Assembly: GCF_003382685.1 (NCBI RefSeq)
Contig: NZ_QLVG01000001.1
Location: 1 to 64,000, forward strand
DNA: 64,000 bases
Direction: 5' to 3'
From: Halorussus litoreus
GTDB lineage: Archaea; Halobacteriota; Halobacteria; Halobacteriales; Haladaptataceae
A program made the position numbers and the translations under genes. Shown here in pieces: positions 1-64,000 of this stretch (positions are counted from its first letter, which is position 1; the number at the start of each line of letters is the position of its first letter). A model generated the notes under the pieces. The model was not told the origin of the DNA, searched no databases, and saw only the letters and a list, made by a program, of their open reading frames with translations.

Positions 1-695
1 TGGCCGCCCGCACCGCTGGCAGTGTGTTGGCCGGCCCGCTGGCCGGCCTGCTGGACCAGCAGTCGCCGATCCCAGAGCAGGAGCGCGGCCCCGGCCCAGC
101 AGACGGGGTAGACGAGCGCGTTCTCCTTGGTCGTCACCGCGAGTGCGAGGGCGGCCGTCCCGGCGTAGAGGAAGACGGATCGACGGTCGTCGTACGCCCG
201 GACGAAGAACCCGACCGCCGCGAGCATCAGACCCGCGAGCAGCACGTCGTTGCGGTAGAACCGCGAGTAATAGAGTAAGAGCGGGTTCGCCGCGAGCAGC
301 GCGGCCATCGCGACCGTCTCGGAGTCCCGGAGCCGACCGCGGAACAGCAGCGCGACGAGCGGGAGCAGGCCGCCAGCGAGCGCGACCAGCGACCGCATCG
401 CGAGGTCAGACGTGCCGAAGAGGTCGAACAGGTGGCTGGCCGTCAGCGCGAGGAACGGGCCGTGGACCGCGGGCCGGTACCAGTAGACGCCCGACTCGGC
501 GTAGCGGTACGCCCAGTAGGCGACCCGTGCCTCGTCCTGATGGGCGACCCGCGCGCCGAGGCCGTAGAACCGCGCCGCGAGCGCGAGCAGGGCGATGGCG
601 GCCACGGCGACCCGGACTCGCGTCGCGCCGTCGGCCAGCGCCTCTCGGAGTTTCGCTGCCGGGTCGCCGGACGCGGAGAGGAACCTGTTCGGCAT
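1..695 (-). CDS. Agl23-like flippase-associated membrane protein, N-terminal part (runs off the left edge)
   Basis: The frame opens with ATG at 695 and continues to the window edge without a stop, so only about the first 231 residues are present. It begins MPNRFLSASGD and carries a conserved block reading RFYGLGARVAHQDEARVAYW, then a HGPF motif and at least three hydrophobic segments. An acidic D-E pair just after the first membrane segment is typical of GT-C/PMT-like lipid-linked glycosyltransferases, and this block matches my recollection of the haloarchaeal TIGR03663 (Agl23) family linked to lipid-glycan handling in protein N-glycosylation. The role in flipping is family knowledge, not visible here. 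It lies 3 bases downstream of a lipoprotein gene on the same strand, so the two may be co-transcribed. Confidence 0.75.
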   Translation of the reverse strand, partial: MPNRFLSASGDPAAKLREALADGATRVRVAVAAIALLALAARFYGLGARVAHQDEARVAYWAYRYAESGVYWYRPAVHGPFLALTASHLFDLFGTSDLAMRSLVALAGGLLPLVALLFRGRLRDSETVAMAALLAANPLLLYYSRFYRNDVLLAGLMLAAVGFFVRAYDDRRSVFLYAGTAALALAVTTKENALVYPVCWAGAALLLWDRRLLVQQAGQRAGQHTASGAGG

Positions 696-698
696 GCG

Positions 699-1331
699 TC
701 AGCAGATGGTGTAGATAATCTGAAGGCTGCCGTCCTCCCGAACCGTGACGTAGGCGTTGCCGTAGCACTCGTTGGTGTGGAGCGGCGCGCAGTCCCGGCG
801 CTCGGAGTCGGTGGTGGTCTCTTCCGAGTCGGTGGTGGTCTCTTCCGAGTCGGTAATCGTCTCTTTCGAGTCGGTGGTGGTCGTCCGAGAGCCGACGGTC
901 GAGGTATCCGACTCGACAAGTTCCGCGCAGACCGTGAACGCCTCGACGCCGTCGGGGCTGGCCTTCTTCAGATTCCAGACCGAGATATCGACGCCCGCGT
1001 CGACGGTTTCGGTCGACTCGAACACCGTCTCGCCGGTCGCGTCGCGCTCGACTCGGATTCGGACCGCCTCCGCCGCGTCGGACTCGTTCTCCAGCGTGAT
1101 TTCGTGGTCCGGGTTCGGCTGGTTCGAGGCGTGCTCGATCCAGTCGCCGGTCGTCGTCTCGCCGCCCGAATCCGTGGTCTCGCGCTCGCGGGACTCGGTG
1201 CGGGGGGTCTTGCCCGGGGCGGTCGTGGTCGTCCCGCCACCGCCCGGTCCGTCGCCGGAGTCGGTCAGACAGCCCGCGGTGAGGGCGACGCCCGTCGCGG
1301 CGAGCAGCGAGCGTCGCGTTACGTCGGTCAT
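699..1331 (-). CDS. Tat-type lipoprotein with Thr/Ser-rich linker (hypothetical)
   Basis: A 210-residue protein. I chose ATG at 1331 because it puts MTDVTRRSLLAATGVALTAG directly before a lipobox Cys (AGC), the normal haloarchaeal Tat lipoprotein signal; the frame is open further upstream but that stretch is not signal-like. After the Cys comes a low-complexity Gly/Thr linker, a beta-rich domain (roughly residues 60-140) and then a tandem 7-residue repeat DSEETTT encoded by 21-base repeats near 800-880. The C-terminus has three Cys residues (DCAPLHTNEC, ...YTIC) that could form disulfides outside the cell. The function is unknown. It precedes the Agl23-like gene by 3 bases on the same strand. 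Confidence 0.75.
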   Translation of the reverse strand: MTDVTRRSLLAATGVALTAGCLTDSGDGPGGGGTTTTAPGKTPRTESRERETTDSGGETTTGDWIEHASNQPNPDHEITLENESDAAEAVRIRVERDATGETVFESTETVDAGVDISVWNLKKASPDGVEAFTVCAELVESDTSTVGSRTTTTDSKETITDSEETTTDSEETTTDSERRDCAPLHTNECYGNAYVTVREDGSLQIIYTIC

Positions 1332-1731
1332 ACCTCGGGGGTCGAGAGCCGACGGGATAAGCTTTCCAGAGAGTGAAAGAAGCGTTTGAGCCATCGAGTA
1401 TCCGTCCGGGCGGTCGAATCACCGAGGACGATCCGTGGAATCGGGCGGAGCGACGGATCGGAAAAGCGACAGATATGGTGGGGTAGGACGGTCGCTACCC
1501 CGAAGTTCGGCGCAGTGTGTTGGGTGCCATACCAGCGCAGGTTGCTGGTTGTCGGTGGTGCAGTTCGGGTCGATGCAATTAGCCTCCTCCGGGAGGCCAT
1601 CGAACACTGGGCGAGCAGTGATTGTGAATATTTCCCACACGGCAAATTTCGATACTTTCCGAAGATAATGATTCAGCTCTGAATTATATTCTGCGAAGCT
1701 CGGTAGAGTCTGTACGGGACTCAACTGAGGG
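1332..1731. other. Gene-free spacer, 400 bases
   Basis: Short open frames occur on both strands but none has acidic haloarchaeal composition, a signal sequence or a recognisable motif. GC drops towards the right end (about 1620-1720), as expected for a promoter or terminator region between two minus-strand genes. I see no RNA gene here. Confidence 0.5.
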
Positions 1732-2541
1732 TCAACCGGTGATCACGAACAGTAGCAGGTTGTGGGCGCCCGGGCCGAGCCCGACCGCCGCTACCGCACC
1801 GAGCAGGAGGTAGCCCTCGGTGGGCTCGTCGCGAACGAGGTCCGCGAACAGCACGACCACGACCTGCGCGATGACGAGCTTCACGAGCACGAACAGCCAG
1901 CCCACGCCGATGACCTCCGCGGTGGGGAGCGACGCCGCGAGGTCCATCACCGCCCGCGAGATGGGCGTGCGCTCGCCGAAGCCGAGCACGTCGACGCCGA
2001 CCGCGGTCGAGACCGCGTCGAGCGCGTGGCCGAAGAGGGCGAGCGCGCCCGCACCGCCGGTCGCCGCGGCGACCGCGGGGGAGGTCAGTCGCGTTCCGAG
2101 CCAGAGCGCGGCCGCGAGCGCGACCGCGACGAGCAGGCCGACGGCGGGCCACAGCAGGCGGAGGCCACCCTCCCCGGCACCCCACGCGAGCGCGTAGGCG
2201 ACCACGGCGAGCGCGAGCACCGTCCCGACCGCGACCAGCGGGCGCTCGGCGTCGACCTCCGCCCGGAGCGCCGCGAGCCAGACGATTCCGGCGACGACGA
2301 ACGTGGTCAGGTACACCGCGGGTGTGCCGAGCAGCGGCGCGACCGACTCGGGGGCGACGCCGACGACGAACAGCACGTGGAGGCTCGACCCGACGACCAC
2401 CCACGGCGCGAGCGCGAGGACGGTCCGGTCGGAGACGTAGGGGCTGGCCCGGTAGAGCGCGCCGACGACCGCCGCGACCGCGACGAGCAGGCCGACGAGG
2501 TAGGGGACCGGCGGGAGCGCGAACCCCTCTGGAAGCACCAT
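1732..2541 (-). CDS. DUF63 family membrane protein
   Basis: A 269-residue polytopic membrane protein with about eight hydrophobic segments and almost no soluble domain. I used ATG at 2541, giving MVLPEGFALPPVPYLVGLLV; this start matches the usual beginning of haloarchaeal DUF63 proteins, whereas the 30 codons upstream are hydrophilic and unlike a membrane protein. The segment with GHALDAVSTAVGVDVLGFGE is the characteristic conserved part of the family. The biochemical role is not known. It is preceded by a repeat-rich spacer and appears monocistronic. Confidence 0.8.
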   Translation of the reverse strand: MVLPEGFALPPVPYLVGLLVAVAAVVGALYRASPYVSDRTVLALAPWVVVGSSLHVLFVVGVAPESVAPLLGTPAVYLTTFVVAGIVWLAALRAEVDAERPLVAVGTVLALAVVAYALAWGAGEGGLRLLWPAVGLLVAVALAAALWLGTRLTSPAVAAATGGAGALALFGHALDAVSTAVGVDVLGFGERTPISRAVMDLAASLPTAEVIGVGWLFVLVKLVIAQVVVVLFADLVRDEPTEGYLLLGAVAAVGLGPGAHNLLLFVITG

Positions 2542-2657
2542 GGCCGAATTCGCGGAGCGCTCGCCCGAAAGGTTTGCGATACGCGAAACGTGTGAATACT
2601 CACTGTTGGCGGCTCCCGGTGACTCTTCCATCCGAAGCGCGCTCGTGGATCATCTGA

Positions 2658-2745
2658 CCCGGCGCGCCCGTGACCTTTCCAGCCCGGCGCGCCCGTGACC
2701 TTTCCAGCCCGGCGCACCCGTGACCCATCCGACCCGGCGCGTGCT
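2658..2745 (+). repeat. 25-base tandem repeat, about 3.4 copies
   Basis: A 25-base unit starting CCCGGCGCGCCCGTGACC and ending TTTCCAG occurs exactly at 2658-2682 and 2683-2707, diverged at 2708-2732 (CCCATCCGA at the end), and partially from 2733. It lies upstream of the DUF63 gene on the other side of its start and abuts the dispersed repeat at 2740. No coding explanation is convincing. Confidence 0.85.
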
Positions 2746-2962
2746 GGCGCGACCTCGTGTCGCGCCCAAGCGCGCGAGGGACGAGCATGGCGAGGCCCAG
2801 TGCGCCTCGCGTGCCGTGCGGGCGACTCGTGGGTCGCCCGCAGCCATCGCAGGCCGGAGGCCGAGAAGCGCAGGAGGCTGGGGAGGGTCGAGGCTGCGGT
2901 GCGGTCGTGGTGCGGTTGTTGTGCGGTCGCGGTCACGCCTAGGCTCAAGCAGTAGCTAGCTC
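2740..2962 (+). repeat. Dispersed intergenic repeat family 2, copy 1 (diverged)
   Basis: This spacer shares blocks with 34803-34965 and, inverted, 40831-40989: GAGGGACGAGCAT, GCAGGAGGCTGGGGAGG and a terminal GCTCAAGC...TAGCTAGC. The middle differs and is longer here (GCGGGCGACTCGTGGGTCGCCCGC can form its own hairpin). It is the most diverged of the three copies. Position between genes and conserved ends around a variable hairpin suggest a structured, possibly once-mobile, non-coding element. Confidence 0.65.
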
Positions 2963-3000
2963 GATGCACCCGCAGAAATTCTCAGATGTAAAAAACAAAA

Positions 3001-3178
3001 CGACTCGAAAGCCCTCGGCGCGCTCTCAGATACCACGACAGCAAACGGAGTTTCGAAAGCCCTCGGCGCGCTCGCGGTCGCTCAGCGGGATATTCTCGCT
3101 CGCTACGCTCGCTCGAATAGTGCCCGCTGAGGCGACCAAGCGATGCGCGAGCGCGCCTCGCCCTTTCAGTCCGCCAGG
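3001..3178 (+). repeat. Dispersed intergenic repeat family 1, copy A, with partial duplication
   Basis: The full copy runs from TTTCGAAAGCCCTCGG (3051) to CTCGCCCTTTCAGTCC plus GCCAGG (ending 3178). A truncated extra start, CTCGAAAGCCCTCGGCGCGC, sits at about 3004-3023. The core holds an inverted repeat, CTCAGCGGGATATTC against GAATAGTGCCCGCTGAG, separated by an AT/GC loop around 3097-3112. The same ends and a hairpin of different sequence occur at 25832-25961 and 4291-4409. The frame of the downstream lipoprotein stays open through this repeat, but the repeat is not part of that gene. Confidence 0.75.
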
Positions 3179-3314
3179 AGATCCGCTGTTCGACTGGCCG
3201 AAACCGGAGGTCGATTGGTCCGTCTCGAAGGACCGGAGACTCCCAAAATCGAGACCCCACGGATTCAGCCCGCGCCACAGAAAGCACTTACAACCCCGTA
3301 CGAAAGTCGGGTGT

Positions 3315-4232
3315 ATGCGACGCCGCCAGCTCCTCGCCCTCTCCGGGTCCCTCCTCGCCGGTAGCGCCGGATGCCTCTCCGCGTCCGCGCCCGAGGCGAC
3401 CGATCCCGAATCGACCGATACGACCAGCACGGAATCGCACAGGACCACGGAAAGGTCGACCACCGCCGAGACGACCAGCACCGAGACGACTTCGACCGTC
3501 GAGTACGCCGACCTCGCCGTGGAACTCGACGCGCTCCAGCCGGGGCTGGTGACGATGAACACGCCGGACTCCATCGGGGTCTCGGGACGCGACCAGCGCT
3601 ACCTGCTGGTCGACGTCTCGACCGGGGAAGGCGGAGAAGCGCCGGCCCGCGACGAGTTCGCGTTCGAGTTCGACGGAGCAACCCACCGACCCGAGCCGAT
3701 GGACGAACCGTGGCGCGTCTGGCGGTTCTACGACGACGAGGACGCGCTGTACGACCGCGGCTCCGGCGGGCTGCTCGTGTTCGAGTTCCCGGAGGCCGAG
3801 AAGGGCGACTTCGATTCGGTCCCAGAGTTCCCCCTGACGTGGCCCGGCGGGGAGTGGCAGCCCGACGAGACGCTCCGGCGGCGACTCTCTGCGCCGGAGC
3901 CGCCGCTATCGGTGTCGCTCGACGTGCCAGAGACGCTCGCGACCCACGAGTCGCCCACCGTCTCAGTGACCGTCGAGAACGAGGGCGACCTCCCCGGTCG
4001 GTTCGTCGCGGGGCTGAACCGCATCGGCCCGCGGGTCGCCTACGCGCCGGTCGCGCGCGTCTCGATGCTCGTGCCCGCCGGAGAGTCCGAGACGTGGGAG
4101 TTCACCGACGACTCGCTGATGGCGGGCGACTACTCCGACGAGCGAATCGGCGACGACGAGAGCGACATGACCTACCACCTCGACTGGGCCGACGGTGACG
4201 TTCGGAAGGGCATCCGGTACGTCGAGGTCTGA
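3315..4232 (+). CDS. Tat-type lipoprotein with Thr-rich linker (hypothetical)
   Basis: A 305-residue protein. ATG at 3315 gives MRRRQLLALSGSLLAGSAGC, a twin-Arg signal followed at once by the lipobox Cys; the longer open frame upstream is repeat DNA. A Thr/Ser-rich linker (about residues 25-60, many ETTST units) leads to a beta-rich region with a PEPPLSVSLDVPETL segment and a late domain containing VSVTVENEGDLPGRF, which reads like an Ig/CARDB-type fold. It is expected to be anchored on the outer face of the cytoplasmic membrane. The ligand and function are unknown. It is flanked on both sides by copies of repeat family 1. Confidence 0.75.
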   Translation: MRRRQLLALSGSLLAGSAGCLSASAPEATDPESTDTTSTESHRTTERSTTAETTSTETTSTVEYADLAVELDALQPGLVTMNTPDSIGVSGRDQRYLLVDVSTGEGGEAPARDEFAFEFDGATHRPEPMDEPWRVWRFYDDEDALYDRGSGGLLVFEFPEAEKGDFDSVPEFPLTWPGGEWQPDETLRRRLSAPEPPLSVSLDVPETLATHESPTVSVTVENEGDLPGRFVAGLNRIGPRVAYAPVARVSMLVPAGESETWEFTDDSLMAGDYSDERIGDDESDMTYHLDWADGDVRKGIRYVEV

Positions 4233-4290
4233 GAACTTACGGCCCGGCCCTAGGTAGTGTCAGATAGAGCGGTGGATCTGGCAAGATATC

Positions 4291-4409
4291 CTCGAAAGCC
4301 CTCGGTCGTTCGGCTCCCGCGGCTCGCTGCGCGCTTCGCTCCCTTCGGTCGCTGCAGTGCTTGAGTCGCCGGGGTTCGCCGAACAACCTCGCCCTTTCAG
4401 TCCACCAGG
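4291..4409 (+). repeat. Dispersed intergenic repeat family 1, copy C
   Basis: It begins CTCGAAAGCCCTCGG and ends CCTCGCCCTTTCAGTCC followed by ACCAGG, as in the two other copies. The interior is unrelated in sequence but still self-complementary (GTTCGGC near 4308 against GCCGAAC near 4378). It sits between a lipoprotein gene and a convergent hypothetical gene. Confidence 0.7.
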
Positions 4410-4487
4410 ATGGTCGGCTGATTCACCGAGCGAAGCTGGGAACTAGTCACGCATATCTGAACACCACCCGATTCCGCACCCCGACAC

Positions 4488-5072
4488 TTACGGCCCGGCC
4501 TCGCGCACCGCCACCGCGTACCGTTCCGCGTCGCTCGGCACGTCCACGTCGAGTTCGATCTGGCCCTGCTCGCCGGCCGGGAGCTCGAACGTCGGGCCGC
4601 GGACCGACTCGACCTCGTCGCCGTCGCGGTCGTAGAACCCCACGACCGGGACGATCTCGCTGTCCTCGCCGGCGTTCGCGACGGTGGCGGTGATGGTGGC
4701 CTCGCCGACCGGGAGGAGACCTTCGTCGTCAGTCGTCTCTGCGTGGCGGACGCCCGAGTCCACGACCGCGAAGTCCTCGCCGGACTGCTCGACCGACTCC
4801 CGGTAGATGTGGATGCGGTTGCGCGCCGACCCGATGGCCCGGGCGGCGTCCTCGTCGTCGCGCTCGATCAGTTGCTGTTCGACCCGGAGGAGCTGGTTGT
4901 CGATCTCGTCGACGACGCCCTCCGGGTCCGCGCCGGAGTCGCGCTCCTGGAAGTCGTCGAAGCGGTCCAGCACCGTCTCTATCTCCGCGGCGAGGTCGTC
5001 GTCCTCGTCGGTCGCCTCCAGCGCGCGGTACAGGTCGTCCCGAACGTCGAGAATCGGCGGAATGGAAGCCAC
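4488..5072 (-). CDS. Hypothetical acidic protein with C-terminal beta-sandwich-like domain
   Basis: A 194-residue protein if GTG at 5072 is used (VASIPPILDVRDDLYRAL); the frame stays open far upstream through the next gene, but that part is Arg-rich shadow sequence, so a start near 5072 is the best guess. Residues 1-90 are helical and very acidic (ETVLDRFDDFQERDSGADPE, then NRIHIYRES), and residues 105-194 look like an Ig/CARDB-like domain (ITATVANAGEDSEIVPVVGF, ...LPAGEQGQIELDVDVPSDAE). No signal peptide or membrane segment is visible. I do not recognise the family. Confidence 0.6.
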   Translation of the reverse strand: MASIPPILDVRDDLYRALEATDEDDDLAAEIETVLDRFDDFQERDSGADPEGVVDEIDNQLLRVEQQLIERDDEDAARAIGSARNRIHIYRESVEQSGEDFAVVDSGVRHAETTDDEGLLPVGEATITATVANAGEDSEIVPVVGFYDRDGDEVESVRGPTFELPAGEQGQIELDVDVPSDAERYAVAVREAGP

Positions 5073-5194
5073 GGGTATCCCTCGCGTGGAGTACCGCGCG
5101 CTGTCGGAAGTGCTCTCGGGCCGTCCGCTGTGGACACCCCTGACTCCTGAAAGCGACTGCTGTCGTCGCGAACGGCTGCGAAAAACGAGTGGGT

Positions 5195-5620
5195 CTAACG
5201 CGGTTCGGCTTCGGCGGTCCGGGTCCGGCGCTCGGTCGAGCGGGCCTGATACGCGTTGTACCCCGCGAGCACTGCGACGACCGCCCCGGAGATCACGTCG
5301 CTCCAGAACGCGCCGTCGGTGAACACCTCGAAGATGAACGGCGCGACGACCATCCAGAGCCCGAGCAGGGCGACCAGCGACGCCGCCCCGGTGTTGATTT
5401 CCTCGTAGTCGTCGGTCCGCAGGGCGTTGTACCCTGCGATGATGCCGATGGCCGACCCGACGATGACGTCGTTCCAGAAGTTCGCCGCGGGCGGCGAGTA
5501 GAGGAACGCGGAGATGAGTATCCACGCTCCGACGAGCGCGACCGCCGCCGAGATGTACCCCCCGATGGTGCCGTCGCTGTCGCGGTCGCTCCGCGTCGTC
5601 GTTGTCGTATTTTCGCTCAT
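5195..5620 (-). CDS. SPW repeat-containing membrane protein
   Basis: A 141-residue protein with a hydrophilic N-terminus (Thr/Asp-rich, about 20 residues) and four hydrophobic segments arranged as two similar halves. Each half ends in an SPW-type motif: FWNDVIVGSAIGIIAGYNA and FWSDVISGAVVAVLAGYNA. This duplication is the signature of the SPW repeat family (PF03779-like). The function is unknown. It starts with ATG at 5620 and reads away from the restriction-modification island. Confidence 0.8.
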   Translation of the reverse strand: MSENTTTTTRSDRDSDGTIGGYISAAVALVGAWILISAFLYSPPAANFWNDVIVGSAIGIIAGYNALRTDDYEEINTGAASLVALLGLWMVVAPFIFEVFTDGAFWSDVISGAVVAVLAGYNAYQARSTERRTRTAEAEPR

Positions 5621-5708
5621 TGGTTTTCCCCCATCTAGAGTTCGTGTTCACGGGCATAAGTCGACTGGCTACCACCGGTAGCGATCACTGCTACCATCTG
5701 CTCGTCAC

Positions 5709-5732
5709 CAAACGCAGGTCTTCTTGCGTTTG
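5709..5732. promoter_or_regulatory. 8-bp inverted repeat upstream of the restriction-modification gene
   Basis: CAAACGCA (5709-5716) and TGCGTTTG (5725-5732) are perfectly complementary with an 8-base loop. It lies about 90 bases before the start of the R-M gene and after the divergent SPW gene. It could be an operator, a small terminator for read-through, or a trace of integration; the sequence does not decide between these. Confidence 0.35.
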
Positions 5733-5796
5733 TACTCGCGTGGAGGAGCCGGGCTCAATCGGTCCCGAACGAACATAGAACCATATCCGCTGGAAC

Positions 5797-5802
5797 TTTA
5801 TA
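5797..5802 (+). promoter_or_regulatory. TATA box for the restriction-modification gene
   Basis: TTTATA is preceded by GGAAC and centred about 25 bases before the ATG at 5825, the standard distance from an archaeal TATA box to the transcription start. The mRNA would therefore be leaderless. The surrounding 30 bases are strongly AT-rich. Confidence 0.6.
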
Positions 5803-5824
5803 CAATAGATTAAAAGATTTAAAT

Positions 5825-8749
5825 ATGGGTAACAAACCGAGTGAGCAAAAATTCCATAGTCTCCTCTACTCGGCGCTTTACAGATATGTTGAGAATACCG
5901 ATACAAAGTTTTCTGACGTTACTATCGAGAAGGATGTCAAGGGCCGACGGGCGGACATCCATCTCGCAAGTAATCTCACTGGCAGTCTCGTCATCGAGGT
6001 CAAGCGAGATGACATTTCCCCGTACGACAAGGACGTGATAAAGCAGGCTCGTGACTACACACGAGACATCGGTGCTGACTTCTTCGCTACCTGCAACAGT
6101 AACGACTTTTACCTCTTCAACTACAGCGGTGAGATCGAACTACAGAACGTCCCATACAACTACGCAAATCTTCGACCAATCTCCCTTTCGGACCCGGAAC
6201 TCGACGGGTTTGTTCCGCAACTCCTTGCTAGCATCGACCATCTCTACCAACGCGGCAAACTCCCCGAACAGGAAAAGAAAGAACAAGTTGTCGGGCTACT
6301 CCGAACGTTCCACTCGACGATCTGGCCGGCGTACAAAGAACTTGCACAGCAGAAATACGGAAGCAATGAGAAATTCATCAACCTTCTCGACGATTGGGTT
6401 CGAGAAAACGATTTCACCGACCTCACGACTGACGAACAGTTAGATACCGCAGCGAAGCAGTACGCCTACTTATTGACGAATAAAATCCTGTTCTACGAAG
6501 TCGTCCGGGAACAAACACCCTCCCCAATCGAGCCAAGCGACGGGGATAAACTCCAATCGCTCGTCGGTGTCTCCAGTCTCGATTTCCTCGACGAGCATAT
6601 CCGTCGACGATTCGAAGAAATCATCGAGAAAATCGACTACGAACCTATCTTCCGGAACAGTGACTTGTTCGAGCAGTTCCCTCACAACAAGAAAACCTTG
6701 CAAAACATTCAGTCGCTCGCAGAAAACATCGAACAACGCAAAATATCCGGAATCGACGAAGACCTACTAGGTGACGTATTCGAAGAACTCATTCCGGAAA
6801 GCGAACGGAAGAAACTCGGCCAATATTACACTCCACCGACGATAGCTGATGCCGTCTCGAAATGGGTGCTCGACGCGCCAGCAGAAAACGGACTTCCTGA
6901 AATCCTCGATCCTGCATCCGGTAGTGGGACATTCCCCGTCGAAGTCTACACCGAACTGAAGCACGAGTATCCAACTGCCTCACATCAAGATATTCTCGAC
7001 GCCATCACCACTATCGACATCAACAAATTCCCGCTACATCTTACCGCACTCAATCTAGCGAGTCAAAACATCGAAGAGGAGATCGATACACTGCACGCCT
7101 ATCATGCTTCGTTCTTCGATATCGAACCGGACTCGACGATGCTGTTATCCGCACGGCTCGATAACCGCGACGCGGGGGAGGTCGGATATTTCGACGGTGT
7201 CGTCGGGAACCCTCCGTACATCCGGAACCGCGACATCCCAGATAAAGACGCCTTCAGAGCACACCTCTCACGATTGGGACCGGAAAACCAGTCACCGTAC
7301 CTCGACGGGTCGAAGAAACTCAGTAAGAAAAGCGATGCGTACGTGTACTTCGTTACGCACGCTACACAGTTCCTCAGAGATGGGGGTCGGCTCGGGTTCG
7401 TCATCCCACCGAAGTGGATGAGTGTCCGGTACGGAATGGATTTCCAACAGTTCCTGTTCGATCACTACCGTATCCACGCAGTCGTCGAGTTCGCAGAACG
7501 AGCCTTCGAAGATGCGTTTGTCGATACATGCCTCCTCCTCATCGAACGGTGTGAAGACGAGGACGTGCGGCGAGAGACGACCACGCAGTTCGTCCGCGTA
7601 CAAGATGAGATGGAACCGGGTGACCTGTACGACACCGTGACTTACGGCGTGACACTCGAACAAGAACCGATCGATATCCGGACTCGGCCGAACTACCGGT
7701 CCGTCGGAGTCCGGCAAGCGTATCTGGAGGATACCGGCCCGAAGAAGATTGGATACTACCTCAACGCACCGCTTACACTCATCAACCTAATCGAGCGCGA
7801 TGCTTTCGTCCCCGTCAGCGAATTCGTCGATGTGTCGTACGGACAGAAGACTGGCGCGAATCGATGGTTCCTACTCGATCAAGATGAAGCACACCAACGG
7901 GGTATCGAAGACCGATTCTTGAGTCCGGTAGTTAAAAGCATCAAAGGGATGGACTCGGAAGTATTCGACTCCGAGGATGCTGATACGTACCTCATCGACG
8001 TGCACGACTACGTTGAGGAAGTCAAGCGAGAAACCGGCGAGTTCGGTGAAGATACACGGTTGGAAGACGATGTCAAGAACGCGTTGAAACGTGACGGGTA
8101 CACTGGGTTGCTGCAATACATCGGCGAAGGTGAAAACAACGGTGAGCACGAAGGAAGCACGTGTGCATCCCGGCCGGTGTGGTTCGATCTCGGCGAACAA
8201 ACTCCACCGGAGCTCTTCCATCCGCGGTTCTTCAAGTGGCGGCTATTCACTGTCGTGAACCGCGCTGAAGCGCTGACCACGGACGCTGTACAGTGCGTCC
8301 AAGTGAACCCCGAGTACGACTCGAAAGTCGTGACCGGGGTGATGAACTCTAGTCTTTACGCTGCGGTCGTCGAGTGCTGGGGACGCGTTGAAGGGAACGG
8401 TGTCTTGCAACTGATGACGTACGAAACGAAGAGTATTCCGGTGCCTGACATCCGGGAATTCGATGATGAAGCGTGCGATGCTATCCGTGACGCAACAGAC
8501 GCATTATTGGCTGGTGAAGACGGTGCGGGGAAGCAACTTAACGAAGCTGTGCTTGATGCAGTCGGGGTCGACGAGATCACACCAGACGAACTCGAAGAAA
8601 TGCGCCAGATAATGACGCATCAACGGTTAGAGGGTGAGTTCGAATCAGAGGTACTGCTTCGGGATCTTGACGCTGCAACGGAATGGTCCGCGGAGTATTT
8701 CGGTGGAGAAAATGCGGGCGGGGTCAGCACGTTGGACGACTTCTCGTAA
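5825..8749 (+). CDS. Type IIG-like restriction-modification enzyme (nuclease and N6-adenine methyltransferase in one chain)
   Basis: A 974-residue protein. Residues 40-62 hold a PD-(D/E)XK-like nuclease site: RADIH with Asp44, then Glu58-Val-Lys60 (LVIEVK). A helical connector follows (about 90-330), then the gamma-type methyltransferase core: GQYYTPPTIADAVSKWVL, motif I ILDPASGSGTF (360-370), and motif IV GNPPY (461-465), typical of adenine-N6 methylation. The remaining 400 residues would form the target-recognition part, including KTGANRWFL. All parts are intact, with no frameshift. There is no separate specificity or nuclease gene next to it, fitting the self-contained type IIG plan; the neighbouring genes have no defence role. 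GC and codon use are clearly lower than in the flanking genes, which points to horizontal transfer. PglX-like BREX methyltransferases are the main alternative, but they lack the N-terminal nuclease motif. Confidence 0.85.
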   Translation: MGNKPSEQKFHSLLYSALYRYVENTDTKFSDVTIEKDVKGRRADIHLASNLTGSLVIEVKRDDISPYDKDVIKQARDYTRDIGADFFATCNSNDFYLFNYSGEIELQNVPYNYANLRPISLSDPELDGFVPQLLASIDHLYQRGKLPEQEKKEQVVGLLRTFHSTIWPAYKELAQQKYGSNEKFINLLDDWVRENDFTDLTTDEQLDTAAKQYAYLLTNKILFYEVVREQTPSPIEPSDGDKLQSLVGVSSLDFLDEHIRRRFEEIIEKIDYEPIFRNSDLFEQFPHNKKTLQNIQSLAENIEQRKISGIDEDLLGDVFEELIPESERKKLGQYYTPPTIADAVSKWVLDAPAENGLPEILDPASGSGTFPVEVYTELKHEYPTASHQDILDAITTIDINKFPLHLTALNLASQNIEEEIDTLHAYHASFFDIEPDSTMLLSARLDNRDAGEVGYFDGVVGNPPYIRNRDIPDKDAFRAHLSRLGPENQSPYLDGSKKLSKKSDAYVYFVTHATQFLRDGGRLGFVIPPKWMSVRYGMDFQQFLFDHYRIHAVVEFAERAFEDAFVDTCLLLIERCEDEDVRRETTTQFVRVQDEMEPGDLYDTVTYGVTLEQEPIDIRTRPNYRSVGVRQAYLEDTGPKKIGYYLNAPLTLINLIERDAFVPVSEFVDVSYGQKTGANRWFLLDQDEAHQRGIEDRFLSPVVKSIKGMDSEVFDSEDADTYLIDVHDYVEEVKRETGEFGEDTRLEDDVKNALKRDGYTGLLQYIGEGENNGEHEGSTCASRPVWFDLGEQTPPELFHPRFFKWRLFTVVNRAEALTTDAVQCVQVNPEYDSKVVTGVMNSSLYAAVVECWGRVEGNGVLQLMTYETKSIPVPDIREFDDEACDAIRDATDALLAGEDGAGKQLNEAVLDAVGVDEITPDELEEMRQIMTHQRLEGEFESEVLLRDLDAATEWSAEYFGGENAGGVSTLDDFS

Positions 8750-9960
8750 CCCTATAACTGCGCCCGGTAATACGCTGGATTATAATCGTGCTACAGTGAC
8801 GCGATGTAACTGGGGCTGGGACGTGTCGAGTGGGCCAGAGCAATTCTCGGAGCGGAGTTATCGTGACTCCGAATCAAACGTGGTCAGTATCGTACTCTCT
8901 GGTGGAAACTTCCCTGCACCGGGCCTAGCGATTTTGATGCGGTCGCTTGGACAGATTCTGTCGTTAGCAACTACCGTGAGTAGTCGGTGAGGCCAACGGT
9001 GGTGCTGGAGGGCGTGAATCAGCGTTCCCTGTGAAATGATTCGATCTGGTCCCTGAGTTGTCAGAGGACCTGCCAGCTGGCGCTCTGTTTGTCGGGGTTG
9101 TACCTGAATAGTTATACCCGGGCGACATAGCGTTTTGATATCGCAGTATCGGGTTTACGTACTGCGTTCGGGGGGTAGACCGCGATCGTGTGGATCGGGC
9201 GAAAGCGACGGCCGAACGCTGTCGCACCCCGCATCGGTCCAACCCAGTGCTCCTTCACTGTGCTCAACGTGGAATGCTCTCCTCGCGGACGCGAACGGCA
9301 CCTCGGAATGAGACTCCCATCGTGAACGCTGCCGGTCGCCGAGTGCAGAGAGCGGGAGTGGGGCCTACACTCGTGCGACCGGACGGACGTCCGGCCGCGC
9401 CGACCCTCGCCTAACTCGGAAACGGGACGATTCGACAGGGCGTCGCGGTCAACTCGCTCCCGCAAACGGACGGGGAGTCCGCTTCACTCCGACGACTCAC
9501 CCTCGCGACCGGATAGAGCTTCGGCGTGGCCGAGCGGTGTACTGCTCACCAGACGACGAGGGCGGACCGGTCGGGTGCAGACGCTGTGGGGCACGGTGGC
9601 TGGCGCAGTGAAATATCGAGATTCGCGCGTTCGCGCGCCCCGGCCCCCCCGAGTCGAACCACCGACCGAGTCGAATCGACCTCGAATCGCGTGCTGACTG
9701 ATAGCCCGCCCGTTTCGATGGCGCGACACAGGTAGGGTGAAATCGCGCTTCCTGCCGACGAGTCGAGTGCGTGTGATGAGACGGCCTGCAGGGGTCGAAT
9801 AGCGGCTGACAAATCCAATCCCGCTATATTGACTCTGGCCGGCGGTCGAATAGCGCGCTTTTCGCGGCGGCGTAGCTCGCGACGAGCCCGGACAGCCCCG
9901 GCTTATCCATGAGATAGCGTCGCATACTTTTGGTGGCGGACGCCGTCTCGGTACGCAACG
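8750..9960. other. Long gene-free stretch after the restriction-modification gene
   Basis: About 1.2 kb in which short frames on both strands lack acidic composition, signal sequences or family motifs. The first part (to about 9000) keeps the lower GC of the R-M gene; GC then rises. A T-loop-like string near 9650 on the minus strand was tested for a tRNA fold and does not pair. It is best read as decayed DNA or non-coding flank of the acquired island. Confidence 0.5.
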
Positions 9961-10311
9961 ATGTCGGGAATGTTCGGCAGGACCGCGATGGCGGCCGCGT
10001 GGCTCGCGGGCGGCGGCGTCCTCGCGGCGCTCGGCCTGTGGTACTGGGCCGACTCGCCCGAAGGCGGGCAGTTCGTCCGCTTCGGGATCGTCTGGGGGCT
10101 GTTCGGCGTCGCACAGCTCGCGATGGTGACCGGCTGGTACCCCTCGTGGGCCGACCGGCGGGTCGAGGGCTGGTCGCGGGTTCGGACGGGCTTGCTGGGG
10201 GCGGGCGTCGCACTGCTGTTGCTCGGGTTCGTGTTGAGCGGGCCGTTCCTGCTCGGGTTCGGCGCGGGCGGTCTCCTACTGGTCGCGATCACCGTCCTCG
10301 CCGACCGATGA
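9961..10311 (+). CDS. Small membrane protein, four hydrophobic segments (hypothetical)
   Basis: A 116-residue protein, MSGMFGRTAMAAAWLAGGGV onward, with hydrophobic segments at about residues 8-27, 38-58, 75-92 and 95-112 and a short hydrophilic loop (YPSWADRRVEGWSRVRT). An AT-rich box (CATACTTTTGG, about 9924-9934) lies roughly 30 bases upstream of the ATG. The family is unrecognised. It is followed by the Nudix gene after about 105 bases. Confidence 0.65.
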   Translation: MSGMFGRTAMAAAWLAGGGVLAALGLWYWADSPEGGQFVRFGIVWGLFGVAQLAMVTGWYPSWADRRVEGWSRVRTGLLGAGVALLLLGFVLSGPFLLGFGAGGLLLVAITVLADR

Positions 10312-10417
10312 GCCTACTCGCAGATCGGTGAGTCGGTCGAACTCCCGGTCCTGAGCACCACGAGCACGCACCCGCGAACCGAAGTCCCTTTTCGGGACTC
10401 GACTCGAAACCACAAGC

Positions 10418-11014
10418 ATGACCGACGAGAACGGTCCCGAACGGACCACTGGCGAGCGGACCGCGGCCGAACGCGACCCCCTCGCGTGGGAGTTGCTCGA
10501 CAGCGAGGTCGCGTACTCCTGTCCCGGATTCGACGTGCGCCGCGAACAGGTCCGCCTGCCGGACGGTACCGAGACCGACTTCGACTACCTCGCGGAGCCG
10601 CCGAGCGTGGTCGTCCTGCCGTTCACGCCCGACGGCGAGGTCGTCGTCATCGAGGAGTGGCGGCAGGCCGTCGGGCGGGTCAACCGGAGCCTCCCGGCCG
10701 GCGGGATGGAGGACGAAGACGGAGATCGCGCCGCCGCGGCCCACCGGGAACTCCGGGAGGAAACCGGCTACGAGGCCGACAGCGTCGAGTTCCTGACCAG
10801 CGTCGAGCCAGCGAACGGCGTGGCGAACGCGGTCCTGCACTACTTCGTCGCCCGCGGGTGTACCCCGACCGCCGAACAGGAGTTGGATTTCAACGAGTCG
10901 ATCCGGGTCGAGACGACGACGATGGACGACCTCCGCGAGTACGTGGCCTCGCGGGAAGTCCGGGACGGCCGGACGACGCTCGGGGTGCTCTACTACGAGG
11001 CGTTCGGCGACTGA
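10418..11014 (+). CDS. Nudix hydrolase, ADP-ribose pyrophosphatase-like
   Basis: A 198-residue protein. The Nudix box lies at about residues 96-118: GGMEDEDG...then RELREETGY, which gives the metal-binding REUXEEXGU part intact. The position that is normally Glu in GX5E is Gly, followed by Asp. Preceding strands (VVVLPFTPDGEVVVIEEWR) and the PANGVANAVLHYFVA segment after the box are like ADP-ribose/NDP-sugar hydrolases. Such enzymes cleave nucleoside diphosphate derivatives in the cytoplasm; the exact substrate is not visible. The N-terminal 20 residues are a charged extension. Confidence 0.85.
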   Translation: MTDENGPERTTGERTAAERDPLAWELLDSEVAYSCPGFDVRREQVRLPDGTETDFDYLAEPPSVVVLPFTPDGEVVVIEEWRQAVGRVNRSLPAGGMEDEDGDRAAAAHRELREETGYEADSVEFLTSVEPANGVANAVLHYFVARGCTPTAEQELDFNESIRVETTTMDDLREYVASREVRDGRTTLGVLYYEAFGD

Positions 11015-11262
11015 AATTTCGGGGGCCCGTTCGGCCGCCGAAATAAAATATTCCGGACGTATCCGGCCTCAGAACGATTTCTTCAGGCAATTAACGCGAG
11101 AAAACATAACCCATTAAACATTTATGCGGGAGGTGACTGGATTGGAGTAGGCAGCTCCGCCGCGGACCTGCCCTCCGCATTCGGAGTGGTTGCCCTCCAC
11201 ACCCGGAGAAACCGCCCTCCACGTTCGGGAGCAGTCCGCGAGCGCGAGTTGCGACAACAACC

Positions 11263-12561
11263 ATGAAACTACGAGTAGTAGCCCTTATCGTACTGGTCGT
11301 CGGTGCGCTGCCGGCCGTGGCCGCCCAAGCGCCGCCGGCCGCCGACTCGACCGCCCTAAACGACCGAGACGTATCGTCGGTCCAGGACAGCGCCGCGAAC
11401 GAAACCAACACGAGCGACGCTGACGCGAACTCGTCGGACGAGTCCGAATCCTCGGACTACACCAAGCTCTACGTCGAGAGCGAGTACGACCACCCGGATC
11501 TCAAGCCGGGCGAGTCCACCGAGTTCACCGTCACGGTGACCAACCGCGAGGACTCCGCGGTCGACCTCGACCCGCACGTCCACGTGCCCCCGGTCGGCGA
11601 GAACCTCATCGAGAAGTCGTGGGTCACCATCGAGGGTGACTCGACCGTGGCAGCCGGCGAGGAGACGGAGTTCACCGTCAGCGTCTCCGTCCCCGACGAC
11701 GCGGAGATCGGCCACTACCGCGGACAGGTCGCGTTCACCGACGAGACGGTGACCTACCCCGGTCGGCCCGAGCGCCCGGTCCACGCCGCGGGCGTGAACG
11801 TCCGCGTCTGGCAGGAGCCGACGGTCGAGATCATCTCGTCCACCTACCTCCGCGGACAGGTCGAAGCCGGCGACACCACGACCAAGCAGATCGTGGTCGA
11901 GAACACCGGCGACGAGGCCGCCCCGCTGAGCCCGAAGCTCCAGAGCGAGCGCAACGTGCGCTACGGCGGCAGTTCCTCGACCATCGACGCCTCGTGGGTC
12001 GACATCGAGGCTCCGTCGAGTATCGCGCCCGGTGAAACCGCGACCGTCTCCGTCACGGTGTCGCCGCCCGAGAGCGCCGACAGCATGCGCTACCGCGGCG
12101 AACTCGACCTCGGCCTGAAAGACCCGAACCGCGACGACGACCGCAACCACTGGCAGCGCGTCAGCATGAATTTCGAGGTCTGGAACCAGCCCGAGCAGGC
12201 GTTCGAGTCCTCCTTCTCGGTGAGCGAGGACGCCGAGAACGTCACGCTCACGCTCTCGCCGCGAGCGGGCTACGGCAGTTCGAGTTCGGACCGCGCGAGC
12301 TTCGACGTGACCTTCGTCACGCCCGACGGTGAAACCGTCACCGCCGAGCGCGTGCAGGTGACCGACCGCGGGTCGGTCGACCTGAGCAGTTCGACGCGCG
12401 GCAGCGCCCAGCAGCAGGGCGAGTACTCGGTCCGGAACGGCGGCCAGCAGTTCGTCTACCGGATCGACGACCCCGACGCCGGCAACTGGGACCTCCGCGT
12501 GATGCCCGAGAACGTCATCGGATTCAGCTACGAGATCACCCGGAACGAAAGCGCGGAGTAA
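11263..12561 (+). CDS. Secreted protein with tandem Ig-like (NEW3/CARDB-type) domains
   Basis: A 432-residue protein. Residues 1-21 (MKLRVVALIVLVVGALPAVA) are a Sec signal peptide, followed by an Asp/Ser/Asn-rich acidic linker. Two beta-sandwich units follow: one around residues 65-175 (LKPGESTEFTVTVTNRE... IGHYRGQVAFTDE) and one around 185-300 (KQIVVENTGDEAAPL, ...MRYRGELDLGL). These resemble extracellular NEW3/CARDB repeats. There is no C-terminal membrane anchor or PGF-CTERM motif, so it may be released or loosely bound. The upstream 250-base spacer has an AT-rich box near 11118-11126 (AACATTTAT). Confidence 0.7.
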   Translation: MKLRVVALIVLVVGALPAVAAQAPPAADSTALNDRDVSSVQDSAANETNTSDADANSSDESESSDYTKLYVESEYDHPDLKPGESTEFTVTVTNREDSAVDLDPHVHVPPVGENLIEKSWVTIEGDSTVAAGEETEFTVSVSVPDDAEIGHYRGQVAFTDETVTYPGRPERPVHAAGVNVRVWQEPTVEIISSTYLRGQVEAGDTTTKQIVVENTGDEAAPLSPKLQSERNVRYGGSSSTIDASWVDIEAPSSIAPGETATVSVTVSPPESADSMRYRGELDLGLKDPNRDDDRNHWQRVSMNFEVWNQPEQAFESSFSVSEDAENVTLTLSPRAGYGSSSSDRASFDVTFVTPDGETVTAERVQVTDRGSVDLSSSTRGSAQQQGEYSVRNGGQQFVYRIDDPDAGNWDLRVMPENVIGFSYEITRNESAE

Positions 12562-12616
12562 CCGCCCGCAGAATCATTTTTTCGAGCAGAGTCACTCTAT
12601 CGACGAGTTCGACCGA

Positions 12617-13090
12617 TCAGTCCTCGATCTCGACCGCGAGCGAGTAGTCCGCGACCGCGCGGGCGTCCTCGCCGGTACCGGGGTAGACGAGTTCGAACGA
12701 CCACGTCTGACCGGGCGAGAGGTCCGACGCGTCCGCGCTCGCCCGGTCTAGCACCGCGCCGTCGCTCCCCTCGAACGTCGCGGTCACCGTCGCCGCCGCG
12801 ACCGTCTCGTCGGTGGGGTTGCGAACCGATCCGGTCACGGTTGCGAGTTCGCTTGCCGACCCCTCCTCGGAGCGAACCAGTTCGTGGTCCGTCAGTTCGA
12901 GAGGTGGCTCTTCGGTGGTGGTCTCGGGCGTCGTCTCGGCAGTCGTCGCTCCAGAGGTGGTCGTCTGGGAGTTCGTCACTGTCCCGGAGTCGGTCGTGGT
13001 CTCGGAGTCTGTCCCGTCGTCGCCGAGGCGACCGCCACAACCGGCGAGGGCGGTCGCGCCGACGGCGCAGAGGAGGGCACGGCGTCGCAT
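12617..13090 (-). CDS. Tat-type lipoprotein with FxLYD-like domain
   Basis: A 157-residue protein. ATG at 13090 gives MRRRALLCAVGATALAGC, a twin-Arg signal ending in a lipobox; the longer open frame upstream lies in tandem-repeat DNA. A Thr/Ser-rich linker (about 25-62) is followed by one beta-sandwich domain (VTGSVRNPTDETVAAATVTA, ...LSPGQTWSFELVYPG), the pattern of FxLYD domains. It is anchored outside the membrane and its function is unknown. It is divergent from tgtA across a 149-base spacer that contains the 20-base repeats. Confidence 0.8.
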   Translation of the reverse strand: MRRRALLCAVGATALAGCGGRLGDDGTDSETTTDSGTVTNSQTTTSGATTAETTPETTTEEPPLELTDHELVRSEEGSASELATVTGSVRNPTDETVAAATVTATFEGSDGAVLDRASADASDLSPGQTWSFELVYPGTGEDARAVADYSLAVEIED

Positions 13091-13128
13091 GGTCGCGGGG
13101 TCGAACGCCCCGGGCATAAGCATTCCTC

Positions 13129-13200
13129 GTTCGACCGGCGATGTTCCCGTTCGACCGGCGGCGTTCCCGTTCGACCGGCAGCGTCCCCTGCGACCGGCGA
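13129..13200. repeat. 20-base tandem repeat, about 3.6 copies, in the divergent spacer
   Basis: The unit GTTCGACCGGCGNYGTTCCC occurs at 13129-13148, 13149-13168 and 13169-13188, with a fourth partial unit at 13189-13200. The array lies 40 bases before the tgtA start and 39 bases before the lipoprotein start, so it covers both likely promoter regions. Confidence 0.85.
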
Positions 13201-13239
13201 ACGGAACCCTTACCCACCTCGTCGGGCTACTCCGGGGCA

Positions 13240-14712
13240 ATGAGAGAACAGTTCGAGATCCGCGACCAGGACGCGCTCGGTCGCATCGGGGAACTGGACG
13301 TGCCCCGGGCGGGCGTGACCGTCGAGACGCCCGCGCTCATGCCGGTGGTCAACCCCCACGTCCGGACCGTCGAGCCGTCCCGCATGCGTTCGGAGTTCGG
13401 CGCGGAGATCCTCATCACCAACTCCTACATCTTCTACGGCAGCGACGAGTACCGCGACGCCGCCCTCGAGAAGGGCCTCCACGACGTGCTCGACTTCGAC
13501 GGGGCGATCATGACCGACTCCGGATCGTTCCAGTTGGCGGAGTACGGCGAGATCGACGTGACAACGCCCGAGATTCTGGAATTTCAGCGCGACGTCGGCA
13601 GCGACATTGGCACCCCGGTCGACATCCCGACCCCGCCGGACGTCGACCGCGAGCGCGCCGCGGACGAACTTACCACCACGCAGGAGCGCCTCGAAGTCGC
13701 CGAGGGCGTCGACACCGGCGAGATGCTGGTGAACGCGCCCGTGCAGGGTTCGACGTATCCCGACCTCCGCAAGGAGGCCGCCCGCCACGCCAACGCCACC
13801 GGCCTCGACGTGTTCCCCGTCGGCGCGGTCGTCCCGCTGCTGAACGATTACCGGTACGCCGACGCGGTCGACGTGGTCGCGGGAGCGAAGCGCGGACTCG
13901 GTCGGGACGCGCCGGTCCACCTGTTCGGCGCGGGCCACCCGATGATGTTCGCCCTTGCGGTCGCGATGGGCTGTGACCTGTTCGACTCGGCCGCGTACGC
14001 GCTGTACGCCCGCGACGACCGCTACCTCACCGTCCGGGGCACCGAACAGCTCGACGACCTCGACTACTTCCCCTGCTCGTGTCCCATCTGTGCCGACTAC
14101 ACCCCGGCCGAACTCCGCAAACTGGGCGACCGCGAGCGCGAGGAACTGCTCGCCGAGCACAACCTCCACGTCACGTCCCGCGAGATACGGACCATCAAGC
14201 AGGCGCTCCGGGCCGGCAACCTGCTCGAACTCGTCGAGACGCGGGCCCGCGCCCACCCCGCGATGCTCGACGGCTATCGCGCGCTCGTCGACCACGGCGA
14301 CCTGCTCGAAACCGAGGATCCGACCTCGAAGGGCGCGTTCTTCTACCTCTCGGGCGAGAGCGCCCGCAGGCCCGAAGTCGTGCGCCACCACGCTCGCCTC
14401 GACCGGCTCGAACTCGCCCCCGCCGACGAGGTCCTGCTCACCGAAGGCGGGCCGAGCGATCGCTACGACGAGTCGTGGCGGGTCGTGGCTCCGTTCGGTC
14501 CGTTTCCCCGCGACCTCTCGGAGAGCTACCCCCTGACCGCGGAGGTGCCCGAGCGCATGGACGGCAAGGGGTACCGGTCGGCCGCCGAGGGGGTCGCCCG
14601 ACTCGTGGACGCGAATCCCGAGACAGAGTTCGCGCTGGCCCACCACGGCTGGCCCGCGAGCGCGCTGAAGCAGGTTCCCGAGTGCGTGGACACCGTCGAT
14701 TTAGCAGAATAG
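13240..14712 (+). CDS. tgtA: tRNA-guanine(15) transglycosylase (archaeosine pathway)
   Basis: A 490-residue protein. ATG at 13240 ([20 protein letters not shown]) is the family start. The enzyme swaps guanine-15 in the D-loop of many tRNAs for preQ0, the first committed step of archaeosine formation. Visible features are the nucleophile region MTDSGSFQ (about residues 89-96), the [19 protein letters not shown] substrate-binding block, and zinc ligands CSCPIC (about 284-289) followed by a His. The C-terminal third is the archaeal extension. The next gene in the pathway, arcS, is 3 kb downstream with a large lipoprotein gene between them. Confidence 0.95.
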
Positions 14713-14797
14713 CCTTTGCCCCGATATTGAATTGAAATATTAATTTACTTGTCCCTATATCCGTCTATCATTTAGTTTCCTGATGTCAAAGCGAATG

Positions 14798-14805
14798 TTT
14801 ATAAA
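14798..14805 (+). promoter_or_regulatory. TATA box for the 943-residue lipoprotein gene
   Basis: TTTATAAA is centred about 30 bases before the ATG at 14832, in a 115-base AT-rich spacer. This implies a near-leaderless transcript starting within tgtA-arcS spacing, so the lipoprotein is independently expressed rather than only co-transcribed with tgtA. Confidence 0.6.
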
Positions 14806-14831
14806 CTCCGTTACAACACGTTTGCGACAGA

Positions 14832-17663
14832 ATGTCCGAGTTAGGATTGTCGCGGCGCGACGCACTCTCGTTGCTCTCGGCAGGTGCCGCAGGAACGCTC
14901 GCGGGATGTTCAGAGAGCGGAGATGGGGACGATGGGACACCACCGAAGGTTACCCACCTCTGGCTCCGCGTCGTCGAGACCGACGGCGAGAACGCCACCG
15001 GCGAGCAGTCAGAAACCAGTGAGGAGTCTGACTCCGGCGACGGAGTCGAGAAGCGGGCAGCGGCGCGACTCAGTTCGGGCAGTAGTGCGGACATCTCCGA
15101 GACCGCCGTCGAGGCCATAATCGAGGGGCCGGGGGCGGAAGCAGTCGAGACGGACGACGTGACACTCGACTTCCTCGTCGACGAGTTCGACTTTCCATCG
15201 GACTTCGAGAGCAAGTACGGCATCGGTCAACCGCCCGAGACCGATTACAGCGAGAGCAAGTTCTGTCGGGCGGCGGACCTCGGCGCTCCGGGCCCCGGTG
15301 ACTTCGTCCGACTCGGCGAGGACGCCATCCGCGACCTCCACGAGTACGCCGAGCAGAACCCCGACAGCAGGAACGGGAACTATCGCCAGCAACTCCCGTC
15401 GCCGATTCGCGCCGACACCGCGGACCGCGACGACCTCCTCGGCGCACGACTTCCGAACTTCGCCACGCGGCGCGACCGCGAAACCCAGACCACCTACGTG
15501 CTTTCCAGTTTCGGCGTGGCCGAGCAGGCGATACCCGACGCCGGAACGACCGTCGTCGTCCAGTTGCCGGACGGGTCGCGACGCCACTATCAGGTAACCG
15601 GGCAGAATGGTTTCCCCGAGATAACCCACTATCACTCGCCGAAACTTGCGGAGATCCAGGCTATCGAGCGATTCAAGCGCGACAGCGCCGCCCGACTCGT
15701 CCACCTGTTCAGTATGTCGTGGACGAACGTCGAGGAGGAACGTGCGAAGGTTCTCACGCTGGTCAGCATGGAGACGGCGGCACTGGTTCTGGACCTCACC
15801 TCGCTCGTCTACACCGGCGGAATGATGGCGTTCGTGGACGGGTTCGGCGTCGCCTTCGCGAGCGCCTGTGGCTTCTCGAAGGTGTTCCGCGAACTCGAAC
15901 AGCTCTCGGTCCCGCGGAACACCGCGGTGGACTTCGTGAGGATCGCGGTCGGGGGCAACGACCACGTCGATCGGAACAGCCTCTACGGCTTCCTCGCGCG
16001 CTCGAACAGCGTCCTCTCGGTGCCCGACCCGTCCGAACAGCCACTCGGCGAGCGCAGCGACTCGCTCACCGCGATGACGGCCCACATCCAGACCCAGAAG
16101 AGCTACGCGGACAGCATCGAGGGAAAAACTCACACACCCACCTCGGAGAGGCTATCGGTCGTATTCAACGACCCTCAGAAAACGCAGTACTACCGAGACC
16201 TCCGTGACTTCTGCCGGTTCACGATGGACGCGTACGTGGGTCTCTGCAAGCGACAACTCGACCTGATAGGCGAGATCGTCGAACAGGGGAACGAGTTCGC
16301 CGCGGTCGAGGAAGTGCCGAGTCCCGACTACTTCGAACTGACGGTCGCCGAACCGGCGTGGAAGAATCTGCTCGAACTCGCCCACTCGGGAGACGATTCG
16401 TTCCCCGTCGCCGACCTGACGGTGACCGTCGAAACCACAAGTGGCGAGGTCGTCACGAGCGTGGGCGTGGAGACGGTGACGTCGAGCGCGACGATTTCGG
16501 CAGCCGAGCCGGCCACGATTCCGATCTCCGAACTCGGCGAGGAGATTCCGGACGACGCGACCGTCTTCGTGGACTGGACCGCTCTCGCCGGAGAGTCCGT
16601 GGCACTCGCGAGTAGTGGCATCCCGGACGGCGTGACTCACGAGTGGGAACGGGACCTCGGAACGCCCGAGTCGCTCCGAACCGAACCGGCGGCCGACGCG
16701 CTACTCGCAACCGCCGAAGACGGGAGAATCAGCGTGCTCAGTACCAACGATGGGTCCGTCGCGGGCGAAACCGGCGTCGGCCAGTCGAATCTCACTATCG
16801 AGACCACGGCCGACGGGTTCTACGTCGGCCAGGAGGGGGGTATCGTCCGCTTCGACTGGGAGGCCACTCCGCAGTGGCGAACGAGTACAAACATTTCGAG
16901 CGATAGCCGCCCCGAACTCCGAGTCGATGGTGCCAACCTCTACGCCGCAGTCGGGTTGGACGACGGCCAGATAGCCAGCATTCAGCAGTTCGACGCCGAG
17001 TCGGGCACCGAGCAGTGGTATTACAGGGTCGGCGACTCCTCCATCTACGCCTCGTACGGCGGAGCCACGACCCCGTTCGTCGAGTCGGGGACAGTCTACG
17101 CGGGCCTCAACGACACGTGGCACGGGAGCGGTATCTACGCGCTGGACGCCGACGGCGTCGACTGGCAGCACTCGACGTCGGGACTGATCGATAGCATGGT
17201 GCGCCACGAGGACACCCTCGTCGCCGCGGTTCGGACCGAAGAGAACTCGTTTTCCGACGACGAGTACGGCCTGTTCGCGGTCGGACTCGACGGCACGGAG
17301 CGGTGGTCGCTCTCGCTCGACAGGGAGGTCACGCGACCGATACGCTCGCACGGTACGCAGATGTACGTCCTCACCGAGACAGTTCTGCGCTCGTTCGCGA
17401 TTCAGGGCGTCGAGAACTGGCGGTACGAACTGTCCACCCCCGCCGAGTCCGTCGTCGGTCCGGTCGTCGTGGCCGAGGCGGTTGCTGTCGCCGGAGCGAC
17501 CGAAGACGGTGGTCACGCCGTGACGTTCGTTCGGGACGGCGAGTCGGTCGGCGAAATCGCGATCGGTGAGCCGGTTTCGGGGCTGGCAAGCGCCGGCGAG
17601 CGCGTCTACGTCTGGACCGACTCCGGAACGGTTCACGCGTTCACACCGGCGTTGGACGAGTAA
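14832..17663 (+). CDS. Large Tat-type lipoprotein with C-terminal PQQ-like beta-propeller
   Basis: A 943-residue protein. Residues 1-26 are a twin-Arg signal and lipobox (LSRRDALSLLSAGAAGTLAGC). Residues 30-530 are a region I do not recognise; it has a long acidic stretch, a hydrophobic segment near 315-340 (TAALVLDLTSLVYTGGMMAF) and many charged helices. An Ig-like piece follows (about 515-590). From about 620 to the end there are repeated WxxxL..., GTEQWYYRVGDSS, GTERWSLSLD and VENWRYELS units, the outer strands of a PQQ-type propeller; there is no catalytic residue set of a quinoprotein dehydrogenase. It would sit outside the membrane. It separates tgtA from arcS and has its own TATA box. 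Confidence 0.7.
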   Translation: MSELGLSRRDALSLLSAGAAGTLAGCSESGDGDDGTPPKVTHLWLRVVETDGENATGEQSETSEESDSGDGVEKRAAARLSSGSSADISETAVEAIIEGPGAEAVETDDVTLDFLVDEFDFPSDFESKYGIGQPPETDYSESKFCRAADLGAPGPGDFVRLGEDAIRDLHEYAEQNPDSRNGNYRQQLPSPIRADTADRDDLLGARLPNFATRRDRETQTTYVLSSFGVAEQAIPDAGTTVVVQLPDGSRRHYQVTGQNGFPEITHYHSPKLAEIQAIERFKRDSAARLVHLFSMSWTNVEEERAKVLTLVSMETAALVLDLTSLVYTGGMMAFVDGFGVAFASACGFSKVFRELEQLSVPRNTAVDFVRIAVGGNDHVDRNSLYGFLARSNSVLSVPDPSEQPLGERSDSLTAMTAHIQTQKSYADSIEGKTHTPTSERLSVVFNDPQKTQYYRDLRDFCRFTMDAYVGLCKRQLDLIGEIVEQGNEFAAVEEVPSPDYFELTVAEPAWKNLLELAHSGDDSFPVADLTVTVETTSGEVVTSVGVETVTSSATISAAEPATIPISELGEEIPDDATVFVDWTALAGESVALASSGIPDGVTHEWERDLGTPESLRTEPAADALLATAEDGRISVLSTNDGSVAGETGVGQSNLTIETTADGFYVGQEGGIVRFDWEATPQWRTSTNISSDSRPELRVDGANLYAAVGLDDGQIASIQQFDAESGTEQWYYRVGDSSIYASYGGATTPFVESGTVYAGLNDTWHGSGIYALDADGVDWQHSTSGLIDSMVRHEDTLVAAVRTEENSFSDDEYGLFAVGLDGTERWSLSLDREVTRPIRSHGTQMYVLTETVLRSFAIQGVENWRYELSTPAESVVGPVVVAEAVAVAGATEDGGHAVTFVRDGESVGEIAIGEPVSGLASAGERVYVWTDSGTVHAFTPALDE

Positions 17664-17735
17664 CGTCTCCGTCCCTCACTCGCGGTCCTGCCGGACAAGG
17701 TAAGATAGTTCACCCTCGGTCCCCGACGGGGATAC

Positions 17736-19532
17736 ATGACCGACTACTTCGAGATTCACCACCGCGACGGCCCGGCTCGGATCGCCGAGTTGCGGCTCTC
17801 CGAGTCGGTGACCACGCCAGCGGTCGCGTCGGCGGCCGCCGACGCTGGCGACGCCGACGCGACCGTCCCGCTCGCCGATTCGGGGAGCCTCTGGACCGCA
17901 GACCGCGAGGTTCCCGACGAGGGACTGGACGGAACCGAGAGCGAACTGACGATCCTCCCGCATCGCGGGTTCCCGAGCGGAACCGACGAGGAAGTGATGG
18001 ACTCCTTCGCGGTCGAGTACCCCGACGTGGAATATCCGAGCGCGGCCGTGGTCTCGCCCGAGACGGCCGACGACCACGGCACCGACGCCTACGTCCTCTC
18101 GGGCGCGCAGGGGTTCGTCGGCCACGGCGCAGGCTTCGTGGACGCCATCCTCCAGACGAGGGAGGCGATTCCGGCCGACAGCGCGCTCTACATGCCGGGT
18201 GTCGCGACGCCCGCGAACGTCGCGGTGCTCGTCTACGCTGGCGTGGACCTCGTCGACACCGACCGGGCAGTCGTCGCGGGGACCCAGGGCAGATACCTGA
18301 CGAGCGAGGGGACTCACTACCTCGACGACCTCTCGGAACTGCCCTGCGCGTGTCCCGCGTGCCGGAAGCCCCTCTCGGAGTTCACTCGCGAGGACTGCGC
18401 CGCGCACAACGAGAACCGCCTGCGGGCGGAGCTTGGCGTCGTCCGCGAGCGCGTCCGCGCGGGACGGCTCCGCGACTACGTCGAGGGGCAGGCCCGCCAC
18501 GAGCAGTGGCTTACCGCGGCCTTCCGGGAGTTCGACCAGCAGTGGGGATACCTCGAACAGCGGACGCCGGTCATCCGGGACACCGAACTCGCCGCGGCGA
18601 CCGAGGACAGCCTGCGCCGGGTCGAGATACAGCGGTTCGCCGACAGAGTGACGACTCGGTACACGAACCGGTTCGACAACCCGCTCGTGCTGGTGCCCTG
18701 CTCGGCGAAGAAGCCCTACAGCGAGTCCCAGAGCCACGGCCAGTTCCACGACGCGATCCAGTTCCGGGGCCACACCGTCTCGATGACCTCGCCCATCGGC
18801 GTTGTTCCACAGGAGCTCGAACTGACGTATCCCGCCCAGCACTACGACGCGGTGGTGACCGGCCGCTGGTCCGAAGACGAGAAGGAGTTCGTGGCCTCGG
18901 TCCTGCGGCGGTATCTGGAGCGCAACGACTACCCCCGCGTGATCGCGCACGTCCCGCCGGAAGGGTACCGCGAGGTGTGCGAGCGCGTCGAAGCCCAACT
19001 CGGGATGGAGTTCGAGTACACCGTCGAGGACCACCCCACCACGACCGAGTCGCTGGGCAACCTGATGCGGACCCTCGACGGCGAACTCAAGTACGGCAAG
19101 CGCGAGCGCCAGCACAACACGGTCCGAGCTATCGCCGACTACCAGTTGGGTGACGGAGCCGGAGACGACCTCTTCGAGGACGTACAGACCGAGAGCCGGT
19201 ATCCCAAACTCCGAGTCCGGGACAGCGACGACGAGCAACTCGCCGCGATGGTGCCCCAGTACGGCGTGCTATCTTTCACTCTCGCCGGAGCGCGCCGGTG
19301 GGTCGAGAGCGACGCACCGACCAAGCGGGTCGAGATCGACAGTTTCGCGCCCCACGGGAGCGTGCTCGCGCCGGGCGTCGTGGACGCCGACGACGACGTG
19401 CGAGTCGGCGACGAGGTGGTCATCGAAGGGCCGAAAGCGTTCGCGGTCGGCCGTGCGGAGATGTCCGGCCCGGAGATGGCCGAGAGCACGCGCGGCGTCG
19501 CGGCGTCGGTCCGCCACGTCGAGGAGAAGTAG
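17736..19532 (+). CDS. arcS: Archaeosine synthase alpha subunit
   Basis: A 598-residue protein. It acts on preQ0-15 in tRNA: in haloarchaea ArcS adds lysine to preQ0 and the radical-SAM partner RaSEA completes conversion to archaeosine. The N-terminal half is a TGT-like fold with degenerate active site and a CACPAC zinc-type motif (about residues 206-211). The diagnostic motif PCSAKKPYSESQSH lies near residues 325-338. The C-terminal 80 residues are a PUA RNA-binding domain (RVEIDSFAPHGSVLAPGVVD, ...GDEVVIEGPKAFAVGRAEMS). The start is ATG at 17736. raSEA is 21 kb away on the opposite strand in this window. Confidence 0.95.
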   Translation: MTDYFEIHHRDGPARIAELRLSESVTTPAVASAAADAGDADATVPLADSGSLWTADREVPDEGLDGTESELTILPHRGFPSGTDEEVMDSFAVEYPDVEYPSAAVVSPETADDHGTDAYVLSGAQGFVGHGAGFVDAILQTREAIPADSALYMPGVATPANVAVLVYAGVDLVDTDRAVVAGTQGRYLTSEGTHYLDDLSELPCACPACRKPLSEFTREDCAAHNENRLRAELGVVRERVRAGRLRDYVEGQARHEQWLTAAFREFDQQWGYLEQRTPVIRDTELAAATEDSLRRVEIQRFADRVTTRYTNRFDNPLVLVPCSAKKPYSESQSHGQFHDAIQFRGHTVSMTSPIGVVPQELELTYPAQHYDAVVTGRWSEDEKEFVASVLRRYLERNDYPRVIAHVPPEGYREVCERVEAQLGMEFEYTVEDHPTTTESLGNLMRTLDGELKYGKRERQHNTVRAIADYQLGDGAGDDLFEDVQTESRYPKLRVRDSDDEQLAAMVPQYGVLSFTLAGARRWVESDAPTKRVEIDSFAPHGSVLAPGVVDADDDVRVGDEVVIEGPKAFAVGRAEMSGPEMAESTRGVAASVRHVEEK

Positions 19533-19772
19533 CAGGCTCGCCCGAGGTTTCAACTCCAAAGGCGGGACGAAACCGGGGACCGGTCTCCCTGTTCACGTTC
19601 GACGGGACGCTCGCCACGTTCTCCGATACCGTCGGCGTGCCCGTGCTTCCGTATTCGACACCACTGCGGGACGATTCCGCACGCCGATGACTCGCGAACG
19701 GACCCTATCCGCCGCATACTCACGCGTACTCGGTGAATAATTTTGATGACTCGCGACGTATCCCCAGCCGAC

Positions 19773-20645
19773 ATGGGCACGCCGCACCTGGAGTTCGAGA
19801 GCGACGTGGCGGGGCGGATCTACCGCTACGTCGAGCGCCACGGGGCCGCCACGCGCGAGGAGGTCCGCGACGCGGTCCGGGTCGCCGAAAGCGCCGGAGC
19901 CAAACCGCCGCGGTCGGGCACCGAGCCCGCGGCCCGGCTCTCGGTCCCGGAGTTCGACGAGTACGTCGCGGAACTGCTCGATAGTGGGTCCATGGTCGAG
20001 CGCGACGGTCGACTCTACGTCGACCCCGGCGCCGAGGACGAAATCCACGAAGCGGAGTCGTTCGAGTACGTGGTCAGGTCCGCCGACGAAGACGACCGCG
20101 AGGCGGTCGCCGACCGCATCCGCGAGGTGGCCGCCGAGGGGGCCATCGTGGTGGACGAGCGCGTGGCCGACGCCGTCGGACACGGTCCGACGAGCAATCG
20201 GACGTGGTCCGATGACGCCATCGAACGCGAGAGCGCGCTGATCCGGCACAACGAGCGCGAGTCGCGGATGTTCTTCGTCGCGGAAACGACCGCCGACGAG
20301 GCCGACGGAGCCGACGAGGTGGACGACTCCGGCGAGATAATCGGCTGGGTCCACGTCCACGGCTTCGAACTCCCGGCCCGGAGCCACACCGCCGAACTCA
20401 CCGTGGGAGTCGCCCGGAAGTACCGCGAGCAGGGGGTCGGCGGCACCCTGCTCGAACGCGGGATGGCGTGGGCCGACGAGGAAGAGTGCATCAAGGTGTA
20501 CCAGAGCCTCCCGGCGACCAACGAGGAGGCGCTCGAACTGCTCGACGAGCACGGCTGGGAGCGCGAGGCGACTCGCGCCGACCACTACGAGGTGGAAGGC
20601 GAACTCGTCGACGAGGTCCAACTCGCGAAGCGACTGGACGAGTAG
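19773..20645 (+). CDS. GNAT-family N-acetyltransferase with N-terminal helical domain
   Basis: A 290-residue protein from ATG 19773 (MGTPHLEFESDVAGRIYRYVE). An in-frame ATG at 19746 is possible, but the AT-rich box GAATAATTTTG (19735-19745) lies about 30 bases before 19773, favouring the shorter form. Residues 1-90 look like a winged-helix-type domain (REEVRDAVRVAE, ...YVAELLDSGSMVERDGRLYV). The acetyltransferase core has motif A VARKYREQGVGGTLLERGM (about 215-233), which binds acetyl-CoA, and a following NEEALELLDEHGWERE strand. The substrate is unknown. It may be transcribed independently of arcS. Confidence 0.8.
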   Translation: MGTPHLEFESDVAGRIYRYVERHGAATREEVRDAVRVAESAGAKPPRSGTEPAARLSVPEFDEYVAELLDSGSMVERDGRLYVDPGAEDEIHEAESFEYVVRSADEDDREAVADRIREVAAEGAIVVDERVADAVGHGPTSNRTWSDDAIERESALIRHNERESRMFFVAETTADEADGADEVDDSGEIIGWVHVHGFELPARSHTAELTVGVARKYREQGVGGTLLERGMAWADEEECIKVYQSLPATNEEALELLDEHGWEREATRADHYEVEGELVDEVQLAKRLDE

Positions 20646-20663
20646 CTCGCCGACCAGCGTTGA

Positions 20664-21893
20664 TTATCCGCGTTCGCGGAACACGCCGAGGACGAGCCAC
20701 GCGAACGCGACTGCGCCGGCCAGCGCGCTCGCGCGCCCGGCGAGCGTCGCCGTCGCCAGCCCCGCCAGCGCACCGCCGAGTTCCGCGAGCAGGCCGAGGC
20801 CCATCAGCGCGACCGAGGCGAGGGCCGTTCTGTCCGACGCGCCGGGGAAGGTGCCGACCGTCGGCGGGTAGAACTGGTAGGTCGCGCCGACGATGGTGAG
20901 GCCCAGAAATCCGAGCACGTTGAGCCGGAAGTGGGCCTCGATCAACGCGGCGGTGACGCCGCCCCACGCGAAGTGAAGCCCCACGAGTACACCGAGAACC
21001 CCGGCCGCGGTCCCCGCGAGGACCGCGTAGAAGCCGGCCCGGCGGCGCTCGGACCGGGCGAACAGGGCGGCGTACGCCAGCGCGAAGCCGATCACGGCGG
21101 TCGCCTGCAGGATGGCACCCGCGCGGAACCACCAGCCGCGGTAGAGCCCCCACGCGAGAACCGCGGGACCGACGGCTCCCGCGGGCAGGACGACCGCGAC
21201 CAGCGGAACTGGCGGCGAAGCGACCAGAAACCGAGGGAAGAGTCTGAAGCCGACCGCGAAGACGAGGAGTGCGGCGGTGCCGGCGGCCAGCAGGTGGGCG
21301 GTCCTGGCGAACGCCACCGCCGGAATGTCGAGGCCGAGGAGACCCGCGTAGGGCGTCAGCGTGGCGAGCGAGCCGACCAGCAGGTAGGCGAACACGACCG
21401 GGACGAAGGCGTTGGCGAAGCGGTCGACTCGCCGACGGTGAGCGTTCGCCCCGCCCGTCCCCGTCTCCCCGCCCGTGAGATTGCCCCGAAGCGTCCACCC
21501 GAGCGCGCCGACGAACACCGCGACGCCCGCCACCCAGCAGAGCGCGCCGAGCAGACCGACGATTGCCGGGACGCCCGAGAGGGGTTCGGCAGCGAGCCCG
21601 ACCACACCGACCGCGGTCAGCGGGAGGTGGACCGCGGGGGCGCGCTCGACCGAGAGCGACCGGTCGAAGTACGAGGGGACCAGCGAGTACGCCTTGCCGA
21701 AGACGGTGTGGAGGACGAAGCCGTACACCGCGAGCGCGACCTGCGACTGTCGGGGAACCGAGACGGTCCCGGCGGAGAGGCTGTCCACCTGCGAGAGTAT
21801 CGCGAGGAACGCCGCGGTCTGCCACGCCACGAGGAAGATCGCGCTCGCGGCGACGAACCGACGCGCCCATCTCGTTACGACGCCCGCGCCCAT
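20664..21893 (-). CDS. Polytopic membrane protein, possibly heme-copper-oxidase/NnrS-like
   Basis: A 409-residue protein with about twelve hydrophobic segments. Conserved-looking His residues occur inside or next to helices: VLHTVFGKAYSLVPSYF, FARTAHLLAAG, GVLVGLHFAWGG and EAHFRLNVLGFLGLTIVG followed by YQFYPP. The last block resembles a helix of heme-copper oxidase or NnrS-type membrane proteins, but I cannot show the full His ligand set. It starts 2 bases after the stop of the MoaD-like gene (start 21893, upstream stop 21895), so the two form a tight operon. The assignment of heme binding is inference. Confidence 0.6.
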   Translation of the reverse strand: MGAGVVTRWARRFVAASAIFLVAWQTAAFLAILSQVDSLSAGTVSVPRQSQVALAVYGFVLHTVFGKAYSLVPSYFDRSLSVERAPAVHLPLTAVGVVGLAAEPLSGVPAIVGLLGALCWVAGVAVFVGALGWTLRGNLTGGETGTGGANAHRRRVDRFANAFVPVVFAYLLVGSLATLTPYAGLLGLDIPAVAFARTAHLLAAGTAALLVFAVGFRLFPRFLVASPPVPLVAVVLPAGAVGPAVLAWGLYRGWWFRAGAILQATAVIGFALAYAALFARSERRRAGFYAVLAGTAAGVLGVLVGLHFAWGGVTAALIEAHFRLNVLGFLGLTIVGATYQFYPPTVGTFPGASDRTALASVALMGLGLLAELGGALAGLATATLAGRASALAGAVAFAWLVLGVFRERG

Positions 21894-21894
21894 A

Positions 21895-22377
21895 TCAGCA
21901 ACAGAAGATGAACGGGTACATAAGTGCCACGCGGTCGCCGTCGGCGAGGCGGGTGTCGAGGCCGTCGAGGTGCTCGTTGAACGTGCCGTTGACTGCGACG
22001 CGGGCGTAGGTCCGGGTCTGCTCGCCCTCGGGGTTCTTCTCCCACTTGCCCGGCAGGTCCTCCGGCGCGTCGGCCCACCCGCTCGTGGTCGCTTCCGCCT
22101 CGGTCTCGGCGATAAGGAGGTCCTTCACGTCGAATTGGGCGAAGAAGGCGTCGAGGAGCGCCCGGAGCGTGGTGCCCTCGAAGGTGAACTCCATGCTGGG
22201 CTCGCCGACCGCGGTCCGGACGTGGCCGGTGCAGCGCACCTCGACGGTCGTCTCGGTCGAGCTCGCGGACTCCTCCTCTCTCGCAGGATACTTCGCCTGC
22301 TCGCCAGCCCCTTGGCTGCGCTCGCCAACCCCGTCGCCAGTCGACCGCTCGGCGGTCCCCGTGGCTTCCGTCTCCAT
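21895..22377 (-). CDS. MoaD/ThiS-like beta-grasp protein ending in Cys-Cys
   Basis: A 160-residue protein from ATG 22377. Residues 1-45 are a low-complexity acidic leader. The rest is a ubiquitin-like beta-grasp domain: VEVRCTGHVRTAVG, MEFTFEGTTLRALLDAFFAQ, then ARVAVNGTF and LADGDRVALMYPFIF, the usual order of MoaD/ThiS strands. Sulfur carriers of this fold end in Gly-Gly, but this protein ends in Phe-Cys-Cys. Thiocarboxylate formation of the MoaD type is therefore unlikely; the Cys pair could bind a metal or carry sulfur directly. It is the first gene of a two-gene operon with the polytopic membrane protein. Confidence 0.7.
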   Translation of the reverse strand: METEATGTAERSTGDGVGERSQGAGEQAKYPAREEESASSTETTVEVRCTGHVRTAVGEPSMEFTFEGTTLRALLDAFFAQFDVKDLLIAETEAEATTSGWADAPEDLPGKWEKNPEGEQTRTYARVAVNGTFNEHLDGLDTRLADGDRVALMYPFIFCC

Positions 22378-22448
22378 GGTCGAAGGTAGGCGTCCCGTCC
22401 GGGAATAGTACGGGCCGAACAAGTTCGGTCGAAGAGCTGCGCTCGCCG

Positions 22449-23249
22449 TCAGTAGTCACCTAGCACGCCGAGTTTGCGTGCGCGCCGGGTCGTCAGCCCG
22501 AAGACGGCGTAGCCGACGCCGAGGTAGAGGGCCGCCGTTCCGACGAGGATAGCCAGCGCCGCGGGCTCGAACTCCCAGAGGCGGACGCCCTCCGTCATCG
22601 CCTCCTGGAGCATCGCGCTCCCCTGGGCCAGCGGGAGGAACTTCGCCCACCAGAGGTCGAACACCGGAGCCGAGATGAGGCCGATGAACGCGAACTGGAG
22701 CAGGTTGACCACGTTGCCGATGCGCTTGTACAGCACGCCGAGGCCGCCCATCGCCAGGCCGAGGCCGAGCGCGGACGCGATTGCCAGCGAGGCCACCGGA
22801 ACGACCGTGAGGAAGTTGAGGTCGAGGCTGGTTCCGGTCATCAGCAGCATCAGCGCGAGCACGACCGACGAGGTCAGGAACGTCCGGAACACGATGGCGA
22901 GTCCCTTGGCGAGGATCACCGGCCCGAAGCCGAACGGCGTCGTGTAGTGGCGTTCGAGCGTGCCCCAACTCGCCTCCGAGCGAACGTCGTTGGTGATACC
23001 CGAGTACGCGCCGATGGAGAGCGTCCAGAGGAAGTAGCCGACGATGAGCCCCTCGATGGTGTCGGAGATGGCCTGGCCGGCGACCAGCGTCCCGCCGTAG
23101 AACATCAGTCCGAAGAAGAACACGCCCATGAACAGCCCGAGCGCGGCGTTGACGGGGTACCGGACCCAGACGAGCAGGTCACGGTACACCACCGCCTTCA
23201 GCAGGGTATAGTACTTGCGGGCCCGGCGCTGACGCGTCGCGGTGGTCAT
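22449..23249 (-). CDS. ABC-2 type transporter permease
   Basis: A 266-residue membrane protein with six hydrophobic segments and the ABC-2 pattern (RDLLVWVRYPVNAALGLFMG at the N-terminus, NDVRSEASWGTLERHYTTPF in the middle). It overlaps the ATPase gene by 4 bases (ATGA at 23246-23249), so the pair is translationally coupled and forms one exporter. The substrate is not evident; ABC-2 systems export drugs, lipids or glycans. Confidence 0.85.
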   Translation of the reverse strand: MTTATRQRRARKYYTLLKAVVYRDLLVWVRYPVNAALGLFMGVFFFGLMFYGGTLVAGQAISDTIEGLIVGYFLWTLSIGAYSGITNDVRSEASWGTLERHYTTPFGFGPVILAKGLAIVFRTFLTSSVVLALMLLMTGTSLDLNFLTVVPVASLAIASALGLGLAMGGLGVLYKRIGNVVNLLQFAFIGLISAPVFDLWWAKFLPLAQGSAMLQEAMTEGVRLWEFEPAALAILVGTAALYLGVGYAVFGLTTRRARKLGVLGDY

Positions 23250-24382
23250 CGGCTCTCACCACCCTGTAGCTCGGGGCCGGCTTCGGCGACCCGTCCGCCG
23301 CCCGCTGCCGTCATCTCCACGAACGCCTCGGCCAGATCCGGCTGGACGGTGTCGACGCCGTCGAGTTCGACGCCGTGGCGCTCCAGCGCGTCGGTCAGGC
23401 GGTAGAACGCCGCGGTGTCTGCGGCCACCTCGAAGCGGGTGCGACCGCCGGTTCGGTCGACCGCGCTCAGGTCGAAGCGCTCGTGAAGGTCGGCGAGCGC
23501 CGCCTCGTCGAGGTTCCGCGCGGTGATGCGGTAGCCCTGCGTCTCGAAGCCCGCGAGCAGGTTCTCGACCGTGTCGTCGGCGACGATGCGCCCCTCGCTC
23601 ATGATGACGACGCGGTCGCACACGTCCTCGACAACCTCCATGTCGTGGCTGGAGATGACCAGCGTCAGGCCCCGCTCCTCGGCCAGCCGGACGAGTTCGC
23701 GCCGGAGTGTCAGCGAACTCTCCACGTCGAGGCCGAGCGTCGGCTCGTCGAGGAACGCGACCGAGACGCTCCCGGCCAGCACGCTCGCCAGCGACACCTT
23801 CTGCTTCATCCCGCGCGAGAGGTCCCGGACCGCGGTGTCGGCCTTCTCGGCGAGGTCGAGCGCGTCGAGCAGTTCGTCATGGCGGTCGGCGAGCGCGTCG
23901 GGGTCCTGCCCGCGGACGGCCGCGAAGTACCGCAGGTTCTCCCGGACGGTGAGCCGCCAGTAGTCGTTGCGGGCACCCTCCAGCATCGCGTCGACGTGCT
24001 CGTAGGCCTGCCGGGGGCGGTCGTACACGTCGATGCCGCGAACGTTCACCTCGCCCTCGTCGGGGAGTATCAGCCCGAGGATCGACTTGATGGTGGTCGT
24101 CTTCCCGGCACCGTTTGGGCCGAGCAGCCCGATGACCTCGCCGGGCGCGACCGAGAAGGAGATGTCGTCGACCGCGGTCACGGCGTCCTCACCGCTCCCG
24201 AACGTCTTCGACAGCCCCTGGACGGAGAGGGCGGCTTCGTCGAAGTCCTCCGATGCGGACTTGGTCGTCGCTGTGGAGTTGGCCGGAGTCGGAGTCGTGG
24301 AGTCCGTCGCGCCCGTGGCGGGAGAATCGCCGTCCCCCGCGGACTCGCGGTCGCTCTCGGCGTCCTGCGTTTCGTCGAGCAT
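23246..24382 (-). CDS. ABC transporter ATP-binding protein
   Basis: A 378-residue protein. An Asp/Ser/Thr-rich N-terminus (about 45 residues) precedes the ATPase: Walker A GPNGAGKTT (about residues 93-101), Q-loop region, signature LSRGMKQK (about 193-200), Walker B VAFLDEP (about 213-219) and the H-loop ISSHDMEVVE. The C-terminal 100 residues are the usual accessory domain of ABC-2 ATPases. The partner permease overlaps its 3' end by 4 bases. It starts with ATG at 24382. Confidence 0.9.
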   Translation of the reverse strand: MLDETQDAESDRESAGDGDSPATGATDSTTPTPANSTATTKSASEDFDEAALSVQGLSKTFGSGEDAVTAVDDISFSVAPGEVIGLLGPNGAGKTTTIKSILGLILPDEGEVNVRGIDVYDRPRQAYEHVDAMLEGARNDYWRLTVRENLRYFAAVRGQDPDALADRHDELLDALDLAEKADTAVRDLSRGMKQKVSLASVLAGSVSVAFLDEPTLGLDVESSLTLRRELVRLAEERGLTLVISSHDMEVVEDVCDRVVIMSEGRIVADDTVENLLAGFETQGYRITARNLDEAALADLHERFDLSAVDRTGGRTRFEVAADTAAFYRLTDALERHGVELDGVDTVQPDLAEAFVEMTAAGGGRVAEAGPELQGGESR

Positions 24383-24455
24383 GTCGGTCTCGTTGTGCCC
24401 TCTACTCGCCGAGCGCCCATGACCCTGTTGCTGGGCTCCTCCCGAACGATACGGA

Positions 24456-25013
24456 CTACTGGGAGAGAAGGAGGCGCGCCAGCACGAGCGCGGTCAGCGT
24501 CGGCGCGAGCGACAGCACGCCAATCCCGCCGAGGATGGCGAACAGTTCCCACGCGTACAGCAGGCCCGGCCCGCCGACCAGCACCACCGAGACCAGGATT
24601 CCGACCGCGCCTCGCGCCCACGCGAGCGTCTCCGGGCCCGCCAACGCGACCACGAATGCGTCGAGCGCGTCCGCGAGGACCACCGCGAGTAGGACCCGCG
24701 ACGCCTCGATGCGCACGGGCTTGCTGACCTTTTCCGGCGGGTCGGGAATCGGAAAGACGAGCCGGATGCGCTCGGGGAGTCGCATCTCCGGGAGCGTGAT
24801 GGGCGGCAGCGAGAAGCCGAGATCGGTGGTGTCGGGGCCGTCAGTCTCGCGGCCGTGACTGCGCGGCGCGCCCGGGCGCTCGGGACGCGTCCCGGCTGCG
24901 CGCCCGCCGACACCCTCCGTCTCGCCGTGTTGGCGACCGCGAGCGCCCGAGCGCTCGCGGTCGCCAACACGGCCAGCACCCTCGTCCACCCGGCCAGCGT
25001 CCTCGTCGGCCAT
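24456..25013 (-). CDS. Membrane protein with low-complexity N-terminus (hypothetical)
   Basis: A 185-residue protein. Residues 75-185 are the conserved-looking part: FSLPPITLPEMRLPERIRLV, then three hydrophobic segments (about 105-122, 130-150, 155-178). Residues 1-65 are Gly/Arg/Asp-rich and are encoded by palindromic DNA, including the 23-bp inverted repeat at 24924-24973 and the 14-bp palindrome CGGGACGCGTCCCG at 24881-24894. The N-terminal region may therefore be an insertion into the gene; an internal Met at 24785 is an alternative start. It lies between the ABC ATPase gene (73-base gap) and tmk (31-base gap), all on the same strand. The function is unknown. Confidence 0.6.
   Translation of the reverse strand: MADEDAGRVDEGAGRVGDRERSGARGRQHGETEGVGGRAAGTRPERPGAPRSHGRETDGPDTTDLGFSLPPITLPEMRLPERIRLVFPIPDPPEKVSKPVRIEASRVLLAVVLADALDAFVVALAGPETLAWARGAVGILVSVVLVGGPGLLYAWELFAILGGIGVLSLAPTLTALVLARLLLSQ
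24924..24973. repeat. Perfect 23-bp inverted repeat with 4-base loop inside a coding region
   Basis: Arms 24924-24946 (GCCGTGTTGGCGACCGCGAG, then CGC) and 24951-24973 are exact reverse complements; the loop is CCGA. Every base pair was checked. It encodes roughly residues 14-30 of the minus-strand membrane protein gene. A perfect hairpin this long is far beyond chance and beyond what codon use requires. Confidence 0.95.
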
Positions 25014-25044
25014 GCGTCCGGGTACGCCGCCGGGGGCAAAAGAG

Positions 25045-25692
25045 CTACTCCTCGGGGCCGTCCTGACCGTTCTTCGCGTCTGCCTCGTCCGCGCCGTCCG
25101 CGGTGTCGTGCTCGTCGAGCAGGCGCTCGAACACGTCCACCGCCGAGTCGATGACTTCCTCGGGCGAACGCGTGGCGTCGATGCGGACGAACCGCTCGGG
25201 CTCGGCGTCGGCGAGCCGCTCGTAGTTCTCGCGCACGCGGCTCAGGAACGCCGTCTGCTCGAACTTGTTCGTCGCGCCGCTCCGGGCCGCGCCCGTCTCG
25301 GGGTCCACGTCGAAGTACAGCGTGACGTCTGGCGGGCGAGTCCACGGCTGGTGGACGCCCCGGATGTACTCCAGCGGGCGCTTGAGATGCTCCTCGATGC
25401 TGACCGCCTGATAGGCGTACCGGGAGTCCGAGTAGCGGTCCGAGACGACGACCTTCCCCTCGGCGAGCGCGGGCCGGACCGTCTCCGAGAGGTGGGCCGC
25501 GTGGTCGGCGGTGTAGAGGAACAGCTCGGCGATGGGGTCGGCGTCGTCGTCTTCGACCGAGCGGTCGACCGCCTCGCCGTACCACGTGTCGGTGGGCTCG
25601 CGGGTGTAGACGTGATCGGGGAACTCCTCGCGGAGCACCTCCCAGACCGTCGTCTTGCCGCTCCCGTCGAGACCCTCCAGAGTCACGAGCAT
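25045..25692 (-). CDS. tmk: Thymidylate kinase (dTMP kinase)
   Basis: A 215-residue protein that phosphorylates dTMP to dTDP. P-loop [11 protein letters not shown] at residues 5-15, [14 protein letters not shown] (the DR motif and substrate-binding block) near 85-98, and a TREPTD loop near 30-35 that contacts dTMP are all present. The C-terminus is an acidic tail (about 20 residues) typical of haloarchaea. A TATA-like GGTATAAAG (25711-25719) lies about 20-27 bases upstream of ATG 25692, suggesting its own leaderless promoter. Confidence 0.95.
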
Positions 25693-26054
25693 ACTCCGAG
25701 GTGGTTCCGGCTCGGTATAAAGCGCTGTGGGTCGCGCCTAGCAGAATTAAATTAGTCAGATTGATCTCGTCGCTCGGGAGATCACTACTGAGAAAACGAC
25801 GGCATAGAGGATTACAGCCCGGATACTCCGTTTTCGAAAGCCCTCGGCGGGCTCGCGGTCGCTCAGCGACATATCGGCGCTCTCCGCACCGCCCGCGCCG
25901 ATAGTGGTCGCTGAGACGACTGAAGTGAACGCGACCCGCCTCGCCCTTTCAGTCCACCAGGGCGGTGGCTTTCCGGCCATCCGGAACCGGGCGGTTCACC
26001 GAATCTCAGGTCCGCAGCAGTAGCTTTACCTTCCGTGGATACCTATCATGAGGT
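25693..26054. other. Intergenic spacer carrying repeat family 1 copy B
   Basis: A 362-base divergent spacer between tmk and the NDUFA9-like gene. It holds the tmk promoter at the left end, an AT-rich block (AGAATTAAATTAGTCAGATTG, about 25743-25763, only the first 20 bases of note), then the repeat at 25832-25961. No coding sequence is supported. Confidence 0.5.
25832..25961 (+). repeat. Dispersed intergenic repeat family 1, copy B
   Basis: It begins TTTCGAAAGCCCTCGGCGGG and ends CCTCGCCCTTTCAGTCC plus ACCAGG. The inner inverted repeat is CTCAGCGACATATCGGCG against CGCCGATAGTGGTCGCTGAG. Compared with copy A at 3051-3178, the stem bases differ but remain paired (GGG/CCC in A, GAC/GTC in B; ATTC/GAAT in A, TCGG/CCGA in B), which is compensatory change. 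Confidence 0.8.
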
Positions 26055-26975
26055 ATGAACGTACTCGTCGCGGGCGGAACTGGTTTCGTTGGCACGCACC
26101 TCGTGGACGAACTCGACGGCGACGGCCACGACGTGACCGTCCTCGCGCGGGACCCGACAGACGCCGACCTTCCCGAAGGCGTCGAGACTGCTCGCGGTGA
26201 CGTGACCGCCTACGACTCCATCGAGGGCGCGCTGGCGGGCCAGGACGCCGTCATCAACCTCGTGTCGCTCTCGCCGCTGTTCAAGCCCTCGGGCGGGAAA
26301 TCCCACACCGAGGTCCACCTCGGCGGGACCCAGAACCTCGTGAACGCGGCCGAGGCCAACGACGTGCGGAAGTTCGTCCAGATGAGCGCGCTCGGCGCGG
26401 ACGCGACCGGTCCGACCGAGTACCTGCGGTCGAAAGGACAGGCCGAACAGGTGGTCGCGGACTCGGAGTTGGCCCACACCATCTTCCGGCCCTCCGTTAT
26501 ATTCGGCGACGGCGGCGAGTTCGTCTCGTTCACGAAGCTCCTCACGACGCCGTACGTCACGGCGCTGCCCGGCGGCGGACGCACGCCGTTCCAGCCAATC
26601 TGGGTCGAGGAGCTCGCCCCGATGCTCGCGGCGTGCGTCGAGGCCGAACGAGACGGTGAAACCTACGAGATCGGCGGTCCCGAGGTGCTGGCCCTCGCTG
26701 ACGTGACGCGGCTCGCCTACCGCGCGGAGGGCAAGTCGGTGAAGATTCTGCCCGTTCCGATGGCGCTCGCCCGCCTCGGACTGGCGTTTGCCGCCCCGGT
26801 GCCGTTCGTCCCCTTCGGGAGCGATCAGTACCGGTCGCTCAAAGTCTCGAACACCGTCGCGGACAACGACGTTTCGGCCTTCGGAGTCGACGAGTCCGCC
26901 CTGACCACGCTCGCGGAGTACCTCGGCATCCCGGCGGCCACGGATCCCGCCGCGACCGGCAAGACGAGCGTCTGA
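26055..26975 (+). CDS. NAD(P)-binding SDR protein, complex I NDUFA9-like subfamily
   Basis: A 306-residue protein. The dinucleotide-binding motif GGTGFVG is at residues 7-13 in a Rossmann start MNVLVAGGTGFVGTHLVDEL. The middle segment SALGADATGPTEYLRSKGQAE has a Tyr-x3-Lys pattern (YLRSK), and RPSVIFGDGGEF follows, as in atypical SDRs of the NDUFA9 group. Such proteins may assist respiratory complex I or act as sugar/quinone-related dehydrogenases; the substrate is not visible. It starts with ATG at 26055, right after a spacer with repeat family 1. Confidence 0.85.
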   Translation: MNVLVAGGTGFVGTHLVDELDGDGHDVTVLARDPTDADLPEGVETARGDVTAYDSIEGALAGQDAVINLVSLSPLFKPSGGKSHTEVHLGGTQNLVNAAEANDVRKFVQMSALGADATGPTEYLRSKGQAEQVVADSELAHTIFRPSVIFGDGGEFVSFTKLLTTPYVTALPGGGRTPFQPIWVEELAPMLAACVEAERDGETYEIGGPEVLALADVTRLAYRAEGKSVKILPVPMALARLGLAFAAPVPFVPFGSDQYRSLKVSNTVADNDVSAFGVDESALTTLAEYLGIPAATDPAATGKTSV

Positions 26976-27059
26976 CGCGGGCGCAGTTACCGTCCGTCAG
27001 TGATACGTCGCCGCGCGGATAAACTTAAAGGGACATGTTCCCTAGCTGTTGGTGATTTT

Positions 27060-27087
27060 CCAACCGTTGGGAAACGACCCGTTTCCC
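27060..27087. promoter_or_regulatory. Overlapping inverted repeats upstream of cetZ1
   Basis: CCAACCGTTGG (27060-27070) is an odd palindrome. It overlaps GGGAAACG (27069-27076) / CGTTTCCC (27080-27087), perfect 8-bp arms with a 3-base spacer. About 20 bases further left AGGGA-CATGT-TCCCT (27028-27042) is a third dyad. They lie 115-175 bases before the cetZ1 ATG and between an upstream AT-rich box (ATAAACTTAAAG, 27020-27031) and a second one (GGATTATG, 27151-27158). They could be operators or the terminator hairpin of the preceding gene. Confidence 0.45.
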
Positions 27088-27203
27088 TCGGGCGATTTGG
27101 AGTAATCGGTCGTTTCCGTTCGACGCCGACCATCGCCGAACGGACCAAAAGGATTATGAGGCCTTCGTGGTTGTGTTTCTCCCAACGGAGTACGGTTCGG
27201 AAA

Positions 27204-28382
27204 ATGAAGCTCGCAATGATCGGTTTCGGGCAGGCCGGTGGGAAGATCGTCGACAAATTCCTGGAGCACGACCAGCGGTCGGGCAGCTCCATCGTACGGT
27301 CGGCAGTCGCGGTTAACTCCGCGAAAGCCGACCTGATGGGGCTCGACCGGATCCCCCAGGAGCAACGTGTCCTCATCGGTCAGTCCAGAGTCAAGGGGCA
27401 CGGCGTCGGCGCAGACAACGAGCTCGGCGCGGAAATCGCCGAGGAGGACATCGACGAGATCCAGGGCGCGGTCGACACAATCCCGGTTCACGAGGTCGAC
27501 GCGTTCCTGATCGTCGCCGGGATGGGTGGTGGTACCGGTTCCGGTGGGGCACCGGTCCTCGCCAAACACCTCAAACGCATCTACACCGAGCCGGTGTACG
27601 GGCTCGGCATCCTGCCCGGAGGCGACGAAGGTGGGATATACACCCTCAACGCCGCGCGGTCGTTCCAGACGTTCGTCCGCGAGGTGGACAACCTGATGGT
27701 GTTCGACAACGACGCGTGGCGACAGTCCGGCGAGTCCATCGAGAGCGGCTACGCCGAGATCAACGAGGAGATCGTCCGGCGGTTCGGCATCCTGTTCGGC
27801 GCGGGGGAGATCGACGGTGACGAGGAGGTCGCCGAGAGCGTGGTCGACTCGAGCGAGATTATCAACACGCTCGCCGGCGGCGGCGTCTCGACCATCGGCT
27901 ACGCGGCCGAGGAGGTCGAGAACAACAAGTCCGGCGGCGGCCTGCTCTCGCGATTCACCGGTAACGAGGACGACTCGATGGACAGCGCCAACACCACCAA
28001 CCGCATCACGAGCCTCGTCCGGAAGGCCGCGCTCGGCCGGCTCACCCTTCCCTGCGAGATCGAGGGGTCCGAGCGCGCCCTGCTCGTTCTGAGCGGTCCG
28101 CCCCAGCACCTCAACCGGAAAGGGATAGAGCGCGGGCGGAAGTGGCTCGAAGAGCAGACCGGTTCGATGGAGGTCCGGGGTGGCGACTACCCGGTCGCGG
28201 ACTCGAACTACGTCGCCAGCGTCGTCCTCCTGTCGGGGGTCAACAACGTACCCCGCATCAAGGAGCTCCAGGAGGTCGCCATCGAGGCCCAGGAGAACAT
28301 CGACGACATCCGGGAGGAGAGCGAAGAGAACTTGGAAGAGCTAGTGGAGGATGATGACGATGAACTCGAACCGTTATTCTAG
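27204..28382 (+). CDS. cetZ1: CetZ1, tubulin/FtsZ-superfamily cytoskeletal GTPase
   Basis: A 392-residue protein. ATG at 27204 gives MKLAMIGFGQAGGKIVDKFL, the conserved CetZ start; upstream in-frame codons are leader DNA. The tubulin signature loop GMGGGTGSGGAP lies at about residues 106-117, preceded by AVAVNSAKADL and followed by the GILPGGDEGGIYTLNAARSF block. Haloarchaeal CetZ1 forms GTP-dependent filaments and is needed for rod shape and motility (family knowledge from Haloferax). The C-terminus is a highly acidic tail (EENLEELVEDDDDELEPLF) as in that protein. The next gene overlaps its 3' end, implying coupling. Confidence 0.95.
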   Translation: MKLAMIGFGQAGGKIVDKFLEHDQRSGSSIVRSAVAVNSAKADLMGLDRIPQEQRVLIGQSRVKGHGVGADNELGAEIAEEDIDEIQGAVDTIPVHEVDAFLIVAGMGGGTGSGGAPVLAKHLKRIYTEPVYGLGILPGGDEGGIYTLNAARSFQTFVREVDNLMVFDNDAWRQSGESIESGYAEINEEIVRRFGILFGAGEIDGDEEVAESVVDSSEIINTLAGGGVSTIGYAAEEVENNKSGGGLLSRFTGNEDDSMDSANTTNRITSLVRKAALGRLTLPCEIEGSERALLVLSGPPQHLNRKGIERGRKWLEEQTGSMEVRGGDYPVADSNYVASVVLLSGVNNVPRIKELQEVAIEAQENIDDIREESEENLEELVEDDDDELEPLF

Positions 28383-29145
28383 GCTACTCACGCTCCTGCT
28401 CGCGGCCACCCTCCTCGTATCGGCGGTCAGCCCCGCCGCCGCGCTGTCGGTGTCGGCCAGCGACGCGCCCTCCGAGGCCGAGGTCGGCGAGAGCGTCGAG
28501 ACCACGTTCACCGTCGAGCGACCGTTCAGCGAGTACGACTCGTGGACGCTGAACGGCGAAACGAACCTCACCGACGTGACGTGGACCGTCAAGCTGTACG
28601 ACCAAGGCGGCGACAAGTTGAACCAGACGTCCTACGACGGACAGTCGTTCAACCACTCGCTCCAGCAGAGCGACGCCTTCGAGATCGAGGTCGTCGTCGA
28701 AGGGACGGTCGCCGAGGTGGAGTCGTTCAACTACGACCCGCCCCAGCAGACGCTGCTCGCGGAGCTGAATCAGGTCCGCGAAGGCGGCAGTAGCGACTCC
28801 CTCGACTCCTGGGCCTTCCGGCCGTACACCCAAGACAGCGACGAGGCCCGCGACGCTATCGCAAGCGCCGAAGGGACGATAGCCGACGCCGAGGATAGTG
28901 GCGCGAGCGTCTCGGAGGCCACCAATCTGCTGGACCGCGCTATCTCGGCGTTCGACCACGGCAACTTCGAGAACGCGAACAGTCTCGCCGGCGACGCCGA
29001 GGAGAGCGCCAACTCGGCCCAGCAGTCGAGCCAGCAGACCCAGATGCTGCTGTACGGCGGCCTCGGACTGGTCGCGCTGGTGCTGGTGGTCGGTGCCGTG
29101 TTCTGGTACCGCTCCCAGCAGGACGACTACGACAAACTGGGTTGA
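28360..29145 (+). CDS. Secreted, C-terminally membrane-anchored protein coupled to cetZ1
   Basis: A 261-residue protein using ATG 28360 (MNSNRYSRLLTLLLAATLLV); ATG 28351 is also in frame. Both start inside the last codons of cetZ1 (overlap 23-32 bases), so translation is probably coupled. Residues 1-30 are a signal peptide. Residues 35-125 form a beta-rich extracellular domain (VGESVETTFTVERPFSEYD, ...AFEIEVVVEGTVAEVESF). Residues 145-225 are helical with a Ser/Glu/Ala pattern, then one transmembrane segment (LLYGGLGLVALVLVVGAVFW) and a short cytoplasmic tail. The tail would face CetZ1. The function is unknown, and a link to cell shape is inference from the overlap. Confidence 0.75.
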   Translation: MNSNRYSRLLTLLLAATLLVSAVSPAAALSVSASDAPSEAEVGESVETTFTVERPFSEYDSWTLNGETNLTDVTWTVKLYDQGGDKLNQTSYDGQSFNHSLQQSDAFEIEVVVEGTVAEVESFNYDPPQQTLLAELNQVREGGSSDSLDSWAFRPYTQDSDEARDAIASAEGTIADAEDSGASVSEATNLLDRAISAFDHGNFENANSLAGDAEESANSAQQSSQQTQMLLYGGLGLVALVLVVGAVFWYRSQQDDYDKLG

Positions 29146-29441
29146 CGAGGCTTCGTTTCCGAACCGTCTTTTCGCGTCGCGATGGACTCGAACGCGACGG
29201 TGGAGTCCCATTTTTTCGCCAGAGCCGAGCCGAGGAGCTTGCAGGCGGCGCGTGGAATCGTCACCGCGAGGGGCGCGCCGCGCTCCCGCCTCGACCCCTC
29301 GCGACTGCGGTCAGGGCACACCACCGTTTCGTCCCGCTCTCGGATTTAAAATCTTGGACGGCCGCTCCGCTCTTCGCGCGTTCGCTCTCGCGACTGCATT
29401 CCACAGGTCCTTAACCCGTGGCGAGCGAGGATGGAGGTGAG
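29146..29441. other. Intergenic spacer with a 9-bp inverted repeat
   Basis: CGCGAGGGG (29265-29273) and CCCCTCGCG (29295-29303) are perfect complements separated by 21 bases. An AT-rich string GGATTTAAAATC (29342-29353) follows. No coding sequence is supported; it may hold the terminator of the cetZ1 pair and the promoter of cofC. Confidence 0.45.
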
Positions 29442-30173
29442 ATGCGAGTCGTCGTGCCGTACGCCGCGCGTGAGCCCAAGACCCGGTTAGCCGACGTGCT
29501 GTCGCCCGACGAGCGCTCGGCGTTCGCCGCGGCGATGCTGACCGACGTGCTCACCGCGGTGCGAGCGGCCGGTCGAACCCCGGAAGTGTTGGCGACCGCG
29601 CCGGTCGACGTGGACGCGCCGGTGACGGTGGACGACCGACCGCTCACGGAGGCCGTAAACGCCGTGCTGGCCGAGGCGACGGGCGAGCAGGGGATGGACG
29701 AACCGGTCGCGATAGTGATGGCCGACCTCGCGCTGGCGACCCCCGACGCGCTGGCGCGGCTGTTCGAAACCGACGGCGAGGTCACCATCGCGCCGGGTCG
29801 GGGCGGCGGCACGAACGCGCTGGTGGTCCGCAGTAGCGAGTTCCGGGTCGACTACCACGGAACCTCGTTCCTGGATCATCTGGAGCGAGCGAGTGAGGTT
29901 GGGGCCGAGGTCGAGGTGGTGGACTCCCATCGGCTGGCGACCGACGTGGACGAGCGCGCTGACTTGGCGGAGGTGTTGATCCACTCCTCGAGCGAGGCGC
30001 GACGCGCCTCGGAAACGCGAGTAGCGAGGGACGGAGTCCCTCGTACCGTGCGAGCGGGTGAGGCCCGGGAGCAGACGGTGGAACCGCGAGCAGGCGAGTC
30101 GTTCGAGTGGCTGAAGGCAGCGGGGTTCGCGCTGTCGAGCGACGACAGTCGAGTGGGCGTGGTCCGGGAGTAG
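29442..30173 (+). CDS. cofC: 2-phospho-L-lactate guanylyltransferase (coenzyme F420 synthesis)
   Basis: A 243-residue protein. ATG 29442 gives MRVVVPYAAREPKTRLADVL, the nucleotidyltransferase start with the conserved PKTRL contact; eight upstream codons are not needed. It activates 2-phospholactate with GTP to LPPG, which CofD later joins to F0. A conserved acidic metal site (AIVMADLALATPDALARLF, about 95-113) and APGRGGGTNALVVR (about 126-139) match CofC. The C-terminal 60 residues are a diverged charged extension. cofG follows after 36 bases. Confidence 0.9.
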   Translation: MRVVVPYAAREPKTRLADVLSPDERSAFAAAMLTDVLTAVRAAGRTPEVLATAPVDVDAPVTVDDRPLTEAVNAVLAEATGEQGMDEPVAIVMADLALATPDALARLFETDGEVTIAPGRGGGTNALVVRSSEFRVDYHGTSFLDHLERASEVGAEVEVVDSHRLATDVDERADLAEVLIHSSSEARRASETRVARDGVPRTVRAGEAREQTVEPRAGESFEWLKAAGFALSSDDSRVGVVRE

Positions 30174-30209
30174 CAATCGTTTTCCGGTCCGCACGGGAAT
30201 GGAGAGCCG

Positions 30210-31355
30210 ATGGCAGGTGCCGACATTCCGGGAGCCGACGAGTACGACGTGAGCGTCGCCATCGACGAGTCCGATGTCCAGCGACTCCTCGACGTCGGCC
30301 CGGAAGACGTCGCGCCCGCAGACGAACTCACCTTCGCGAAGAACGTGTTCGTCCCCCTCACCACCGCGTGTCGGTACACCTGCACCTACTGCACCTACTT
30401 CGACCCGCCGGGCGAGGCGTCGCTGCTCTCGCCCGAGGAGGTCCGGGACATCGTGGAGACGGGCGCGGACGCCGGCTGCACCGAGGCGCTGTTCACCTTC
30501 GGCGACGACCCCGACGACCGCTACGACCGCATCCACGGCCAACTCGACGAGTGGGGCCACGACTCCATCCACGACTACCTCCGAGAGGTCTGCGAGATCG
30601 CGCTCGACGCGGGGTTGCTTCCCCACAGCAACCCCGGCGACCAGACGCGCGAGCAGATGGCGACGGTCGTGGACGTGAACGCCTCGATGGGCGTCATGCT
30701 CGAAACAACCGCCGACGTGGCCGCACACGCCGGCCCGCGCGAGAAGTCGCCGGGCCAGCGTCTGAACACGCTCCGCAACGCGGGCGAACTCGGCGTCCCG
30801 TTCACCACGGGCCTGCTGGTCGGCATCGGCGAGGACTGGCGCGACCGGGCCGAGAGCCTGCTCGCCATCCGGGACCTCCACGAGCGCTACGGCCACATTC
30901 AGGAGGTGATCGTCCAGAACGTGGTGCCGAACGAGCGCTCGACGTTCGACCAGCCCTCCGTCGAGACGATGCGCCGGGTGGTCGCGATGGCTCGCTACTG
31001 TCTCCCAGAGGCGGTCTCGGTGCAGGTGCCGCCGAATCTCTCGCCGACCCGCGAACTGCTCGACTGCGGCGTCGACGACCTCGGGGGCGTGTCGCCGATC
31101 ACGGACGACCACATCAACCCCGACTACGAGTGGCCCGCGCTGCGCGAACTGGAGGACATCGCCGAGTCGGCCGGCGTCCCCTTGCGCGAGCGCCTGCCGG
31201 TGTACGAGCGATTTCTGTCCGAGGACGATTCTAGGACGAGCGATGATTCTGACCCGAACGAGGAGTGGATCTCCGACCCGATTCGCGACGCGCTCGGTGC
31301 CGACGACGAGGCCGGCGAGCGCTACCGCGACGTTCTCGACGGTACTGCATCTTGA
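30210..31355 (+). CDS. cofG: 7,8-didemethyl-8-hydroxy-5-deazariboflavin (F0) synthase subunit 1
   Basis: A 381-residue radical-SAM enzyme. The 4Fe-4S site is CRYTCTYC (C-x3-C-x2-C, about residues 54-61). GEASLLSPEEV, TFGDDPDDRY and HSNPGDQTREQM are typical CofG blocks. With CofH it forms the deazaflavin F0 from the riboflavin precursor and tyrosine. The C-terminus has an acidic extension. Its stop codon (31353-31355) is immediately next to the stop of the convergent DUF457 gene, with no spacer. cofH is on the other strand beyond that gene. Confidence 0.95.
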   Translation: MAGADIPGADEYDVSVAIDESDVQRLLDVGPEDVAPADELTFAKNVFVPLTTACRYTCTYCTYFDPPGEASLLSPEEVRDIVETGADAGCTEALFTFGDDPDDRYDRIHGQLDEWGHDSIHDYLREVCEIALDAGLLPHSNPGDQTREQMATVVDVNASMGVMLETTADVAAHAGPREKSPGQRLNTLRNAGELGVPFTTGLLVGIGEDWRDRAESLLAIRDLHERYGHIQEVIVQNVVPNERSTFDQPSVETMRRVVAMARYCLPEAVSVQVPPNLSPTRELLDCGVDDLGGVSPITDDHINPDYEWPALRELEDIAESAGVPLRERLPVYERFLSEDDSRTSDDSDPNEEWISDPIRDALGADDEAGERYRDVLDGTAS

Positions 31356-31913
31356 TTAGCGCAGGTACCGCATCTCGACGTCCGGCAGTCGCTTCCTGAC
31401 CGCCACGTACACCACCGACACCGAGAGCGCGGCGACCGTTAGCCGGCGTACCCAGCCGTCGAACAGCACGAGTCCCGGCAGCGAGAAGACGGCCGCCAGC
31501 AGGAGGTCCTCGGGAGCGCCGTCGTAACGGATCCACCGGCGAGCCCGGACCCAGCGACCCGCCGGGTGGACGTACACCCCGCGGTCGTCGGTGGCCTCCC
31601 ACGGTCGGAGTTCGAGGCCGCCGCCCGCCGCGTCCGCGACGCAGTGGACCGCCGCGGACAGCAGGAAGAAGGCGCCGGCGACCGTCGATTGTTGGGGAGC
31701 GAACAGGACCACGAGCGCGGCGACGAGCGCGGCCGCCGAGTAGTAGACCGGGAAGTGGAGCGTCCGGCGGTGCTGGCCGCCGAGCAGGTCGAGGTCGGGA
31801 AACGAGCCGCCGAAAAAGCCCGCGAGCGCGGCGGCGAGCGCGAACTCGGGCGCGACGACGACGAGCGGGGCCGCGAGTGCGACCCCCATCGCGGCGTGGG
31901 TGGTGTTCATCAT
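31356..31913 (-). CDS. DUF457/YdjM-type membrane metal-dependent hydrolase homologue
   Basis: A 185-residue membrane protein. It starts MMNTTHAAMGVALAAPLVVV with an early His, then FFGGSFPDLDLLGGQHRRTLHF (two Asp and two His) around residues 33-54, and AAVHCVADAAGG near 86-97. These are the metal-ligand motifs of DUF457/YdjM proteins. Four or five hydrophobic segments are present. The substrate is unknown. It sits tail-to-tail with cofG and 42 bases after cofH on the same strand, so it may be co-transcribed with cofH. Confidence 0.75.
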   Translation of the reverse strand: MMNTTHAAMGVALAAPLVVVAPEFALAAALAGFFGGSFPDLDLLGGQHRRTLHFPVYYSAAALVAALVVLFAPQQSTVAGAFFLLSAAVHCVADAAGGGLELRPWEATDDRGVYVHPAGRWVRARRWIRYDGAPEDLLLAAVFSLPGLVLFDGWVRRLTVAALSVSVVYVAVRKRLPDVEMRYLR

Positions 31914-31955
31914 CCGCGTTGGTCCTCCGGTCGCGGCGTGGATTCGACGGGCATC

Positions 31956-33401
31956 TCAGTCGTCCGCCGGCGAGGGGTCCTCGGCGGTCGCTGGTGTGGC
32001 CTCGGCGTCGACCATCGGGGTCCCGTCGGCGGCCGGGGCGAGTTCGGGGCCGAACGGCGGGTCGTCGGGGTCGATCTCGCGCAGCTGTCGGTAGTCGGTC
32101 GAGCGCTCGACGGGCGTTCGGCCGATTGCGGTGATCATCTCGACGTACTCGGCGACGCTCCGGAACTCGCCGAACTCCCCGCCTGCGCGCTTGGTGATCT
32201 CCTCGCTCAGGATGGTGCCCATGAAGTCGTTCGCCCCGCAGGACAGCATCTTGAGCCCCTGCTCGTCGCCGTACTTGACCCACGACGACTGGACGTTCTC
32301 GACGTTGTCGAGGAACAGTCTGGAGACCGCGATCATGAGTTCGTCCTCGTGGACCGTCGCGCCGCCCTCGATCATCCCCCGCTCGTAGAGCGGCGTGTTC
32401 GGATGGACGAACGAAAGGGGCACGAACTCCGTGATCGCCCCCGTCTCGTCCTGGAGGTCCCGGACTCGCTTCAGGTGCATCGCGCGGTGGGCCTCGTTGT
32501 CGACGTGGCCGTACATGATGGTCGCAGTCGTGTCGAGGCCGACCGACGCGGCGGCCTCCATCGCGTCGAGCCACTCGTCGGTGCCGATCTTGCCCGGGCA
32601 GATGACCGACCGGACCTCGTCGACGAGAATCTCGGCGGCGGTGCCGGGCACGCTGTCGAGGCCCGCGTCGGCGAGGCGGCCGTACACCTCCTCGTACGAC
32701 CAGTCGGTGCCCCGGCGGGCGTGGTAGGCCTCCTCGGGCGTCATCGAGTGGAGGTGGACGCCCTCGACGTTCATCGCTTCCATCTGCTCGACGTAGGTGC
32801 CGGGGTCGGTCACGTAGGCGTCGGCGGACTTGTAGTTGAGGTCGCCTCGGTCGCTCGATTCGAGGATGGCTTTGTGCTCGTCGTCGAGCGCCAGCGCGGG
32901 ATGGAGGCCGCTGACCGACGTGACCTCGTAGATGCCCATCTCGCGGGCCGACTCGACGACTTCCCGGGACTCGGCCGGCGTCTTGGTGAACCCGGCGTGG
33001 TCGGTTTCTGCATCGGCGTCTCGCGGTTCCGCCGCTCGACCGTCCGCGTCGCTTTGCGACGCGCTCTCGAAGTTCTCCGCGGTGTCCTTGAAGTTGCAGA
33101 ACAGACAGCCCGTGTTGCAGGCCGTGGTGACGTTGTTGTTGAGGTTGGCGACGAAGGTGACGGCGTCGCCGACCACCGCCTCACGACGGCGGTCCGCGGC
33201 CTCCAGCACCCGCTCCTTGCGGGCGAGGTCGATGCCCTCGCTGTCGGTGCCCGTGGTCAGCAGTTCGATGGCGTCGTCGACGCCGAGTCGGTCGCCGTCT
33301 CTGGCCTTCGCCAGCGCCGTCTCGAACGACCGGTCGGTGTCGGGCACGTGCTCGAAGTCGAACGCTTCCCGCGGAACGTTCGTCGGAACCGCGTCTTCCA
33401 T
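31956..33401 (-). CDS. cofH: F0 synthase subunit 2
   Basis: A 481-residue radical-SAM enzyme. ATG at 33401 ([19 protein letters not shown]) is preferred over the GTG just before it. The cluster motif is CNTGCLFC (C-x3-C-x2-C, about residues 94-101). An Asp/Ala-rich insertion of about 30 residues ([20 protein letters not shown]) follows it directly, a haloarchaeal embellishment near the active site. [17 protein letters not shown] and [14 protein letters not shown] match CofH. It makes the tyrosine-derived part of F0 and works with CofG. Transcription is opposite to cofC-cofG. Confidence 0.93.
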
Positions 33402-33599
33402 CACCGGGGACGAGGAGTGCGAGGGGTAAAAACCGCCGGGTTACGGCAGTGTGGTCTGGATCGCTAGAGGCTCCGGGGCAATCTATGGCCGACTCTACGG
33501 CCAGTTCATGCGCGAACGTGCATACGTCCGGCCGTGCTCGGGGCGGCAGTCCACACGGGAATGGAAACGCCTTAGTCCGGCGGCGGCGACCCCTCGCAC

Positions 33600-33656
33600 A
33601 TGACCGACAAGCGGGTGCGGCCCAGAGCCGCCACCGCACGGAGGCGGTCGCAGTGA
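33600..33656 (+). CDS. 18-codon Arg-rich upstream ORF overlapping the purC start
   Basis: ATG at 33600 opens [18 protein letters not shown] and stops with TGA at 33654-33656. This TGA shares bases with the purC GTG start (GTGA, 33653-33656). A weak TATA-like CCTTAGTC (33569-33576) lies about 27 bases before this ATG, so it would be the leaderless first ORF of the purC transcript. The peptide is highly basic, opposite to the normal acidic proteome. It could act as a translational-coupling or attenuation leader; it could also be a chance ORF. Confidence 0.4.
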
Positions 33657-34735
33657 CCAGCGTGAAGGAGTTCCGGGTCGAGTCGGAGCCCACGGCGGAC
33701 TCGCTCGGCTCCGGAGCGTTCGAGTTCACCGACGACTACTCGGTGTTCGACTGGGGCAAGATGCCCGACGAGATCACCGACAAGGGGGCGAGCCTCTGCT
33801 CGATGGGGGCGTACAACTTCGAGCTACTGGAAGCCGAGGGCGTGCCGACCCACTATCGGGGCGTGGTGAGCGAGGCGGGAAGCGCCTCGGAGGGTCGAGC
33901 GGGGGGCTCCGACTCGCGAGACGAAGACACCGAGTCCGGCGACGTCGTCCCGCTCGCGGAGGCCGACGAGCCGCCGACCGGGATGGCAATCGACCTCACG
34001 CAGGTGCCCGACCTGCCACGCGACGGCCGCGACTACGACTACGACGCCTACTTCGCCGACGCCGGAGACAACTACCTCGTCCCGCTGGAGGTCGTCTTCC
34101 GCAACAGCGTCCCGCCGGGGTCGAGCCTGCGCAAGCGCACCGACCCCGCCGACCACGGCCTCGACTTCCCGGAGTGGCCCGAGGGCGTCGTCCAACTGGA
34201 GGAGCCCATCGTGGAGTTCTCGACCAAGTACGAGGAGAGCGACCGCTACCTCTCGCCGAGCGCGGCCGACCGCATCGCCGGGAAGGCGGCGGTCGAGGAC
34301 CTCGAATCGCTCGCCCGCGAGGTCAACCGCGTCGTGACCGAGCGCGCGGCCGAGGCTGACCTCGTCCACGAGGACGGCAAGATCGAGTGTCTCTACCTGA
34401 ACGGCGAGGTCCGGGTCGCCGACGTGGTCGGCACCTTCGACGAGAACCGCTTCAGCTACCACGGCCAGCAGGTCAGCAAGGAGTTCCTCCGCCAGTACCA
34501 CAAGCGCACCCAGCCCGACTGGGTCGACGCCGTCGAGGACGCCAAAGCGGAGGCGAAGGCCCGCCACCGCGCCGACTGGAAGACCCTGTGCGACCGCGAA
34601 CCCGAACCGCTTGCCGACGAGGTGATCGAGGCGGCCCGCGACCTCTACGCCGCCGGGACGAACGCGTACATCGACCGCGACCTGTTCGATGCGCCGCCGC
34701 TCGACGAGGCCGTCGCGGCGGTTCGGAACCTCTGA
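33653..34735 (+). CDS. purC: Phosphoribosylaminoimidazole-succinocarboxamide synthase (SAICAR synthetase)
   Basis: A 360-residue protein from GTG 33653, giving the conserved [19 protein letters not shown] start. It joins CAIR and aspartate with ATP in de novo purine synthesis. Conserved blocks: [15 protein letters not shown] (about residues 28-42), the [20 protein letters not shown] stretch, [20 protein letters not shown] and a late [14 protein letters not shown]. It carries an acidic insertion ([19 protein letters not shown], about 84-102). No better ATG is available, and the 18-codon ORF overlaps the start. Confidence 0.95.
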
Positions 34736-34802
34736 GTGGGAAGTAATCGACTTGACGGCGAGCCTGCCACTGATTTTTGGTATCTCTCGAACCCTAGACG
34801 TA

Positions 34803-34965
34803 CCACCCCGGCGCGCGTTTGGGCGCGGCGCACGGCTGCGCCGCGCCCTAGCGTGCGAGGGACGAGCATCGCAGGCCGAAGGCCGAGAAGCGCAGGAGGC
34901 TGGGGAGGTCTGAGGCCCGCGGTCGCGGTGCTATGCGGTTTCTCCGATGCTCAAGCGATAGCTAG
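34803..34965 (+). repeat. Dispersed intergenic repeat family 2, copy 2
   Basis: It runs from CACCCCGGCGCGCGTTTG to AAGCGATAGCTAGCG. It contains a perfect hairpin GGGCGCGGCGCA (34821-34832) / TGCGCCGCGCCC (34837-34848), then CTAGCGTGCGAGGGACGA, a variable middle, GGAGGCTGGGGA and TGAGGCCCGCGGT. The inverted copy at 40831-40989 keeps all these blocks in the same order, with a different hairpin arm and a different middle. It lies between purC and the methyltransferase gene. Confidence 0.8.
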
Positions 34966-35099
34966 CGTCGGGCCGTCGTTTCCCGCGTTCGGAGTGCAGC
35001 AACAATTCCCACAGCAGCCAGTGACTTTTGATAACGCAACTCAGAGACGCGAAACGCTTACCAGCCGACCTCACGAGAATTCCGACACCGAAAAGACTC

Positions 35100-35714
35100 A
35101 TGACCGACCAGAAGCGCGCAGTCCAGGACGGCTACGACGAACTCGCCGACGAGTACGACTCCCGGCGGAGCGACGACCCTGCGTTCCTCGACGAATTCCG
35201 CGAGCGCCTGCCCGCCGACGCCCGAGTCCTCGACGCGGGCTGTGGCGCGGGGCGGCCGGTCGCGGCGTCCCTCACGGCCGACTCCGACCTCGACCTCGTG
35301 GGGCTCGACATCTCGCGCGAACAGGTCCGGCTGGCCCGCGAGCACGCGCCGCGCGGCCGGTTCGCGCAAGCCGACCTCGCCCACCTCCCGCTGGCCGACG
35401 ACGCCGTGGACGGCGTGGCCGCCTACCACTCGGTCATCCACGTGCCGAGCGACGAGCACCCCGACGCCGCCCGCGAGTTCGCGCGCGTCCTCCGGCCGGG
35501 CGGCCACCTGCTGATGACGGTCGGCTCCGCGAGGTGGGAAGGTGCCAACGACGACTGGCTCGACACCGGGGTCGAGATGCAGTGGAGCGTTCCCGGCCCC
35601 GGCGAGAGCGCGTCGCTGCTCGACGCCGCGGGCTTCGAGGTGATCTGGCGGCGGGTCGTCGACGACTCGTTCGGCGGCGAGGCCTGCTTCGTGCTGGCCC
35701 GGAAGTCTGGGTGA
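35100..35714 (+). CDS. Class I SAM-dependent methyltransferase
   Basis: A 204-residue protein from ATG 35100 (MTDQKRAVQDGYDELADEYD). SAM-binding motif I is VLDAGCGAGRP (about residues 43-53); the following acidic strand DLVGLDISREQV and ADLAHLPLADDAVDGV complete the Rossmann-type site, and RVLRPGGHLLMTVGS is the post-II block. The acceptor is not identifiable; the start resembles small-molecule (ubiquinone/menaquinone-type) methyltransferases. It is a single gene after repeat family 2. Confidence 0.85.
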   Translation: MTDQKRAVQDGYDELADEYDSRRSDDPAFLDEFRERLPADARVLDAGCGAGRPVAASLTADSDLDLVGLDISREQVRLAREHAPRGRFAQADLAHLPLADDAVDGVAAYHSVIHVPSDEHPDAAREFARVLRPGGHLLMTVGSARWEGANDDWLDTGVEMQWSVPGPGESASLLDAAGFEVIWRRVVDDSFGGEACFVLARKSG

Positions 35715-35752
35715 GGCGCGACGATAGCTTGACCGAGCCTCGACCGGTCGAT

Positions 35753-36091
35753 TCAGGGGACGGCCACGCTCACGGAGTACGTCTCGTTTCGATACCGGAC
35801 GTACTCGTGTTCGACCCAGACCTCGTGGTCGACGCCGGTCGGCACCCTCGCCGAGGGATACGATCCGTTCATCGCTCGCTCGAAGGTGTTCTGCTGGCGA
35901 GGTGTTAGCTCCTCGAAGTCGATTACGCGGTCCGGCGTCGGAGCGACGGACTCTTTCTCGGCGGTCAACAGGTACGAACCGAGTTCGGTTTCGCTTGGGT
36001 CGTCGCCGCCGAACGGTTGGAGACAGCCCGAAAAGAGCGAGAGCACGAGAACGAGGGCGAGGACGGTTCTGGAGCAGTGGAACTGATCCAT
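35753..36091 (-). CDS. Small lipoprotein (hypothetical)
   Basis: A 112-residue protein. The signal MDQFHCSRTVLALVLVLSLF is followed by SGC, a lipobox, so it is probably Sec-exported and lipid-anchored rather than Tat (no twin Arg). The mature part has a conserved-looking IDFEELTPRQQNTFERAMNG and VWVEHEYVRYRNETYSVSV. I recognise it only as a recurrent haloarchaeal small domain of unknown role. It is convergent with the methyltransferase gene. Confidence 0.65.
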   Translation of the reverse strand: MDQFHCSRTVLALVLVLSLFSGCLQPFGGDDPSETELGSYLLTAEKESVAPTPDRVIDFEELTPRQQNTFERAMNGSYPSARVPTGVDHEVWVEHEYVRYRNETYSVSVAVP

Positions 36092-36243
36092 ACGATAGCA
36101 ACCTCACACGTGTCGATAAATTTTCCCGTTCCGTCGAGGTATCCATCTCCAGATCGGTTGCCGAGCTACCGCGAATTACGTGGAGAGTCACGCGTTGCCG
36201 ACTGGTCGCTCGTCGGTGCGGAACTGACAGCGTGAGACTGACT

Positions 36244-37803
36244 CTACTTCCGCCGTGAGAGCGACACCGGACTCCGGACCGACGCGGTCCACGACGACCA
36301 GTAGGCCTCCGCAGCGAGCCAGAGCAGCAGCGTGAGCACCAGCACGCCGAGCGCGAGCAGCTCCGGGCCGGCCATCCAGACTGGCGTGACGTACATCAGC
36401 GCGTTCGCGGTCCGACCGGGCAACAGGCTCTCGACGACCTGCCACGCGCGTTCGAGCGCACCCGTGACTCCGGACTCGACCGCCAGTCCGTCCTCGCTAT
36501 CGGCGCTGTCCCTGGCCTCGGCTTCGCCCGGCCCACCTGCTTCACCGCCGTCCCCGCTCGCACTACCGTCACCGGTCGCACCGCCGCTCTGCGACTGGAG
36601 GTCGGCCGAGGCTGCGGAGGGGCCGCCCGTGCTCTCGTCGCCAGTCCCGAGTCGTTCGGACTCGTAGGGGAACGCTACGTCGACCTGCCAGACGATCTCG
36701 CCCGCCTCGTTCACCTCGACCACGCGGTTCCCGTTCGAGTCGGTGATCAGCGTGTGGCCGTTCGGCAGTCGGTCGGCGTCGCGGGGCCACTGTGCTCGGG
36801 CGTCCGACCAGACCCACGACCGCTCCCACTCGCCGCTGGTCCGCCACTCGCCGTCGCCCCCATCGCTCCCGCCGCTGCCGTCGCTCGCGTTCGTGCGCTG
36901 GTACTCGACCACCCGGTCGTTCTCGGAGTCGCCGATCAGGACTGCGGGCCCGCCCTGCGACTCCGGAATGTAGTCGGGGTTGTGCTGCTCGTAGAGTGTG
37001 TCGTGGTCGCCGTCCTCGCCGAGGGTCATGTTCTCGATCACGCCCGTTTCGGGGTCGAGGAAGACGACCTGATCGTGGTTGCGAACGCTGACCATCAGCG
37101 TCCCGTCGTCGAACCGCGGGCTGTCGTCGATCACCTCCACGTCGTTGATGTGGGTCCAGTCCTCGGGGTACGGGCCGCCGCTCTCCAGCGGGAAGTGGCT
37201 CCGGGCGTCCCACGACCACTCCACGAGTTCCGTGGTCGTGTTCACCACGAACACCCGGTCGCGAGCGATGTCGGCGACCGCGAGCCGGTCCTCGCTCACG
37301 CGGTCGACGTCGTGCCACCGCGTCGAGTGCTTGCCGGGCGTGATTCTGGCGTACAGCCGGTTCACCTCGCCGGTCGAGAGGTTCACGCGCTCGACCACGT
37401 TTCGAGTGCAGGCCTCTCCGCTGCCGCCACACTCCGACGCCGGGAGGTGGTCGGCCGCCACGGAGAGAACGGTCGTGCTCTCGTTTCCGACGGGGCTCAG
37501 GTCGGGATCCACGGGGTCGACGTCCCAGTAGCGCGTGTGTGAATCGTCGTAGTACAGCACGCTCCCGTTCGGCGCGAACGCCACGAGTTCGGCTCGCGCT
37601 CGCGGTCCCTCAGCAGACTCGCCGAGCCACGTGTTCGAGTCGGTGGCGATCACCGTAACGTCGTCGCGCGCCCCGGCGTCGAACGCGGGGCGACCCGCCT
37701 CCGACCCGGCGGTGTCGGCCGAGAGGTATCCCGAGGCCACCACGAACGACGACGCCACGACGAGCGCGACGAACAGCACTCTCACGGCATCCCGAGAACG
37801 CAT
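36244..37803 (-). CDS. Arylsulfotransferase (ASST)-like membrane-anchored beta-propeller protein
   Basis: A 519-residue protein. Residues 1-30 are a signal/anchor segment (RVLFVALVVASSFVVASGYL). The body is a propeller with TWLGESAEGPRARAELVAFA, HSTRWHDVDRVSEDRLAVAD, DWTHINDVEVIDDSPRFDDG, LMVSVRNHDQVVFLDPETG and RLPNGHTLITDSNGNRVVEV, which match the ASST/Arylsulfotran_2 pattern; HINDV and RNHDQV hold the candidate active-site His residues. A Ser/Gly/Asp-rich linker (about 395-450) and one C-terminal transmembrane segment (about 480-500) follow. It would act outside the cell; whether it moves sulfate groups is not shown. Confidence 0.75.
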   Translation of the reverse strand: MRSRDAVRVLFVALVVASSFVVASGYLSADTAGSEAGRPAFDAGARDDVTVIATDSNTWLGESAEGPRARAELVAFAPNGSVLYYDDSHTRYWDVDPVDPDLSPVGNESTTVLSVAADHLPASECGGSGEACTRNVVERVNLSTGEVNRLYARITPGKHSTRWHDVDRVSEDRLAVADIARDRVFVVNTTTELVEWSWDARSHFPLESGGPYPEDWTHINDVEVIDDSPRFDDGTLMVSVRNHDQVVFLDPETGVIENMTLGEDGDHDTLYEQHNPDYIPESQGGPAVLIGDSENDRVVEYQRTNASDGSGGSDGGDGEWRTSGEWERSWVWSDARAQWPRDADRLPNGHTLITDSNGNRVVEVNEAGEIVWQVDVAFPYESERLGTGDESTGGPSAASADLQSQSGGATGDGSASGDGGEAGGPGEAEARDSADSEDGLAVESGVTGALERAWQVVESLLPGRTANALMYVTPVWMAGPELLALGVLVLTLLLWLAAEAYWSSWTASVRSPVSLSRRK

Positions 37804-37890
37804 CGCCTCCCGGTTGCGGGCGTGTCGTCTTTGTTATCCACCGACTAGTCGAACCCATCGTCACGTTACCGCCCGAGGGCGGCGGGTATT

Positions 37891-38925
37891 TTACTGCCGG
37901 GCCGTCGACTCGGCGACTTCCTCGGCAGTCTCGGGGTCGGTGGGCTCCTCGTCAGCCTCCGTCTCGGCGACCTCTCCGTCGGCCTCTCGCGGGGCGAGCC
38001 CGTCGTCGGTCGGCCGGTCGGGCGTCTCGCGGTCGAGTTCGGACGGCATGCCGAGTTGGTAGCCGTTCGTGCTCTCGCGGAGTTCGGTGCGGCCGCGGTG
38101 GACCGTCACCGCGCGGTCGAGGTGGAGCTGGACCGCCTCCAGCAGCACCTCGGCTTCGAGGGGCTGGCCGCGCCGCCTGAGCTCCTCGACGGCCGCCTTG
38201 TCCGGGACGTTGAACGCGCGCTGGGCGACGATTGGCCCCTGGTCGAGGTCGGTCGTGACGTAGTGGGCGGTCACCCCCGCGATGCGGACGCCGGCCTCGC
38301 GGGCCTGCCGGTAGGCCTTCGCGCCGGGGAACGCGGGCAGGAGGCTCGGGTGGACGTTGATGATGCGGCCCTCGTATCGGAACACGACGTTCGGCCCGAG
38401 GATGCGCATGTACCGGGCGAGCACCACGAGGTCGACGTCGTACTCCGCGAGCACGTCGAGCAGTTCGTCCTCGTCGGGGTTGCCGCTCTCGTCGCCAACG
38501 TGGTGGAACGGGATGTCGTACTCCTCGGCGACCGGTCGGAGGTCGGGGTGGTTGCCGACGACGACCGAGAGTTCGGCGTCCAGCGTCCCGTTCTCGCGGG
38601 CCTCGCAGAGGCGTTCGAGGCAGTGAGACTCCTTTGTGACCAGCACCGCGATGCGGCGGGTCTCCCGGTCGGCTGGGAACCGGACCCGCACGTCGACCGC
38701 GAGGTCCTCGCCGAGGCCGTGGAGTTCTGCGCGGAGGTCCTCCTCGGTGGCGTTCATCCCTGTGGTGTCGACGTGCATCGTCATCCGGAACAGCCCGTCC
38801 TGAACCGCTTGATCGATGTCCTCGATGTTGATTCCGCGCTCGAAGAGCAGCGAGGTCACGCCAGCGACGAGTCCGGTGTCGTCGTCGCCCACGACGGTGA
38901 TCTCGGTCAACTCGCGCCGGCTCAT
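37891..38925 (-). CDS. purU: Formyltetrahydrofolate deformylase
   Basis: A 344-residue protein. Residues 1-85 are an ACT regulatory domain (LTEITVVGDDDTGLVAGVTS). The catalytic formyl-transfer fold follows: RRIAVLVTKESHCLERLCEA, then INVHPSLLPAFPGAKAYRQA (about 188-208) with the active-site His and the Asp in VTTDLDQGPIVAQ. It releases formate from 10-formyl-THF for purine synthesis. A long acidic C-terminal tail (about 50 residues) is haloarchaeal. It is divergent from purS with a 238-base spacer. Confidence 0.9.
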   Translation of the reverse strand: MSRRELTEITVVGDDDTGLVAGVTSLLFERGINIEDIDQAVQDGLFRMTMHVDTTGMNATEEDLRAELHGLGEDLAVDVRVRFPADRETRRIAVLVTKESHCLERLCEARENGTLDAELSVVVGNHPDLRPVAEEYDIPFHHVGDESGNPDEDELLDVLAEYDVDLVVLARYMRILGPNVVFRYEGRIINVHPSLLPAFPGAKAYRQAREAGVRIAGVTAHYVTTDLDQGPIVAQRAFNVPDKAAVEELRRRGQPLEAEVLLEAVQLHLDRAVTVHRGRTELRESTNGYQLGMPSELDRETPDRPTDDGLAPREADGEVAETEADEEPTDPETAEEVAESTARQ

Positions 38926-39163
38926 CGTCTCACCCGATCTGCAGTCGCTTTCTGCGTAGGCATCCGCTCGGCGGTCGCTAACTGCATAGAGATTCTAGCC
39001 TGCTCGGAGGGCATGAGTGTAGGTTCTAACGGGCCGGAGAGCCAAAAAGGGCGGGCTTGGTGCAAGACTTCCTCACGTGGAGGCCCTCGAAGAGGTATTC
39101 ACGTTCGTGGAACGAACTCGGATTCCGAAAGGGCTTTTGAGCATGGACGACCACACCGACACG

Positions 39164-39418
39164 ATGACTGGCTACACCGCCACGGTCACCGTGCGCCTCA
39201 AGCAGGGCGTCCTCGACCCCGAGGCCCAGACGACCCAGCGGGCGCTGGAGCGACTCGGCTTCGAGCTGGACGCGCTCCGGTCGGCCGACCGGTTCGAACT
39301 CGACCTCGACGCCGAGTCGGCCGAATCGGCGGCCGAACGCGCCGAGGAGATGGCCGAGCGCCTGCTCGCGAACCCGACCATCCACGACTACGAGGTCGCG
39401 GTCGAATCCCGAGAATGA
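39164..39418 (+). CDS. purS: FGAM synthase small subunit PurS
   Basis: An 84-residue protein from ATG 39164 (MTGYTATVTVRLKQGVLDPE); an in-frame ATG at 39143 adds seven polar residues but sits too near the TATA-like GGGCTTTTGA (39131-39140). The features KQGVLDPEAQTTQRALERLG and the final beta strand are those of PurS. It bridges PurL and PurQ in the glutamine-dependent FGAM synthase. It overlaps purQ by 4 bases (ATGA). Confidence 0.95.
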   Translation: MTGYTATVTVRLKQGVLDPEAQTTQRALERLGFELDALRSADRFELDLDAESAESAAERAEEMAERLLANPTIHDYEVAVESRE

Positions 39419-40092
39419 CGGTTGCAATAGTCCAATTCGGCGGGAGCAACTGCGACCGCGACGCCGAGCAGGCCCTCTCGCATCTCGGAATCGACGCCGA
39501 ACTCGTCTGGCACGAGGACGGCCTGCCCGACGACGCTTCGGGGGTCGTGCTCCCCGGCGGGTTCTCGTACGGCGACTACCTCCGGGCCGGAGCCATCGCC
39601 GCGAACAGCCCCATCGTCGGGGAGGTCCGTGAAGCCGCCGAGGCCGGGACGCCCGTGCTCGGCGTCTGCAACGGCGCGCAGATCGGCTCCGAATCGCGGC
39701 TCACGCCCGGCGCGTTCACCACCAACGCGTCCGCACGATTCCAGTGCGAGCACGTCCACGTCCGGGTCGAGAACGCCGACACGCCGTGGACCCAAGCCTA
39801 CGACGAGGGCGCGGTGCTCGAACTCCCCATCGCCCACGGCGAGGGCCGGTTCGAGATCACGGACGACCGGATGGCCGCCCTGAACGACGAGGACCGCGTT
39901 CTCTTCCGATACTGCGACGCCGACGGGACCGTCAGCGACGAGGCCAACCCCAACGGCTCGACGGAGAACGTCGCGGGTGTGGCCGGCGAGCGCGAGAACG
40001 TCGCGGTGCTGATGCCCCATCCCGAGCGCGCCAGCCTGCCGGACGTGGCCCCGACAGACGGACAGGGTATCCTCCACGGATTCGAGAACTGA
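39415..40092 (+). CDS. purQ: FGAM synthase glutaminase subunit PurQ
   Basis: A 225-residue class I glutamine amidotransferase. The nucleophile Cys is in VLGVCNGAQIGSE (about residues 80-92), the oxyanion strand is VVLPGGFSYGDYLRAGAIA, and the catalytic His-x-Glu is in MPHPERASLP near the C-terminus. It supplies ammonia to PurL. It starts inside the purS stop (ATGA at 39415-39418). purL is not in the window. Confidence 0.95.
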   Translation: MTVAIVQFGGSNCDRDAEQALSHLGIDAELVWHEDGLPDDASGVVLPGGFSYGDYLRAGAIAANSPIVGEVREAAEAGTPVLGVCNGAQIGSESRLTPGAFTTNASARFQCEHVHVRVENADTPWTQAYDEGAVLELPIAHGEGRFEITDDRMAALNDEDRVLFRYCDADGTVSDEANPNGSTENVAGVAGERENVAVLMPHPERASLPDVAPTDGQGILHGFEN

Positions 40093-40141
40093 GTATCGAC
40101 TCTATTTTGCAGTTCCGCGACAATTTCGATTCGACAGTCGA

Positions 40142-40261
40142 TCACGCCTTCGAGCGCCGACCGCGCGCGACCAGCAGTAACCAGACCACGCCCACCGCGA
40201 GCAGCCACGCCAGTACGACGACCGCCGACCACGCCGAGATGGGTTCGACCGATACCGTCAT
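40142..40261 (-). CDS. 39-residue single-span membrane protein
   Basis: ATG 40261 opens MTVSVEPISAWSAVVVLAWL, continues LAVGVVWLLLVARGRRSKA and stops at TGA 40142-40144. It has one clean transmembrane helix (about residues 12-32) and a positively charged C-terminus, so an N-out or N-in anchor is easily predicted. It is convergent with purQ, 49 bases away. The function is unknown; codon third positions are G/C-rich as in real genes here. Confidence 0.6.
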   Translation of the reverse strand: MTVSVEPISAWSAVVVLAWLLAVGVVWLLLVARGRRSKA

Positions 40262-40280
40262 GCGTCGAACTCCAGTTCCG

Positions 40281-40406
40281 TCATCGCTCTATCGAGACTG
40301 GTTCGTCGGTCGCGATCCACTGGTCGTCGGTCTCCGCGCTGTTGCGGATCTCTACCCAGCCGTTCGAACAGAAGATAGTTTCGTAGTCGCCCCTTGCCTC
40401 GGACAT
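40281..40406 (-). CDS. 41-residue acidic small protein
   Basis: From ATG 40406: MSEARGDYETIFCSNGWVEI, then RNSAETDDQWIATDEPVSIER. It has the composition of a compact beta hairpin protein, with NGWVEIRN and DQWIATDEPV as two strand pairs; this resembles the small DUF7331-type haloarchaeal proteins, but I am not sure of the family. It ends 19 bases before the 39-residue membrane protein start on the same strand, so the two could be one transcript. Confidence 0.55.
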   Translation of the reverse strand: MSEARGDYETIFCSNGWVEIRNSAETDDQWIATDEPVSIER

Positions 40407-40596
40407 CGTATCCGACACGCCGTGTGGGCGGCGCGGCGCACTCCCCGGTCGCCGCGCGTCGCCGCCGACGTGCCACCCCCGAGAGAATCGGTGGACGGAC
40501 GACGACTTTGTTATCCGGTGGATAGCCGGGGTGTAGGTCGGCCTTAGCCGAGTGAACGCCTCGTTGAAGCGTCGTAAGCCGACGCCTCCGTGGAGA

Positions 40597-40812
40597 ATGG
40601 TCGGTCTGGACGACGACAACGACGCGGAGGCGTGGCTCCGGCTGCGCACCGATTTCGGGACGGAGCCGAACCCTGCCGCCAGCCTACGGACGGCTCGCGA
40701 CTACGAAATCTCGGTTCGTGTCGGTGACCGGGGCGAGACCGTCGGTTCCGGCGAACTGGCTCGACTGCAACGACACGATAACGAACGCTGCGGTTCGATC
40801 TCGTGGCGATAG
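40597..40812 (+). CDS. Possible 71-residue hypothetical protein
   Basis: ATG 40597 opens MVGLDDDNDAEAWLRLRTDF and runs to TAG 40810-40812. Third codon positions are about three-quarters G/C and the N-terminus is acidic, which favours coding. No motif or signal is recognised, and it lies in an otherwise gene-free 650-base stretch next to repeat family 2, so it may be a gene remnant. Confidence 0.3.
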   Translation: MVGLDDDNDAEAWLRLRTDFGTEPNPAASLRTARDYEISVRVGDRGETVGSGELARLQRHDNERCGSISWR

Positions 40813-40830
40813 CGGTGTTTAGTTCGTTGG

Positions 40831-40989
40831 AGCTAGCTACTGCCGAGGCATATGAGAGACCGCACCGCCACCGCGGGCCTCACGCGTCCCCAGCCTCCTC
40901 ACTCCAACGCTCACGTCGTTCGCTCGTCGTTCGTCCCTCGCACGCTAGGGCGCGGCGCGTGCACCGCGCCCAAACGCGCGCCGGGGTGG
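40831..40989 (-). repeat. Dispersed intergenic repeat family 2, copy 3 (inverted)
   Basis: Read on the minus strand it goes CACCCCGGCGCGCGTTTG, GGGCGCGGTGCACGC facing GCCGCGCCC, CTAGCGTGCGAGGGACGA, a variable middle with its own dyad, GGAGGCTGGGGA, TGAGGCCCGCGGT and GTAGCTAGCT. This is the same order as 34803-34965. It ends 66 bases from the raSEA stop. Confidence 0.8.
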
Positions 40990-41055
40990 AGAGGTCTCTG
41001 TCGAGCAGTTCGGCGGGCGAAAACAGGGCCCTCAGTAGCGTCCAGACTCGACCGT

Positions 41056-42141
41056 CTAGCGAGCCAGCGGCAGACTGTAGCTAGTCTCGCGCTCGACCAC
41101 GACCTCCCACGTGGCCTCGCACTCACAGGAGACCTCCGAGAAGACGCTCGGATCCTGCCGGATGTCGAAGTCCTTGATGGCGGTCTGGACGCGGTCGTCG
41201 CAGTCGCCGCAGTTGTGCGGCCCCCGGTCGCTGCCGTGGCCCACCGGGTCCGAGACCACGATGGCGTCGGCGTCCGCGGTGTCTTCGAGCACTTCGGCGA
41301 CCGACCAGAGCCACGGCGGGCGGTAGCCGTCCCGGAAGTAGAGTTCGTCGACCATCGTGTAGCGCTGGACGTTGGTCGGGTTCATCGAGACGGTGTGGGC
41401 GTACTCCGCACAGCGCCGGACCGACGACTTCATGTCCTCGATGGCTTCGGACTCGCTGAGGAACGGCGGCTTCATCAGGAGGTAGGCCTTCACGCCGGCT
41501 CCGGCGGCCTCGGCGTGCTCGCTGGCCTCGATAAAGTCCGCGAAGTCGAAGTACTTGTTCACGCAGTCGTGGCGCACCCGGTCGGTCGCGGTTTCGAGGC
41601 CGATTGCGACGTCGGTGTCGAGTCCCTGCTTGGTGAAGTCGGCCAGCTTCTCGCGGTCGACGAAGTCGGGCAGGCTCTCGACCACGATTCGCTCGCGGTC
41701 GGCGAACGTCTCGGCGATGGCGCGGCGGGTCTCCGCGCCGACCTCGCGCTCGTCGAGGAACGACCCGGAGGTGTAGATCTTGATCAGGCCGGACTCGCCG
41801 TCGGCCTCGCCCGAGTCGATCTGCTCGCGCTCGTGGGCGAGGCAGGCGTCGATCTGGTCCATCAGCGCGTCGTGGGCCACCGACCCGCCCTCGACCGACT
41901 CCGCGACGTAGCCACACATCGTGCAGCCGCCGGCGCGCGCCCACCGACACCCGCCGGTGTTGAGGATGATGGTGAGGCTCTGGTACACCCCGCCGGGCGT
42001 TCGGTCCTCGTCGATCCAGACCCGCGTTGGCTCGTGGGGGTCGTAGGTCTCGTCCTTCTGGGCCCGGATGTCGCGCATCACCGTGTTGTGGGCGTCCATC
42101 CCGCGCCCCTGCTCGTACGCGTCGGGACTCGGCTTGCTCAT
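41056..42141 (-). CDS. raSEA: Archaeosine synthase beta subunit, radical SAM
   Basis: A 361-residue protein. The cluster site is CRWARAGGCTMC: the pattern GGCTMCGY with an upstream Cys (about residues 65-76), the TIGR01210-type arrangement. Further Cys residues at the C-terminus (HNCGDCDDRV and SCECEATWE) are typical of this family. With ArcS it converts lysine-modified preQ0-15 in tRNA to archaeosine. VWIDEDRTPGGVYQSLTIIL and KIYTSGSFLD are family blocks. It is on the minus strand, separate from tgtA/arcS at 13-19.5 kb. Confidence 0.92.
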   Translation of the reverse strand: MSKPSPDAYEQGRGMDAHNTVMRDIRAQKDETYDPHEPTRVWIDEDRTPGGVYQSLTIILNTGGCRWARAGGCTMCGYVAESVEGGSVAHDALMDQIDACLAHEREQIDSGEADGESGLIKIYTSGSFLDEREVGAETRRAIAETFADRERIVVESLPDFVDREKLADFTKQGLDTDVAIGLETATDRVRHDCVNKYFDFADFIEASEHAEAAGAGVKAYLLMKPPFLSESEAIEDMKSSVRRCAEYAHTVSMNPTNVQRYTMVDELYFRDGYRPPWLWSVAEVLEDTADADAIVVSDPVGHGSDRGPHNCGDCDDRVQTAIKDFDIRQDPSVFSEVSCECEATWEVVVERETSYSLPLAR

Positions 42142-42263
42142 TGCCAGAGGGTAGTGGTCGGGCGTGTAAAGCGGCTTCGGGATACTCGCCGGTCACTACG
42201 CCCCGGTCCACGACGGCTCCTCGGCGTTCACAGAACGTCGTCTCGCGGACTCTCCAGTAGTAA

Positions 42264-42695
42264 CTACAACTCCGCCTCCACGGCCGGTTCCACGCCCGAC
42301 TGGCGCAGGACGCCGACGAGCGCGCGCCACGCTACCACGCCGAGTCCCGCACCGACCGCGTTCGCGGCCATGTCCGCCAGCGAGAAGGACCGCTCGGCGA
42401 GCGGGGCCTGCGCGAACTCGACGCCGACGCCGTAGCCGACCGAGAGCAGCACCGCGAATATCACGACGCGCGCGGTGCGGGCGCGCGGCGCGAACGCGTT
42501 CGCGAGCGTGACCGCGAGCCCGGCGTAGGCGGTCGCGTGGAGCCACTTGTCGATACGGAGCACGCCGAGCGGCCCCATCGAGGGGAGGCCGCTCGACGGC
42601 GAGGCGAGCACCGAGGCGTAGAAGATACCCCCCGCGACGAACGCGACCGCTGCCCAGCGGAGCCAGCGCGGCGGGCGCACTGCGTCGAAGTTCAT
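42264..42695 (-). CDS. VanZ-like membrane protein
   Basis: A 143-residue protein from ATG 42695 (MNFDAVRPPRWLRWAAVAFV); the longer upstream frame is not membrane-like. Four hydrophobic segments; the family features are DKWLHATAYAGLAV (about 48-61) and GVEFAQAPLAERSFSLADMAANAVGA (shown in parts: EFAQ...SLADMAANAVGAGLG), the VanZ core. The role is unknown. It is on the same strand as raSEA, 122 bases upstream of it. Confidence 0.8.
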   Translation of the reverse strand: MNFDAVRPPRWLRWAAVAFVAGGIFYASVLASPSSGLPSMGPLGVLRIDKWLHATAYAGLAVTLANAFAPRARTARVVIFAVLLSVGYGVGVEFAQAPLAERSFSLADMAANAVGAGLGVVAWRALVGVLRQSGVEPAVEAEL

Positions 42696-42907
42696 CGACC
42701 AGCGGTTCGCAACCCCGGTGGTAAAAGGCGGCGGTCGAGGCCAGCAGTCGAAGCTGACGGTCGAAGGCAGCGGTGTTCGGAGGCGCGGCGGTCGTAGACG
42801 AGGGTCCACCGCCGCCCGTCCGGTGCAGTCGGCGTAACCGGATTTGGTTACCCGATCAAGGGAATCACTAACACATTGGCGGCCCAATATAATTATAGGA
42901 CGTTACT

Positions 42908-44839
42908 ATGACTGACCTAGGCGGATACCACGACCACGTCGCCCGCGTCGACCTGAGCGACGAGGGAGTAGACTACGAGAGCGTCGACGACGACGACGCC
43001 CGGAAGTACATCGGCGCGCGGGGACTCGGCGTGAAGTACGTGTTCGACAACGGGGTCGACGTCGATCCGCTCGGCCCCGACAACCTGCTCGCGTTCATGA
43101 ACGGCCCGCTCACCGGCTCGCAAGCCGTGATGAGCGGTCGGATCGCGGTCGTCACCAAGTCGCCGCTCACCGGCACCGTGACCGACTCGCACCACGGCGG
43201 CTGGTCGGGCGCGCGGCTCAAGTGGGCCGGCTTCGACGGCCTGCTGTTCGAGGGGAAGGCCGACGACCCCGTCTACGCGGTCGTGGAGGACGGCGAAGTC
43301 GAGTTACGGGACGCCTCGCACATGTGGGGCTGGGGCGTCCACGAAACGATGGACGAGATCGAAAACGAGATGGCGGGCGCGTACGGCAAGAACCTCTCGG
43401 CGATGGCCATCGGCCCCGGCGGAGAGAACGGAGTCAAGTACGCCTGTATCATCAACGAGGACGACCGGGCGTCCGGTCGCGGGGGCACCGGCGCGGTGAT
43501 GGGGTCGAAGAACCTCAAGGCCGTCGTCGTCAAGTCCGCGACCGACATGCCCAAGCCCGCCGATCAGGAGACGTTCCGGAAGGGCCACAAGCAGGCGATG
43601 CAGGTCATCCAGGAGTCGGACGTCACCGCGCCGAACGAGGGCGGGCTGTCGATGTACGGCACGAACGTCCTGATGAACGTCACCGAGGAGATGGACGGGC
43701 TGCCGACGCGGAACGCCCAGTACACCTCCACCAGCAGCGAGGCCGAGGACGACCCCAGCGAACCCAACATCGACGCCGAGAACGTCTCCGGCGAGAACGT
43801 CCGCGAGAACATCCTCGTCGACGAGCCCACCTGTCACTCCTGTCCGGTTGCGTGCAAGAAGGAGGTCGAGGTGCAGGTCCACCACAAGGGCGAGGACCAC
43901 AACGTCCGGATGGAGTCCTACGAGTACGAGTCGGCGTGGGCGCTCGGCCCCAACTCGATGTCCGACGACCGCGACAAGGTCGCGATGATGATCGACCGCT
44001 GTAACGACATGGGCATCGACACCATCGACACCGGGAACACGATGGCGATGGCGATGGAGGCCACCGAAGAAGGCCACCTCGACCAAGGATTGGACTGGGG
44101 CGACGCCGACACCATGATCGAGATGATCGAGCGCATCGCCCACCGCGATGACGACCTCGCGGACCTGCTGGCCGAGGGTTCGATGCGCGCCGCGGAGGAA
44201 CTGGGCGACCCCGACATGAGCCTCGACGTGAAGGGCCAGACCATGGCAGCCTACGACCCACGCTCGATGAAGGGCATGGCCATCGGCTACGCCACCTCGA
44301 ACCGCGGTGCCTGCCACCTCCGCGGGTACACCCCCGCCGCCGAAATCCTCGGCATCCCGGAGAAGGTCGACCCGCAGGACCCCGACGGGAAGGGTGAACT
44401 CTGCGCGACCTTCCAGAACATGCACGCCATCAGCGACTCGTTCGACATCTGCAAGTTCAACGCGTTCGCGGAGGGCGTCGAGGAGTACGTGCTCCAGTAC
44501 AACGGCATGACCGGCCTCGACGTGAGCGAGGAGGAACTGATGAAGGCGGGCGAGCGCATCTACAACCTCGAACGGTACTTCAACAACCTCGCGGGCTTCG
44601 ACGGCAGCGACGACGACCTGCCGGTCCGGTTCGTCGAGGGCGAGGCCGAGGCCATCCCCGGCCAGGGCGGCTCCGAGGGCGAACTCGTCGAACTCGACGA
44701 ACTCAAGCAGGAGTACTACGATGTGCGCGACTGGGAGGACGGCGTGGTGCCAGACGAGAAACTGACCGAACTCGGCATCGACGTAGGGCCGGGAACCGGT
44801 GTGAGTCGCGGCGGTGCGGCAGCATCCAGCGACGACTAA
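42908..44839 (+). CDS. Aldehyde ferredoxin oxidoreductase (tungstopterin enzyme)
   Basis: A 643-residue protein. It oxidises aldehydes to acids using tungsten-bispyranopterin and ferredoxin. The 4Fe-4S ligands are CHSCPVAC (about residues 310-317) plus a later Cys in SFDICKFNAF; pterin-contact blocks include ARGLGVKYVF, GPLTGSQAVMSGRIAV and HHGGWSGARLKWAGFDGLL. Length is normal. It starts with ATG at 42908; an AT-rich string AATATAATTATA (42886-42897) is too close to be its TATA box for a leaderless start. No tungstate transporter or ferredoxin gene is adjacent. A SAMP/MoaD-like gene that could feed pterin synthesis is at 49.8 kb. Confidence 0.92.
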   Translation: MTDLGGYHDHVARVDLSDEGVDYESVDDDDARKYIGARGLGVKYVFDNGVDVDPLGPDNLLAFMNGPLTGSQAVMSGRIAVVTKSPLTGTVTDSHHGGWSGARLKWAGFDGLLFEGKADDPVYAVVEDGEVELRDASHMWGWGVHETMDEIENEMAGAYGKNLSAMAIGPGGENGVKYACIINEDDRASGRGGTGAVMGSKNLKAVVVKSATDMPKPADQETFRKGHKQAMQVIQESDVTAPNEGGLSMYGTNVLMNVTEEMDGLPTRNAQYTSTSSEAEDDPSEPNIDAENVSGENVRENILVDEPTCHSCPVACKKEVEVQVHHKGEDHNVRMESYEYESAWALGPNSMSDDRDKVAMMIDRCNDMGIDTIDTGNTMAMAMEATEEGHLDQGLDWGDADTMIEMIERIAHRDDDLADLLAEGSMRAAEELGDPDMSLDVKGQTMAAYDPRSMKGMAIGYATSNRGACHLRGYTPAAEILGIPEKVDPQDPDGKGELCATFQNMHAISDSFDICKFNAFAEGVEEYVLQYNGMTGLDVSEEELMKAGERIYNLERYFNNLAGFDGSDDDLPVRFVEGEAEAIPGQGGSEGELVELDELKQEYYDVRDWEDGVVPDEKLTELGIDVGPGTGVSRGGAAASSDD

Positions 44840-44868
44840 AACGCGTTCTCTTTTCGAGAGCTGATTGC

Positions 44869-45207
44869 TTACAACGTCTCTGCCCGTTTGACGATAACGT
44901 CGAGATCGCGCTCGTACGTCGTATCGCGTTCGCCGACGCCGATACACCAGAGTGTGTCGGCCCTTCTGACGTAGTCCGCGCGGTAGTCCGACTTTCCAAT
45001 TCGCTGGCGGTACAGCGTTTCGTTGCTTCCGGTCGTGAGCGGGGTCACGTAGTTCCGAAAGTCCGCGTCCCACGTTTCGACTTTCGACTCCGGTTTTCGG
45101 ATTCCGCTGTCGTCATCCTCGAGGATTCGCTCCTGCTCGGGAGGGTCGAACTGTTCGAGATCGTCGTAGACACTCTCGTGTACGTGTACGTAATCGACGT
45201 TGTGCAT
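44869..45207 (-). CDS. RelE/ParE-like toxin candidate
   Basis: A 112-residue protein (MHNVDYVHVHESVYDDLEQF onward). The C-terminal half has the RelE-fold strand pattern: TLYRQRIGKSDYRADYVRRA, DTLWCIGVGERDTTYERDL. Tyr/Arg residues in these strands occupy positions typical of RelE-type mRNA interferases. The upstream gene on the same strand is a 48-residue acidic protein whose stop is 32 bases before this start, the antitoxin-first order of type II modules. The toxin function is inferred from fold pattern and context. Confidence 0.6.
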   Translation of the reverse strand: MHNVDYVHVHESVYDDLEQFDPPEQERILEDDDSGIRKPESKVETWDADFRNYVTPLTTGSNETLYRQRIGKSDYRADYVRRADTLWCIGVGERDTTYERDLDVIVKRAETL

Positions 45208-45239
45208 ACGAACCAGCGAAGAAACGACTGAGCGCCTGC

Positions 45240-45386
45240 TCAGTCCTCCAAATTCAGTTTCTCGCGCATCTCAGCGACGGAGTGAGCTTTCTCGTCGTCG
45301 AACTCGATCTCGTCGAGACGATCACGCAAGGTGTCACCGTCAGCGAGTTCGACTTCTTCCACGTCGCGTTCCGAATCGGCGGCCAT
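45240..45386 (-). CDS. Antitoxin-like 48-residue protein
   Basis: ATG 45386 opens MAADSERDVEEVELADGDTL and continues RDRLDEIEFDDEKAHSVAEM to a stop at 45240-45242 (total 48 residues). It is very acidic and helical, able to wrap a toxin, but has no visible DNA-binding domain. It precedes the RelE-like gene by 32 bases. Its start codon lies in an inverted repeat (see 45384-45418), consistent with autoregulation. Confidence 0.55.
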   Translation of the reverse strand: MAADSERDVEEVELADGDTLRDRLDEIEFDDEKAHSVAEMREKLNLED

Positions 45387-45418
45387 ACCCGATTATTGGC
45401 CCGGTATGACATAAAAAC
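45384..45418 (-). promoter_or_regulatory. Promoter and inverted repeat of the toxin/antitoxin pair
   Basis: On the minus strand an AT-rich GTTTTTAT (45411-45418) lies about 28 bases before ATG 45386, a good TATA position for a leaderless transcript. Between them CATACC (45384-45389) and GGTATG (45403-45408) form a perfect 6-bp inverted repeat with 13 bases between, covering the transcription start. This is where a self-repressing complex would bind. Confidence 0.45.
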
Positions 45419-45542
45419 GTTCGGACGAAAACGGTTCTGAGAGCTTCCCGATTTGCTTGATAGTGCGAGCGGTCATCCCTCAGTGAGGTTGGCGGCTGCA
45501 ACTCGACGCTAACGCTATCTACGTTGCGAGCGAGTACCTACC

Positions 45543-46031
45543 ATGGACATCCGCACCGCCACGACCGACGACGTAGCGACCGTCCGCGAGGTCTCCCGGA
45601 AAGCGTGGACCGAAGCGTACGCCGACACCGTCCCCGAATCGGTCATCGAGGACGCGGTCTCGGAGTGGTACGCCGACGAGACGATGGACCGGATCATCGG
45701 CGACGACGAGCAGGTGTGTCTGGTCGCGACTGACGAGGACGGCGACATCGTGGGGTTCGCGCACGGCGCGACGGACAATGGGAATGGCGACGTGCTCCGG
45801 CTGTACGTCCACCCCGACCGATGGGACGAGGGCATCGGAACCAACCTGCTGGAGACGATGGAGGAGCGACTCCGGGAGATGGGAGCCGAGCGCACGCAGG
45901 CGATGGTGCTGGCCGACAACGAGATGGGCAACGCCTTCTACGCCGACCAGGGCTTCGAGAAGACCGGCGAAGCCGAGACGCAACTCGACGGGGCGACCCG
46001 GACCGAGAACGTGTACGCGAAGGCGCGCTGA
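45543..46031 (+). CDS. GNAT-family N-acetyltransferase
   Basis: A 162-residue protein. Motif A for acetyl-CoA is LYVHPDRWDEGIGTNLL (about residues 82-98), preceded by the beta-4 strand VGFAHGATDN and followed by MVLADNEMGNAFYADQGFEK. It starts with ATG 45543 (MDIRTATTDDVATVREVSRK). The substrate is not evident. It is a single gene. Confidence 0.88.
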   Translation: MDIRTATTDDVATVREVSRKAWTEAYADTVPESVIEDAVSEWYADETMDRIIGDDEQVCLVATDEDGDIVGFAHGATDNGNGDVLRLYVHPDRWDEGIGTNLLETMEERLREMGAERTQAMVLADNEMGNAFYADQGFEKTGEAETQLDGATRTENVYAKAR

Positions 46032-46287
46032 GCCTACCGACGCGAGGGTGCCGCCGCAGGCGGGCAGCGTGCGAACACGCTTCCTCGGACGCGTACGCGG
46101 TTGCGGCGCTAGCGCGCGACCGCGAGCCGATTCTATCCAGTCTTGCACGGCCATGAAATTTCTACACTCGGGGCAGCAATTCCACCTGGCATTCGTCTCG
46201 GTAATGATTCGCGGGCATCCATTCTTTCGGCGCATTATACAGTCGAAGGAATCAAATGGCCGAACGTCGGAGACACAATAGTTGTGT

Positions 46288-47580
46288 ATGTCCTCTGAAA
46301 AACCGACTCGGGACGACGACAGACGCTTCGAAACCCTCACCGTGACCCACGGGGAGGAGCCGGACCTCTCGACGGGGATGGGCGACGTGACCTCGCCCAT
46401 CCATCTCGCCTCGACCTACGCGGTCGACGGCATCGACATGGACGTCGCGCTCGAAGACCTCGACCCCGATTCGGACGAGTTCCTGTACACCCGGCTGTCG
46501 AACCCGACCCGCCACGCGGTCGAGAAGCGCATCGCCGCGCTCGAAGGCGGCGACCACGCCATGGCGTTCGCCTCGGGGACGAGCGCTATCGTCTCGACCG
46601 TGATGGCGGCGGTCGAACCGGGCGACCACGTCGTCGCGTTCGAGGACCTCTACGGCGGAACGAACACGATGCTGAAGGAACTGTTCCGCGACAAACTGAA
46701 CGTCGCGGTGGAGTTCGTTGACGCGACCGATCCCGAAGCGGTCCGGGCCGCGACCACCGACGAGACCGCCCTGCTCTGGATGGAGACGCCGACCAACCCC
46801 CTACTCCGGCTCTGTGACGTCGAGGCGATGGCCGCCGTCGCGGACGACCACGACGCACTGCTCGGCGTGGACAACACCTTCCTCGGGCCGTACTTCCAGC
46901 GCCCGCTCGAACTCGGAGCCGACGTGGTCGTCCACAGCACCACGAAGTACATCAACGGCCACAGCGACTCGCTCGGCGGCGTCGCAGTCACCGATGACGA
47001 CGAGTTCGCCGGCGAGATCGGCTTCCTCCAGCAGGTCGGGATGGGTAACGTGATGGCGCCGTTCGACGCCTACATGGTCCTGCGCGGGCTGAAGACCCTG
47101 CCGCTCCGTATGCGCCAACACGAGACCAACGCCGCGGAGGTCGCGACCTATCTCGAATCGCACGACAGCGTCGCATCGGTTCACTACCCGGGCCTCGACA
47201 GCCACCCTCAGCACGACCTCGCCGTCGAGCAGACCGACGGCCACGGGGGCGTCCTCTCGTTCGAAATCGACGGCGACCTCGCGGACGTGGAACGGTTCGT
47301 CGCCGCGCTGGAGGAGTTCACCCTCGCGGTCAGCCTCGGCGGCGTCGAGAGCCTGATCGAGCATCCCGCGAGCATGACCCATTCGCCGCTGCCGGCCGAG
47401 GAGCGCGCGGAACTCGGGATCACGGACACTCTCCTGCGGGCCTCGGTCGGCGTCGAACATCCGAAGGACCTGCTCGCGGACCTCGAACGCGGCTTCGAGG
47501 CGATGGACGCGGGCCGGACCGACGCGTCCGACTCGTCCGGGGCCGCCGACGCCTCGGAGGCGCCGGCCTCGACGGACTAG
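46288..47580 (+). CDS. Cys/Met-metabolism PLP-dependent enzyme (cystathionine gamma-synthase/lyase type)
   Basis: A 430-residue protein from ATG 46288 (MSSEKPTRDDDRRFETLTVT); a TTG two codons earlier is not needed. The PLP lysine is in VVHSTTKYINGHSD; phosphate-binding SGTSAI (about residues 97-102) and a YTRLSNPTRHAVEKR block are family hallmarks, as is SLGGVESLIEHPASMTHSPL near the C-terminus. Enzymes of this family interconvert homocysteine, cystathionine and cysteine; sequence alone does not pick the reaction. The C-terminus has an Ala/Ser/Asp-rich tail. Confidence 0.9.
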   Translation: MSSEKPTRDDDRRFETLTVTHGEEPDLSTGMGDVTSPIHLASTYAVDGIDMDVALEDLDPDSDEFLYTRLSNPTRHAVEKRIAALEGGDHAMAFASGTSAIVSTVMAAVEPGDHVVAFEDLYGGTNTMLKELFRDKLNVAVEFVDATDPEAVRAATTDETALLWMETPTNPLLRLCDVEAMAAVADDHDALLGVDNTFLGPYFQRPLELGADVVVHSTTKYINGHSDSLGGVAVTDDDEFAGEIGFLQQVGMGNVMAPFDAYMVLRGLKTLPLRMRQHETNAAEVATYLESHDSVASVHYPGLDSHPQHDLAVEQTDGHGGVLSFEIDGDLADVERFVAALEEFTLAVSLGGVESLIEHPASMTHSPLPAEERAELGITDTLLRASVGVEHPKDLLADLERGFEAMDAGRTDASDSSGAADASEAPASTD

Positions 47581-47649
47581 CGACACGTCGGTCCGCGTGG
47601 CACGGTCTCGTTACGCGACCTTCGGGTATACGGCGAGTACAGCGCCGCT

Positions 47650-47790
47650 TCGACCGTGGTCTTTACCGGTTAGACTTCTCGTTCGACAGGAAAACTGGGA
47701 CAGTCGCACCTCAAGACCACGTCGTAAACCACGATATCCCAACGCGGGAATCCTCGCCCGCCAGGCGGGGAGGATGTCGAACCTGCACTG
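47650..47790 (+). pseudogene. Remnant of an IS1341-type tnpB 3' end with its right-end hairpin
   Basis: In one frame the DNA reads FDRKTGTVAPQDHVVNHDI then PTRESSPARRGG; the pieces KTGTVAP and NHDIPTRESSP match, from memory, the usual C-terminal tail of haloarchaeal TnpB proteins. No start or catalytic part remains. It ends in the hairpin ATCCTCGCCCGCC/GGCGGGGAGGAT (47750-47774) and CGGGGAGGATGTC (47766-47778). The latter is the same string found at the end of the intact element at 61.8 kb, suggesting a shared right-end signal. Confidence 0.6.
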
Positions 47791-47803
47791 AGACGAGTGA
47801 GGA

Positions 47804-48907
47804 TTAGTTGGAAATCGATTCTGCGATCTCGACGAGCGTCGACTGCGAGAACGGCCCGCTCACCGAGAACGTGAAGCCATCACTCTGCCACCGCAGTATG
47901 CCCTGGTCGCTGACCTCCAGGTACGTTCCTTCGTGGCCCGCTACGGACACGTTCTCTCCCTGTGTCGCCGACCGAGTGGCCGTAGATTGGCTGAATCGTA
48001 GCGTCGTCGACTCGTTCGCGTACCTCAGCGACACGGAGGTCGTGTCCCCGGAGCGCGTGGTGGTGACGTTCGTCAGTCGGAGGTCGCCGGGCAGCGAGGT
48101 CGGTTCGCGGATCGAGAAGTTCACCGCGCTCTCCGCCGCGTCGACCGACGAGAACGTCGTCGTCTCCGGCAGCGTTACGTTCTCGACCGTCGCGTTCGCC
48201 GGTGGCTCGAAGGTGAACCGGTCGGCCGGAATCGAAGCGTTGTACGTGATATCCGAGTAGGTGATGGTCGATGTCGACGTCTGGTTGCCGACCGTGGTCG
48301 TCACCTGCGTCCGGACGGGGAACCAGTTGTCCTGATCGAGCCAGACTGTCTGGTTGGCGTGGACGCCACCGAGCGTTTCGTTCGGCGACTGGATCGAGAC
48401 GACGTACGTCGGCTGGCCCGAGACCGTCGCTTCGCCCTGATAGTCGGCGGTGAACTGCGACGAGAGGTTCTGGAACGCTCGCGTCAGATTCTGGACGACC
48501 CCGGTGTCGTACTGCATCTGGCGTGCAGTGTTCGTGGTTTCGTTGTACATCCAGAACGTCGATTCGTTCGCCACGAGGGTCGTTCCCTCAGTCGGACCGG
48601 ACACGTACTCGTACCGCACGTTGTTCGGTGGCTCCTGCCAGACGTTCGCGCGCATCGTCTGCGTCTCGTTTCCAGCGTCGGTCGTGATCGTGACCGTGCC
48701 GGTGATGCTCTCTATCGTCGTCTCGTTTCCGAGCGCGTGCTGTTCGATGGTGCTCTCGGACGGCTGTGCGTCCGAGGTCGTCGTTGGCGGTGACGTGGTC
48801 GTCTCCTGGGTCGGCGACGCCTCCTGGGCTCCCATACATCCGGCCAGGGATGCGGTGAGGAGGAGCACGACCACGCCGAGAACGACAGGGGATCGTTTCA
48901 GGGACAT
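47804..48907 (-). CDS. Lipoprotein with LolA-like and DUF4367-like domains
   Basis: A 367-residue protein from ATG 48907 (MSLKRSPVVLGVVVLLLTAS), with lipobox LAGC at about residues 22-25. A Thr/Ser-rich linker is followed by a LolA/LppX-like beta-barrel half (IESITGTVTITTDAGNETQT, WLDQDNWFPVRTQVTTTVGN) and then a second domain (about 250-367; TSLPGDLRLTNVTTTRSGD, GHEGTYLEVSDQGILRW) like DUF4367. Many Asn-x-Ser/Thr sites suggest surface N-glycosylation. The function is unknown; it may carry lipids. Confidence 0.75.
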   Translation of the reverse strand: MSLKRSPVVLGVVVLLLTASLAGCMGAQEASPTQETTTSPPTTTSDAQPSESTIEQHALGNETTIESITGTVTITTDAGNETQTMRANVWQEPPNNVRYEYVSGPTEGTTLVANESTFWMYNETTNTARQMQYDTGVVQNLTRAFQNLSSQFTADYQGEATVSGQPTYVVSIQSPNETLGGVHANQTVWLDQDNWFPVRTQVTTTVGNQTSTSTITYSDITYNASIPADRFTFEPPANATVENVTLPETTTFSSVDAAESAVNFSIREPTSLPGDLRLTNVTTTRSGDTTSVSLRYANESTTLRFSQSTATRSATQGENVSVAGHEGTYLEVSDQGILRWQSDGFTFSVSGPFSQSTLVEIAESISN

Positions 48908-49107
48908 TTCACCCCACATTTCGACGACGAGGGACTTCAATCCCAGGATAGCGGACCGCTCGCGACCCAGCGGTTCGTCGTTTCACCGGGTAGACGCTGA
49001 GTCTGCCCCAGCGACGTGCGGTTCGTTCTCCGGCCGTCTGCCGGTCCTGCGTAACTAGGCCGTGCCGCCCTGGTCGGCGAGCAAGAAGACCGACGCTACC
49101 CAGCCGT

Positions 49108-49476
49108 TCACCGCTCTGACGCGCCCACGACGACCGCGTCGCGCACCTCCAGCGCGGCCTCGAACTCCGCCTCGCGGTCCTCGCGCCTGCCGATCCGGAG
49201 GAGTTGCTCGTCGTGCGCGCGGGCCACCGCGTCGCGCTCGCGGTCGGTCCACCCGAGGTCGTCGGCTACCTCGGACCAGAACCCCTCGGGAACGAGGAAG
49301 ACCGCGCGCACCTCGTCCTCGTGCACGCACTCGTACAGCCTGCGGAACTCCTCGGTCCGCGGTTCGAGTTCGCGGCGGGCCTCGGCCACGAGATCGGGCA
49401 CGCGCCGACCGCCCACGCTGGCCTTCGCGGCCGTGAGCACGAGCACCTGCCCTTCGATGGGGTTGTTCTCGGTCAT
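49108..49476 (-). CDS. Hypothetical protein, last gene of the SAMP-like block
   Basis: A 122-residue soluble acidic protein: MTENNPIEGQVLVLTAAKAS, then helices RRLYECVHEDEVRAVFLVPE and GWTDRERDAVARAHDEQLLR. There is no signal peptide or membrane segment. It lies 31 bases downstream of the 94-residue gene on the same strand. I do not recognise it. Confidence 0.65.
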   Translation of the reverse strand: MTENNPIEGQVLVLTAAKASVGGRRVPDLVAEARRELEPRTEEFRRLYECVHEDEVRAVFLVPEGFWSEVADDLGWTDRERDAVARAHDEQLLRIGRREDREAEFEAALEVRDAVVVGASER

Positions 49477-49507
49477 GGTCGCGTCCTCGGAGTCGGTCCG
49501 AGAGAGC

Positions 49508-49792
49508 TCATCCGCCGGCTCGCATCGCTTTGCGCGAGAAGTCCGCGACGAGGTCGTCGAGCGCGTCCTCGTCGCCCTCGAAAACTACAGTGACCTCGGT
49601 GAGCGTCACCGACGGACCGATGGCGACCGTCCCCGAGGAGATGGCGGCGCGCCAGCCGTCGCCGACCACGTCGCCGCCCTCCTCGGGGGTCGCCTCGCCC
49701 GCGTCGCCGGGCTGGATCTCGCCGCCGAGGTTCGAGAGGTAGTGGCGTGCCAGTCGCTCGGTGATGCCCCGGTAGGACTTCTCGACGCGCAT
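49508..49792 (-). CDS. Hypothetical 94-residue protein downstream of the SAMP-like gene
   Basis: A small protein starting MRVEKSYRGITERLARHYLS, with a basic N-terminal helix, then NLGGEIQPGD, GWRAAISSGTVAIGPSVTLT and a mixed alpha/beta end. Its ATG directly follows the stop of the SAMP-like gene (TAG ATG, 49795-49790), so the two are translationally coupled. Coupling suggests a partner of the modifier; the function is unknown. Confidence 0.7.
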   Translation of the reverse strand: MRVEKSYRGITERLARHYLSNLGGEIQPGDAGEATPEEGGDVVGDGWRAAISSGTVAIGPSVTLTEVTVVFEGDEDALDDLVADFSRKAMRAGG

Positions 49793-50107
49793 CTACTCAC
49801 CTGTCGCTTGCGACGGGAGACTTCCATCCCGAGGTGGACTCCCGCCGGCGACCGGAGGGAAGACGCTCAGCACGTCGCCGTCGGCCAGCGGGGTGTCGAC
49901 CCCGTCGAGGTGGACCACGTCCTTGCCGTTCTTCATGATCGAGAGCTGTTGGCGGAGTTCGCCGTCCTCGAACAGGTTCATGTCGAACTCCTCGGCGAGG
50001 TCGCCGAGCACCTCGCCGACCGCGGTCCCTTCGGGGTACTCGCGTTCGAGCGTCTTCTGGCCGACCGCCTCGCGGAAGTTGGCGAAGAAGCGCAGTTCGA
50101 GTTCCAT
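49793..50107 (-). CDS. Ubiquitin-like small archaeal modifier (SAMP/MoaD family) with C-terminal tail
   Basis: A 104-residue beta-grasp protein: MELELRFFANFREAVGQKTL, DATP-type loop, LSIMKNGKDVVHLDGVDTPL, DVLSVFPPVAGG. SAMP1/SAMP3 and MoaD proteins end exactly at this Gly-Gly, which is adenylated by UbaA for conjugation or sulfur transfer. Here Gly88-Gly89 is followed by 15 more residues (SPPRDGSLPSQATGE), so the di-glycine is not exposed unless a protease trims it, as with ubiquitin precursors. The codons were checked: GCC GGC GGG AGT with no nearby in-frame stop. It is the second of four closely packed genes. Confidence 0.85.
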   Translation of the reverse strand: MELELRFFANFREAVGQKTLEREYPEGTAVGEVLGDLAEEFDMNLFEDGELRQQLSIMKNGKDVVHLDGVDTPLADGDVLSVFPPVAGGSPPRDGSLPSQATGE

Positions 50108-50108
50108 C

Positions 50109-50492
50109 CTATCGCCCCGGCCGGATGCCGTCGCTGACCATGCGGGCGTGGCGCTCGCGGTCGATGCGTTCCGAGAGGTCCTCGTGGTCGTACAGCTGGC
50201 GAAGCAGCGACGCCATCAGGTCGCGCCACGCCATCGCGTAGATGGGCGACTGGCCCCACGCGCGGAGTTCGGCCACGAAGTCGTCGTACTGCTCCCACCG
50301 CTCCTCGAACCGTTCGAGCACGTCGACCACCGCGCCCGCGGCGTCGTCGTCGCTCTCGGCGTCCTCGATGGCGCGGTTGAGCCGTCGCTCCCAGCCGTCG
50401 ACGGCCTCCCGCATGTCGCGGGCGGCGTCCTCGCCGTCGGCCGGTAGCGACTCCACGATGGGGTCGGGTACGGACAGCGTTATCTGCTCCAT
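50109..50492 (-). CDS. Hypothetical helical protein, first gene of the SAMP-like block
   Basis: A 127-residue protein from ATG 50492 (MEQITLSVPDPIVESLPADG); nine further upstream codons are possible but not signal-like. The sequence is almost all charged helix (RLNRAIEDAESDDDAAGAVV, RFEERWEQYDDFVAELRAWG). Its stop (50109-50111) is one base from the SAMP-like start, so the two are translated together. There is no recognised family. Confidence 0.7.
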   Translation of the reverse strand: MEQITLSVPDPIVESLPADGEDAARDMREAVDGWERRLNRAIEDAESDDDAAGAVVDVLERFEERWEQYDDFVAELRAWGQSPIYAMAWRDLMASLLRQLYDHEDLSERIDRERHARMVSDGIRPGR

Positions 50493-50559
50493 GCCCGGAC
50501 GTTGGCCGCCGCGGCTCAAATACCTACGGCACTCGTGCGGACGCAGTCACCCTCGTCCG

Positions 50560-50757
50560 CGGTTCGTGACGGGTTCCGTGCGGTCGCGGTCGCAGTTGCG
50601 GCTGTGGTCGCGGTTGCGGGTGCGGTCGCAGTTGCGGCTGCGCTCGCCGTTCTCATTTGTTCAACGATAGCAGCGGTCGCGGTAGCGGTAGCAGTGCGAG
50701 TGGGGTTGAGTTGCGGCCGGGATTGGAGTTGCGGCCGGGATTGGAGTTGCGGCCGGC
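50560..50757. repeat. Low-complexity hexamer array and 18-base tandem repeat
   Basis: 50560-50690 is built from degenerate GYGGTCGCRGTTGCG-like hexamer repeats. 50708-50725 and 50726-50743 are exact copies of GAGTTGCGGCCGGGATTG, with a third partial copy at 50744-50757. It lies between the SAMP-like block and the stop of the beta-helix gene and has no coding explanation. Confidence 0.85.
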
Positions 50758-50796
50758 TTGCGGTTTCTTCGGGCCGATAATCGAAAAGCGACGCGA

Positions 50797-53700
50797 TCAG
50801 TCCATAACGCGGGTGACGAGCCAGAGGACGACCACGAGCCCGACCCAGAGGACGATGCCGCCGAGTCCGACCGAGAGGAGGCCGTCGGTGCCGAACATCC
50901 CGAACCCGACCCACGTGAGCACGCCGGCACCGGCGAGCCCGTTGATGGTCCGACCACTCACGGTGATCGAACTCGCGAACATCGTCTGGAGGGTTCCGTA
51001 CGCTCCCAGCGCGAGCCCCAGCCCGTAGAAGACGAGCCCGAGCAGGCCCCCGACGGTCGTGAACAGCGGTCGGAACAGGCTCGACTCCTCGGGCGGGGCG
51101 GGAGTGGTCGGTTGGGCCGTCGTCTCGGCCGTGGTCGGCGTCGGCTCGCTGGTCGTCGCCGGAGTGTCGGGGGTGGTCGTCTCTGGGGATTCGTCCACGG
51201 TCGTCGTCTCCGGGGGTTCGCGGACGTTGATCGTCCGCCGGGCGTCTGCGTCGCTCTCGATGCCCACGTCGTCCTCGACGGCGAGCGAGACGCTGTAGTT
51301 TCCGGGCTCGTCGAACGAGACGGCGACCTCGCCGTCGGCGGTCGTTCGAGTCGACCCGTCGATCCGGAACCTGTAGGTCGCGATGGACCGGTTGCCAGCG
51401 GTCGAATCCCGACCCGAGACGACGACGGTCTCGCCCGGTCGAACCGGGTTGGACGGAATCGTGAGGTTGGCCAGCGGTCGCTGATATGCCGGTTCGAAGG
51501 CCGACTCGGCGGGCGGGATGAAGTCGACCCAGCCGTTATCGGTCACGACGCGGTCGCCGTTCCCCTCGGGATGGATGGAGTCGTGGGTCGGGCCGTCGGG
51601 TGCGCCCCAGTAGTTGCGTTCGGCGCGGACGGTCCGGGTCGCGTCGAGCAGCAGTCGCGTGGTCGTGTTGGCGTCCACGAGCGTGTCGACGTTCACGACC
51701 AGTCCGCGGTCGTGTCCGTACACGTTGTTCCCGGTGACGTTCACGGCCGGGCGTCGCTCGTCGCCCTTCTGGAGGGCGATACCGGTCGGGATGTCCGTCG
51801 AGACCGACGCCACCGAGAACGCGCTGCCGTCGCCGCGCCGGATCTCCCCCGCCGCGTTTCGCTGGAGGACCACCGTGTACGGCTCGTCGGAGTGTCGAGG
51901 CAGATACTCGTACACGTCGTCGTCCTCGTCGACGAGGGCTTCGAGTTCCTCGCGGATTCCCGTCGCCTCGAAGAGCGCGCCCCCAGGACCCTCCTCGACG
52001 ATGATTCCGGAGTTGGGCTCGTAGCCCCGAAGTTCGTCGGGGGACCCGAACCCGTACGTGTTGTAGACGATGGAGTTGTTCTCGATGCTGGTGTTGAGCG
52101 AGCCCACGACGCGGACCCCGTACGCGTTCGCGGCGACCGTGTTCTCGGACAGCGTCAGGCTGCCCGCGTGGGTCAGTCGGTTGCGGAAGTCGAGGCCCAC
52201 GCCCGCGTTGTCGAGCACGCGATTCGCGTCGACCGAGACGTTGTGGACGACGAACCCGGTCTGCATCGACAGCCCGTGGTTCCCGTTGTCGGCGACGGTG
52301 TTGTCCGTCAGCGTCGAGTGGGTCACCTGCTCGACAGCGATTCGGAGTCCGTTACGGCCGTTTTCGGTGAGTTCGTTGCCGCGGACCTCGGTCCGGCCGA
52401 GGTGGGCGTCGCGGCCGGTAACGGCGATTCCGTGGCGAGCGTTGTTCGTGAACGCGTTGTTCACGACCGCCATCGAGATGCGGGACCGAATGTAGCCCGT
52501 CCGCCCGTGGACCGCCAGTCCGGTCGTGCTGTCGGTCACCGTATTCGACGCGACGCGGACCTCGTCGAGACCGTGGTTTCTCGTGGTGAGGCGGATGCCG
52601 GCGTTTGCGTCGGTGACGCGGTTCCGATTCACCGTGGTGCCGGTGATCCGCTGGGCCGTCAGCCGGACGCCGTCACCGCCCGCGCCGACTCGCGAGACGC
52701 GATTCCGGTCGACGCTGGCCGAACTGAGTCGCTCGCTCCGGACGGTCACGCCGCTGCCCTGCACGCCCGAGAGCGTGTTTCCGTCGACGTCGACGTGCGC
52801 GGCGACGTTCGCGGCGACGAACACCCCCTGACCGTCGACGGACTGGAACGTCGAGTCGGTGATCCGGAGCCACGACGCGCGCTCGGGTTGGGGGTCGCCG
52901 GTGGCTCTGGGGCGGTCCGGCGACGTGCGCACGTCGAGGGGCAGCGTCGTCGGCGAGATTTGGTCGACCCCGTCCCGCTGTAGCCGTAGCTTAACCGGAT
53001 ACGTCCCGTACGTCTCGGGATTCAGGACGTCGGTGTAGTTCGCGATCAGCGTCTCTCCCGCTGGAAGGGTCACGTCCCGGTCGAGGGTTATCGCGAGAAC
53101 GTCGCTGCTGGGACGGCCGATGGAGGTGATCGAGGAGTTGAGGAAGCGCTCGATCTCGTCGTCGTCGTCTTCGTCGATTCCGAACCGCCGAATCGAGTTC
53201 AGGTCGACCGGGTCGACGCTCCCGTGGGTGCGATACTCGAATCGGATCGTCCGGAACGTCGTATCGGCGCTGGGCGTCACGGAGGCGTTGTGGAACGCCC
53301 GTTCGCCGAGGTCGCTCCGGTTGGGGACGATCCGCGAGTCGGCGATAGCGCCGTCGCCCGGACTGATCATGACTGCCCGGTCGCCGATCTCGGAGAACGT
53401 CGAGTCCGCGACCGTGACGCCGGGCGTTCCGCTGGTTCCCGCGGCGCGGATGGCGTTGCGCTCGATATCGCGAATCGTCGACGACGTGACGGCGACCGTC
53501 CCGGTCTTACTCGCCAGCGTGATGCCGTCTCTGGCGTTCCGTATCGTGGCGTGGTCCAGCGAGAGACGGGATTGGGACGTGCCGTCGTACCGGATCGACG
53601 CCCAGTCGGTGCTGCCGGGCGCTTGCGGCGCGGTCGTGAACGTGACCGGTCGGCCCGCGGTGCCGTTCGCGGTGAGGTTCCCGCGGACGGTGATGGTGAT

Positions 53701-53955
53701 GTCCTCGGCTGATTGGACGGTCGTCCCGGGTTCGAGGGTGAGCGTGGCTCCCTTCCGGACGGTGACGTCCGCGGCGATGCGATACGGACCGTCCTCGGGC
53801 GACCACGTCGTCGACTCCGTGACGTCGTCCTCGACGAAGGTGATGTCGGCGGTCGACTGACCCACCACCGCTCCCGTCGAGAGGAGGCCTGCCGGAAGCA
53901 GTAAACAGACTAAGAGAAGGAGAATGAGCGGTTTTCGAAGCGAGACGCGGGTCAC
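50797..53955 (-). CDS. Giant right-handed beta-helix surface protein with PKD-like domain and C-terminal membrane anchor
   Basis: A 1052-residue protein from GTG 53955 (VTRVSLRKPLILLLLVCLLL), with a Sec signal of about 32 residues. Residues 45-180 and 350-700 contain parallel beta-helix rungs: repeated units such as SGVTVRSERLSSASVDRNRV, NAFTNNARHGIAVTGRDAHL and NTVADNGNHGLSMQTGFVVH. A YWGAPDGPTHDSIHPEGNG block ends the helix; a PKD-like domain (about 820-905) and a Pro/Thr-rich linker follow, and the C-terminus has three or four transmembrane segments rather than PGF-CTERM. NosD-type and carbohydrate-binding proteins share this fold; the ligand is unknown. It is a large cell-surface protein with N-glycosylation sites. 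Confidence 0.85.
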   Translation of the reverse strand: MTRVSLRKPLILLLLVCLLLPAGLLSTGAVVGQSTADITFVEDDVTESTTWSPEDGPYRIAADVTVRKGATLTLEPGTTVQSAEDITITVRGNLTANGTAGRPVTFTTAPQAPGSTDWASIRYDGTSQSRLSLDHATIRNARDGITLASKTGTVAVTSSTIRDIERNAIRAAGTSGTPGVTVADSTFSEIGDRAVMISPGDGAIADSRIVPNRSDLGERAFHNASVTPSADTTFRTIRFEYRTHGSVDPVDLNSIRRFGIDEDDDDEIERFLNSSITSIGRPSSDVLAITLDRDVTLPAGETLIANYTDVLNPETYGTYPVKLRLQRDGVDQISPTTLPLDVRTSPDRPRATGDPQPERASWLRITDSTFQSVDGQGVFVAANVAAHVDVDGNTLSGVQGSGVTVRSERLSSASVDRNRVSRVGAGGDGVRLTAQRITGTTVNRNRVTDANAGIRLTTRNHGLDEVRVASNTVTDSTTGLAVHGRTGYIRSRISMAVVNNAFTNNARHGIAVTGRDAHLGRTEVRGNELTENGRNGLRIAVEQVTHSTLTDNTVADNGNHGLSMQTGFVVHNVSVDANRVLDNAGVGLDFRNRLTHAGSLTLSENTVAANAYGVRVVGSLNTSIENNSIVYNTYGFGSPDELRGYEPNSGIIVEEGPGGALFEATGIREELEALVDEDDDVYEYLPRHSDEPYTVVLQRNAAGEIRRGDGSAFSVASVSTDIPTGIALQKGDERRPAVNVTGNNVYGHDRGLVVNVDTLVDANTTTRLLLDATRTVRAERNYWGAPDGPTHDSIHPEGNGDRVVTDNGWVDFIPPAESAFEPAYQRPLANLTIPSNPVRPGETVVVSGRDSTAGNRSIATYRFRIDGSTRTTADGEVAVSFDEPGNYSVSLAVEDDVGIESDADARRTINVREPPETTTVDESPETTTPDTPATTSEPTPTTAETTAQPTTPAPPEESSLFRPLFTTVGGLLGLVFYGLGLALGAYGTLQTMFASSITVSGRTINGLAGAGVLTWVGFGMFGTDGLLSVGLGGIVLWVGLVVVLWLVTRVMD

Positions 53956-54113
53956 ATCGGTCTTTCAGAGATGCGAGACATAAATCATACTGTTCGCTCT
54001 CTGTCAGTCCCGTCGTCTGTCAGTTCCAAATTCGTCGAGTGACCGGCCAATATTCCAGCTGACTCGGCGCGCGAACCGACCGACTTTTCACTCCGCACCG
54101 ACGCCCACCGAGC

Positions 54114-54977
54114 ATGGACCGGTCCGTACTCGTCGCCCTCGTCGCCGGCGCGGTGCAGGGCGTCTTCGAGTGGCTGCCCATCTCCAGCGAGGGCAACCTC
54201 ACCGTCTTCCTGACCGCGCTCGGCGAGTCGCCCGAGGTCGCCGTGCAGTTCTCGCTGTTCCTCCACGCCGGGACCGCGGTGTCGGCTGCAGTGTACTACC
54301 GCCACGAACTCGCCGACGTGCTGGGCGCGCTCCCCGACTGGCGGCCGGGCTCGGCGTTCGCGGTCGAACCGGCGGGCGCGACCGACAGCGTCGAGAACAG
54401 CGGAACCGGCGGCCAGCGCGCGACCCTCTCCTTCCTCGGCGTCGCTACGCTGGCCTCCGGCGTGGTCGGCCTCGCGGCGTACGCCACGCTGGAGCACGTC
54501 GTTTCCGCGCTGACCGGCGGCGCGTTCGTCGCGCTCATCGGGATCTTGCTCGTGCTGACGGGTGTCCTCCAGCGGGTCGCCGACGGCTTCGACTTCGGTG
54601 GGAAGGCCGCGCCGGACTTCGTCGACGCCGTGCTGGTCGGCGGGCTTCAGGGCCTCGCCATCCTGCCCGGCGTCTCGCGGTCGGGCACCACGGCGTCGGC
54701 GCTGCTGTTCCGGGGCCACGACGGCCCGGCCTCGTTCCGGCTCTCGTTCCTGCTGTCGATCCCGGCCGCGCTCGGCGCTGGCGTGCTCGTGCTCCTTGAC
54801 GCGGGCGTGCCCGCGGTCGCGCCCGTGCCCGCCGTGCTCGCGCTCGCGACCGCAGCGCTCGTCGGCTATCTGACCATCGACGCCCTGATGCGCGTGGTCG
54901 AGCGCGTCCCCTTCTGGGGGGTCTGCGTCGGACTCGGCGCGCTGGCGACCGTCGGTGGCGCAGCGCTGGCGCTCTGA
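54114..54977 (+). CDS. uppP: Undecaprenyl-diphosphatase/BacA-type polyprenyl-diphosphatase
   Basis: A 287-residue membrane protein with about eight hydrophobic segments. The catalytic motifs of the BacA family are present: EWLPISSEGNLTVF (about residues 19-32) and LPGVSRSGTTASALLFRGHD (about 186-205). It dephosphorylates polyprenyl-diphosphate carriers so that they can be reused for glycan transfer; in archaea the natural carrier is dolichol-type. It is followed by glmU-like and glmS genes, so it fits an envelope-sugar locus. Confidence 0.9.
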   Translation: MDRSVLVALVAGAVQGVFEWLPISSEGNLTVFLTALGESPEVAVQFSLFLHAGTAVSAAVYYRHELADVLGALPDWRPGSAFAVEPAGATDSVENSGTGGQRATLSFLGVATLASGVVGLAAYATLEHVVSALTGGAFVALIGILLVLTGVLQRVADGFDFGGKAAPDFVDAVLVGGLQGLAILPGVSRSGTTASALLFRGHDGPASFRLSFLLSIPAALGAGVLVLLDAGVPAVAPVPAVLALATAALVGYLTIDALMRVVERVPFWGVCVGLGALATVGGAALAL

Positions 54978-55093
54978 GAACGGTCGACTAAGCGGACAGA
55001 GCGCCGCTGGTCGTTCAGCGGACCGGCTTGCAGTCGCGAAGCGCCACCGAAGAAACGCCAACGTTCATACGGTCCGTGGTCGTTGCTGTACCC

Positions 55094-56317
55094 ATGACAG
55101 TACGCGCCGCCGTGGTGCTGGCCGCCGGGGAGGGGACCCGGTTGCGGCCGCTGACGCGTAATCGCCCCAAACCGATGCTCCCGGCCGCCGACAGACCCAT
55201 CCTCGAACACGTGTTCGACGCGCTCATCTCGGCCGGTATCGAGCGCCTCCACGTGGTCGTGGGCTACAAGCGCGACCGGGTGCAGGACCACTTCGGGCCG
55301 ACCTACCGGAACCTCCCGATCAACTACGTCCATCAGGACAAGCAGCTGGGGAGCGGTCACGCCCTCCTGCAGGCCCGCGAAGCGGTCGACGACGAGGACG
55401 GCTTTCTGGTGGTCAACGGCGATCAGGTCATCGAGCGCCGGATGGTCGCCGACGTGCTCGCGGCGTTCGAGGACGACGACGCCAGCGCCACGCTCGCGGT
55501 CACCGAGCAGGCCGACGTCTCCCACTACGGCGGCGTCGTGATGGACGGCGAGCGCGTGACCGAACTGGTCGAGAAGCCCGACACCGACGACTACCGGCTG
55601 CTCAACGCCGGGGTGTACGCCTTCGCCCCGACCATCTTCGACGCCATCGCGGAGACGCCGCGCGTGCAGGGAGAACTCGCGCTCACCGACACGCTGGTCC
55701 GGCTCATCGAAGCGGAAGCCGACACCGTCGACAACGACGTCGCGGTCCGTGGGGTCACCACCGAGGGGCTGTGGGTCGACGCCACCTACCCCTGGGACCT
55801 GCTCGACGTCTCGCGCGAACTCCTGCTCGACGCTCGCGTCACCGAACCCGAGCGCGAGGAGTCGGTGTGGGTCGCCGACAGCGCGACGGTCCACGACGAC
55901 GCCACGCTACAGGGTCCCGTCGTGGTCGGCCCCGACACCGAGGTCCGGCCGGGCGCGGTCGTCGGCCCGTTCGCGGCGCTCGGACGCAACGCGACCGTGG
56001 GCGAGAACGCGGTGGTCGCCGAGTCGGTGCTCGACACCGACGCGCGGGTCGGGCCGAACGCGACCCTGCTCGACTGCGTGACGGGCCAGGGTGTCTCGCT
56101 CGGCGCGAACTCCACGGTGCCCGGCGGGCCGGGCGACGTGCGCGTCGACGACCGGGTGTTCGCCGACCAGCGCCTCGGCGCGGTGCTGGCCGACCGCGTG
56201 ACCGCCGAGGGCAGCGTGAACGTCGCGCCCGGCACCCTCGTCGGCCCGAACGCGACCCTCCACACCGGCGTGACGGTTTCCGAAAACGTTACGGAGTACG
56301 CCGAGGTGTTCCGGTGA
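55094..56317 (+). CDS. Bifunctional sugar-1-phosphate nucleotidylyltransferase/acetyltransferase (GlmU-like)
   Basis: A 407-residue protein from ATG 55094 (MTVRAAVVLAAGEGTRLRPL). Residues 8-25 carry the nucleotidyltransferase signature AAGEGTRLRPLTRNRPKPML. Lys-21-type and the metal Asp of VVNGDQVIE (about 104-112) are conserved. From about 255 a left-handed beta-helix begins with hexapeptide repeats (VVVGPDTEVRPGAVVGPFAA, ...NATVGENAVVAESVLDTDA), the acetyltransferase part. It is probably UDP-N-acetylglucosamine synthesis together with glmS, though other sugars are possible. The reading frame starts after the stop of uppP, about 116 bases downstream. Confidence 0.85.
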   Translation: MTVRAAVVLAAGEGTRLRPLTRNRPKPMLPAADRPILEHVFDALISAGIERLHVVVGYKRDRVQDHFGPTYRNLPINYVHQDKQLGSGHALLQAREAVDDEDGFLVVNGDQVIERRMVADVLAAFEDDDASATLAVTEQADVSHYGGVVMDGERVTELVEKPDTDDYRLLNAGVYAFAPTIFDAIAETPRVQGELALTDTLVRLIEAEADTVDNDVAVRGVTTEGLWVDATYPWDLLDVSRELLLDARVTEPEREESVWVADSATVHDDATLQGPVVVGPDTEVRPGAVVGPFAALGRNATVGENAVVAESVLDTDARVGPNATLLDCVTGQGVSLGANSTVPGGPGDVRVDDRVFADQRLGAVLADRVTAEGSVNVAPGTLVGPNATLHTGVTVSENVTEYAEVFR

Positions 56318-56318
56318 C

Positions 56319-56384
56319 ATGACCACGCGTAGCAGGCGGCGGACGAACGCGACCGGGGGCTCGTCGTCCGGAGGTGGCCGCTGA
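56319..56384 (+). CDS. 21-codon Arg/Ser/Gly-rich micro-ORF between glmU-like and glmS
   Basis: ATG 56319 opens MTTRSRRRTNATGGSSSGGG, one more Arg, and stops with TGA at 56382-56384, sharing its last base with the glmS ATG (TGATG). It starts one base after the glmU-like stop. It links the two genes without a gap and resembles the micro-ORF before purC (basic, stop overlapping the next start). It may be a translational-coupling device; a chance ORF cannot be excluded. Confidence 0.35.
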   Translation: MTTRSRRRTNATGGSSSGGGR

Positions 56385-58174
56385 TGTGCGGCATCATCGG
56401 CTGTACGGGGCGCGCCGAGGACACCCTCGACGTGCTGCTGTCGGGGCTGGAGGGCCTGGAGTACCGCGGCTACGACTCGGCGGGCGTCGCGCTCGCCAAC
56501 GGGTCGCTGGAGATCTGCAAGCGACAGGGTGAACTCGACCGGCTCCAGCAGGCGGTCGGGAACTCGCTTCGCGGCCCGGTCGGCATCGGGCACACGCGCT
56601 GGAGCACGCACGGCCCGCCGACCGACGCGAACGCCCACCCGCACACCGACTGTACCGGGAACGTCGCGGTGGTCCACAACGGCATCATCGAGAACTACGA
56701 CGAGCTGAAAGCGGAGCTGCACGCTCGCGGCCACGAGTTCGAGAGCGACACCGACACCGAGGTCGTGCCCCACCTCATCGAGGCCGCGCTCGCCGAGGGC
56801 GCGAGCTTCGAGGCGGCGTTCCGCGAGGCGGTCTCGCGGCTGGAGGGCAGTTACGCGCTGGCCGCGGTGACGGCCGACACGGAGGCCATCCTCGCGACGC
56901 GTCACGACTCGCCGCTCGTCCTCGGCGTGGGCGACGACGCCGCGTATCTGGCGAGCGACGTGCCCGCGTTCCTGGAGTACACCGACCGCGTCGTCTATCT
57001 GGAGGACGACGACTTCGCGCGGCTGGAATCGGGCGCGTGGACGGTGACCGACGCCGACGGGCAACTGCTCGACAAGTCCGTCTCGCGCGTCGAGTGGGAC
57101 GCCGAGGAGACCGCCAAGAGCGGCTACGACCACTACATGCTCAAGGAGATTCACGAACAGCCCCGGGCGCTCCGCAAGTGCCTGCGCGGCCGCGTGGACG
57201 AACTCACGGGCTCGATACAGGTCGACTCGCTGGAGGGCCTCTCGCCTTCCTCGGTCCAGTTCGTCGCCTGCGGGACCTCCTATCACGCCGCGCTGTACGG
57301 CGCTCAGACCCTGCGCGACGCGGGCATCCCGGCGCAGGCGTTCCTCGCCAGCGAGTACGCCACCGCGCCCGCGCCGGTCGGCGACGACGCGCTCGTGGTC
57401 GGGGTGACCCAGAGCGGGGAGACCGCCGACACGCTGTCGGCGCTCCGGGAGGCCCAGCGCCGCGGCGTCGAGACGCTGGCGATGACCAACGTCGTCGGTT
57501 CGACCGCGACTCGGGAGTGCGACCGGACGCTGCTCATCCGCGCCGGCCCGGAGATCGGCGTCGCCGCGACCAAGACGTTCTCCTCACAGGTCGTCGCGTG
57601 CAACCTGCTGGCCGCGACTATCGCCGACCGCGGCGACTCCCGCGAGATCGTCGAAGCGCTCCGTGACCTGCCGGGACAGGTTCAGGAACTGCTCGACGCC
57701 TCGCGCGCGGAGTCGGTCGCCAAGCGGTTCGTCGACAGCGAGGGCTACTTCTTCATCGGCCGAGGCCACCACCATCCGGTCGCGCTGGAGGGCGCGCTCA
57801 AGATGAAGGAGATCACGTACAAGCACGCCGAAGGGTTCCCCGCGGGCGAGCTGAAACACGGCCCGCTCGCGCTCGTCACCGACCAAACGCCCGTCTTCGC
57901 GGTGGTGACCGGCGACGGCGAGGAGGCCACCAAGACGGTCGGGAACGTCAAGGAGGTCGAAGCCCGCGACGCGCCGGTCGTGGCCGTGACCGACGGCGCG
58001 TCGGACGCGAGCCGGTACGCCGAGGCGGTGCTGGAGATCCCCGAGACACACCCGCAGGTCGCGCCCGTGCTCGCGAACGTACAGCTCCAGTTGGTCGCCT
58101 ACCACGTCGCGAACGAACTCGGCCGCTCCATCGACAAACCGCGGAACCTCGCGAAAAGCGTGACCGTGGAGTAG
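56384..58174 (+). CDS. glmS: Glutamine-fructose-6-phosphate transaminase (isomerizing)
   Basis: A 596-residue protein. The N-terminal Cys2 nucleophile is in MCGIIGCTGRAEDTLDVLLS; glutaminase blocks EYRGYDSAGVAL and THGPPTDANAHPHTD follow. The C-terminal half has two SIS domains (FVACGTSYHAALYGAQTLRD; FIGRGHHHPVALEGALKMKE) that make glucosamine-6-phosphate. It ends in KPRNLAKSVTVE as in the family. It supplies substrate for the GlmU-like enzyme next door. The start overlaps the micro-ORF. Confidence 0.97.
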   Translation: MCGIIGCTGRAEDTLDVLLSGLEGLEYRGYDSAGVALANGSLEICKRQGELDRLQQAVGNSLRGPVGIGHTRWSTHGPPTDANAHPHTDCTGNVAVVHNGIIENYDELKAELHARGHEFESDTDTEVVPHLIEAALAEGASFEAAFREAVSRLEGSYALAAVTADTEAILATRHDSPLVLGVGDDAAYLASDVPAFLEYTDRVVYLEDDDFARLESGAWTVTDADGQLLDKSVSRVEWDAEETAKSGYDHYMLKEIHEQPRALRKCLRGRVDELTGSIQVDSLEGLSPSSVQFVACGTSYHAALYGAQTLRDAGIPAQAFLASEYATAPAPVGDDALVVGVTQSGETADTLSALREAQRRGVETLAMTNVVGSTATRECDRTLLIRAGPEIGVAATKTFSSQVVACNLLAATIADRGDSREIVEALRDLPGQVQELLDASRAESVAKRFVDSEGYFFIGRGHHHPVALEGALKMKEITYKHAEGFPAGELKHGPLALVTDQTPVFAVVTGDGEEATKTVGNVKEVEARDAPVVAVTDGASDASRYAEAVLEIPETHPQVAPVLANVQLQLVAYHVANELGRSIDKPRNLAKSVTVE

Positions 58175-58265
58175 AGACGTAAAAGGTATGGCTTTACTGC
58201 CACACCTCGGCTTTTGCGAGTTCCTCCCGTGTGGACTTATTGTGGTCTACTGCATAGCCCGCGGT

Positions 58266-59480
58266 GTGTCAGTTCATGACATCGTCGTCGTTGGTGGCGG
58301 AGCTATCGGCTGTTCGGTCGCGCGCTCGCTGGCGGGCAAGTCGACTCTCGACGTGGCCGTCGTCGAGAAAGAACACCACCTCGCGGCCCACCAGAGCGGG
58401 CGCAACTCCGGCGTGCTTCATCCGGGATTCAACTACGAGCCGGGGTCGCTAAAGGCCGAGTACGCGACCGAGGGCACTCGTCGGATGAAAGCGTACGCCG
58501 CGGACGAGGGCGTGCCCATCGAGGAGTTCGGCGTCGTCGTGGTCGCCAAGTCCGACCGCGAGGAACGGCGTCTCGAAGTCCTTCAGGACCAGGCCGACCA
58601 GAACGGCGTCGAGACCGAGCTGATCCGGGGGGCCGACGCCATCGCCGAGCACGAACACCACGCCGATGGACAGGCCGCACTGGTCGCGCCAGAGGCCGCG
58701 TCGATAGACTCCCAGCAGTACGTCTACTCGCTGGCCCGCGACGCGATGGACCGCGGCGTCGACTTCTACACCGGCACGCGCGTCGAGGCCGTTTGGCGGC
58801 GCGGCGACGGCTTCCAGCTGGCGACCTCCTCGGGCGAACTGCGAGCCCAGTACGTCGTCAACAGCGCGGGCCTGCACGCCGACCGCGTCGCGAGCGAGTT
58901 CGGCGTGGGCGAGGACCTACAGATCGTCCCCTTCCGGGGGGAGTACTACGAGATCGTCCCGGAGAAGCGCGAGGTCTGCCGGTCGATGATCTACCCGACG
59001 CCCGACCCGGACCTGCCGTTCCTCGGCGTCCACTACACCCGGCGAGCCGACGACAAAGTCATCGTCGGCCCGAACGCCGTGCTGGCGTTCGGCCGCGAGG
59101 CCTACGAGAACACCGACTTCGATCTGGACGACCTCGCCGAGACGCTGGGGTACTCAGGGTTCCGCCGGCTCATGGCCGACCCGAAGATGCTCAGGGTCGG
59201 GTGGGAGGAGCTCAACAAGTCCTACCGCAAGGAGATGTTCGTCGAGGCCGCCCAGCGACTCGTTCCGGGAGTCGAGGCCCGGGACTTCCGGAAGAGCTAT
59301 TCGGGTATTCGCGCCCAACTGGTGAGTTCGGACGGCGACCTCATCAAGGATCCGCTGTTCGAGCACGCCGACTCGTCGACGCACGTCCTCAACGCGGTGT
59401 CGCCCGGCCTGACCTGCTCGCTCCCGTTCGGCGACGCGCTCTCGGACGCCGTGCTGGAGAACTTCGACGCGACCGAGTAA
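58266..59480 (+). CDS. lhgO: L-2-hydroxyglutarate oxidase (FAD-dependent)
   Basis: A 404-residue protein from GTG 58266 (VSVHDIVVVGGGAIGCSVAR); a longer ATG frame upstream adds 26 residues without homology, and the TATA-like ACTTATTG (58235-58242) is about 27 bases before the GTG, so a leaderless start is likely. The FAD motif VVGGGAIG (about residues 7-14) and the blocks HHLAAHQSGRNSGVLHPGFN and RGEYYEIVPEKR are characteristic of LhgO. It oxidises L-2-hydroxyglutarate, a by-product of glutamate metabolism, to 2-oxoglutarate. It is convergent with the DgcA/DgcN pair. Confidence 0.9.
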   Translation: MSVHDIVVVGGGAIGCSVARSLAGKSTLDVAVVEKEHHLAAHQSGRNSGVLHPGFNYEPGSLKAEYATEGTRRMKAYAADEGVPIEEFGVVVVAKSDREERRLEVLQDQADQNGVETELIRGADAIAEHEHHADGQAALVAPEAASIDSQQYVYSLARDAMDRGVDFYTGTRVEAVWRRGDGFQLATSSGELRAQYVVNSAGLHADRVASEFGVGEDLQIVPFRGEYYEIVPEKREVCRSMIYPTPDPDLPFLGVHYTRRADDKVIVGPNAVLAFGREAYENTDFDLDDLAETLGYSGFRRLMADPKMLRVGWEELNKSYRKEMFVEAAQRLVPGVEARDFRKSYSGIRAQLVSSDGDLIKDPLFEHADSSTHVLNAVSPGLTCSLPFGDALSDAVLENFDATE

Positions 59481-59633
59481 ACGTACGTCACGGTGAGGCC
59501 GCGACTGCCAGCGTTTACTGCGAGACGGCCACGACGTTACCACCCGAGCCCATTACATCGGCAGGAACACTGAAGCACCCATCTCACGCACGCAGGACAA
59601 CAGGCTCAGTAAAGCGCGAGAGCACCGCGGTGA

Positions 59634-60689
59634 TTATTTCGTCGGCGTCACGCCGTGTCCCGGCCCCGAGATGTCGTGTATCGGGCCACCACGTGTTTCG
59701 ATGACGTCTTCGGCGAGCAAGCGGTTCCCGTCGAGGTCGACGTACGAGAACGCGCCCGTTCCGGCGACGACGTGGGCGCTGGCGTGGATGCCGACCGCGC
59801 TCTCGAGCATACAGCCGATCATCAGGTCGAGGTTCGCGCCGCGCGCGATTGCGGCGATGTCGGCGGCCGCGAGCGGCCCGGACTTCCCGAGCTTCACGTT
59901 GATAACGTCCGCGGCTTCCTCGCGAACGATTCGGATTGCGTCCTCGGGCGTGAACACGGACTCGTCGGCCGCGATGGGGGCGTCGACGCGCTCGCGGGCG
60001 CTCGCGAGTCCGGCGACGTCGGCCGCGGGGACCGGCTGCTCGATGAGTTCGAGGTCGATGCCGCGAGCGCGCACCTCGTCGGCGAATCGGGCGGTCTCCT
60101 TGGGCGTCCACCCCTGGTTGGCGTCGACCTTCAGCGCGGCGTCGGGAGCTGCGTCGGCGACCGAAGTGACGCGGTCCGCGTCCTCCATCGGGTCGGGGCC
60201 GGTCTTGATCTTCAGGTGCTCGAATCCCGCCTCGGCTGCGCTGGCCGCCCGGTCGGCCGCGCTGTCGGGTCCGAGGATGGGGATGGTCAGGTCCGTCTCG
60301 ACCGGTTCGGGCGACCCGCCGAACAGTTCCGAGAGGGGCAGGTCGCGCTCCCGGCAGTAGGCGTCGAGGATCGCGGTCTCGACGGCGAAGAGTGCCGACA
60401 CCATCCCGGGGAACGCCGACCGGACGTCGTCGACGAGCGTCCGATAGTCGCGGATGTCGCGGCCTTCCACGAGGTCGGCGGCGGCCCGGGCCGTTTCGAT
60501 GGCGGCCGCTTGTGTCTCACCCGTCACCGGCGGAATCGGTGACCCCTCGCCGTAGCCCGTCGTGCCGGACTCGGTGTCGACCGTCACGAGCAGGTTCGAC
60601 GCCTCGCGTTGCGTCCCGAGCGCGATCTCGAACGGTTCGTTCAGCGGGAGGTCGAGCGGTCGTACCGATAGTGACGTGATCTCGCTCAT
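59634..60689 (-). CDS. Enolase-superfamily epimerase, DgcA-like (N-acetyl-D-glutamate racemase)
   Basis: A 351-residue protein. The catalytic Lys pair HLKIKTG (about residues 157-163) and metal ligands Asp in KVDANQGW (about 188-195), Glu in LIEQPV, Asp/Glu in ADESV and the Lys in INVKLGKS are all present. It matches dipeptide (L-Ala-D/L-Glu) epimerases and DgcA, which racemises N-acetyl-D-glutamate. The partner gene upstream overlaps its start by 4 bases (60686-60689) and is a DUF1611/DgcN protein; the pair is the strongest reason for the DgcA call over a plain dipeptide epimerase. Confidence 0.82.
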   Translation of the reverse strand: MSEITSLSVRPLDLPLNEPFEIALGTQREASNLLVTVDTESGTTGYGEGSPIPPVTGETQAAAIETARAAADLVEGRDIRDYRTLVDDVRSAFPGMVSALFAVETAILDAYCRERDLPLSELFGGSPEPVETDLTIPILGPDSAADRAASAAEAGFEHLKIKTGPDPMEDADRVTSVADAAPDAALKVDANQGWTPKETARFADEVRARGIDLELIEQPVPAADVAGLASARERVDAPIAADESVFTPEDAIRIVREEAADVINVKLGKSGPLAAADIAAIARGANLDLMIGCMLESAVGIHASAHVVAGTGAFSYVDLDGNRLLAEDVIETRGGPIHDISGPGHGVTPTK

Positions 60690-61774
60690 TCGTCGGTCAC
60701 GCTCCCGCCGTCAGTTGTGACGGTGTCGCTTTCGAGTTCCGCTCGGACGGCGTCGAGGAGTTGGGCCGGTCCCTCCTCGTCGTAGACGTTCGCCGCGGGG
60801 AGGCCGTGGCGTTCGCGTTCGGCCCTGGCGTCGCCCCACGTCGAGATTGCGACGACGGCTGCGTCCGAGAGATCCTCGACGAGTCGCGCTTCCTTCTCGA
60901 CGCCGTCGACGCGGAACGACTCGAAGTGGGTGCGGCCGGTGCGGTCGGGGTCGTCGGCGAGGACGACCGCGTCCGGCCACGCGCCGTGGAGGATGGAGAG
61001 GGTCACGCCCGAGTACGCGCGATGGGTCAGCGAGGCTTGGCCCTCGACGAAGACGACGTCGTGGTCGGCCCCGACCGCGGTCACCATGTCCTCGACCACG
61101 CCCGCGGTGAAGTCCGCGGGGACGCGGTCGACGACGACGCCCTCGTGTGCGCCGACCATGATGCCGGTCTGGCCGGTGGCGACCCAGCCGGCGTCGAGGC
61201 CCGCGTCGCGCGCGGCCCGGTAGAGCTCGAACGTGGTGGTTCGCTTGCCGACCGCACAGTCGGTGCCGAGCGTGAGGACCACGTCGGCGTCGACGTCGTC
61301 GACCGACCCGTCGCCCACGCGCAACTGGTCGCCCTCCGGTGGCTTGCGCACGTCGAACAGCCGCGCGCCGTGTTCGTCGGCGAGGCCGGTCCAGCGGGGC
61401 TCCTCGGAGAGGAAGACATGGAGGCCCGAGACGACGTCACAGCCCGCGCGGATCGCGTCCTCGACGTCCGACACCCACGCCTCGGGTAAGTCGCCGCCGG
61501 CGGGCGCGACGCCGATGACGAGCGCTTGGGCGTCCGGTGCTTCAGCGAGCGCTCGCTCGACCGACTCGACGATGGGGATTTCGGGTGCGTCGGGCTTGCC
61601 CAGCACGTCGGCCGGGGTTCGGCCCGCGGTTTCGGTGTCGACGACCGCCTGGGCGTCGAACACCTCGCTGTGCATGACGACGCCGTTCGCCGTCTTCCCG
61701 CCCGTCTCGCCGAATTCGCCCTCCGCGAGGACGATGGTCGGGACTGGGGTCTCGAAGTGCTCTCGAAGGTTCAT
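60686..61774 (-). CDS. DUF1611 protein, DgcN-like (D-glutamate N-acetyltransferase)
   Basis: A 362-residue protein from ATG 61774 (MNLREHFETPVPTIVLAEGE). DUF1611 features: GEFGETGGKTANGVVMHSE near residues 19-37, LTLGTDCAVGKRTTTFELYR (P-loop-like, about 180-199) and GVVVDRVPADFTAGVVEDMV. In marine bacteria DgcN acetylates D-glutamate, which DgcA then racemises. It overlaps the dgcA-like gene by ATGA, so they are coupled. The start is preferred over an upstream in-frame Met. Confidence 0.8.
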   Translation of the reverse strand: MNLREHFETPVPTIVLAEGEFGETGGKTANGVVMHSEVFDAQAVVDTETAGRTPADVLGKPDAPEIPIVESVERALAEAPDAQALVIGVAPAGGDLPEAWVSDVEDAIRAGCDVVSGLHVFLSEEPRWTGLADEHGARLFDVRKPPEGDQLRVGDGSVDDVDADVVLTLGTDCAVGKRTTTFELYRAARDAGLDAGWVATGQTGIMVGAHEGVVVDRVPADFTAGVVEDMVTAVGADHDVVFVEGQASLTHRAYSGVTLSILHGAWPDAVVLADDPDRTGRTHFESFRVDGVEKEARLVEDLSDAAVVAISTWGDARAERERHGLPAANVYDEEGPAQLLDAVRAELESDTVTTDGGSVTDE

Positions 61775-61804
61775 CGTCGTTCCGTTCGGATTCCACGACC
61801 AAAA

Positions 61805-61990
61805 CTCACCCACCTTCCGTGACATCCTCCCCGCGGTAAACAAGGGGCCCCTACGAGGGGAATCCGATCTGGCAGGTTTCAGTCCGAGTACGTCGAGAGC
61901 GTCATTTGTCCGGGTCTCGGACTCGTCTCTCGGTGGACTGTGGCGCTGTCACAGGCGCTCCCGTCCCGTGGCGAGTCATCGCGTTCGGGT
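61805..61990 (-). ncRNA. Candidate omega-RNA / sense-overlapping transcript at the tnpB 3' end
   Basis: IS1341/IS605 TnpB proteins use an RNA transcribed from the 3' end of tnpB through the right end of the element. Here CCCC-TCGTA-GGGG and the GGGGAGGATGTC end string (minus strand) lie directly past the tnpB stop. Haloarchaeal IS1341 genes are reported to make sense-overlapping transcripts of this kind. The extent given is approximate and the guide would be the flank beyond the right end, about 61790-61810. Confidence 0.3.
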
Positions 61991-63114
61991 TCCCAACGGA
62001 CGCTCTCTCCCCACGGGTTGACGCGATTGGCGATGTTCGCCGCCGCGTTAATATCTGCTTGGAACTCTGAAACGTGGCAGTCGTCGTGTGGACAAACGAA
62101 TTCCGCTTGCTGACTCCGCCGACCGAGACGCTTACAGGCATGGCACGTCTGCGAGGTGTACGCCGCGTTGACGTACTCAACTCGAATCCCTGCCTCGGTC
62201 GCTTTGTCCTCGATCCGACCTTGTAGCCGAGCGAACGCCCATGCGTGAAGGCGGCGGTTCATGAACTTGCCATAGTCCAATCGCTCGCGGATGTACGACA
62301 AGTCTTCGAGAACGATAACCGGGTCCTCGAAGGAACGGGCGTACTCGACAGCCTGCCGAGACGCCTTCTCGACAATATCCGTCAGGGCGTTCTGGTAGTG
62401 GTCAAATCGCTCGTCCATGCGCCACTCGGCAGCGTCCCGAGACTGGAGCCGCCGAAGCGTGGTGAACATCTCTTTGCGGAGGTGTCGAGCTCGACTGCCG
62501 CTGACGAGCATCGGCTTCCGTGGCACGTCGCGTTTGAGGGCACAGCCCGTAATTAACGCGCTCTCGCCTACGTCGAAGCCAATGTACGTCGGGTCGTCCG
62601 AGTTGGTCGGTTCGTCGACCGCGTACTCGACGGTGACGTGCAATTCCCATGACGTGCGGTGTCGCTGGAGGCGGAGCTCGCCCGCCGTCGCATCTTCAGT
62701 GAGCAGGTCGAACCACAGGGACTCCTGCTCGGGGTTAATCCGAAGCGGAATCCAGAAATTCGTACCGCGTCCGGGTTGCGGGACCTGCCAGACGAAGCCG
62801 TGTTCGCGCTCGGCGGAGTAGTCGAACGTCGCCGCCCGATTGACGAGTCGAAGCGGATGCTGGTCGTCTAACTCCTCGGCGTTGTACGTCTTGCGGAGTT
62901 TCGGGACATAGGATTTGAGCGCGTCTTTGGCTTGGTACGGCAGGTCGTACGGCGTCACAACGTCATTGACAGCAGACATCGTATTTGCCCCGGCGTCGAA
63001 GGCGTCGTGGAGTGCGTCACGGTAGGTGTCCAAGAGTCGCTGGAGGCGTTGCTCTTTGCGCGTAGTGGGCGTGGTGAGCGTGGCCTGCAGCGTCTTCGTC
63101 ACCGTCTCGGACAC
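61879..63114 (-). CDS. tnpB: IS1341-type TnpB RNA-guided endonuclease
   Basis: A 411-residue protein with a full RuvC-like active site: Asp181 (GFDVGES), Glu270 (IVLEDLSY) and Asp354 (QADINAAAN). A zinc finger is formed by CHAC (324-327) and CPHDDC (341-346). An N-terminal helical/RNA-binding region and the KSYVPKLRKTYNAEEL block are normal. It begins MSETVTKTLQATLTTPTTRK. No frameshift is seen, so the nuclease may be active. The last 40 residues are an acidic/polar tail. A 45-residue divergent ORF lies 55 bases beyond its start. Confidence 0.9.
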   Translation of the reverse strand: MSETVTKTLQATLTTPTTRKEQRLQRLLDTYRDALHDAFDAGANTMSAVNDVVTPYDLPYQAKDALKSYVPKLRKTYNAEELDDQHPLRLVNRAATFDYSAEREHGFVWQVPQPGRGTNFWIPLRINPEQESLWFDLLTEDATAGELRLQRHRTSWELHVTVEYAVDEPTNSDDPTYIGFDVGESALITGCALKRDVPRKPMLVSGSRARHLRKEMFTTLRRLQSRDAAEWRMDERFDHYQNALTDIVEKASRQAVEYARSFEDPVIVLEDLSYIRERLDYGKFMNRRLHAWAFARLQGRIEDKATEAGIRVEYVNAAYTSQTCHACKRLGRRSQQAEFVCPHDDCHVSEFQADINAAANIANRVNPWGESVRWEPERDDSPRDGSACDSATVHRETSPRPGQMTLSTYSD

Positions 63115-63168
63115 AATGCTACAATAGTGTTAGTTATACTTAACACCCTCGGTCACTGACCATGAGAC

Positions 63169-63306
63169 GTGAAGAACATTAACATCGAGGTGGAGGAGGA
63201 ACAGTACGAGAGTCTGAAGGACACGAAGAAGCGCCACGGCCTGACGTGGCGGGGGATGCTACTCCACGCGCAACGAGAGTTGGATTCCGGCTCAGCCACC
63301 GAGTAG
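63169..63306 (+). CDS. Small DNA-binding-like protein divergent from tnpB, start possibly frameshifted
   Basis: From GTG 63169: VKNINIEVEEEQYESLKDTK, then KRHGLTWRGMLLHAQRELDS, stop TAG 63304-63306 (45 residues). The pattern is like ribbon-helix-helix proteins that often accompany haloarchaeal IS1341 genes, whose usual start is MRRKNINI. Here ATGAGACGT at 63162-63170 is followed by one extra G before AAGAACATTAAC, so the family start is out of frame; either the GTG is used or a 1-base insertion has broken the gene. It may control the element. Confidence 0.55.
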   Translation: MKNINIEVEEEQYESLKDTKKRHGLTWRGMLLHAQRELDSGSATE

Positions 63307-63578
63307 CGGTTGGTCAGTATCGAGTCACATTCCTCCTAGCCTAAAGGCCGAGATTCTCTGATTTTAAAAGATGGCTGAGGGATAGGTGGAGGTAACGCAG
63401 GCGGAACGTGGACGTGGCTCCTTATGTGGCCCTCCACGGTTGGAGTGGTGGGAGGCGTCGGGTACCTCCTGTACCGAGTTGTCCGTCGGGCTGCAGACGG
63501 TGTTCCGGATTCGGTTCTCGAAGAACTCGGCGTCGCGGGCGATTGCGAGGTGGGAAGTGGTCGCCACGAACTCTCGCG

Positions 63579-64000
63579 TCAGTCCGTCACGGATCGCTGT
63601 CGTCGGTATCCCTCGTAGAGCACCGGCAGGCCAAGCGGAAGCGACAGGACACCGAACGCGAGGAGTCCGTAACTGAGGCCGCGCTTCCGGCGGACTGCGA
63701 GTAAGGCGACGATACCGCCGAAGGTCGCGATGGCGTATGCGGTATTACTCCAAACGACCTCGTACGACGAGCAGTAGAGCCAACACGCGAACGTGTACGA
63801 GGGAGCGTTCCACGTCGGCGGCGCCAGTTTCGGCCAGAAGAACCGACAGTACGTCGTCCAGCCGAACATCGCGAGCACTGGAAGGCCGACGAGCCACAGC
63901 GTCGAGTCCGACCGTCGTGACGACCCGAAGCGTCGGTAGCCGGCGAAGAACAGCGCCGGGAAGAAGAGGATCCACAGCCAGATTCCGAGGATGTACGTGA
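63579..64000 (-). CDS. Membrane protein, C-terminal part (runs off the right edge)
   Basis: The frame is open from the window edge to the stop at 63579; about 139 residues are visible and the start is outside. It reads TYILGIWLWILFFPALFFAG, then RRFGSSRRSDSTLWLVGLPV, a Cys-containing loop (APSYTFACWLYCSSYEVVW) and two more hydrophobic segments with a basic tail (LYEGYRRQRSVTD). At least four transmembrane helices are present. The two nearby Cys residues could form an extracellular disulfide. The family is not recognised. Confidence 0.6.
   Translation of the reverse strand, partial: TYILGIWLWILFFPALFFAGYRRFGSSRRSDSTLWLVGLPVLAMFGWTTYCRFFWPKLAPPTWNAPSYTFACWLYCSSYEVVWSNTAYAIATFGGIVALLAVRRKRGLSYGLLAFGVLSLPLGLPVLYEGYRRQRSVTD

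Follow-up and report, generated by a model that had tools for sequence, protein, structure and literature searches.

A SAMP3-type protein of Halorussus litoreus with residues beyond its di-glycine is a likely precursor, and related haloarchaeal loci carry other peptides or a partner protein in the same position

Within the window, the 64,000-nucleotide stretch of the Halorussus litoreus genome analysed here, one gene encodes a ubiquitin-like protein of the SAMP3 type that continues for 15 residues beyond its di-glycine. We consider it likely that this is a SAMP3 precursor or fusion-type protein that is trimmed after the di-glycine, probably by JAMM1; this reading draws on comparisons of SAMP3 loci across the Haloarchaea. 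The gene belongs to a row of small genes on the minus strand, in the order A, SAMP3, C and D:

50109..50492, minus strand: gene A (127 aa), a conserved haloarchaeal protein with the motif ELRAWGQSPIYA
49841..50107, minus strand: ubiquitin-like core of the SAMP3 type (89 aa), ending in FPPVAGG, recognized by profile matches and the invariant motif
49841-49846, minus strand: the two glycine codons of SAMP3
49796..49840, minus strand: 15-residue tail SPPRDGSLPSQATGE after the di-glycine, with serine at P1', from the translated open reading frame
49793..49795, minus strand: TAG stop codon of SAMP3, abutting the ATG of gene C
49508..49792, minus strand: gene C (94 aa), ending in a conserved KAMRAGG; predicted counterpart of the C-terminal domain of 1v8c
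49108..49476, minus strand: gene D (122 aa), linked to gene C across loci

The SAMP3 reading frame (50107-49793, minus strand) encodes 104 amino acids, ...SVFPPVAGG followed by SPPRDGSLPSQATGE and then the TAG. Its translation, together with profiles that end at residue 89, bears out the observation in an earlier note on this DNA that a SAMP/MoaD-like protein here runs 15 residues past FPPVAGG. The gene spacing is also as described there, with a single base between the end of gene A (50109) and the start of SAMP3 (50107), and with the SAMP3 stop adjoining the start of gene C. The ATG of gene C (49792) follows the TAG directly and in the same frame, and is preceded by a purine-rich stretch, AGGTGAG; a gap of 31 bases separates gene C from gene D. 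Most loci of the family have this arrangement, in which the gene C ATG comes immediately after the SAMP3 stop and is closely preceded by purine-rich sequence. The region between gene A and its next neighbour includes a low-complexity stretch (50560-50760) with repeats of the GCGGTCGCG/GTTGCGG type and near-identical GGGATTGGAGTTGCGGCC units.

The window protein matches the Pfam ThiS profile (59.2 bits; cut-off, 22.5) and the NCBIfam SAMP1 model (84.9 bits; cut-off, 60) over residues 4-89, and both matches end at the second glycine; profile coverage of the whole domain places it in the SAMP / MoaD-ThiS β-grasp family. Its best solved relative is 2m19 (HVO_2177; E = 3.9e-26), whereas SAMP1 (3po0) reaches only 2e-6. 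HVO_2177 of Haloferax volcanii is SAMP3 (PMC4500146), and the window protein falls into the SAMP3 orthologue group, being closer to HVO_2177 than to SAMP1 and lying in the A-SAMP3-C-D context. The two proteins have orthologous cores by sequence and fold and an identical FPPVAGG end, and in a fold comparison 2m19 shares 61-63% identity with a fused haloarchaeal relative. Covalent conjugation of SAMP3 has been demonstrated in H. volcanii only, where it depends on UbaA and the isopeptide bond is formed by the C-terminal glycine (PMC7305310). HVO_2177 stops at the di-glycine, whereas the window protein runs 15 residues further; the di-glycine is not the C-terminus of the encoded protein, and only a processed form would end there.

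A class-wide search of the Haloarchaea found a SAMP3-type match in 256 of 292 genomes. We merged 110 loci from this search with 80 found via gene C and with the Halorussus loci, which gave 158 distinct SAMP3 loci. The motif reads FPPVAGG in 157 of these and FPPIAGG in the remaining one. After the di-glycine there is nothing at 78 loci, a tail of 1-4 residues at 31 and one of 5-47 residues at another 31, and at 18 loci the frame runs on into gene C. Tails vary in length (0-47 residues) and in sequence, close species included, and tails or fusions are spread over at least 19 genera. On the class-wide core tree, which is resolved by few columns, the long-tail or fusion state changes about 20 times, with at least 7 of the changes forced by well-supported branches. 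A di-glycine kept at 158 of 158 loci and followed by an unconserved C-terminal extension is a pattern of ubiquitin-like precursors.

Tails also come and go among the closest relatives. Of the 28 genomes of the family, 26 contain gene C, and immediately upstream of its best copy there is always SAMP3. In both outgroup genera, SAMP3 ends at the di-glycine in every case. Within Halorussus, 7 of 18 species lack a tail and the other 11 have tails of 8-22 residues (for example, SPPRDGSLPSQATGE, SVRPDASADTGG, SYRPETTT and SLDARTEG), which can be aligned between the nearest species only. In a tree built from A, SAMP3, C and D, the nearest and supported sister of the window organism is Halorussus halobius (96/94), the SAMP3 of which has no tail, so the tail was gained or lost recently. 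The tail state changes about 4 times within this family tree, 3 of the changes being forced by well-supported branches. Judged by these comparisons, the window tail is young and unconserved, yet real and recurrent.

A tail specific to SAMP3 alone is ruled out, because two other groups of MoaD paralogues are also occasionally tailed. The SAMP1 orthologues of the same genomes, which serve as a control, end at the di-glycine in 26 of 27 cases (one is tailed), and within Halorussus tails are found on 11 of 18 SAMP3 proteins versus 1 of 17 SAMP1 proteins (Fisher p = 0.0009). In a third MoaD group, 3 of 13 proteins are tailed, among them the window genome's own copy (AGHSTC). This copy, which is adjacent to an aldehyde oxidoreductase (AOR) gene (L003; G000:C22:47985-48239), reads ...TPIHGG-AGHSTC, and its counterparts in two Halorussus relatives have tails of 11 and 24 residues. 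The window itself contains a second MoaD-like protein (21895-22422, minus strand) with a partial ThiS profile match, which ends in ...YPFIFCC and has no di-glycine; in several Halorussus genomes, relatives of this protein are encoded some 1.5 kb away from the SAMP3 block.

The 18 loci that run on into gene C are natural fusions in which the SAMP3 di-glycine is joined to protein C by a hydrophilic linker that is 8-51 residues long. ATG, GTG and TTG are all absent from the linker in 11 of the 18, which leaves a single polypeptide as the sole product, from which the glycine can be freed only by cutting. AlphaFold2 models a Halopenitus fusion (L068; 67-row alignment A3) as two domains with a pLDDT of about 95 and a pTM of 0.50, and places residues 94-98, just after the di-glycine, below a pLDDT of 50. 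The low pLDDT after the di-glycine and the pTM suggest that the junction is exposed and that the two domains are not docked onto each other.

The best PDB match of the whole fusion model is 1v8c (Foldseek rank 1; E = 3.8e-13; 190 columns, both domains), a 'MoaD-related protein' of Thermus thermophilus in which a MoaD domain is followed by a domain that Pfam calls DUF1952, with FPPVAGG inside the chain. Comparison of the model with 1v8c by VIA gave a Z of 15.0 over 150 residues (model residues 3-177); the two structures superpose with an overall rmsd of about 13 Å, presumably because their domains are set at different angles. In predicted structure, gene C matches the C-terminal half of 1v8c both in fold and in its place in the domain order, and by this model gene C is a stand-alone counterpart of that domain. 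Structure comparison alone found the relationship: PDB sequence searches with the single gene C and with an 11-row profile did not retrieve 1v8c, and the DUF1952 profile (PF09189) had no match to gene C at the locus even at E ≤ 10, nor through a genome search.

Protein C has a di-glycine of its own. It ends in RAGG at 158 of 160 loci, and this di-glycine end is strictly terminal at 159 of 160; in the window, the RAGG (49508-49520, minus strand) stays terminal, unlike the often-tailed di-glycine of SAMP3. In the AlphaFold2 model this di-glycine closes a helix and is not part of a flexible tail. A more far-reaching proposal, to which we give little credence, is that SAMP3 and protein C make up a two-part module, also present in Thermus, that can be split by cleavage: a JAMM cut at GG/(S,A,T,G) would free both parts in equal amounts and act as a maturation switch. 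Protein C, with its RAGG end and its fold other than β-grasp, would then serve SAMP3 as a dedicated acceptor or partner, or would itself be another carrier with a glycine end.

The earlier note had suggested that two neighbouring proteins may be a protease, partner or substrate of SAMP3. Searches of Pfam and NCBIfam with genes A, C and D gave no match above cut-off and no protease family, which leaves the protease role without support; gene C, which folds like the 1v8c domain, is not the protease. A role as partner has support in the case of gene C, given its natural fusion to SAMP3 at 18 loci. Gene D is linked to gene C at about 75-77 of 81 loci, and gene A lies upstream of the SAMP3-C pair at about 50 of 81. 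The AlphaFold2 model of gene D is confident (pLDDT, 92.7), and a Foldseek search of the PDB with it returned no match at E ≤ 0.001. An AOR-like reading frame occurs at 33 of 81 loci, at scattered distances and orientations. With this placement, and with the AOR of the window genome adjoining another MoaD paralogue, we dropped a link to AOR or to a tungsten cofactor.

The residue directly after the di-glycine (P1') is constrained wherever the extension is long. Across 49 long tails and linkers, P1' is S (16), A (16), T (7), G (5), C (2), V (2) or I (1). The residues D, E, K, R, H, Q and N never occur there (0/49), and at the next five positions they make up 27-53%. Small residues (S, A, T or G) occupy P1' in 44 of 49 cases versus 23.3 expected from the same tails, and none of 20,000 random draws was as high; the threshold for a long tail (5 residues) was picked after the data were seen. 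With one tail per genus (19 genera) the test gives p = 0.0001-0.0006. The pattern was spotted in a first set of loci, and the 25 rows fetched later have 21 S, A, T or G and no charged residue. Tails of 1-4 residues are without this constraint (P1' charged or amide in 14 of 31; Fisher p = 2e-7 versus long tails), and either they are removed in another way or the constraint at P1' has another cause. Very short SAMP3 tails (such as those at loci L055, L060, L074 and L186) often start with R, E, Q or H; long tails never do. A sequence constraint at the cleavage junction is a further property of ubiquitin-like precursors, and the conserved di-glycine, free-running extension and constrained P1' are, at the level of sequence, the trace expected of a proteolytic maturation site.

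Activation of the UbaA/MoeB type adenylates a terminal glycine, so a tail or protein C must come off first. The window genome encodes one ThiF/UbaA-type enzyme and a JAMM protein with an intact HSHP...SATD motif. JAMM was found in 28 of 28 genomes of the family and in all 19 genomes of another set, picked because they have tails or fusions (18 from other genera); its presence does not discriminate, because essentially every haloarchaeon has it. The role of the C-terminal glycine of MoaD has been summarized previously, along with a list of natural fusions of ubiquitin-like proteins to MoaE (PMC4443979). HvJAMM1 of H. volcanii cuts a linear SAMP1-MoaE fusion exactly after the di-glycine, in vivo and in vitro, and also removes SAMP3 from SAMP3-MoaE conjugates (PMC4443979). 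The JAMM of Caldiarchaeum subterraneum (CsJAMM) cuts SAMP precursors (PMC6043591).

We hypothesize that mature SAMP3 is the 89-residue β-grasp core ending in VAGG, and that the 15 residues beyond it form a disordered, dispensable peptide, which would have to be cut off after Gly89 before the single E1 (UbaA) activates the glycine. The likeliest cutter would be a desampylase of the JAMM1 type, the gene for which lies at another place in the genome. Among related lineages, the slot after the di-glycine holds nothing, other short peptides or a linker with protein C, and a cut in a SAMP3-C fusion would free SAMP3 and C in equal amounts. Cleavage itself, JAMM1 as the cutter and a product that conjugates or carries sulfur are what we infer for the window protein. 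The earlier note had left open whether this is a trimmed precursor or a modifier that cannot conjugate. The invariant di-glycine, unconstrained tail, obligate fusions and constrained P1' give good support to the precursor, and the non-conjugating modifier is disfavoured because the di-glycine is kept at 158 of 158 loci.

Other explanations account for part of these observations. Tailed SAMP3 might stay unprocessed and work non-covalently, for instance as a partner or chaperone of protein C, with tails merely tolerated; tails and fusions have arisen many times, and protein C is encoded beside SAMP3 or fused to it, as this explanation would have it. However, nothing would then hold the di-glycine, although all 158 loci, the 18 fusions included, have retained VAGG or IAGG. 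Nor would it explain the avoidance of charge after the di-glycine (0/49), and the conjugation of H. volcanii SAMP3 through its C-terminal glycine, which depends on UbaA (PMC7305310), also speaks against it; we judge it improbable. The tail could instead reflect neutral drift of an operon junction kept for translational coupling to gene C, with non-specific peptidases removing it and no dedicated maturation. The close abutment of the SAMP3 stop and the gene C ATG behind a purine-rich stretch in most family loci would fit such drift, as would the lack of a P1' preference in tails of 1-4 residues, but in fusions, the linkers of which reach 51 residues, an endoprotease has to cut at the di-glycine, and the P1' constraint in long tails implies a cut that is aware of sequence. 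Drift is an unlikely account of the tails.

Two further possibilities concern the window locus itself. Readthrough of the TAG would yield some SAMP3-C fusion in the window organism, in which gene C lies in frame directly after the stop, and true fusions exist elsewhere. In six Halorussus relatives, however, gene C is in another frame or behind a TGA, and gene C has its own ATG behind AGGTGAG; we rejected readthrough, which is very improbable, because the frame is not conserved among relatives. An assembly or sequencing error, raised in the earlier note as a base error near the di-glycine, is hardly credible. That note had named, as findings that would refute its observation, a stop directly after the di-glycine in close relatives (a sign of such an error) or a lack of conservation of the tail or the neighbouring genes; the tail is indeed not conserved, and the nearest sister, Hrs. 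halobius, does stop there. No assembly error follows from this, since many lineages have tails, and these differ in sequence. In the stretch tested, one single-base change only, an inserted T (gene position 267), would give the same stop in the window. Tails of unrelated sequence are present in ten further Halorussus species, which makes a sequencing error implausible, and tails or fusions occur in at least 19 genera. Maturation of a SAMP3 precursor by a cut after the di-glycine is the reading that we prefer.

Precursors of the ubiquitin type and of SAMPs are already known, as are fusions of ubiquitin-like proteins to MoaE that are cut by JAMM. In the open literature searched we found no prior description of SAMP3 precursors in much of the Haloarchaea, their tails gained and lost repeatedly, of natural SAMP3-GG-linker-C fusions with the architecture of Thermus 1v8c, or of a small-residue rule at P1'; the SAMP3-C fusion and its junction signature appear to be undescribed so far. 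Haloarchaeal SAMPs are the model of a ubiquitin-like modification system that lacks E2 and E3. The H. volcanii SAMP3 of solved structure needs no trimming, since the encoded protein stops at its glycine. In a sizeable fraction of haloarchaea the encoded SAMP3 is instead a precursor or a fusion. If our reading is correct, a JAMM maturation step would be obligatory in species with tails or fusions, and JAMM would be a processing enzyme besides a desampylase. The slot after the di-glycine, with its changing peptides or partner protein, would then be a natural record of how precursors of the ubiquitin type evolve. The maturation reading is directly testable with existing haloarchaeal genetics.

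Eukaryotic ubiquitin, SUMO and NEDD8 are made as precursors in which a conserved di-glycine is followed by a short, fast-evolving tail that a protease removes. The SAMP3 proteins resemble them in this layout, but the eukaryotic precursors use different proteases and are not fused to a MoaD-related partner. The SAMP precursors of C. subterraneum (PMC6043591) are closer, being likewise archaeal SAMP precursors cut by JAMM; they come from another phylum, their cleavage is experimental whereas for SAMP3 it is deduced here, and recurrent tail turnover or fusion to a partner is not described for them. The SAMP1-MoaE (MoaD-MoaE) fusions cut by HvJAMM1 or DRJAMM likewise consist of a ubiquitin-like protein, a di-glycine and a partner that is released exactly after the di-glycine, whereas in the SAMP3 fusions, which are natural in haloarchaea, the partner is protein C and not MoaE. 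In the literature searched we found no report of processing of Thermus 1v8c, which differs in being bacterial and in being fused with hardly any linker. The link between this protein and the haloarchaeal SAMP3-C loci places an orphan domain in context.
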